This document shows, in pieces, positions 1 through 27,430 of a stretch of DNA of 27,430 nt. A model generated the notes under the pieces. It was given only the letters and a program-made list of their open reading frames with translations. It ran no database searches and was not told the DNA's origin. This DNA is from a virus. The stretch spans positions 1 through 27,430 of the IMG/VR virus record IMGVR_UViG_3300010354_000497, one strand, 5' to 3'. The translations under genes were made by a program, and so were the position numbers. Within the stretch, counting starts at the first letter, position 1. Each line of letters begins with the position of its first letter.

Positions 1-21
1 CCCTTTTCCTAGCACATCCAA

Positions 22-47
22 GCCCCTAGACGCCTGCTCTACGGGGC
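22..47 (-). other. Imperfect stem-loop after the last gene
   Basis: Read on the minus strand, GCCCCgTAGA pairs with TCTAGGGGC around a 7-base loop, with one bulged G. It lies about 20 bases after the stop of the 59-residue gene. No run of T follows it, so it is not a standard intrinsic terminator. The remaining bases 1-66 show no gene on either strand. Confidence 0.25.
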
Positions 48-66
48 GGAACCAGGGCCGGGCCGG

Positions 67-246
67 TCAGTCCTCGGGGGGCTGGATGGGGTTGGCTTCG
101 AACTGACGGGTGATCTGCAGGAGCTCGGCCTCGGTGAGGGGGAAGTCCTCGGGGGGACCGATTTGGTCGTTGTACTGGACTGTGCCGTTGAGATAGATGA
201 ATTGAAGCAGGCCGGAAAAGTGAGGCTGTTCGATGGGTTCAGTCAT
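67..246 (-). CDS. Small hypothetical protein (59 aa) after the tail fibre
   Basis: A 59-codon frame begins with ATG two bases after the TGA stop of the giant fibre gene (TGATCATG) and ends in TGA. The product is acidic, begins MTEPIEQPHF and ends NPIQPPED. I do not recognise it. The tight spacing, with no good Shine-Dalgarno of its own, suggests translational coupling to the fibre gene. By position it could be a fibre assembly chaperone or a small tail protein, as small genes after fibre genes often are, but nothing in the sequence proves this. The gene carries a 13-base direct repeat (69-81 and 144-156) that encodes PPED twice. It is probably real because it is open, in operon phase and fills the space. 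Confidence 0.55.
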   Translation of the reverse strand: MTEPIEQPHFSGLLQFIYLNGTVQYNDQIGPPEDFPLTEAELLQITRQFEANPIQPPED

Positions 247-248
247 GA

Positions 249-3200
249 TCAGGAAGCGCGGTAGGTGATAAAGGTGTTAGCGGTGGTTTTACGAGTGATA
301 AATCGTGCCGATGAGTTTGCGGCCACGACCATGTTTCCGATCACGGTATGGGTCGTGTTAGCCGTCACAGTGATGGTGTTTGTAGTAGCAGCAAGGTTGA
401 TTAGCGTCCATTCAAGTGATTGGTTGTTTTGCAGTTCCTGGAACACGCTGTCCATGTTTGTTCCGGTTGGGAGCTGCATCGTGGAAGCAGCTGTCGGTGT
501 TCCCGTGACAATTCCATCGGTCAGGGCAGTGTTTGTAAGGACTGCGGCGTTTGCGGAGAACGTGGTACTCGCAGGTACATGACGCTGCGTGACAACAGTT
601 GCCGTGCGAAGGTCTCCCTGGAAGTAGTTGGGCGCTGTTCCGTTGGCGTAGAAGTTCCACTCTCCTACCGCAGTGTCAAGGTTGGAGTAGAACCCATAGT
701 TGTTGGTAGCACCGGTAAGGTTGCTGTTAGCAAAGAAGCCGTATTGGTTGGTAACAGCACCTCTGAACCCACCAGTGATTGTGCCTTGGTCCGCAAAGAA
801 ATGACGGATGGTTGTTGTGGCTGGCGTTGGGCTTCCAGATGTTCCGTCTGGCCTTGAGGGATTTGAGCGGAAGATGCTGCAGCTATTTGTGACGTCAGTT
901 GCAATCGAGGGTGCATAGTTGATGCCGTTGGCGTTGCTGCTGCCTGTTAGCGGAGCTGCCAAGTTGTAGGCGCCGTTGAGGCCACCGAGGTTTGTCGCTG
1001 CAGAGGCGATTCGACCTGTCGCATCGACCCGCAGTGCTTCCGTTCCACTGGTAGAGAGGCCGAGGATGCCCGCGCTGACTCGGAAGAAGCCAGTGTTGGT
1101 GTCACCAAACGCCGCGCTCGGGGCAGCTGCAGTGCCTGCTGCAAAGGCTGCCGTGCCGCCGATGGTTGGCGATGTGAGTGTCTTGTTGGTGAGCGTCTGC
1201 GTGGCGGTGGTCCTGACGGCATCGGTGCCCGTCAGGTCTGCACTGGCCAGCGCCCTGAAGGTGGGGAATCCGTTGCCTGTAGATGGCGCGGCGAAGAAAA
1301 AGCCCTGTGTCTGGCTGAGCGCGGAAATCGTGAGCGATCCGCTGCCCGTGATCGGACCACCGGTAATGTTCAGAACGTCGTTGAGTCGACCTCCGCCAAC
1401 GCTGGACTGGGCCAGAACATTGACACTGGTGACCGTGCCACTGCCAATGCTGCCGGCTGGTGGCTGGTAAGCGGTTCCTCCGTTGTCCCAAGAAACGGAA
1501 TCAGTGCCTGAAACAATGAAATTGCCGTACCTGTAACTTCCATTTGGGATTTCCCACAGATAAGCACTTGCTGAGCCGACGCCGGCATTTTTGAAAACGT
1601 CGGCAAACGTATAAAGGAATCCCGTCTGATTGGGCAATAGCGGACCAGCAACACCGGTAGATTCCCGATCGATTGAGATTGGAGAGGCTGATCTGACCCC
1701 GTAAACCTGGGAAACAGCTCCTCGGTTAGGAACCTCGATGCTGTAATCGTTGACAGTGCCCTGAGTGAAGAGGTTAAACGTTGCAGCACTAAAGCCAGCA
1801 TCGGTCTGAATAAAGTCAAAGCTGGTGAAATTAGAGCCGCTGAAATTGAAACGCAACGTGGAACCCGAGAATGCTTGGGTCTCGCTTGGGGAAAGGTCGA
1901 TGCTGGCCTTTTGCCTGGCGATTGCGAACGCAGTCTGACCTTTTGCACCAGCCAGACCGGTGCGATTGATCACAAGATCAAGCTCGAACTTAGACGCAGA
2001 GCTTGTTCCGTCGGCAGCTCGGTTTTGTTTCGAGCTGATGAGCAGGCTATCGCAGAGACCAACGATTACCCTGGAGATACTGGCGGAGGTATACGTGACA
2101 TTGATCTCGTTCTTGTTAAGGAGCGGTTCTGTCGCGATAAACGCCAGTTCGTTCAACGCCTCGAAGACTCGGACACCGAGAGCTCCTGTCGATGCCCTGA
2201 CAGCAACCCGCGAATTGATGAACGTCAGGTTGTTAGCAAAGAACTGTCTTCGGCTTGTCGCAATTTGACTTGTGGCTGTCAGCGTGCCAGCAACATCGAG
2301 GTTGACCTGTTGGAACGTGACGGAAGTATTCGGGAAAGACAAATAGCCGGAGTAGTGGACAGCGCCCCACCCCTTGCCAGAAACGGTTGTCGCCGAAGCA
2401 CCGTTGGCAATCAGGATTGGACTTGTGCCCGTATAGCTGGTGCTGCGAACTGTGCCAACAATGTTTGAGTCGCTAGTTCCATATAGGCGGATCTCGATCT
2501 GGCTGCGGGTTGTGGGAACCCGGTTGTTGATGAAAAGAAGCGCCTCGCGGATATTGTTGAAGATGATTGTGCGAACGAACTTGTATTGATCGGAGTTGGC
2601 CTCTCCGCTGGGCTTGGTGCCAGTCCATGTCGCGATGCCATGGATGGCGGCATTGGTTTTGATGTCGGCCCAGATCGGATCGGGGATGCTTACGTAGCTG
2701 GCATTGCCACCACTGGTGGAGACGCTGCCGTCCACGTAGACAATCGACTCCTGGTCGGACATGAAGGCCAGTCGATCCAGGAAGTCGTCCTGGAAGGCGC
2801 CCAGGCCTTCTGGGGTGACAGCCCGGTCGCTGACGGCGGCGGCCACGGCTTCAGCGGTGGTGGCGAGCTCGACGATGCCGGCCTCGGTGGTACTGGCGGC
2901 GGGGAGCTCAGGCAGGAACTTGGCAGGTCCGTAGGGGTTTACGCCCCAGTTGGGCTGACCGGTGATATTGCCGTTGACGATCAGATTCGTGATCGTTGCA
3001 TTGTTCTCAACGGTGATGTTGTCAAACACAGTCGGGAACTCGACCTGATCGATCGGCACGTCCCGGTCGCCGAGGTTCTCGACTGTGATCTCGTTGCCGG
3101 TGGCCAGATCCTGCAGGCCCTGGGGTGTGACGAGGAAACCCTCCTCGTTGAAGCCGCTGCCGTAGACCCTGCCGCCGTTCTTGTTGGTGAAGTAGTAGGT

Positions 3201-5801
3201 GAACTTGTTGAGAGGAGAGAGCTCGAGCTGGTACTCAGGCAGGGACTTGGAGTAGTTCAGGAAGCCGGCCCATTCCCAGGCGTGGCCGAACAGGCGGATG
3301 TTGGAGGGGCGGCGGAACTCGATCGCCCAGTTGCCCCACGCATTCGCAGCGCCGGAGGGGGCACCGAGACCGTCCAGGGCACTGGCGGGATTCCGCTCTC
3401 GGGTGCTGCTGGTCTTGGGCAGCAGGATGGTGTGGGCGTTGGCGGCACTGAAGCCGAGGCTCACCAGCAACGAATGCAGCGCCAGGTAGTCGACACCGCT
3501 GCGCAACTGCTTGCGGATCGCCTCGTCAGTGGACCAGACGGTGGTGAGGTTGTAGCCGCATGTCGCCGAATCAGGATCGTCGTCGTTGTTGAAGATGATG
3601 ATCGGCTGGGTGTTCTTCCAGAAGTCCTCGGGTTTGAACGTGGACTCCATGTGGACAAAGATCTCCTCCCACTTGTTCGGGTCGAAGGTCGTGTCCTGAT
3701 TGGCCTGCTTGCAGCTGTAGGCCTTCAGGTCGCGGCGCACCACGTCGCCGATGCGGTAGATCTGGCCGGTGGCCCAGGTGTTGGCGGCGTTGGCACGGCG
3801 TAGCTCCACCGAGGCCGAACGGATGACACCGGCGCCCTCGGGGGCAATCGAGGCTGCGGAGGCGACCACCAGCAGTTGGCTGTCGCTGATGGTGCCGGTG
3901 ATGCCGCCATCGCCGGGCGTGGTCTGCAGCACGTAGTCGCGGACTGGCGTGCGCGAGCGGCTGATGGTGTTGTTGCAGCGCAGGCTGTAGCGCCGTTCGT
4001 CGACGGAGCGGGTGTCCACCAGGCGGCGGACGTAGATGCGGGCACCAGCCAGCGGGGGGAAGGTACCGGTGTTGAAGCCCTGCGCGTTCACGATCGGATC
4101 ACCAGGGGCTTCGCCGTTGCCGTTCTCGAAGGCGGCGGTGACGACGATGCGGTTGGGGTTGGCTGAGCTCCAAGGGGTGGAGGCAAGCTGAGCCCGGTAG
4201 TCATCACCGCGGGTGTTCTCGACCCAGACCCAGTGGCCGCTGACCAGGGAGTAGCCGTCCTTGTCGAGGAGCTGGGGAACGCCCGGATTGACGGTGCTGT
4301 CGGCGAGGTTTTCCGTCAGGGTGATCGTCGTCGCTGTGTTCGTCGTGGATTCGGCGACGGTGCCCAGGAAGATGCGCCGGACGTTTGCGGTCTTCTCGCT
4401 GAGGTTGGTGGCGACGCGGATGGAGCCGACGTTCCAGCTTGAATCGGAGACGAAGGCAGAGCTCTTGTAGCCCTCGGCCAATGCAGCGCAGCCACCGAAG
4501 TTGCTGTTGCTGTTGGTGACGGTGAGCTCGCCGCCGCTTTGGGTCCAGTGGTGGATGCCCTGGCCGATGGCAAAAACGCTCACCTCCTGCATGATGGCGT
4601 CGTTGATCGCCCGGATGTGGAACGACCTGCGATCGGGATCCATCCGCAGATCATCGGGATCGGCGTTGATGTAGCTGGCGTAGTTGGTGACCGTGGTCCA
4701 GGCCGCGCTCGGGGAAGAGGTGAACTGCTGCCAGCAGCTGAGATCCTTCTGGAGGCTGACGCCGGTGAACTGGGCGAGCACCATCGACTTGAAGCCGGTG
4801 GGCTTGGCACCATCGGCGAAGACACCGCAGAGGCCGTAGTTGCTGCGGATGCTGCAGTTGAAGATGTAGGGGCTGGCCGAGGTTGTGGTGTCGGTTGCCG
4901 CGGTCTGGCTGCCGGAGGCGGGCCTGGGACCGACAATCTCGAACTCGGGGGTGCGTGTGACGGCCAGGGCGGGGTCGAGGCCGCCGGTGTTGTTGGCGCC
5001 GGCAAAGGCGGTGCGGATCTTGCCGTAGAACTCATCGAGCTCCGCCGAGCTGGCAAACTCGAAGCAATGGAGCAGGTGGTGGGAGCTGGTGCTACCCACC
5101 TTGTCCATAAAGGTCAGGCCCCAGTAATAGCCTGTTCCGGTGACCTTGAAGATGGTGCGGCGGTTGCTGCAGTCCGCTGCTTCGGGGGCGGGACTGGGGA
5201 CGGCGTCGGGGCGCAGGATCGTCTTGCGCAGGTCGCTGGACATCGCGACCAGGCTGCAGCCGCGAGGCAGGATGATGCCGCCGGTGGCCGTCGTATTGAA
5301 GGCCTGGAGCTCAGCGTCGGTGGGGATCTTGCCGTTCGTCCATTCCGACACGGAGGAGCCGGCGCCGTTGAGCACGACCGTGGCACCAGGCATCAGGACG
5401 ATGCTGACGAGGTCGTTGTTACCAAGCGGCTGCTGATAGTAGCTTTTGGACGTGATGATACCGGCTTCAATGATGGCGCGGCTGATTGTCTTAAATGGTC
5501 GACTGGGGGTGTAGCCACATTCCAGGCGCTGTAATTCAATACGTTGCGTCGCCGATCCACTTGTGGAGTAACTGCCTGAGACGAACTTATCGCTACCGGT
5601 GTAGAAGTTGACGTAGAGAACGTATGGCGCTGTTAGGGGATCATTGACGACGCTTCCGGCCTCGATCTCGGCAGCGCCGCCGAGCTGACGAACCGCATCA
5701 GTGACGGCAGCGATCTGCCGGCGGAAGCTCGACTGCGCAAGCTCGATGTTGTCGAGCGCACCGGACAGGCCAGCCCTGATGATTTTCGTCACAGCACACA
5801 C
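249..5801 (-). CDS. Giant tail fibre / receptor-binding protein (1850 aa)
   Basis: This is a very long fibre-type protein, probably the main host-recognition appendage at the tail tip. Residues 1-50 are helical (possible attachment region). Residues of about 60-450 contain YVNFYTGSDKF and CGYTPSRPFKTISRAIIEAG, a segment I recall from large structural proteins of T4-like cyanophages and consistent with a right-handed beta-helix. Around residue 970, TEAGIVELATTAEAV is the common fibre repeat. Near residues 1540-1600, LTNKTLTSPTI and FGDTNTGFFRVSAG are typical of distal fibre shafts. The C-terminal part is rich in Thr, Asn and Ala. The start is GTG at 5801, just after an in-frame stop; no clear Shine-Dalgarno is visible and GTG 5792 is an alternative. 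The distal half (249 to about 2600) is clearly less GC-rich than the proximal half. The exact receptor is unknown. Confidence 0.85.
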   Translation of the reverse strand: MCAVTKIIRAGLSGALDNIELAQSSFRRQIAAVTDAVRQLGGAAEIEAGSVVNDPLTAPYVLYVNFYTGSDKFVSGSYSTSGSATQRIELQRLECGYTPSRPFKTISRAIIEAGIITSKSYYQQPLGNNDLVSIVLMPGATVVLNGAGSSVSEWTNGKIPTDAELQAFNTTATGGIILPRGCSLVAMSSDLRKTILRPDAVPSPAPEAADCSNRRTIFKVTGTGYYWGLTFMDKVGSTSSHHLLHCFEFASSAELDEFYGKIRTAFAGANNTGGLDPALAVTRTPEFEIVGPRPASGSQTAATDTTTSASPYIFNCSIRSNYGLCGVFADGAKPTGFKSMVLAQFTGVSLQKDLSCWQQFTSSPSAAWTTVTNYASYINADPDDLRMDPDRRSFHIRAINDAIMQEVSVFAIGQGIHHWTQSGGELTVTNSNSNFGGCAALAEGYKSSAFVSDSSWNVGSIRVATNLSEKTANVRRIFLGTVAESTTNTATTITLTENLADSTVNPGVPQLLDKDGYSLVSGHWVWVENTRGDDYRAQLASTPWSSANPNRIVVTAAFENGNGEAPGDPIVNAQGFNTGTFPPLAGARIYVRRLVDTRSVDERRYSLRCNNTISRSRTPVRDYVLQTTPGDGGITGTISDSQLLVVASAASIAPEGAGVIRSASVELRRANAANTWATGQIYRIGDVVRRDLKAYSCKQANQDTTFDPNKWEEIFVHMESTFKPEDFWKNTQPIIIFNNDDDPDSATCGYNLTTVWSTDEAIRKQLRSGVDYLALHSLLVSLGFSAANAHTILLPKTSSTRERNPASALDGLGAPSGAANAWGNWAIEFRRPSNIRLFGHAWEWAGFLNYSKSLPEYQLELSPLNKFTYYFTNKNGGRVYGSGFNEEGFLVTPQGLQDLATGNEITVENLGDRDVPIDQVEFPTVFDNITVENNATITNLIVNGNITGQPNWGVNPYGPAKFLPELPAASTTEAGIVELATTAEAVAAAVSDRAVTPEGLGAFQDDFLDRLAFMSDQESIVYVDGSVSTSGGNASYVSIPDPIWADIKTNAAIHGIATWTGTKPSGEANSDQYKFVRTIIFNNIREALLFINNRVPTTRSQIEIRLYGTSDSNIVGTVRSTSYTGTSPILIANGASATTVSGKGWGAVHYSGYLSFPNTSVTFQQVNLDVAGTLTATSQIATSRRQFFANNLTFINSRVAVRASTGALGVRVFEALNELAFIATEPLLNKNEINVTYTSASISRVIVGLCDSLLISSKQNRAADGTSSASKFELDLVINRTGLAGAKGQTAFAIARQKASIDLSPSETQAFSGSTLRFNFSGSNFTSFDFIQTDAGFSAATFNLFTQGTVNDYSIEVPNRGAVSQVYGVRSASPISIDRESTGVAGPLLPNQTGFLYTFADVFKNAGVGSASAYLWEIPNGSYRYGNFIVSGTDSVSWDNGGTAYQPPAGSIGSGTVTSVNVLAQSSVGGGRLNDVLNITGGPITGSGSLTISALSQTQGFFFAAPSTGNGFPTFRALASADLTGTDAVRTTATQTLTNKTLTSPTIGGTAAFAAGTAAAPSAAFGDTNTGFFRVSAGILGLSTSGTEALRVDATGRIASAATNLGGLNGAYNLAAPLTGSSNANGINYAPSIATDVTNSCSIFRSNPSRPDGTSGSPTPATTTIRHFFADQGTITGGFRGAVTNQYGFFANSNLTGATNNYGFYSNLDTAVGEWNFYANGTAPNYFQGDLRTATVVTQRHVPASTTFSANAAVLTNTALTDGIVTGTPTAASTMQLPTGTNMDSVFQELQNNQSLEWTLINLAATTNTITVTANTTHTVIGNMVVAANSSARFITRKTTANTFITYRAS

Positions 5802-5824
5802 GGGTCGATGCTGTCACTGTAGCC

Positions 5825-5841
5825 AGCACCAAAATGGTGCT
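5825..5841 (-). other. Stem-loop between tail gene and fibre gene
   Basis: AGCACCA and TGGTGCT form a perfect 7-base stem with a 3-base loop. It overlaps the TAG stop (5840-5842) of the 354-residue gene and lies in the 38-base gap before the fibre start. No T run follows on either strand, so I do not call it a terminator. It could stabilise mRNA or take part in translational control of the fibre gene, which has no visible Shine-Dalgarno. Confidence 0.4.
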
Positions 5842-6904
5842 AGTCAGTTCCCATCTTCAGCGCAATTTCGCCAACGGTCACAAAGTTCAGGGAACCCGCA
5901 ATGATCTCCGGCGCTCGGGTGTTGATTGCCATCGATGTGACCAGCAGCTGCGTGCTGTAGTACAGGTCACCAGGCAGGAGCTCCCCCGCATCGGCCTGAT
6001 CGTCGATCATCCAGAACTGGGCATCCGCCTTGCAGCCTTTCTCGCTCATCAGCAGCAGACGCATCAATATCGTCGTGTCATTCTTGGAAGCACCTGATGG
6101 ATCCAGCAGGTGCTCGCGTGCCACAAGGAAGTCGAGCTGTCCACCGCCGGTGATCAGGCTTTTGATCGAATCGCCGAACTTTTCGCCCACTGCGGTTGTG
6201 TCAACCTCCTGGGCCGTCAGATTCAGGTTCCACTCGCTCAGCTGGCCCTGCACACTCCACAGGCCGCAATCGCCGGAGGGGCTTCCGCTGTTGCAGTCAG
6301 CCGGGCTGATCGGTGACGGCTGATAGACGGGTGCATTGCTGCATACAGAGGCGAGACTGCTTTCGTCATCGGCGCCGCCGATAACGCATAGCTCCAGTGC
6401 GCTTTGGTAGGCCTCGGAGCCAAGTGGCGCCAGGATCAGATTGTCAAAGTCGACTGCAAATAGAGGGACCCGTTCGCCGCTAGCGCCACGCAACGCCGCG
6501 GCCTGCGAGGTGTAGAAGCTGAGGCGATCCAGTTGATCCCGGTAGATGAAGTAATCTCGGCTGACAGCAAGGCCAACGTCTTGGCTGCGCAGGTAGAACG
6601 CTGCCGCATCATTTTCGGCATAGAACGTATCTGCATCACTGGAGATATGGGCCCGGTTGGCGCCAAGCTGCCATGGCCCACCGCGGTACATCGCGTGACC
6701 ATCGGGGCAGCCGGGCTGGCCACTGCCACCGTCGACCGGCAGGCCATCAGTGGAAACGATCGTGACCTGATCACCGCTCCAGTAGCCGGGATTGCGGACG
6801 AGGATGGCGTTACTGGCCAGGTGGACGGCCGTAGTGGGCAGCACTACGGGATCCGGCGCCTCTCGACGCAGCCAGAGCTTGCCGCGGTGCCCCAGGACAG
6901 CCAT
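5840..6904 (-). CDS. Tail protein with tail-tube-like C-terminal half (354 aa)
   Basis: This is a probable structural tail protein between the tail tip genes and the fibre. The start is ATG 6904 in a TGATG overlap with the preceding gene. The C-terminal third (about residues 220-354) has the look of a tail-tube fold: LSEWNLNLTAQEVDTTAVG, then SLITGGGQLDFLV and a long strand-rich end. The motif V-D-T-T-A-x-G-(E/D)-x-F followed by a Gly-Gly stretch is similar to lambda gpV and related tube proteins. The N-terminal two thirds are unrecognised and contain several Cys residues. Together with the next gene upstream it may form a ring or an adaptor that carries the fibre. The family assignment is by eye, and the precise role is not known. 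Confidence 0.65.
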   Translation of the reverse strand: MAVLGHRGKLWLRREAPDPVVLPTTAVHLASNAILVRNPGYWSGDQVTIVSTDGLPVDGGSGQPGCPDGHAMYRGGPWQLGANRAHISSDADTFYAENDAAAFYLRSQDVGLAVSRDYFIYRDQLDRLSFYTSQAAALRGASGERVPLFAVDFDNLILAPLGSEAYQSALELCVIGGADDESSLASVCSNAPVYQPSPISPADCNSGSPSGDCGLWSVQGQLSEWNLNLTAQEVDTTAVGEKFGDSIKSLITGGGQLDFLVAREHLLDPSGASKNDTTILMRLLLMSEKGCKADAQFWMIDDQADAGELLPGDLYYSTQLLVTSMAINTRAPEIIAGSLNFVTVGEIALKMGTD

Positions 6905-7299
6905 CAGAACCCACCGTCAAACGGTCCGGTGACCTGAAAATTGATGCTGCAGGCCGTGACGTCACCCACCCTCACAGGCGTTCCCACCTGGGTGGTGAGG
7001 GCCTTGAACGAGAGGCCTCTGTTCGTGGTGGTGTTGAGGATCAGAGCGATCTGCCGTCCACCGTTGCTGTCGCTGAAGATGCTGTTGACCAGGTCGATGG
7101 TGGTGGGGTCGTCCTCGTCATAGAGAACGGTGGCACTCCCCGTGGCGCCGCGCATCCCTTCGGTGTATTCGCGATCGGAGCTGCCAAGCACCGAACAATC
7201 CAGGGCATCACGATCGACCTGGATCGAGAACTCACGACATTTCGCGATGCGCACACCCTCGAAGCGCATCTCGCCGTTTCTGCCGGTCAGGAGCGACAT
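6904..7299 (-). CDS. Small tail-tube-like protein (131 aa)
   Basis: A short protein whose whole length fits a tail-tube fold. GRNGEMRFEGVRIAKCREFS leads into a strand segment with ALDCSVLGSSDREYTEGMRG and then GSATVLYDEDD. This N-P-G-rich strand pattern (RD-x-LD-x-x-x-LG-x-x-DR) is typical of small tube proteins of the lambda gpV or phage tube superfamily. The gene lies after the J-like gene, whereas the main tube gene is at 18609-19622, so this is probably not the main tube subunit. It may build a terminal ring or fibre collar with the following 354-residue protein. The start ATG 7299 is clear; the end overlaps the next start by one base. Confidence 0.7.
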   Translation of the reverse strand: MSLLTGRNGEMRFEGVRIAKCREFSIQVDRDALDCSVLGSSDREYTEGMRGATGSATVLYDEDDPTTIDLVNSIFSDSNGGRQIALILNTTTNRGLSFKALTTQVGTPVRVGDVTACSINFQVTGPFDGGF

Positions 7300-7318
7300 C
7301 AGGGCCGGGGTGAAGGGA

Positions 7319-7723
7319 TCAGTTCACTCTAAGCTCCAGGCTCAGATTCACTCTTACCGTTGAGATACCAGGGCGGACAGACTCAACGGAAGGTGGATCG
7401 TTTTCCTTGAAGTACCAGCGCAAGCCCTGCTGGGTCAGTGCCTGCAGGCTTGTGAGCAGGGATCCCGTGGCCCCAGCGAAGATCGAATCCGGCAGCTGGA
7501 CCTCGAAGAGGTCCCCCTTGGCGCTCCCGTAGACGTCAACGATCTGCCCTGCCAGTGCGTCGCGGATGTTGTTGAAACCCAGGGACAGCTCACCGTTGGC
7601 GGGCTTGCTGCCCCACAGGCGTAGGCTGACCACCCCGGATTGACTGCGCTGACGACTGGTGGGCCAGCGTGGTGGCGCGAAACGCCTCGAGCTGGGTTGA
7701 ATATCGGGGAAAAGAACAGCCAT
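7319..7723 (-). CDS. Tail-associated hypothetical protein (134 aa)
   Basis: The protein begins MAVLFPDIQPSSRRF and contains RLWGSKPANGELSLGFNNI, then a mixed alpha/beta stretch and a strand-rich end. I recall similar small proteins beside the tail tip genes of siphoviruses, but I cannot name a family with certainty. The chosen start is ATG 7723, which overlaps the TGA of the J-like gene (TGATG), in preference to the GTG one codon earlier; a GGGTGA sequence lies about 7 bases before it. It sits between the J-like gene and the tube-like pair, so a role in tail tip or fibre attachment is an inference from position. Confidence 0.7.
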   Translation of the reverse strand: MAVLFPDIQPSSRRFAPPRWPTSRQRSQSGVVSLRLWGSKPANGELSLGFNNIRDALAGQIVDVYGSAKGDLFEVQLPDSIFAGATGSLLTSLQALTQQGLRWYFKENDPPSVESVRPGISTVRVNLSLELRVN

Positions 7724-10700
7724 CACTGAATCACCCAGTTGGCATCATCAACGAAACCATCAGCCATCACCAGGATTCCGCTGTCGGTGGTAGGCATGTG
7801 AACTGCCTCGATGCTAAACGCGCCATCTTCTGAGGGGGTGATGCGCTCAATCTGGTACGTGTTGGTCTGAGTCTCGGTGTTCACCAGCGTGAAGATGACA
7901 CCGGCGGGCGTGGCCATAGACCCGCCGCCGCTGACGACCAGGCTGGTGACCGCTGGCTCTGTGCCATTGCTGCCATTCCACGCCAGCACCTGATAGGTGC
8001 CGTCGCTGAAGGGCTGCGTGCTCACCAGGGCGCCATTCCCCAGCACAGCCCCATTGCGGAGCTCGCTGACGCTGGAGATGTCCATCGCCACCCGGATGAA
8101 ATCTCCGGGCTGGATGGCGGCCACCAGGCCCTCATGGGTGGTGGAGAACCGGACCGCATGGTCAACGATCCGGCGCATCCGGACCATGAACCGTGCCGCA
8201 TCGATGGCGTGCCGCCGGCTGGTGACGTAGTCGGTCAGATCAAGGGACTCGATCGGGTCGGTATCGGCCCCGAAGGGGCTGGCCTCCCGCACCAGAACCT
8301 CGCGCTCCGTCGGGAACACCCCAGGGTTGTCGAGGTTGACCGAGAGGCGCTCCTCCCGGTACTTGACGCTCACCTGGATGGGTCGCCGATCCTCGGGTTC
8401 CAGGTACTCCAGGGAGAAAGTCCCCTCGAGGATGTTGCCGGCAGTGAAGATGCCCTGGATGGCCACCGCTGCGGGGCTGCTGACGGTGCCAGGCCACGCG
8501 GGACGCAGCCAGAAGCGCCCGCCGCTCTCGCCGAAGAAGAGGAGGTGGGCCGCGGCCACATCTGCTGCCCACTGCCGCAGGTTGACTCGACCGACGAACC
8601 CGCCATCGAAGAAGAGCAGCCGGTCACGACACCAGGTAGCACTGGCCTCAAAGCTGGTTCCATCAATCAGCGCAGAGGTGATCTGATCCCCCTTGCCGTA
8701 GGTGGGGTCAGTCAGGACGTCTCTGAGCACCTCCGGCAGCAGGTGGGTGCCATCGGCCAGAGCCAGGGTCACGTAGACGCTCAGCTGGCCGAACTGCTGA
8801 AACTCGGGCCCGAAGCGGACATTGAAGCCGAGGATCGCCAGCCGGTCGTACTGGGGCGCGGTCTCGTTGGGGATGATCTCGTTGACGTTGACGATCTCGT
8901 GCTCGGGGCCGCTATCGGCACTGGAGCGCACCTCCTCGTAGACGAAGGCTTCGGCAAGTTTCCCCCAGGCATCGAGGTAGGAGCTGTTGTCGCTGTAGCC
9001 GATGCCGATCTCGCCATTGTTGCCGCGTTGGACGCTGGCCAGGCGGAAGCGTTCGGGGCCCAGGGAGCTGCGCAGGCCAGCCGGGATGAAGGCTGCACCA
9101 GAAGGCCCGATGGCACCGCGGAAGCTGATCGTGACGCCGTTTGTCGTAAGGGTGCGCTGGGTGGAGAGGCCGCTGTCGATCAGCTCGAGGTCGCCAGTGG
9201 CGGTGCCGGAGCGGATCTCCCAGCCGGACAGCGGCTCGAGCTGGTATTCCCACCGCTTGACGGAGGGCATCACCAGGCGGAAGTCGTTGAAGACGTTCTG
9301 CTGAGTGATGCCGCGGACGCCAAAGCAGGGGGCGAGCTCGGTGAAGGCGTCCTCGGTGCCGGCTTCGCGGTAGCGGATCCGAAAGAAGCTATAGCGCTCC
9401 TCGGAGCTGTTCATCTGGCCGCTGTTGAAAATATCGACGGTCAGGTAGTCACCCGGAGCGATTGCGTTGTCCTCCTTGTCGTAGCAAGCCCGGTCGTCGA
9501 TCTGCTCGTAGGTGAGCGTGTCGCGGAAATTGCAGAGGCCTGAGATGCGGATGCCAAGGGCACTGCGGAGGCAGACCTCAACGATCCGGCACTCCCGCAA
9601 GGTGGAGAAATTGGCAATGGCGATGCGGTATAGATGCGGGAAGTTCGTAGCTGAGTAGAAAGCGGGATCATCGAGTGCGCTCTTTGTGATGTCATTCAGA
9701 CTGACTGTCTGTGATGAGCCGCTGCGAACAATCTTGAGGGACACCTCCACGGAGTTGCCCTGAGCAGAGCTGACGGGTTCAAAGTCGGCGTCTGAGTTGA
9801 AGGCAATGTCTGCTGGGTTGCGCGCGGAGCAGATGGCCAGGGCACTGCCAACCTTGAGCAGTTCACCCACCTGGAGGCTGTCGTCCCAGGTCTTCTGCCG
9901 ACCGGCAACGGCGGCGGCCACATCACCGGATCGCTCCTGATGGACATCGAGGCGATCGTTCACCGAGACCGTGAGTGTGGCCTCGAGGTTGGTGTAGTCG
10001 TAGGTGACGACAGGCAAGCCGGCGACGATGGTGGTGGTCTTCGAGATCGAGACGACGTGCTCGGTGTAGATGTCTTTGCTGCCACGCACGAAGAAAATGC
10101 TGTAGCTCACGACGTACGTGCCATCGTCCTGAGTGGCGATTGCGGGTTCAACTGACTCTGGGCTGAGAGTGGCAATCACGGAGAGCGAATTGCCGGAGGA
10201 GAGGACGTCTCCGAGGTCGAGCCAACCCTCAACAGTCGAATCAGGAATGCTGGGGAAGGGGTTATCAGCGACCTCGGCACGTGTATCCCAGCTAGAGAGG
10301 TTCTCTCCTGCCTCGAACACGGTGAGTGCGTCTGACGTGTTGGAGAGGTGGTAGGTCCAGGTGCTGCCGTCGTTGTCGATGAGGCCTGAGCGACCGCTGA
10401 ACTTGGCCTTGAACTTGTTGCGTTGGGCCAGGGAAACGAAGTCCGGTTCACAGACAACGCGACCTTCAGCCTTGCTTCTCTTCTTGGAGCCGCTGACCTT
10501 GACGGTGATCTGTGCGTTGACTCCTGGCCTGAGAGATGGATTGACCCGAAAGCCCAAACCGTTGCCAATCAGGGTGTAGACGCCGAACTGCGTCTGGGTG
10601 TTGGGCCGGCGAGCATGACAGAACCAGGCCGCTGGATTGCCGTTTTCATCCGCAACGGCATACACATCCGATTCAGTCAACCTCCCGGGATCATTGCTGG

Positions 10701-11343
10701 TGCCAAGAATGCGATCAGAGGCCGTGATCCTGCCACCGTTGGGCCTGTAGTAGACCGTGAAACGAGCGTTCTCGTTGTTGCCCAGCAGATAGGAGCCAAG
10801 CGTGTTGTTTCCGATTGCGATATTCGACGGATCTATCTGAAGTCCCGGGTCGCCTTCACCGATCAGAAACATGGCGCGAAGGAACTGCCCTTTGTCGAGG
10901 GCGACGATCTGGCTCCAGATCAGTGGCGCATTGACGCGAAGGCCCCCGTAGAACTGCCCATCGATCAGCTCGCGGCGGGCATAGATCAACGGAATGAAAT
11001 CACCGATAGAAGCAACATCCTGAAGGGAGTCAAAACCACCGCGGGCAACAAAGCGCCGCAGGTTCTGAATGGTCTGCCCCTGCGTCTGGGTCTGCTGCAG
11101 CCGTGGCTGTTGCTGCTGCTTCGGCTTAAAGAATGACGCCGCGATCGTCAGTCCCACGGACACCAGGGTGGCGACCAATGAGATGGTTGCAAGTGTGGCG
11201 GGTTCTGCAACCACTGCTGGGCGTGGTTGCGCCATTGCTCGGCGGCGGACCTCCGCCTGGTAGAAGCGATATTGATCCTCTGTCAGGCCAAGAAGGTTGG
11301 CGATGTAGCGGTCTGACGGAAGCAGAGGCAGGTCGTCAGGCAT
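7723..11343 (-). CDS. Tail tip / host-specificity protein, lambda J-like (1206 aa)
   Basis: This is a large tail tip protein, probably the central hub through which DNA leaves and to which fibres attach. The N-terminus resembles the lambda I-J junction: residues 50-72 are hydrophobic (LATISLVATLVSVGLTIAAS), then comes a Gln-rich stretch (76-89), then TIQNLRRFVARGGFDSLQDV and ASIGDFIPLIYARREL, a segment recurring at the start of J-like proteins. The middle has PEVLRDVLTDPTYGKGD and AATWCRDR-like stretches typical of the J hub region, and the C-terminal part is strand-rich. Order (L-like, NlpC/P60-like, then J-like) matches the lambda tail module. The ATG 11343 start overlaps the preceding gene by 8 bases. 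The receptor-binding role may be shared with or taken over by the downstream giant fibre. Confidence 0.85.
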   Translation of the reverse strand: MPDDLPLLPSDRYIANLLGLTEDQYRFYQAEVRRRAMAQPRPAVVAEPATLATISLVATLVSVGLTIAASFFKPKQQQQPRLQQTQTQGQTIQNLRRFVARGGFDSLQDVASIGDFIPLIYARRELIDGQFYGGLRVNAPLIWSQIVALDKGQFLRAMFLIGEGDPGLQIDPSNIAIGNNTLGSYLLGNNENARFTVYYRPNGGRITASDRILGTSNDPGRLTESDVYAVADENGNPAAWFCHARRPNTQTQFGVYTLIGNGLGFRVNPSLRPGVNAQITVKVSGSKKRSKAEGRVVCEPDFVSLAQRNKFKAKFSGRSGLIDNDGSTWTYHLSNTSDALTVFEAGENLSSWDTRAEVADNPFPSIPDSTVEGWLDLGDVLSSGNSLSVIATLSPESVEPAIATQDDGTYVVSYSIFFVRGSKDIYTEHVVSISKTTTIVAGLPVVTYDYTNLEATLTVSVNDRLDVHQERSGDVAAAVAGRQKTWDDSLQVGELLKVGSALAICSARNPADIAFNSDADFEPVSSAQGNSVEVSLKIVRSGSSQTVSLNDITKSALDDPAFYSATNFPHLYRIAIANFSTLRECRIVEVCLRSALGIRISGLCNFRDTLTYEQIDDRACYDKEDNAIAPGDYLTVDIFNSGQMNSSEERYSFFRIRYREAGTEDAFTELAPCFGVRGITQQNVFNDFRLVMPSVKRWEYQLEPLSGWEIRSGTATGDLELIDSGLSTQRTLTTNGVTISFRGAIGPSGAAFIPAGLRSSLGPERFRLASVQRGNNGEIGIGYSDNSSYLDAWGKLAEAFVYEEVRSSADSGPEHEIVNVNEIIPNETAPQYDRLAILGFNVRFGPEFQQFGQLSVYVTLALADGTHLLPEVLRDVLTDPTYGKGDQITSALIDGTSFEASATWCRDRLLFFDGGFVGRVNLRQWAADVAAAHLLFFGESGGRFWLRPAWPGTVSSPAAVAIQGIFTAGNILEGTFSLEYLEPEDRRPIQVSVKYREERLSVNLDNPGVFPTEREVLVREASPFGADTDPIESLDLTDYVTSRRHAIDAARFMVRMRRIVDHAVRFSTTHEGLVAAIQPGDFIRVAMDISSVSELRNGAVLGNGALVSTQPFSDGTYQVLAWNGSNGTEPAVTSLVVSGGGSMATPAGVIFTLVNTETQTNTYQIERITPSEDGAFSIEAVHMPTTDSGILVMADGFVDDANWVIQ

Positions 11344-11725
11344 GCTTCAGGCGCCGATAATTCAGGGGGCGCATGCTGCTCAGCGGCACCCACACAACAC
11401 CCACCGTAGCCTTCACAGTCAGAAGGCCGTTATCAACAACAACAGCGATTGAAAAATCACCTTCCGTCGGAAGAAGCGTCATCGCAAAATCCTCTGGTCC
11501 TGGCACCTGCTCGGTGAGTCGATACCAGTCCGCCTCGATTGCCTTAAAGTCACGTTGCGCCAGCCATCGATACCATTGCCGCTCCACGGCTGGTGGATTG
11601 AGGCCGGCATCGGCGAGAACTTGCAGCACCAGGCGGATGCAATCGGTTGCGTTGCTGCGCTGCGGATCCGCACCCATCCGATACGGCAGTCCCACGTAGC
11701 GCATCCAGCTCTTGCTGCCGCTCAT
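11336..11725 (-). CDS. NlpC/P60-like tail protein, probably degenerate (129 aa)
   Basis: The sequence WMRYVGLPYRMGADPQRSNA followed by TDCIRLVLQVL matches the N-terminal half of NlpC/P60 cysteine peptidases, with the candidate catalytic Cys at residue 29 in the usual D-C context. In lambda gpK and related tail proteins this domain cuts peptidoglycan during entry or assembly. The expected catalytic His after the central strands is not visible; the only His is at residue 128, next to the C-terminus. Either the enzyme is inactive and structural, or the fold is changed. The ATG 11725 start forms an ATGA overlap with the L-like gene, and the position directly before the J-like gene is what one expects for a gpK-type protein. 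Confidence 0.65.
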   Translation of the reverse strand: MSGSKSWMRYVGLPYRMGADPQRSNATDCIRLVLQVLADAGLNPPAVERQWYRWLAQRDFKAIEADWYRLTEQVPGPEDFAMTLLPTEGDFSIAVVVDNGLLTVKATVGVVWVPLSSMRPLNYRRLKHA

Positions 11726-12192
11726 GCCGCGGAGAGGCTGCCACTGGATGGCAGGCTGCCCACCAATCGACTGCTCAGGGTGCGCCGCGGAATCTGGCTG
11801 TCAACGGCATCAAGCGGTGAAGCCAGGCGCAAGACGATCCGCTCTGTGGTCACCTCTGGCCTGCTGCAGGTCCACGTCTCCGTCGTGACCTGAAACACCT
11901 CCGAGAACGATATGGGATCCAGCAGAACGACCGTGATCTCGCACAGCCAGCTCTGCTCGCAGGCTTCACGAAACAGGTTTGCCACCAGCTGGTCGACTGG
12001 GGCGACGATCGCTGAATCGGAGCGGTCACCGCCCTTGGTGCCGGCACCCGGCGTCACAGCAAAAGGGGCAAAAAAGTATGTCACGCCTTGTCGGCTGGGA
12101 TTCTCTCCTACAAAGAAGTTCTGGAAGTTGTAGGAGAGATACTGTCCTTCAGTATCTTTGAATCGGACGTAATTACAAAATGCAACGGCCAT
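11722..12192 (-). CDS. Minor tail protein, lambda L-like (156 aa)
   Basis: The gene lies two bases after the tape measure stop and directly before the NlpC/P60-like gene, the place of distal tail and L-type genes. The C-terminal segment VLRLASPLDAVDSQIPRRTL resembles the end of lambda gpL-type proteins, where a strand followed by SPLD...PRR is common. The four-Cys iron-sulphur signature of lambda gpL is not evident, so this may be a shorter relative or a DUF1833-type protein. The middle, PVDQLVANLFREACEQSWLC, is predicted helical. The function, linking tape measure end, tube and tip, is an inference from order. Confidence 0.6.
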   Translation of the reverse strand: MAVAFCNYVRFKDTEGQYLSYNFQNFFVGENPSRQGVTYFFAPFAVTPGAGTKGGDRSDSAIVAPVDQLVANLFREACEQSWLCEITVVLLDPISFSEVFQVTTETWTCSRPEVTTERIVLRLASPLDAVDSQIPRRTLSSRLVGSLPSSGSLSAA

Positions 12193-12194
12193 GT

Positions 12195-15100
12195 TCAGAT
12201 CCCCACCTGTCGTCGTGCCTTCACTGAGTTCTTGAGCGCGCCCAGGGTGAGCGCTCGGCCACGTTCGGCGGCGCTGGCCATCCCACGCTCGAATTGCTCT
12301 GCAGTGACGTAGGCGGTCTGGTTGATCACCTCTGACTGATACCTGATGTCAATGGGCTTGCTGGAAGCTGTCATCGTGCTGGCCAGCACCCGCTCGGTCA
12401 TGCGTTCCCGGGTGATGCTGCTGGCGGCGGCCAGTGCCTGGCGAGCGGCAGCAAACGCTGATCCGGTCGCGGCTCCTGAGCGGCCATTGCTGCCGCCGGC
12501 ATAGGCCTGCCCCAGCGTTCCCTCCTGGCCGGTGGGATCGTCTACGCCCATGCCCCCCTGCCCCTGGGGCATACCTGCCAGTGCATTGCGAGAGGCCAGC
12601 AGGGCCCGGGTCTGGTCGTTCGGGATGACTGTGCCGGAGGTGGAGGGGATGAACAGCTCCATGCCCTGCTCCCCGACCAGATACGGCTGATTGCTGGTCG
12701 CGGGCCCACCGCCAGCAAGGCCTGGCACGCCGGTGAGCATCGGCATGGTGAAAACGCTGCCGCCGCCTCCTGGTCTGGGACCACCGAACAGGCCAGCGAT
12801 GGACCCGATCGACCCAAAAATGCCGGCCAGGCCCATCAGCGTGTTGTAAGTGCCGCCCTTGCTCATCTGCTGGGCACCGCCGACACCCATGGCGACGCCA
12901 CCGAGGACGGCCGCCACCCGCCCAAAACTCTGCATCAGGCTCTCGAATCCACCGGCCGCCTGGCCGGCTGTGGTGGCCACCACGTTGATGGCACCGCTGG
13001 CGGCATCCATCGACTGGCCGAACCCCTCAGCACTGCTGCTCAGCGCTACCTGCAGCGGCTCCAACGTGAAGGCGTCGCCGCTGAGCGGCTGGATCGCAGC
13101 GTCAGGCGTGCTGCCGGAGAACGGCAGGGCCTTTGCTGCCACTGGCCCCTGGGCCGCCTGCAGCATCGTGTCGGCCGCTCGCTGCATGGTGTCCGCTGCC
13201 CGCTGCTGCCCGTCGGCCGCCTGCTGCTGGGCCACCTGCCGCGCCTGCTCCTCCACGTCCACGCCGCTGAACTGCCGGAACAGGTTCTGGGTGATCGCCT
13301 GCTCGATCGGCGCCAAGGCGGCATCGATCAGTGCCCCGGTAAAGCGTTCCGCCATCGACTGGCTGATCCCCTCCGCCAGGCCGGCCAGATCGAAGCCCTG
13401 CCCCTGGAACAGCTGCCCCATGACCCCTCGCAGGCTGCTGCCGATCGTGCCGGCGATCGCTTCGGTCATCTGGGCAGCCATCCGGCCGCGTGGCGTCCCC
13501 AGTACATCGGCGGTGAGGGTTGCTCGGGTTCGCTCAAGCCTCAACGCGTCCTGCTGCGCCTGCTGCGTGGCGGTGAGGTTCTGGCGTGTGTTCGCCAGTT
13601 GCTGCTCGAGTTTCGGGGTGAAGACGTCTCGCTGCTCCTTGATTTGGTCGATCAGCTGGTTGCTGAGGTCGATCGAGCGATCGAGCGCGTCTGTGTTCGC
13701 TTCGAGCGCGTTCGTGTTGCTGGTGACCGGTGCCGCCGGCGCTGCCGCCATGCCTGCGCCTGGGATGTTGGCCGGATCCCCACCAAAGAAGCGCCTCAGG
13801 GCTTCTGCCCTGTGCGGAGCCATCAGCCCCACGCCGCTACGGGGGGAGGTGCCAAACGCATCCCGGCTGTCGATGTTTGCCTTGGGATTGCCTCCCAGCA
13901 CCGTCCGGTAGAGCGTCAGGAGGTCTGCCCCCTGGGTGGACATGCCGACCCCACTGAACCGGTCCTGGAAGTAGCGCACAACAGGCCCCTGCACCTGCTC
14001 CTCGAAGCTCTGGCGCTCGTTGGCGCCGTAGGCCCTGCGCTCGTTGGGGCCGAACTGGATCAGGCCCATGTAGTTGCCACCGGCGCCGCCCCATTTCGAG
14101 GGGCTGTAGGTGCCGCCTGTCTCGAAACCGATGATCGTGGCCAGATCCAGAGGGCTCACGCCGAGCTTGCCGGCTGCAGCGACCAGGGCCCTGGCCTGAC
14201 TGCTGAGGTTGCCGCCGCCAGTTGCTGCTGATCGAGCTGGCAGCACCGGAGCCGCTGGCCCACCGCCGCCAACCCACGTCCCGATCGGGATGGAGGTGGC
14301 GTCCCCTCCTCCGGCGCCAACCGGTGCCACAGAGGCCGCTGCAGTCGCTGACAGGGCATCCCGCTGCGACCGCAGCCCCAACAGGTCGCGCTCCGCCTGC
14401 AGCCGCGCCTGGATGCCCTTCTGCTCGAACAGTTGCCGCTCCATGTTCAGCTGGAAGATCCGCTGCTCCGATCGCTCGCGCATCTGCTGGAGCTCCAGCT
14501 GCTGCCGCTGCTGCTCCTGCTCGAGGTTGAGCTGCCGCTGCTTCAGGTCGTACACCCTGCGGGTGGCCTCTGCTTCGCTCACGAAGCCCTCGGCACCGGC
14601 GGCGAGCGCTTCGATCTGCGCACCGATCACCGCCCGCACCGAAGTGGGGTTTTCGGCCGCCTGCTGCTGCGCCTGCACCACCTTCAGTTCGGCCTCCGCC
14701 GCCTGGAGAGCGGCACTGGTCTGCGACTTCTGCACCTCCAGCCGGCTCTCGGCCAGCCGCGCCAGCTTCTCGGCAGATCGCTCCTCGTACTGCAGATCGC
14801 GGATCTGTTTCTCACGTTCGCCGCCGAGCCACACCAGGCCCCGCAGCTGCCGGTCCCGTTCGTTGTTGATGTCCTGCTCCTGCCGCTGCAGATCGGCCAT
14901 CAAGGCCTGTTGCTCGCGGGTGAGGCCGGCCATCTCGGCCTGGATGCCCAGCTGTTGCTCACGGATGCCCAGGCCCCGCTCCTCTAGTGCGTTCGTCTGC
15001 TGGATCACGCCGACCATCTCGTTCTGCAGCCCCACCGTTCGGTCGACCACCTCAAGCTGCTGGTTGCGGAGCTTCAGCTCGGCCGCGGCCTCCTGGTACT

Positions 15101-17297
15101 GGCGCAGGAAGCCCTGGTACTCGGTCGTGTTGCTGCGCACCGTCATCATCCGCTGCCGGATGTCGGCAATGGCCGCCTGAGACTTGTCGCGCTGGATCTG
15201 GATCTCCAGCCGCTGGATCTTCAGCTGCTCCTGCTGCAGGCGCTGCTGCCGTAGCTGGATTTGCAGCTGCATCTGGAGCATCTCCCGCTCAGTGCCGAGC
15301 AGGGCCCGCCGCTCGTTGATCCGCTCCTGCTCTTGCCGCAGCGCCAGATCGTTGCGGCGCTCCTCGGCTTCCAGGCGCGCCTCCGGCGAGGAGGCCAGCT
15401 GCACGGCGAAGTTGGCCCGGGAGGACTGCAGGCCGCGGCGGCCCTCCGCCAGCTGGTTCAGCTGCTCCTGCAGGGTCTTCTGGGCGCCCATGAGCCGCAG
15501 GGCCTGCTCGAGGCCCTGCACCTCGTTCTTGATGCGGTCCTGCACCAGCTGGGAGAGCTCCTTCGCCTCATTCAGCCGGCGGGTGCTACCGGTGCCCAGC
15601 CTGGCGTTTCGCGCCTCCAGCAGCTCAGTGGTGGAGCGCTGGAGGTTGAGGGAGCGCAGCTCGGGGATCTCGCCGCCACCGAGGGAGTTTGTGAACTCCG
15701 CCTCCACGTCTGCCTGGCGGCCCAGGATCTGTTTGTCCGATAGGCCGCCGAGCTTGCCCTGAATCCAGACGATCCGCTTGGCCAGCTCAACAAACGGGCG
15801 CGCGACAACCGCCGCGGCCGCGTCAGCCTTCTCGATCAGGTCGTCGAAGAACTTCAGGATGGCCTGGAAGCCTTGCTCCCGGGACTGCCCCTGCACCTGG
15901 GTGAGGACCCGCAGGAAGGTGCCGAATGGTCGCAGCAGGGCGGATATCCGGGCTGCCCACAGCTCAAAGACCTTGGCGATCACCGTCAAGATCTCGCCGA
16001 ACTGCCGGAAGGGGAGCGCCAGGCCGGCGAGGCCACCCACCAGACCGATCAGCTCCAGGGCCGGCCTCAGCACAGACGCCAGGATTGAACCCAGCGGCAC
16101 CAGCCAGCCGACGATCTCCCCGACCATCACCACTACGGGCTCCAGGCCTTCCGACAGGCTGCGCATCAGCCCCGCAAACGATCCCTGCAGGGCATTCAGG
16201 GGCTGCAGCACGGCCTGCATGGCCCGGGCCAGACCACGCTCCAGGGCCTGGCCACCCTCTGTCGCGATTGTCTGGAAGACGTCCTGGAAGTTGCTCTGGA
16301 CGTTGGAGAGGGAAGCGGCGAGGACCTTCTGACCGTCGTAGAGCTTCTCCAGCTTCTGCATCAGGTCGTCGTAATACTTGCCCTCCGACTGCAGCTGTTG
16401 GATCTTCTCCCTGGCCCCTGCTCCATAGAGCTTCATGGCCAGCTGGTCGTACATCTGGACGTCGCCTGTCACCAGGCTCTGCACCTCAGAGCGCAGCTGC
16501 TGGCCCGGCACGCCGAGGGTGTTGGCCGCGGCAGCGACGCGCGTCGAGAGCTTCCGGATGTTGCCCAGGTCCTGGCCCTTCTCGCCCAAGGACGCGGAGT
16601 TCTGCAGGATGAGGTTGAAGCCCTCGTATATCTCGGCTGAGGTGGCGCCAGAGATCTGCGCGACCTCCTTCTGGATCTCCTTGAACTCCCGGGTGATGAC
16701 CCCCCGGACAGCCCGCATCTGATTGGCGGTGCCCTCGATGCCTTTCCCGTCAGGTCCGAGGATCGCGAACGACTGGGAGGTGAAGATCCCGGCCTCTGCC
16801 ACCTGCTGGTTGAAGCGGCCGGCCTCCTGCGACAGCTGCTGCAGCGGCCCCAGCACGCTGTTCACCGCGGCTGACACGCCGAAGAAAATGGCCTGCAGGC
16901 CCTGAGCCGCCAGTCCGAGCTGACCCAGCACCGGCAGGGCCCGGCTGGCCATCCCCATGGCGCCGCCCAGGGCCCCACCCAGCTGTCCCAACCCGCCGCC
17001 CGCACCACCGGCCGCGCCGCCAATGCCTCCCAGTGCCTGGGTCAGCCCTGCCCATGCGCTGCTATCACCGCGAAGGCCTTCCCCAACCCGTCGGAGGATT
17101 TCGTTCAGGCCGTTGAGGCGGTTCTGAACGGCATCGATCTCTCGGCTCGCCTGACCGGTGTCCGCGTCAAACTTGACCTTGATCCCTTGGCGCTCCAGCT
17201 GGTCGGTGTAGCGCTTGAGGGTCTCGAGCTCGCGATCCAGCGCGCTGCGGTCGCCATAGAGGCGCAGAAACGCTGAGCCGAGGCTGATCCCCTCCAC
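12195..17297 (-). CDS. Tape measure protein with lytic transglycosylase domain (1700 aa)
   Basis: This protein sets tail length and is ejected ahead of the DNA. Residues 1-90 are helical. About 95-165 and 385-430 are Gly/Ala-rich hydrophobic segments that could insert in membranes. About 480-1000 is long Gln/Glu/Arg-rich coiled coil. About 1035-1170 resembles a lysozyme-like transglycosylase: ATIIGFETGGTYSPSKWGG with candidate catalytic Glu 1059, then GLIQFG. About 1430-1505 is again hydrophobic. Near 1540, YLVGEQGMELFIPS and SGTVIPN form the usual C-terminal tape measure signature. The start is GTG 17297 with AGGGA just upstream. At about 0.15 nm per residue, the general rule for siphoviruses, the tail would be near 250 nm. 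The position directly after G/GT supports the call. Confidence 0.95.
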   Translation of the reverse strand: MEGISLGSAFLRLYGDRSALDRELETLKRYTDQLERQGIKVKFDADTGQASREIDAVQNRLNGLNEILRRVGEGLRGDSSAWAGLTQALGGIGGAAGGAGGGLGQLGGALGGAMGMASRALPVLGQLGLAAQGLQAIFFGVSAAVNSVLGPLQQLSQEAGRFNQQVAEAGIFTSQSFAILGPDGKGIEGTANQMRAVRGVITREFKEIQKEVAQISGATSAEIYEGFNLILQNSASLGEKGQDLGNIRKLSTRVAAAANTLGVPGQQLRSEVQSLVTGDVQMYDQLAMKLYGAGAREKIQQLQSEGKYYDDLMQKLEKLYDGQKVLAASLSNVQSNFQDVFQTIATEGGQALERGLARAMQAVLQPLNALQGSFAGLMRSLSEGLEPVVVMVGEIVGWLVPLGSILASVLRPALELIGLVGGLAGLALPFRQFGEILTVIAKVFELWAARISALLRPFGTFLRVLTQVQGQSREQGFQAILKFFDDLIEKADAAAAVVARPFVELAKRIVWIQGKLGGLSDKQILGRQADVEAEFTNSLGGGEIPELRSLNLQRSTTELLEARNARLGTGSTRRLNEAKELSQLVQDRIKNEVQGLEQALRLMGAQKTLQEQLNQLAEGRRGLQSSRANFAVQLASSPEARLEAEERRNDLALRQEQERINERRALLGTEREMLQMQLQIQLRQQRLQQEQLKIQRLEIQIQRDKSQAAIADIRQRMMTVRSNTTEYQGFLRQYQEAAAELKLRNQQLEVVDRTVGLQNEMVGVIQQTNALEERGLGIREQQLGIQAEMAGLTREQQALMADLQRQEQDINNERDRQLRGLVWLGGEREKQIRDLQYEERSAEKLARLAESRLEVQKSQTSAALQAAEAELKVVQAQQQAAENPTSVRAVIGAQIEALAAGAEGFVSEAEATRRVYDLKQRQLNLEQEQQRQQLELQQMRERSEQRIFQLNMERQLFEQKGIQARLQAERDLLGLRSQRDALSATAAASVAPVGAGGGDATSIPIGTWVGGGGPAAPVLPARSAATGGGNLSSQARALVAAAGKLGVSPLDLATIIGFETGGTYSPSKWGGAGGNYMGLIQFGPNERRAYGANERQSFEEQVQGPVVRYFQDRFSGVGMSTQGADLLTLYRTVLGGNPKANIDSRDAFGTSPRSGVGLMAPHRAEALRRFFGGDPANIPGAGMAAAPAAPVTSNTNALEANTDALDRSIDLSNQLIDQIKEQRDVFTPKLEQQLANTRQNLTATQQAQQDALRLERTRATLTADVLGTPRGRMAAQMTEAIAGTIGSSLRGVMGQLFQGQGFDLAGLAEGISQSMAERFTGALIDAALAPIEQAITQNLFRQFSGVDVEEQARQVAQQQAADGQQRAADTMQRAADTMLQAAQGPVAAKALPFSGSTPDAAIQPLSGDAFTLEPLQVALSSSAEGFGQSMDAASGAINVVATTAGQAAGGFESLMQSFGRVAAVLGGVAMGVGGAQQMSKGGTYNTLMGLAGIFGSIGSIAGLFGGPRPGGGGSVFTMPMLTGVPGLAGGGPATSNQPYLVGEQGMELFIPSTSGTVIPNDQTRALLASRNALAGMPQGQGGMGVDDPTGQEGTLGQAYAGGSNGRSGAATGSAFAAARQALAAASSITRERMTERVLASTMTASSKPIDIRYQSEVINQTAYVTAEQFERGMASAAERGRALTLGALKNSVKARRQVGI

Positions 17298-17332
17298 CGA
17301 TCCCTATCTCATTTCCTCATTCTGCCGGTGCT

Positions 17333-18294
17333 TCAGCGCAGCACATCCGCGCTCTTGAGGTCTTCCATCAGGAATGCGATCAGCGGCATCGGCAATGCCC
17401 TGGCCTGGATCAATTCCCGCAGCGTCTGGGCAGCATCAGCCGCCAGCCGCGGCCGGCCATCGGGCCTTTCAAGCTCGTAGGGCAACCACTCCTCGAGGCG
17501 TGGTGTGGCCTTGCCCATGGAGGCAACGCTCTGCACCAGCGTCGCCAGCTTGGCGGTCGCCAGGGCCGCGGCATTGGTGCGCTCCCGCTCCCGGCGGAGG
17601 ATCAGCTCCAGCACCTTCCAGATCTGCCGGCAGGGCTGACGGCCGAAGTTGGCGGCATGGAACCGCGGATCGGCAAAGCCGCTGGCGTTGATCGCCACGT
17701 AGATCTCGTTCCAGTCGACCGGCTGGGCCTGCAGGGCGTTGCGCAGCTGCGTGATCTGGGCGTCGACGCTCAGCTTGCGGCCGACGCCTTTCCCTTTCCC
17801 TTGCTTGCCGCGGCCGGCTCCTCTCCGCTCTGTTCGGCATTGATGAACTCGAGGATGCGCTGGCGGAAGCGGCGCGGTAGCCGTTTCGAGTCGGCCAGCT
17901 CCCAGCCGTCGACTGGCTGCCAGCCTTCCTCGGTCTCGATCTCGGCCCGGCTCTGAACGATCAGGGTGATCAGCTGGTCATCCAGGCTCGTCTGGTTGGG
18001 CATGCTGCTGATCAGCATGAAGGCCTCCTCGCTGAACTCTGCAATCCAGGGCAGGTCTGCAAAGTTGCCAGATGTCACCTGGGTGATGACTTCATCGAAC
18101 GGGATTCCCTTGGCGTCGCTGATTCGCTTGGCAAGCGTCATCAACGACAGGGTGGCCTGGGTCATCTGCCGTTGGTTGCCCTCCATCTCGCCAACCTCGG
18201 CACCGAGGAGGTCGCGATAGCGGCGAAAACGCAGCTTGCCGATCGTTTCGTACTCCGTCGCGAAAGACTCAAACAGCAGCTCTTTGCTACTCAT
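17333..18294 (-). CDS. Tail assembly chaperone GT, -1 frameshift product (about 320 aa)
   Basis: This feature joins two frames: the first 169 codons of G up to 17788, then the -1 frame from 17788 to the TGA at 17333. The -1 frame has no stop between the slippery site and 17333, and reads GVGRKLSVDAQITQLRN, then NEIYVAINASGFADPRF, and continues to MEDLKSADVLR. In lambda-like phages, G and GT bind the tape measure and recruit tube subunits and are absent from the finished tail. The T part is helical and charged, with an Arg/Glu-rich segment RRERERTNAAALATAK. A separate start at GTG 17698 is possible but has less support than the frameshift. The next gene is the tape measure, as in lambda. Confidence 0.88.
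17770..18294 (-). CDS. Tail assembly chaperone G (174 aa)
   Basis: This is the zero-frame product of the G/GT pair, which assists tape measure folding and tube polymerisation. It is a helical acidic protein starting MSSKELLFESFATEYE and ending in a low-complexity tail with KGKGKASAAS. The Lys-Gly codons of that tail are the slippery site. The ATG at 18294 overlaps the stop of the 87-residue gene in an ATGA junction. The segment DLPWIAEFSEEAFMLISSM is a typical amphipathic run. Sequence similarity to named chaperones is weak; the call rests on size, position between the tube and tape measure genes, and the frameshift signal. Confidence 0.88.
   Translation of the reverse strand: MSSKELLFESFATEYETIGKLRFRRYRDLLGAEVGEMEGNQRQMTQATLSLMTLAKRISDAKGIPFDEVITQVTSGNFADLPWIAEFSEEAFMLISSMPNQTSLDDQLITLIVQSRAEIETEEGWQPVDGWELADSKRLPRRFRQRILEFINAEQSGEEPAAASKGKGKASAAS
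17788..17800 (-). promoter_or_regulatory. Tandem -1 frameshift slippery site (two GGGAAAG heptamers)
   Basis: On the minus strand the bases read GGGAAAGGGAAAG: two GGGAAAG heptamers sharing one G (17794-17800 and 17788-17794). Both are in the X XXY YYZ phase with respect to G, whose codons are AAG GGA AAG GGA AAG. GGGAAAG is the slippery heptamer of lambda G/GT. A shift at either heptamer enters the same open -1 frame, giving products of equal length. Confidence 0.9.
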
Positions 18295-18554
18295 GCAATT
18301 CTCTTGAGGGGGAGGACGCAGTCATACCCTTTGTACCGCTCCGACTGGCCAACAACTTCTGCCGGAAGTTGCACCAGATAGCTCGCGGCCGGGAGGTGAA
18401 GCCGCTGGGCCATGCCATCGGCTACCTGCAGCCATTCATCCTCGATTGAGCCATCAACCACGAGCAGGGCGACATGCGCAGCTGCAACCTCTACGTTGCA
18501 GTGAATCAGGAACACCCGGCCGGTGGGGTCCTGCAGCAATGGATGGAACTGCAT
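18291..18554 (-). CDS. Hypothetical protein before chaperone G (87 aa)
   Basis: An 87-residue protein starting MQFHPLLQDPTGRVFLIH, with strand-like hydrophobic runs (AAHVALLVVDG) and a short C-terminal LPLKRIA. I do not recognise it. It lies between the tail tube gene and chaperone G and overlaps G by four bases (ATGA). Its ATG follows directly after the T run of an intrinsic terminator, and the only purine-rich upstream sequence (GGGG) lies in the terminator stem, so translation depends on the hairpin being unfolded or on another start. No other good start is visible before residue 48. It may be a small tail assembly factor. Confidence 0.65.
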   Translation of the reverse strand: MQFHPLLQDPTGRVFLIHCNVEVAAAHVALLVVDGSIEDEWLQVADGMAQRLHLPAASYLVQLPAEVVGQSERYKGYDCVLPLKRIA

Positions 18555-18555
18555 G

Positions 18556-18580
18556 AAAAAGCCCCGGCAGTGCCGGGGCT
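18556..18580 (-). terminator. Intrinsic terminator after the tail tube gene
   Basis: Read on the minus strand, AGCCCCGGC pairs perfectly with GCCGGGGCT around an ACT loop, and TTTTT follows at once (the last T of the stem included). It lies about 30 bases after the TGA of the tube gene (18609). It should stop part of the transcription after the highly needed tube gene and so lower expression of the chaperones and tape measure. Confidence 0.9.
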
Positions 18581-18608
18581 AAGGCCGTCACGTTGCACCG
18601 TAGGTGCA

Positions 18609-19622
18609 TCACGCGGTGCGGAAGGTGGTGGTGAATCCCTGCAGCGGCCGGCGTGTGCCGGACGAGGAAGCAGTGCCGTTGCTGTCGACCGCCTGGGTGA
18701 TGGCGCCATCGGCGACACGCAGCCGGTAGATGGTGGCCGCGGCCAGGTCGGCCGCTGGGTTGATGGTGACCACGTTGGTGCCGGCACCACCCAGGGAGAC
18801 GACAGCAGGAACCTGTACTCCGGAAGAAGCCACCTCGAGGCGGAAGCCGCTGCCGCTGCTGTCGCCCAGCGCCAGCTGGGTGAGAGCAGCAGTGCCATTG
18901 CTGGTGTAGGTGACCGTGAGGTCGTTGCTCACTACCACGCTGGTGGCATTGTCGGCGGGCACCACAGCGGCCTGGCGCGTGCCGTTCACCAGATAAAGCA
19001 GGGAGGACTGGATCTGGCCGATGCTGAGCGGGCTCGATCCGGCGTTGTACCGACCGAACACCGGGCGGCCGCGGCTCATCACGTCGAAGCTGATCTCGGT
19101 GAGGCCCTCGGCCTGGCCACCGTCGTTGAAGTTCCGGATGACGCCGTTGAAGCCGGCGTAGTCGTAGATGTAGTCGCCGCTGGTGCCATTGAGGCGGCCC
19201 ATCTCCTTGAGGAGCTCGAAGTAGATCTCGAACTCCTTGTCGTAGCGGGTGCGCTCCACCAGGGCGAAGTCCTCGGAGTAGTCACCGCGGAACTGCGGAA
19301 CGGTGCTGCCGCCGGGGATCTCAATGTTCTTGATGAAGTAGCTCCGCATCGAACTGCGGACCATGGCGCCGGTGGTGACCGAGTCGGTCCAGCCGTCGTC
19401 ACCCAGCAGGCGGAAATCCTGGTCGGAGTCGTCAACCTGGAAGCTGGCGGACGTGACCCCCTGCATCTCGATGTAGCCCTGGCCCGGGGGCAGGGTCGGC
19501 AGGGTCACGAAGCCGGCGCTGTCGCGGGTGGCAAACAGGCGGTTGGGGGGCGTCAGGGGCACAGCCCGGACGAGGGTGCGGTGCGCCTTGTGAAAGGCGG
19601 CGCCGATCGCGAAATCAGCCAT
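18609..19622 (-). CDS. Major tail tube protein with C-terminal Ig-like domain (337 aa)
   Basis: This is the probable main tube subunit, made in high amounts to line the non-contractile tail. Residues of about 1-230 form the tube part: MADFAIGAAFHKAHRTLVRA, then YIEMQGVTSASFQVDDSDQD, and a strand-rich stretch with EISFDVMSRGRPVFGRYN. About 235-337 looks like a bacterial Ig-like (Big_5/SbsA-type) extension: TVTYTSNGTAALTQLALGDS early and LAAATIYRLRVADGAITQAV late. Such domains commonly decorate the outside of siphovirus tails. A perfect AGGAGG lies five bases before ATG 19622, the best ribosome-binding site of the tail genes, as expected for an abundant protein. An intrinsic terminator follows the gene. 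Position directly before the G/GT genes supports the call. Confidence 0.85.
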   Translation of the reverse strand: MADFAIGAAFHKAHRTLVRAVPLTPPNRLFATRDSAGFVTLPTLPPGQGYIEMQGVTSASFQVDDSDQDFRLLGDDGWTDSVTTGAMVRSSMRSYFIKNIEIPGGSTVPQFRGDYSEDFALVERTRYDKEFEIYFELLKEMGRLNGTSGDYIYDYAGFNGVIRNFNDGGQAEGLTEISFDVMSRGRPVFGRYNAGSSPLSIGQIQSSLLYLVNGTRQAAVVPADNATSVVVSNDLTVTYTSNGTAALTQLALGDSSGSGFRLEVASSGVQVPAVVSLGGAGTNVVTINPAADLAAATIYRLRVADGAITQAVDSNGTASSSGTRRPLQGFTTTFRTA

Positions 19623-19631
19623 GGGGTCCTC

Positions 19632-20045
19632 CTATAGGGGCGTGATCAGAACGGGATCGTTCAGCTCGTAGGTGAGCTGCTCGTAGGTGTCGTCAGTTGC
19701 CGGCAGCCGACGCGGCTGAGCCCATGGCCAGGCCCTGAACGCCAGCAGCTGGACGGCGTTGAGGGTCTGATCGGTGTCGTAGCAGCGGAACTGCAACGTC
19801 CAGATCCGATTGGCCTTGAGCATTCCGACTCCCCCCAGGCTCTGGAAGGGGGGTGCGTCGAGCAGCACGCATTCGATGCCACTCACGCGCCAGTCCGGCG
19901 GCACCTGCTGTGATCCGACCACGTAGAGGGCCGGCTGGGTGCTGCCATCCGGCAGGGTGTAGATGCCCAACTCGCTGCCAAACAGATCGAGCAGGGCCTG
20001 CCTCAGCTGGGGGATCGTTGCGCCGAACAGAGCAGGAACGGTCAC
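19632..20045 (-). CDS. Probable tail terminator / tail completion protein (137 aa)
   Basis: The gene lies between the gp10-like neck gene and the tail tube gene, the usual place of the tail terminator (lambda gpU-type). The protein starts MTVPALFGATIPQLRQALLD and has a mixed alpha/beta pattern (WRVSGIECVLLDAPP, then RIWTLQFRCYDTDQ) that fits the small terminator fold. I do not recognise a conserved signature, so the function is inferred from order and size. The start is GTG 20045 in a GTGA overlap with the preceding stop; GGAGG lies eight bases before it, which supports this start. Confidence 0.6.
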   Translation of the reverse strand: MTVPALFGATIPQLRQALLDLFGSELGIYTLPDGSTQPALYVVGSQQVPPDWRVSGIECVLLDAPPFQSLGGVGMLKANRIWTLQFRCYDTDQTLNAVQLLAFRAWPWAQPRRLPATDDTYEQLTYELNDPVLITPL

Positions 20046-20443
20046 TGCCCGGCCCTCCGCCGCATTGCCAGCGCAAAGCGCGCCTGGAAGTAGCGGACCA
20101 GCGACTCAGGGTTGTAGAGGACGGGTCTTGTCCACGGACGGGCCGGCATGCTTCGGGCATTGCCCTCCGCATCGGTCGCCTTGAACACGGCCCCGTCATG
20201 CACCACTGAGGCGTAGGGGGCTGTCCAGTCGAAGTAGGTCTCCAGCTGGCTGGAATCCAGCCCACGGGTGATCCGCAGGCTGCGCCGCAGGTTGCCGGTG
20301 TCCACGATGTCCCTTGGGGACGGGTCACGCGGCCATTCCCACTTCTCCTCGCTGATCTCATTGGTGAACCGACGGCCCATGTAGGCCGACAGGTCGTCCC
20401 AGGCCTCATTGAGGGCGTCGTCGATGCGCAGATCAAGGGGCAT
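20042..20443 (-). CDS. HK97 gp10-like neck / tail completion protein (133 aa)
   Basis: The segments VDTGNLRRSLRITRG, WTAPYASVVHDGAVF and ARPWTRPVLYNP follow the pattern of the HK97 gp10 family: a (V/I)DTGxLRxS turn, an YAxxVxxG strand and a PARPF/W motif near the end. Members join head and tail in siphoviruses. The start ATG 20443 has AGGAGA six bases upstream. The gene follows the 138-residue unknown with a nine-base gap and overlaps the next gene by four bases. The length is usual for the family. The remaining uncertainty is the exact place of the protein in the neck. Confidence 0.75.
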   Translation of the reverse strand: MPLDLRIDDALNEAWDDLSAYMGRRFTNEISEEKWEWPRDPSPRDIVDTGNLRRSLRITRGLDSSQLETYFDWTAPYASVVHDGAVFKATDAEGNARSMPARPWTRPVLYNPESLVRYFQARFALAMRRRAGQ

Positions 20444-20452
20444 GGCTCTCTC

Positions 20453-20869
20453 CTACGGAACGGGCGATGGTGGGGTTGGCAGCTGCTTGCCGCCCACCAC
20501 CCGGAAGGTGCCGGTGATCGACTGCCGGACCGTGGAGTAGACGGTGTCGTCCATGTCCAAATCGAACGTCAGCTCGAAACGGCCGACGTAGCCGTTGATC
20601 ACCGCCGCGGCCTTGCTGCCGTTCGTGATCCGCGGGTCGAGCACCGCGGGGAACAGCAGACGGCCAGTGCAGCGGTAGATGGTGGTGTCGGCCCCCTCCA
20701 CCTTCTGCCAGTTCGGGCCGGAGAGCTTCACCGCCGCCAGGTACTCAAGGGTCTCGACACTGGCGATGGGATTGCCAGTGGTCGAATCCGTCGTCACGGT
20801 GCCGCCGCTGACCGTGAAGGTCAGCTGGGCATTGCCGTGGGGGGCGTAGGCGGCGATGGGGAGGGGCAT
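20453..20869 (-). CDS. Neck-region hypothetical protein (138 aa)
   Basis: This protein starts MPLPIAAYAPHGNAQLTFTV and is strand-rich, with GADTTIYRCTGRLLFPAVLD and YVGRFELTFDLDMDD. It has no motif I can name. From memory, small strand-rich proteins of this size in the neck region of cyanobacterial siphoviruses look similar, but I cannot cite a family. Its place between the DUF4054-like connector and the gp10-like gene suggests head closure (stopper) function. The ATG at 20869 forms a TGATG overlap with the connector gene, so the two are probably translated together. Confidence 0.6.
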   Translation of the reverse strand: MPLPIAAYAPHGNAQLTFTVSGGTVTTDSTTGNPIASVETLEYLAAVKLSGPNWQKVEGADTTIYRCTGRLLFPAVLDPRITNGSKAAAVINGYVGRFELTFDLDMDDTVYSTVRQSITGTFRVVGGKQLPTPPSPVP

Positions 20870-21177
20870 CAGACCACAAAACCGGTGATCGGCAGGGTGA
20901 GGCGCAGGGCCTCGTACTGCTGCCCGTAGAAGGTGCTCATCACACCCTCTCCGGATGGGTCGGCAGTGGACTGGTTGACGGAGGCCCCCACCTGCCGGAC
21001 CCGCTGGGTGACCAGATGGGCGGCGTAGTAGGCGACCCCGTCGCTGTGGAGATCACCCCAGATCGATGCGCTGCAGACACGGCCGGCCAGGGCCAGCGAG
21101 CCATCCACGACAGCATCGGGATGAATCGCCAGCTCAGGAAAGCGGGCCAGGAACGACGATCGGCTGGGAATCGCCAT
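20869..21177 (-). CDS. Head-tail connector, DUF4054-like (102 aa)
   Basis: The start SFLARFPELAIHPDAVVDGS, followed by an Ala-rich helix, a Trp (ASIWGD) and VAYYAAHLVTQRV, matches the DUF4054 pattern of short helical connector proteins (F-x-x-x-FPE near the start, YAAHLL-type helix in the second half). These proteins form a ring under the portal. The order capsid, small unknown, connector, gp10-like protein is the common one. ATG 21177 lies two bases after the preceding stop. The length agrees with the family. Confidence 0.75.
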   Translation of the reverse strand: MAIPSRSSFLARFPELAIHPDAVVDGSLALAGRVCSASIWGDLHSDGVAYYAAHLVTQRVRQVGASVNQSTADPSGEGVMSTFYGQQYEALRLTLPITGFVV

Positions 21178-21179
21178 GG

Positions 21180-21596
21180 TCAGCCGTTGCCCTCTTCGAT
21201 CTCGGCCATGCGGCGCTTGCAGGCGTTGCGGATTTCCATCCGCTCGTCCACGTCATGCCAGGCCTTGAGCTGCTCGGCATCACGGCTGTGATGGATCAGC
21301 CGCAGGGCCGCACGCTTCTCGGTCCGGGCGATCGAGACCACGGCCGCGGCCGGCGTCTCGTTGACCTTTTCGGTGGAGAGATCAATCTCTTCCACCAGGC
21401 GCTGCTCCAGCATCTCGCGGACGCTGGAGAGCTCCTGTGCGCGCTGCCAGAGCTCCTGGTCGATGTTGAAGTTGTTGCCGGGGTTGAGAACCAGGCTCTT
21501 CTCTTCTCCAGGGAAGGCGATCACAACCGAACCACCGGGAACGGTGGCAAGGATGGGATCGGCCAGCTCGGGGGTATAGGCAATGGCAAGTGACAT
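21180..21596 (-). CDS. Hypothetical protein after the major capsid gene (138 aa)
   Basis: This protein starts MSLAIAYTPELADPILATVP and has a short strand-rich first part (GGSVVIAFPGEEKSLVLNPG) followed by a helical, charged second half ending in NACKRRMAEIEEGNG. I do not recognise it. It lies in the slot between the major capsid protein and the first connector, where many siphoviruses carry a small head protein of unknown role. It begins three bases after the capsid stop. A head decoration or completion role is possible but not shown. Confidence 0.6.
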   Translation of the reverse strand: MSLAIAYTPELADPILATVPGGSVVIAFPGEEKSLVLNPGNNFNIDQELWQRAQELSSVREMLEQRLVEEIDLSTEKVNETPAAAVVSIARTEKRAALRLIHHSRDAEQLKAWHDVDERMEIRNACKRRMAEIEEGNG

Positions 21597-21599
21597 GGA

Positions 21600-22529
21600 T
21601 CAGGCCTTGTCGACGTAGGTGATGGATTTGGGGTAGTAGAGGGCCACGCCGGCCATCTTTGCCTCAGCCGGAACGCTCCAGGCCAGGTTCCGCGGTTGCG
21701 GTGGGTGGAACTTCAGCGGCATCGGCACATGGAACTGCAGCTTGCCGGGATCGCGCTTGTAGATCACCATCCGGGGTTTCGTGAGAACACCACCGGAGTT
21801 ATCCGGGTCGAGCTCATTGATGGGCTCCACCTGGGTGATGTACGGATTGGTGCGCAGGAAATACTCGAGCACCGTGGTGTCCGAGGTGGTGCTGCGGGGG
21901 GTGGTGCTGATCTTCCGGTAGACGCTGTAGGGAAGCAGCATCGTGTCGGGCCTCTCCACCATCCTCGAAGAGTTCACCTGGTAGGTGATGCCTTCGTTCA
22001 GGATGGCGAGCATGCCGTCCGGGGTGATACCGGAACCATCGAACCAGCTGTCGTTGGACGAGCCGGAGACAACGATTTTGTCGACCACCGGATGGTTGAA
22101 GAAACCGCGGAGGCCAGTGCCGGGGTAGCCGAACAGGGCGACCTTGTTGGCGCGCCGTTCGTAGCTCTCACGCACCGCATCGGCGCGGCGCTGCTCGAGG
22201 CTCACCTTGGCAAACTGGGCCTTGCGGATCTCCTCGGTGGTGTACCGGAAGGAACCGGCGAAGTTGCGGATCGTGTTGACGATCTCGCCACGCCGCACGT
22301 CGGAGGTGGGCAGATCATCGCCGAAGTCCGAGATCAGATCAAACTCGCCAACGGCGTCGTAGATCTCGTACTTGTAGGTTTCCGCACCCTCCGGCACCTC
22401 GTTGGAAACGGGGATGATCCGGGAGTAGGGAATCTCCGCGTAGATCTTCTCGTAGACCTTGGGAAGGATGTGCTCAAGCTCACGCTGGAGGAAAACCCCA
22501 GGCGTGGCGTTGTCCATGCGAACAGTCAT
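21600..22529 (-). CDS. Major capsid protein, DUF2184-type (309 aa)
   Basis: This is the shell subunit. The layout fits the DUF2184 family of capsid proteins with the HK97 fold: an N-terminal stretch FLQRELEHILPKVYEKIYAE, a Tyr/Asp-rich strand region around EGAETYKYEIYDAVGEFDLI, a long helix region IRKAQFAKVSLEQRRADAVR, then GYPGTGLRGFFNHPVV, and a C-terminal part FHVPMPLKFHPPQPRNLAWS. There is no long N-terminal delta domain, in line with the separate protease-scaffold upstream. Order protease, cement, capsid is typical. ATG 22529 has GAGG nine bases upstream. Confidence 0.85.
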   Translation of the reverse strand: MTVRMDNATPGVFLQRELEHILPKVYEKIYAEIPYSRIIPVSNEVPEGAETYKYEIYDAVGEFDLISDFGDDLPTSDVRRGEIVNTIRNFAGSFRYTTEEIRKAQFAKVSLEQRRADAVRESYERRANKVALFGYPGTGLRGFFNHPVVDKIVVSGSSNDSWFDGSGITPDGMLAILNEGITYQVNSSRMVERPDTMLLPYSVYRKISTTPRSTTSDTTVLEYFLRTNPYITQVEPINELDPDNSGGVLTKPRMVIYKRDPGKLQFHVPMPLKFHPPQPRNLAWSVPAEAKMAGVALYYPKSITYVDKA

Positions 22530-22540
22530 CGGTGGTTACC

Positions 22541-23122
22541 TCAACCTGCGGTGTCAGCGGTGAACGTGAGCTGGGCGGGAGTGTTGATCTCCAGCACCAG
22601 CAGCAGGCCAGCGGCGCCGGCCTTGCGAATCACCCAGCCGCCGGCAGCCAGCGCGAGGGTGTTGCCATTGCTGGCGGTCTTGCCCCACTTGCCGGCATTG
22701 GTGCCGCTCTTGTGGAAGCGCAGCGCATCGCCAGGTGCGACCGCTTCCATCACCTCCAGCAGGATCGTCCCCCGGGTGAGGATGTTGACGGCCTTGAGGT
22801 TGGGGATGCCCTCGCTGTAGGAGGGGGCAGCGCCAGGGGCAGGGATGCCCACTTTCTCGTGGACAGCGCTGCGGGCGGTGATGCCGAGGATCGCGCCGGC
22901 GCCGGTGGCCAGCTGGCAGCTGTTGGCCAGCAGACCACCGCTGTTGGCGGCCACGGGCACACCGAAGGCCAGCAGATTGCCGGTCTCGTTGGCGCCGGTG
23001 ATCACCCGGCTCATCGACAGGTCGGCGATCTGACCCACCAGGCCCCGATCGAGCTGGAGGGGGTAGTCAAACTGCGTACCCTCGCCGGAGGTGACAGCAG
23101 TGGGAGTGAACGTCTGGGCCAT
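22541..23122 (-). CDS. Capsid cement / decoration protein (193 aa)
   Basis: The gene sits between the protease-scaffold and the major capsid gene. The protein is rich in Gly, Ala and Thr with short strands: LVGQIADLSMSRVITGANET, then VAANSGGLLANSCQLATGAG and GTILLEVMEAVAPGDALRFH. This composition and position match structural cement proteins (gp24/DUF2190-like) that bind to the shell surface. The start ATG 23122 is chosen over GTG 23128 because AGGAG lies seven bases before it (AAAGGAGCGTGACCATG). The upstream stop TGA lies between Shine-Dalgarno and ATG, so the two genes are coupled. Confidence 0.75.
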   Translation of the reverse strand: MAQTFTPTAVTSGEGTQFDYPLQLDRGLVGQIADLSMSRVITGANETGNLLAFGVPVAANSGGLLANSCQLATGAGAILGITARSAVHEKVGIPAPGAAPSYSEGIPNLKAVNILTRGTILLEVMEAVAPGDALRFHKSGTNAGKWGKTASNGNTLALAAGGWVIRKAGAAGLLLVLEINTPAQLTFTADTAG

Positions 23123-23124
23123 GG

Positions 23125-23868
23125 TCACGCTCCTTTGGTGATGGTGAGCGGCTTGCGGGAGTTCTCCTGCGCGCCGCGGATCATGCGCTCACGGGCGGCG
23201 TCCTGCCCTCCGGAGCTCATGGGGATGCCGCCGAGGGCCGCGGCCAGCGGGTCGGCGCTGTCGATCCGGCCCATGCCCTGCTCGGCATAGGCATCGAAGG
23301 TGGCGGCGACGTAGTCGTCGGAACGACCCTCAAAGCGATCGGCGTCGACACCCACCTGCGTGAGGGCGTCGATCATCACCTCGCGGTCCGAGAGGCCATC
23401 GAACGTGGGCCGCTCGCCAGTGATGGCGGTGGCGCGATCGATCAGCTCCAGACGGGCCGACACCAGGGCGTCGAGATCGATGTCGGAGTCGACGCGGCTG
23501 TCAACCTCGAGCTCCAGGGAGTCGAGACGATCAACCAGGGCATCAAGACGGCCGAGGTCACGCTCATGGGCCGCGATCGCATCGTCACGCTCAGCGCAGG
23601 CCTTGTCGTACATGGCCTTGGGGACCATGCCGGCCATGGAGCCGTCCTTCTTGGCGATCTTGTAGGAGCCGAGGTTGGCGGCACCGCCGTCCATTTCCTC
23701 GTCCTCCATCATTTCGTCGTCCTCTTCTTCGCTGCCTTCGCGGACCTCGTCGTCCTCCATGGCGGGCATGGGGGGCTTCTTCTTGCCCTTGGCGTCAGCT
23801 CGGACCTGAGCCGACAGGGCAGTAGCGAGGGCCTCGGTGGCGTTGCTGAGCGCAGCCACAGCGGTCAT
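23125..23868 (-). CDS. Free scaffold protein from an internal start (247 aa)
   Basis: The same frame as the protease-scaffold, but beginning at ATG 23868 (codon 197 of the longer gene). GAGGAGG lies five bases before this ATG, better than the site at the gene's own start. The product begins MTAVAALSNATEALATALSA and holds the whole acidic and coiled-coil scaffold part without the protease. Lambda C/Nu3 is the known precedent for such nested in-frame scaffold genes. The scaffold would be needed in larger numbers than the protease. Confidence 0.65.
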   Translation of the reverse strand: MTAVAALSNATEALATALSAQVRADAKGKKKPPMPAMEDDEVREGSEEEDDEMMEDEEMDGGAANLGSYKIAKKDGSMAGMVPKAMYDKACAERDDAIAAHERDLGRLDALVDRLDSLELEVDSRVDSDIDLDALVSARLELIDRATAITGERPTFDGLSDREVMIDALTQVGVDADRFEGRSDDYVAATFDAYAEQGMGRIDSADPLAAALGGIPMSSGGQDAARERMIRGAQENSRKPLTITKGA

Positions 23869-24456
23869 GGTTTCCTCCTCTTGGGATTGGGGTTGTTCGC
23901 CGGCCGGATAGGGGTCAACGGCAGTCGCGGAATCCATGTGCAAGCGCACGTCAGGGCCTGCTCGGCCCTTGCGCACGATCGCGACATGATTTCCGGAGAT
24001 CTCCCGCTGCACGCCGTCGTACCGCTGGCCATCGGGCGTCGTGCCAGGGGTGGCATCGAACTTGACCCGATAGCCCACCGACACCTCGCGGGCATCACCC
24101 CGCTTGACGGCATCGATCGCTTCGCGGTCCGTCACGGTGACGAAGCCGACAGCAAACGGGGTGCGGTACTCCACCAGGGAGCCGGTGTGGCCCCGCTGGT
24201 ACTGCCGACACGTGTCAGGTGTCAGCAGCTCCGGCGGATGCTCCAAGGTGACCGGGAGGTTGGCCAGAGACAGCAGGGCGTCCTGTTTGGACACCTCCTC
24301 CTCGGGCCGATACTCGATGGCCTCGCTGCCGTCCTGCCGCCGATAGCGCTGCAGACCGGTGCGCGCGAAGGTGGCCTTGATGCGCAAGTAGCCCTCGGGA
24401 GTTTCCTCCCAGTCGGGCGAGATCTCGGCGCGGTCAAAGCGCAGCGCTTCGCTCAT
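23125..24456 (-). CDS. Prohead protease-scaffold fusion, DUF2213-like (443 aa)
   Basis: The N-terminal part (about 1-178, numbered from ATG 24456) is a DUF2213-type prohead protease. Candidate catalytic residues are His 73 (LPVTLEHP), Ser 126 (REVSVGYR) and His 157 (GNHVAIVRKGRAG); these fit the assemblin-like Ser-His-His arrangement, though this is by eye. The C-terminal part is scaffold: a Lys cluster (KGKKKPP), a very acidic run at about 234-256, a coiled coil at about 282-322, and a helical tail ending RKPLTITKGA. A strong internal ribosome-binding site precedes Met 197, so a free 247-residue scaffold should also be made. A TTG at 24462 is an alternative start, with GAGGA five bases upstream of it (11 before the ATG). 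Confidence 0.85.
   Translation of the reverse strand: MSEALRFDRAEISPDWEETPEGYLRIKATFARTGLQRYRRQDGSEAIEYRPEEEVSKQDALLSLANLPVTLEHPPELLTPDTCRQYQRGHTGSLVEYRTPFAVGFVTVTDREAIDAVKRGDAREVSVGYRVKFDATPGTTPDGQRYDGVQREISGNHVAIVRKGRAGPDVRLHMDSATAVDPYPAGEQPQSQEEETMTAVAALSNATEALATALSAQVRADAKGKKKPPMPAMEDDEVREGSEEEDDEMMEDEEMDGGAANLGSYKIAKKDGSMAGMVPKAMYDKACAERDDAIAAHERDLGRLDALVDRLDSLELEVDSRVDSDIDLDALVSARLELIDRATAITGERPTFDGLSDREVMIDALTQVGVDADRFEGRSDDYVAATFDAYAEQGMGRIDSADPLAAALGGIPMSSGGQDAARERMIRGAQENSRKPLTITKGA
23874..23880 (-). promoter_or_regulatory. Internal ribosome-binding site for the scaffold
   Basis: On the minus strand the bases read GAGGAGG, then AAACC, then ATG at 23868, in frame with the longer gene. 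In the fusion protein these bases encode the Glu run before Met 197, so the Glu codons themselves could create the site by chance. The perfect match and five-base spacing still make initiation likely. Confidence 0.65.
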
Positions 24457-24512
24457 GGCCAATCGAATCCTCGCTACAGGATGCAGGCCAATGTGTATGG
24501 TTCAGGTGAAAT

Positions 24513-24527
24513 GTTCCCGATCGGAAC
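24513..24527 (+). promoter_or_regulatory. Inverted repeat touching the XRE gene start (candidate operator)
   Basis: GTTCC-CGATC-GGAAC is a perfect 5-base inverted repeat with a 5-base centre, and it ends exactly at the GTG start codon of the XRE gene. A weak promoter could lie just before it (GCTACA at 24473, TATGGT at 24496, 17 bases between), which would put the repeat at about +5 to +20. It lies in the 71-base divergent gap towards the protease gene, so a bound repressor could affect both genes. Confidence 0.4.
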
Positions 24528-24755
24528 GTGTACGCGATTGCACCAGACGACTACGTTCTCAGCGTTCTGGGCGGTCGGGTCCGGGTGCTGCGCACGGCCC
24601 GGGGCATGACCCAGGCGCAGCTCGCCGATCAGCTGGGTGTGCAGCACCCATGGGTGGCAAAGGTCGAGGGAGGACAGCTGGCACCCACGCCCGGCCGGCT
24701 GCGGGCCCTCTGCCAGGTGCTCAACTGTTGCCCGTCCCTGCTGCTGGCCCTCTGA
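24528..24755 (+). CDS. XRE/Cro-type small DNA-binding protein (75 aa)
   Basis: This is the only convincing plus-strand gene. LGGRVRVLRTARGMTQAQLA followed by DQLGVQHPWVAKVEGG is a clear XRE/Cro/CI helix-turn-helix (about residues 28-49), followed by a dimerisation-like helix RLRALCQVLNCCPSLLLAL. It is one HTH domain with almost no extra sequence, like Cro or antitoxin-type regulators. The start is GTG 24528; no other start fits because an in-frame TGA lies at 24507. No Shine-Dalgarno is evident. It is divergent from the protease gene and convergent with the 94-residue gene, nine bases apart. Targets are unknown; autoregulation is likely for the family. A regulator inside a late structural block is unusual. 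Confidence 0.85.
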   Translation: MYAIAPDDYVLSVLGGRVRVLRTARGMTQAQLADQLGVQHPWVAKVEGGQLAPTPGRLRALCQVLNCCPSLLLAL

Positions 24756-24768
24756 TCCCCTAGATCAG
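24752..24768. other. Stem-loop at the convergent gene ends
   Basis: CTGATC and GATCAG form a perfect 6-base stem with a 5-base centre (CCCTA). One arm holds the TGA stop of the plus-strand XRE gene, the other the TGA of the minus-strand 94-residue gene. There is no T run, so it is a weak terminator at best. It could be a bidirectional pause or simply the product of symmetrical stop codons. Confidence 0.4.
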
Positions 24769-25049
24769 CTGTCTTCTCCCTTCCGGTTGCCCTTGCCGCC
24801 CTGCTGGCCCTGCCAGGCATCGTTGGCGGCCTGGTTCAGCTGCAGCATGGTGTTCACCTCGCTGGCCACGTTGGCCCAGTCGATGCCGCCTTCCTCCTGA
24901 GCAGGCTCCTCGGCGGCATCGTTCCGGGTGGGGCCTTGGGTCTGCGCCCTGATCCAGTCCTGACGGTGCCGTTCGGCGGCCGCGTGATCGCCGGCTTCGA
25001 TGGCTTTCTGCATGGCGCACCAGGCGAGGATGTGGGGAGGTGTGTCCAT
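24765..25049 (-). CDS. Small hydrophilic hypothetical protein (94 aa)
   Basis: The protein starts MDTPPHILAWCAMQKAIEAG and contains a charged helical middle (DHAAAERHRQDWIRAQTQG) and an Asn/Gln/Gly-rich end. I do not recognise it. The ATG 25049 start is two bases after the kinase-like stop (TGACCATG); a GTG at 25067 would overlap the kinase gene. It ends nine bases before the convergent XRE gene. Its coupling to the kinase-like gene suggests a common job, such as adaptor or partner, but this is an inference. Confidence 0.65.
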   Translation of the reverse strand: MDTPPHILAWCAMQKAIEAGDHAAAERHRQDWIRAQTQGPTRNDAAEEPAQEEGGIDWANVASEVNTMLQLNQAANDAWQGQQGGKGNRKGEDS

Positions 25050-25051
25050 GG

Positions 25052-26356
25052 TCAGAGATCGCGCCACTGTCGATAGTGCTCGTCGACCCGCTGCCGGTAG
25101 GCGGCCAGGTCAGCCGGGCCGAAGTGGGCATCCCGGGCCTGTTCAGCCCTTTGGATCACGTCTGGGGTCAGCCTAGGCCTGAGGCCCGCTTCTCTCTCTG
25201 CATCGGCAAAGGACAGGCCCCGCTCCCTCACCAGACGGTTCGTTTCACGGATCCGCTCGCCGACGTTGCCTGGATCGTTGGCGTCGATCCATTCGTCGTC
25301 GAAAGCATCGATGACACGCCGGTAGGCATCGCCAGCTCTGCGTGTCGCGTCGCCCACCTCCACGGCACTGGGAGCGGTGTTGACCGAATACCCGAAGGTG
25401 ACCTGGTCCCGATCGATCCCTCGGTTCACCTGGATCATCCCTCCACCCAGCACGTAGAGGGTGCTGGATTCGCGGGTGGCAACCTCATGCGGCGCAGACG
25501 CCGGGCCGGCCTGCTGGTAGGCCTTTGCCGATTCCGCAAAGCCCCAGTCCACCAGCGACGGCGTGCCATCTGGACCGATCAGGATGTTTCCCGGGTGCAG
25601 ATCGCCGTGATCGAAGCCAGCATCGGCCAGAGTCCGCGCGATCCGCTTGATCCCCTCCGCGTAGCGGCCCAGGGCCCCGGGTTGCTCGAGGATCGCCCGC
25701 GCCTCCGGGGTGGTCGATGTTGAGCGGTGATCATCTGCCAGCTTCACGCCAGGGATCATCCGGTAGGCGAAGGCCAACCGGCCATCAGGGAGTTCCTGCA
25801 CCGGGCCAAGCGGCTCCGCTGCGAGGCCCAGTTCATGCGCGCGCTGCATGTTGGCCCGCTCGCGCTCGACCATGTTCCGCCGCTGTTGAACCTTGGAGAC
25901 GGATGGATCGGACTCTCTCGGGTCGCCATTGCTGAGCCGGTCGACCTTCACGACGATCGGGCCCTCAGCGGTGTCTGCCATGTAGGCGTCCCCAAAGGCG
26001 CCGCTGCCCAGGGTCTTCAGAGGGGCCTTGCCGTTGATCAGCACCGCCCCGTCAGGGCCCGTGGTGACGCTGGGATGTGCGCCGGCGGGGGGCGCCGCGG
26101 CAGGCTTGGGGGCAGCCGCGGCCTTCTCACGCTCCGCCCGGCGACGCACCGTCTCCTGAATCAGGGGGTGCAGCGGCTTTTGTGACCTTTTGCCTTTCCG
26201 GCACGTCTTGTCGGGGGAGATCCAGCCGTCACCGCACTTCACTCCATTGCCGCCGGTGAGATCGAGGCTGAGCTGCCCCGGGGCCTGGCGGATCCGGGCA
26301 TCCAGCCGGGCGACCCGCTCGACCAGGGCATCGATTGTGGTCAGGCGAGTCGGCAT
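25052..26356 (-). CDS. Protein-kinase-like protein (434 aa)
   Basis: The protein has the main motifs of a protein-kinase-like fold, numbered from ATG 26356: glycine loop LGSGAFGDAY (about 116-125), VVKVDR with candidate ATP-binding Lys 137, a helix with Glu 164/166 (NMVERERANM), catalytic loop HGDLHPGNILI with Asp 252 and Asn 257, and DWG at 270-272 in place of DFG. HGDLHPGN is shared with aminoglycoside-phosphotransferase and ABC1-type kinases, so the target could be protein or a small molecule. Before it lie a Cys-pair segment KCGDGWISPDKTCRKG and a Pro/Ala-rich linker; after it about 150 helical residues of unknown role. The TTG at 26386 is an alternative start overlapping the upstream gene. 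Substrate unknown. Confidence 0.85.
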   Translation of the reverse strand: MPTRLTTIDALVERVARLDARIRQAPGQLSLDLTGGNGVKCGDGWISPDKTCRKGKRSQKPLHPLIQETVRRRAEREKAAAAPKPAAAPPAGAHPSVTTGPDGAVLINGKAPLKTLGSGAFGDAYMADTAEGPIVVKVDRLSNGDPRESDPSVSKVQQRRNMVERERANMQRAHELGLAAEPLGPVQELPDGRLAFAYRMIPGVKLADDHRSTSTTPEARAILEQPGALGRYAEGIKRIARTLADAGFDHGDLHPGNILIGPDGTPSLVDWGFAESAKAYQQAGPASAPHEVATRESSTLYVLGGGMIQVNRGIDRDQVTFGYSVNTAPSAVEVGDATRRAGDAYRRVIDAFDDEWIDANDPGNVGERIRETNRLVRERGLSFADAEREAGLRPRLTPDVIQRAEQARDAHFGPADLAAYRQRVDEHYRQWRDL

Positions 26357-26369
26357 GCCCCAAGAGCCT

Positions 26370-26648
26370 TCATCTACCGGAGCCAAGGGCCGCTGGGAGC
26401 ATCGCCTCGGGCGCCATCAAGGTCCGCAGCTCTGCCACAGCCAGATCGGCCTGTCTGGCCACCATCACCAGCGGGGTGTCGTCCTGCATGTGCTCCAGCA
26501 GTGTCGACAGCCAAATCTGCTCGTCGACACCGGCAAGCGCCGCGGTGTAGGCCTCGACTTTCTGCGCCAGACGCTGCCGCGCCTTGCCAGTCGCCGCCCG
26601 ATAGCGCTTCAGCCAGTCGAGCAGCTCGTCCTTGTGTCGTTGCTCCAT
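26370..26648 (-). CDS. Small helical hypothetical protein (92 aa)
   Basis: The protein starts MEQRHKDELLDWLKRYRAAT and is predicted mostly helical, with ALAGVDEQIWLSTLLEHMQD in the middle and a short Ala/Pro-rich end. I do not recognise it. The ATG 26648 lies four bases after the metallopeptidase stop (TGAGGCCATG), and the TGA at 26370 is 13 bases before the kinase-like ATG, so the three form one translation unit. A role as partner of either neighbour is an inference from spacing only. Confidence 0.65.
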   Translation of the reverse strand: MEQRHKDELLDWLKRYRAATGKARQRLAQKVEAYTAALAGVDEQIWLSTLLEHMQDDTPLVMVARQADLAVAELRTLMAPEAMLPAALGSGR

Positions 26649-26652
26649 GGCC

Positions 26653-27430
26653 TCAAGTCACCGGTGTTGGTGGCAGCGTCGGATTTGCTGTTGCGCGCCG
26701 CAGGGTGTCGTCGACCCAAGCGTAGACAGCCGGGGATCGGCGTCGAAGCTGCTCCGGGGCCGCCACGAAGGCGACGAAACTCTCGGCGAAGAGCTCCAGG
26801 CCGTTGGTGGTCGAGTAGTCCGAGACGAAGTGTTTGTTCGGACCCACCAGTGAGCCACCACCAATCGAGTCGGGCTCCATCATCTTGAGCTCCGCCTTCA
26901 ATTCATCAGACAGCTTCGGGATTGTGTTCCGAGCATCCCCGGAAGCGAACTGAACCATGTGGCCGACCTCATGGATAAAGGTCACCAGCCGGTATTCGGT
27001 ATGACCTACCCCGCCTCCCACGGTGTTCGTGCTGGTAGCCCCCACATCGCCATAGGTCTCAACCTGACGCTGCACGCGGGCCGTCATCTTCTCAAGATCC
27101 GGGCCCTCTGGGCTCCACGGGCGATCGCTGTCCGGATCATCACGCAGCCTCAGAGTCCCATTACGACTCGCCAGACCTGCGGCAGCAGGAACACCCATCA
27201 GCAGAGCGCCGAGCTTGCTGTAGTTCACCTGCAGCATTTTCTTGCTGTGCTTTATGTTCTTGTCGTGGAATAGCAGTCGGTCCTTGTCATCCTGTACCCG
27301 ATCAGGCGTATCCCATCCATTCTTTTTGTCTTCCTTCATGCCCTCCTCGATCAGCTTCTTGTTCTTGCGCGATTGCGAGATCTGCCCCTCGCAGTATTCA
27401 ATGCTCGCTGCAAGGCGTGAGACCATCGGA
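26653..27430 (-). CDS. Zinc metallopeptidase-like protein, cut by the window edge
   Basis: The C-terminal half shows a zincin core: TFIHEVGHMVQFASGD with HExxH (His 152, Glu 153, His 156 if counted from ATG 27426), and downstream SDYSTTNGLELFAESF, where Glu 211 or Glu 215 may be the third zinc ligand. This pattern (HExxH, then YS-x-x-N-x-x-E-x-FAE) is similar to anthrax-lethal-factor-like and MuF-associated metallopeptidases. The N-terminal half is Lys-rich and helical. The frame runs to the window edge without a stop, so ATG 27426 may be an internal Met and the real protein longer, perhaps with a head morphogenesis domain in front. The target is unknown. Confidence 0.75.
   Translation of the reverse strand, partial: PMVSRLAASIEYCEGQISQSRKNKKLIEEGMKEDKKNGWDTPDRVQDDKDRLLFHDKNIKHSKKMLQVNYSKLGALLMGVPAAAGLASRNGTLRLRDDPDSDRPWSPEGPDLEKMTARVQRQVETYGDVGATSTNTVGGGVGHTEYRLVTFIHEVGHMVQFASGDARNTIPKLSDELKAELKMMEPDSIGGGSLVGPNKHFVSDYSTTNGLELFAESFVAFVAAPEQLRRRSPAVYAWVDDTLRRATANPTLPPTPVT

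What the first reader, a model, noticed from the sequence alone, without database searches (positions are those of the whole stretch)
25052..26356. Kinase-like protein inside a siphovirus head module
All key kinase motifs are visible (glycine loop, Lys, HGDLHPGN, DWG) in a gene embedded between a metallopeptidase-like gene and the prohead protease. Protein kinases are rare in phage late operons. The late position suggests a protein made with the virion, possibly packaged and injected, acting on the host cell at entry, or a modifier of capsid proteins. The motif blend (Ser/Thr-type glycine loop with APH/ABC1-type catalytic loop) does not place it in a family I can name.
Basis: partly seen in the sequence, partly recalled or inferred. 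Interest (0 to 1): 0.8.

Follow-up and report, generated by a model that had tools for sequence, protein, structure and literature searches.

The report
Tagged kinase in phage effector array
A virus of (probably) cyanobacteria carries an intact-looking protein kinase as one of a swappable set of enzymes that share a small cysteine-containing N-terminal tag and are encoded among the genes that build the virus head, so it is probably loaded into the particle and delivered into the host cell at infection.

Summary
The kinase is real. ORF 26356..25052 (-) has every catalytic residue of the protein-kinase superfamily, and 20 homologues (down to 16% identity) keep them. A deeper model (pLDDT 87) matches protein kinases in the PDB (best PknB); dN/dS is 0.09-0.27.

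Residues 1-57 form a separable module ending in CGDGWISPDKTC, the 2-Cys version of a mini-domain C-x2-G-x2-C-G-x2-C-I-x3-K-x-C. In related phages this module heads several neighbouring genes between portal/MuF and the head protease: kinases, metallopeptidases, ParB-like, DnaJ; elsewhere also ADP-ribosyltransferases and zeta toxin. Little else aligns between them. Some phages have it in cis, between a portal and an ADP-ribosyltransferase. One kinase has swapped its 2-Cys tag for a 4-Cys tag.

I conclude that the kinase is one member of a polymorphic, tag-sharing set of probable virion cargo effectors, like polyvalent proteins, MuF toxins and P1/T4 packaged proteins but built as separate tagged polypeptides. 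Loading, injection and substrate are inferred; no virion proteomics could be read. The host is probably a cyanobacterium: the closest isolate, Synechococcus phage S-CBS4, has the same head genes without the array.

The parts
25052..26356 (-). Kinase gene, 434 aa from ATG 26356 (an in-frame TTG lies at 26386)
26186..26356 (-). N-terminal tag module, residues 1-57: predicted helix (3-24), QLSLDL segment, cysteine mini-domain
   Evidence: Shared with unrelated enzymes in related phages; helix 3-24 in model
26201..26236 (-). 2-Cys mini-domain CGDGWISPDKTC (residues 41-52); these are the only two cysteines in the protein
25055..26083 (-). Kinase domain with C-terminal helical region (residues 92-434)
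   Evidence: AF2 pLDDT 87.1, pTM 0.84; Foldseek to PDB kinases
25946..25948 (-). Lys137, ATP-binding lysine (invariant)
25586..25609 (-). Catalytic loop HGDLHPGN (250-257), catalytic Asp252
25547..25549 (-). Asp270 of DWG (metal binding, invariant)
26370..26648 (-). 92-aa conserved small gene between peptidase and kinase
   Evidence: 44% identity over 55 aa to the gene at the same place in L002
26653..27426 (-). C-terminal part of a zincin-like metallopeptidase (HEVGH); N-terminal half, which carries the tag in relatives, lies beyond the contig end
   Evidence: Frame open to 27429; 43% identity to residues 220-465 of the tagged L002 homologue; weak M90/ATLF matches below curated cut-offs
24765..25067 (-). 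100-aa conserved small gene after the kinase
   Evidence: 45% identity over 88 columns to L002; recurs before the protease in many loci
24528..24755 (+). HTH regulator on the opposite strand, just upstream of the protease gene
   Evidence: PF13560 E=8.3e-15
23125..24462 (-). Head maturation protease/scaffold (DUF2213)
   Evidence: PF09979 8.6e-45; phrog_530 1.6e-80
22541..23128 (-). Cement protein
   Evidence: PF22758 5.1e-21
21600..22529 (-). Major capsid protein
   Evidence: PF09950 2e-51

Best explanation
The gene encodes an active protein kinase that serves as one interchangeable cargo effector of a tailed phage, probably of cyanobacteria. Its first ~57 residues are a modular tag (a helix plus a cysteine mini-domain, probably disulfide-bonded) shared with other enzymes encoded in the same late operon between portal/MuF and head protease. 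The tag probably recruits each enzyme to the assembling head near the portal, so that the enzymes leave with the DNA and act on host proteins early in infection. Shown by sequence and comparison: kinase fold and conserved active site, shared tag, tag swapping, array inside the head module, and the tag in cis between portal and ADP-ribosyltransferase. Inferred: packaging, injection, disulfide state and host-protein substrates.
For: Active site invariant in 21 kinases; purifying selection; kinase fold. All 20 kinase-bearing stretches found by scanning with A2 score for the tag, and head genes lie beside them (portal-MuF-[tagged genes]-protease-cement-MCP as far as each stretch reaches). In relative G001 most array genes overlap as start-stop pairs, i.e. 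one operon. In 71 non-redundant tagged proteins only the tag aligns, and the fused domains are kinase, ART, LPD1, DnaJ, zeta toxin, InPase, portal and MuF. Portal-tag-ART in one polypeptide: L020 (58-407 / 452-494 / 517-729) and L071 (58-420 / 505-549 / 697-849). Kinase parts 83% identical carry different tags (L122 against L038, N-terminal parts 31%; clade support 0.976). Cys1 and Cys3 are lost together (156 with both, 34 with neither, 3 exceptions); tagged proteins otherwise avoid cysteine (99 outside the tag in 40,237 aa; 45 of 76 have none). Precedent: the first 30 residues of P1 DarB load a reporter into the capsid (PMC9024508); effector fusions to MuF or portal are regarded as packaged (PMC5512222, PMC9503650).
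Against: No virion proteomics could be read for any tagged protein (the CL131 list is in a supplement). In S-CBWM1 two of three tagged kinases lie about 47 kb from the third, next to auxiliary metabolic genes, so head-module position is not universal. The same mini-domain occurs in secreted bacterial nucleases and SH3-type proteins, so by itself it is not a capsid signal. In 41 of 86 tag-selected stretches no head gene was recognised (short stretches, few queries). Substrates unknown.
Confidence: 0.62

Rival explanations
1. The kinase acts in the producing cell or prohead, phosphorylating capsid, scaffold or portal proteins during assembly; the tag docks it to the prohead.
For: Head-module position and the tag's association with portal and MuF.
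Against: The closest isolate, S-CBS4, has homologous portal, protease, cement and MCP but no kinase or tag, so this head type can assemble without it. The other tagged domains (ART, zeta toxin, DnaJ, metallopeptidases) fit host-directed effectors better.
Confidence: 0.14
2. The tagged proteins are polymorphic antibacterial toxins delivered by a temperate phage, as proposed for MuF toxins; the kinase inhibits growth and a small neighbouring gene gives immunity.
For: Zeta-toxin and ART cargo, modular C-termini, conserved small ORFs beside kinase and peptidase, analogy with PMC5576092.
Against: The 100-aa gene is not tied to the kinase: in L145 it follows a metallopeptidase, and none is recognised beside the kinases of L148-L152. 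Lifestyle was not established.
Confidence: 0.12
3. The kinase is a late enzyme acting in the cytoplasm of the infected cell (T7 gp0.7-like shutoff or reprogramming), and the tag is only a linker or a metal/redox module.
For: Phage kinases acting in the cell are known (general knowledge). S-TIM5 and S-CRM01 carry untagged kinases; the S-TIM5 gene lies among auxiliary metabolic genes.
Against: The tag would not be expected on portal and MuF proteins and on many unrelated enzymes encoded between portal and protease.
Confidence: 0.12

Closest known systems
Polyvalent proteins of phages and conjugative elements (Iyer et al. 2017, PMC5512222)
   Same: Same kinds of effector domains (kinase, zincin metallopeptidase, ParB-like, ART, InPase, LPD1) encoded near head genes and thought to be injected early.
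   Different: Usually one enzyme per polypeptide, joined by a shared tag instead of fusion. The kinase lacks that paper's insert between His and Asp and keeps a C-terminal region. The paper reports a paucity of polyvalent proteins in cyanobacteria.
MuF polymorphic toxins (Jamet et al. 2017, PMC5576092)
   Same: Head-protein-linked module with variable C-terminal effector domains.
   Different: The common part is a cysteine mini-domain, mostly on separate proteins, with many copies per genome; no MuF domain in the kinase; the word 'kinase' does not occur in that paper.
P1 Dar proteins and T4 internal proteins with capsid-targeting sequences (PMC9024508)
   Same: Several different proteins loaded into the head through an N-terminal signal.
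   Different: P1 Dar proteins show no consensus signal by BLAST; here a clear shared sequence exists, but loading has not been demonstrated.
Tagged kinases of Synechococcus phage S-CBWM1 (annotated RIO-, ChoK- and APH-like; NC_048106)
   Same: Same kinase family by profile, each with a 4-Cys tag at its N-terminus.
   Different: 24-26% identity to the window kinase domain; two of the three lie far from the third.
Bacterial Ser/Thr kinases StkP, PknA, PknB
   Same: Best profile and fold matches; same catalytic residues.
   Different: HGD and DWG instead of HRD and DFG; about 20% identity.

Membership tests
Protein kinase-like superfamily | Gly-rich loop, Lys, alpha-C Glu, catalytic Asp and Asn, metal-binding Asp | tested here: met
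   All present and invariant in 21 members
Protein kinase-like superfamily | Kinase fold | tested here: met
   AF2 pLDDT 87.1, pTM 0.84; all listed PDB matches are kinases, best PknB E=5.6e-8. TM-scores are modest (0.33-0.49)
Canonical (Hanks-type) Ser/Thr kinases | HRD and DFG motifs; score above the Pkinase gathering threshold | tested here: not met
   HGD and DWG; PF00069 20.2 bits against a cut-off of 31.7
APH phosphotransferases (PF01636) | Match over the length of the APH profile | tested here: inconclusive
   Above the gathering score, but only residues 243-285 (TTG numbering) match; the family profile is nearer to StkP/PknA
Polyvalent-protein kinases (Iyer 2017) | Insert between catalytic His and Asp; [quoted passage not shown]
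   His250-Gly-Asp252 has no insert; a helical C-terminal region follows the catalytic core
Polyvalent proteins | Two or more effector domains in one polypeptide | tested here: not met
   One enzymatic domain in the window kinase; some relatives are fusions (L122/L148)
MuF polymorphic toxins | N-terminal MuF domain | tested here: not met
   No PF04233 match in the kinase; MuF is a separate gene in relatives
MuF polymorphic toxins | Cognate immunity gene immediately downstream | tested here: inconclusive
   A 100-aa gene follows the kinase but is not tied to it in relatives; function untested
Capsid-loaded internal proteins (T4 IP / P1 Dar type) | N-terminal targeting sequence | tested here: inconclusive
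   A shared N-terminal module exists; sufficiency needs a reporter experiment
Capsid-loaded internal proteins (T4 IP / P1 Dar type) | Presence in purified virions | not testable with these tools
   The CL131 virion protein list (PMC6293099 Table S5) could not be read

The most novel reading that the evidence does not exclude
A small disulfide-bonded cysteine mini-domain is a general cargo tag of a large group of (cyano)phages. It links a swappable arsenal of host-directed enzymes (kinases, ADP-ribosyltransferases, proteases, zeta toxins, DnaJ) to the portal vertex, in trans or in cis, and may let go when reduced in the host cytoplasm. These phages would carry the polyvalent-protein repertoire as separate tagged parts.
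Probability: 0.35. Interest if true: 0.9.

Novelty: new variant of a known kind. Interest (0 to 1): 0.72.

Why it matters
If the tag loads cargo, it offers a sequence handle for recognising injected effectors in phages whose proteins are mostly unannotated, and it explains how phages of this group could deliver many early effectors without large polyvalent proteins, which were reported to be scarce in cyanobacteria (PMC5512222). It makes a question testable with one tag-reporter construct: what selects proteins for entry into the head? It also predicts kinases as a frequent first-wave weapon against the host. No Pfam, and no NCBIfam family among the 25 most frequent shown, was seen to describe the mini-domain itself; PHROGs covers it only as part of larger unnamed or minor-head families (phrog_33618, phrog_16619).

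Tried and rejected
tblastn of the 2-Cys tag alone against 50,697 phage records found nothing, although the 4-Cys tag found PaV-LD, S-CBWM1 and CL131; short tags are near the detection limit. CL131 virion proteins: main text names none of the tagged ORFs. The first AF2 model of the full protein was mediocre (pLDDT 75) and was replaced by the kinase domain with a deeper alignment. Rejected: APH as the family (match confined to the catalytic loop); zinc-binding by all four cysteines as the only role (paired loss of Cys1 and Cys3 leaves a conserved two-Cys form, which fits two disulfides better, though a phylogenetic two-clade effect is not excluded); kinase as an ordinary assembly protein (absent from S-CBS4). 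My labels 'GNAT-like' and 'JAB-like' for two G001 cargo domains are guesses without a profile match and carry no weight.

Full report
Source. The window is a 27,430-bp virus record (G000) from IMG/VR and a fragment: the leftmost part of the late operon, upstream of 27,430 on the minus strand, is missing.

Observation. The kinase ORF exists at the stated coordinates. Pfam places the catalytic loop in APH above its gathering score (E=2.8e-6), with weaker ABC1 and Pkinase matches. The only close relative found first, L002 on the 33,957-bp contig G001, is 54% identical by alignment. Alignments of 9 and then 21 relatives show both glycines of the loop, Lys137, Glu166, His250, Asp252, Asn257 and Asp270 invariant. 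Related pairs give dN/dS of 0.09-0.27. An AlphaFold2 model of residues 92-434 has pLDDT 87.1 and pTM 0.84; all listed PDB matches are kinases, led by PknB, and the viral library returns the three S-CBWM1 kinases among its matches. A profile of the 21 domains is closest to StkP and PknA at about 1e-12. I therefore take it as an active kinase of a divergent family.

The tag. In G001 several successive genes begin with the same kind of sequence, RLDALxARLDA...C-x2-G-x2-C-G-x2-C-I-x3-K-x-C or the 2-Cys form ...QMxLDL...K-C-G-x-G-W-I-x3-K-x-C, followed by unrelated enzymes. The window kinase has the 2-Cys form at residues 41-52, and these are its only two cysteines. The 2-Cys form lacks Cys1 and has W, H, F or Y in place of Cys3: 156 tags have both Cys1 and Cys3, 34 have neither, and 3 are exceptions that look like misaligned, spurious or truncated cases. 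Across 76 tagged proteins, cysteine outside the tag is rare (0.25%, against 0.57% in the other window proteins), and 45 have none. I read this as two disulfides, Cys1-Cys3 and Cys2-Cys4; the inference is limited because related tags are not independent, and the sample was selected by patterns for these two forms.

Context. Twenty viral stretches with the kinase were found. In all of them the kinase ORF scores for the tag, and neighbouring genes include portal, MuF, tagged ParB-like, tagged metallopeptidases (an LPD1 type and an M90-like type), then DUF2213 protease, cement and MCP, within the limits of each stretch. G001 reads TerL - portal (PF06381) - MuF (PF04233) - tagged DnaJ - tagged ParB-like - tagged metallopeptidase with LPD1 - further tagged genes - tagged M90-like metallopeptidase - 90-aa gene - kinase - 99-aa gene. 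The window matches the last five (peptidase, small, kinase, small) and continues with the head genes that the end of G001 lacks. Of 86 stretches chosen by tag alone and holding a tagged ORF of 200 aa or more, 45 also hold a recognisable head gene, and 99 of 102 tags there are on the strand of the nearest head gene.

Cargo. In an alignment of 71 non-redundant tagged proteins only the mini-domain is conserved. Pfam finds kinase-type domains in up to 11, ADP-ribosyltransferases in 4, DnaJ in 3, LPD1 in 3, zeta toxin in 2, InPase in 1, and also portal domains (six matches over three Pfam families) and MuF in 1. In L020 and L071 one polypeptide reads portal - tag - ART. PaV-LD ORF079 is tag plus ART. 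The tag is thus tied physically to a virion protein in some phages and to free enzymes in others.

Modularity. The kinase parts of L122 and L038 are 83% identical while their N-terminal parts are 31% identical, one 2-Cys and one 4-Cys; L122's own acetyltransferase-side tag is 56% identical to L038's kinase tag. In the kinase tree the 4-Cys L152 sits inside a 2-Cys clade (support 0.976 and 1.0). The tag and the enzyme recombine.

Accessory nature and host. The closest isolate by MCP (53.6%) and by portal of G001 (39.9%) is Synechococcus phage S-CBS4; it has homologous portal, protease, cement and MCP but no tag or kinase. Tagged isolates in INPHARED are the cyanophages PaV-LD, CL131 and S-CBWM1, apart from a weak match in a secreted SH3-type protein of Pseudoalteromonas phage C5a. 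A cyanobacterial host for the window phage is likely but not shown.

Mechanism. Best supported: the tag brings a set of enzymes to the head during assembly and they leave with the DNA; the kinase then phosphorylates host proteins. Steps shown: kinase, tag, array, cis fusion to portal, tag exchange. Steps inferred: loading, ejection, redox state, substrates. Precedents are P1 DarB, whose first 30 residues load a reporter (PMC9024508), and effector fusions to MuF and portal (PMC5512222, PMC9503650). Against: no proteomics; two S-CBWM1 kinases outside the region of the third; and the same mini-domain in secreted bacterial proteins, which shows that the mini-domain is not exclusive to phage heads and fits a disulfide-bonded fold.

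Verdict. The finding holds and is more interesting than stated, but for a different reason: not an isolated rare kinase, but one cargo of a tagged, polymorphic effector array. Known in kind (phage-delivered effectors), new in build.

Noticed in passing
window 24528..24755 (+); L160 (S-CBS4) 13837-14127 (-); L012 (CL131) 4127-4438 (-): A small HTH regulator on the strand opposite to the head genes sits directly upstream of the head protease in the window phage, S-CBS4 and CL131. PaV-LD has an unmatched opposite-strand ORF at the same place.
   Followed up: partly
L020:6915-9104 (-); L071:261-2813 (+): Portal protein, cysteine tag and ADP-ribosyltransferase in one polypeptide.
   Followed up: yes
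L013 20411-20465 (+); L014 7843-7888 (+): Annotated starts of the RIO-like and ChoK-like kinases of S-CBWM1 lie downstream of, or inside, the in-frame cysteine tag, so the deposited proteins lack it.
   Followed up: partly
L046, L054, L048, L085, L111, L132: The same cysteine mini-domain follows a signal peptide in small secreted proteins, some with endonuclease I-like or thermonuclease-like sequence (my reading, no profile run) or SH3-like tails.
   Followed up: partly
L158 9851-11011 and 14617-15639 (+): Two divergent kinases in one phage array.
   Followed up: no
L012 12706-18141 (+), CL131 gp048: One 1811-aa protein with four cysteine tags, apparently a chain of tagged units.
   Followed up: no
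L140 3399-4412, L155, L156, L159: DnaJ domains as tagged cargo; a co-chaperone as a possible delivered effector is unusual.
   Followed up: no
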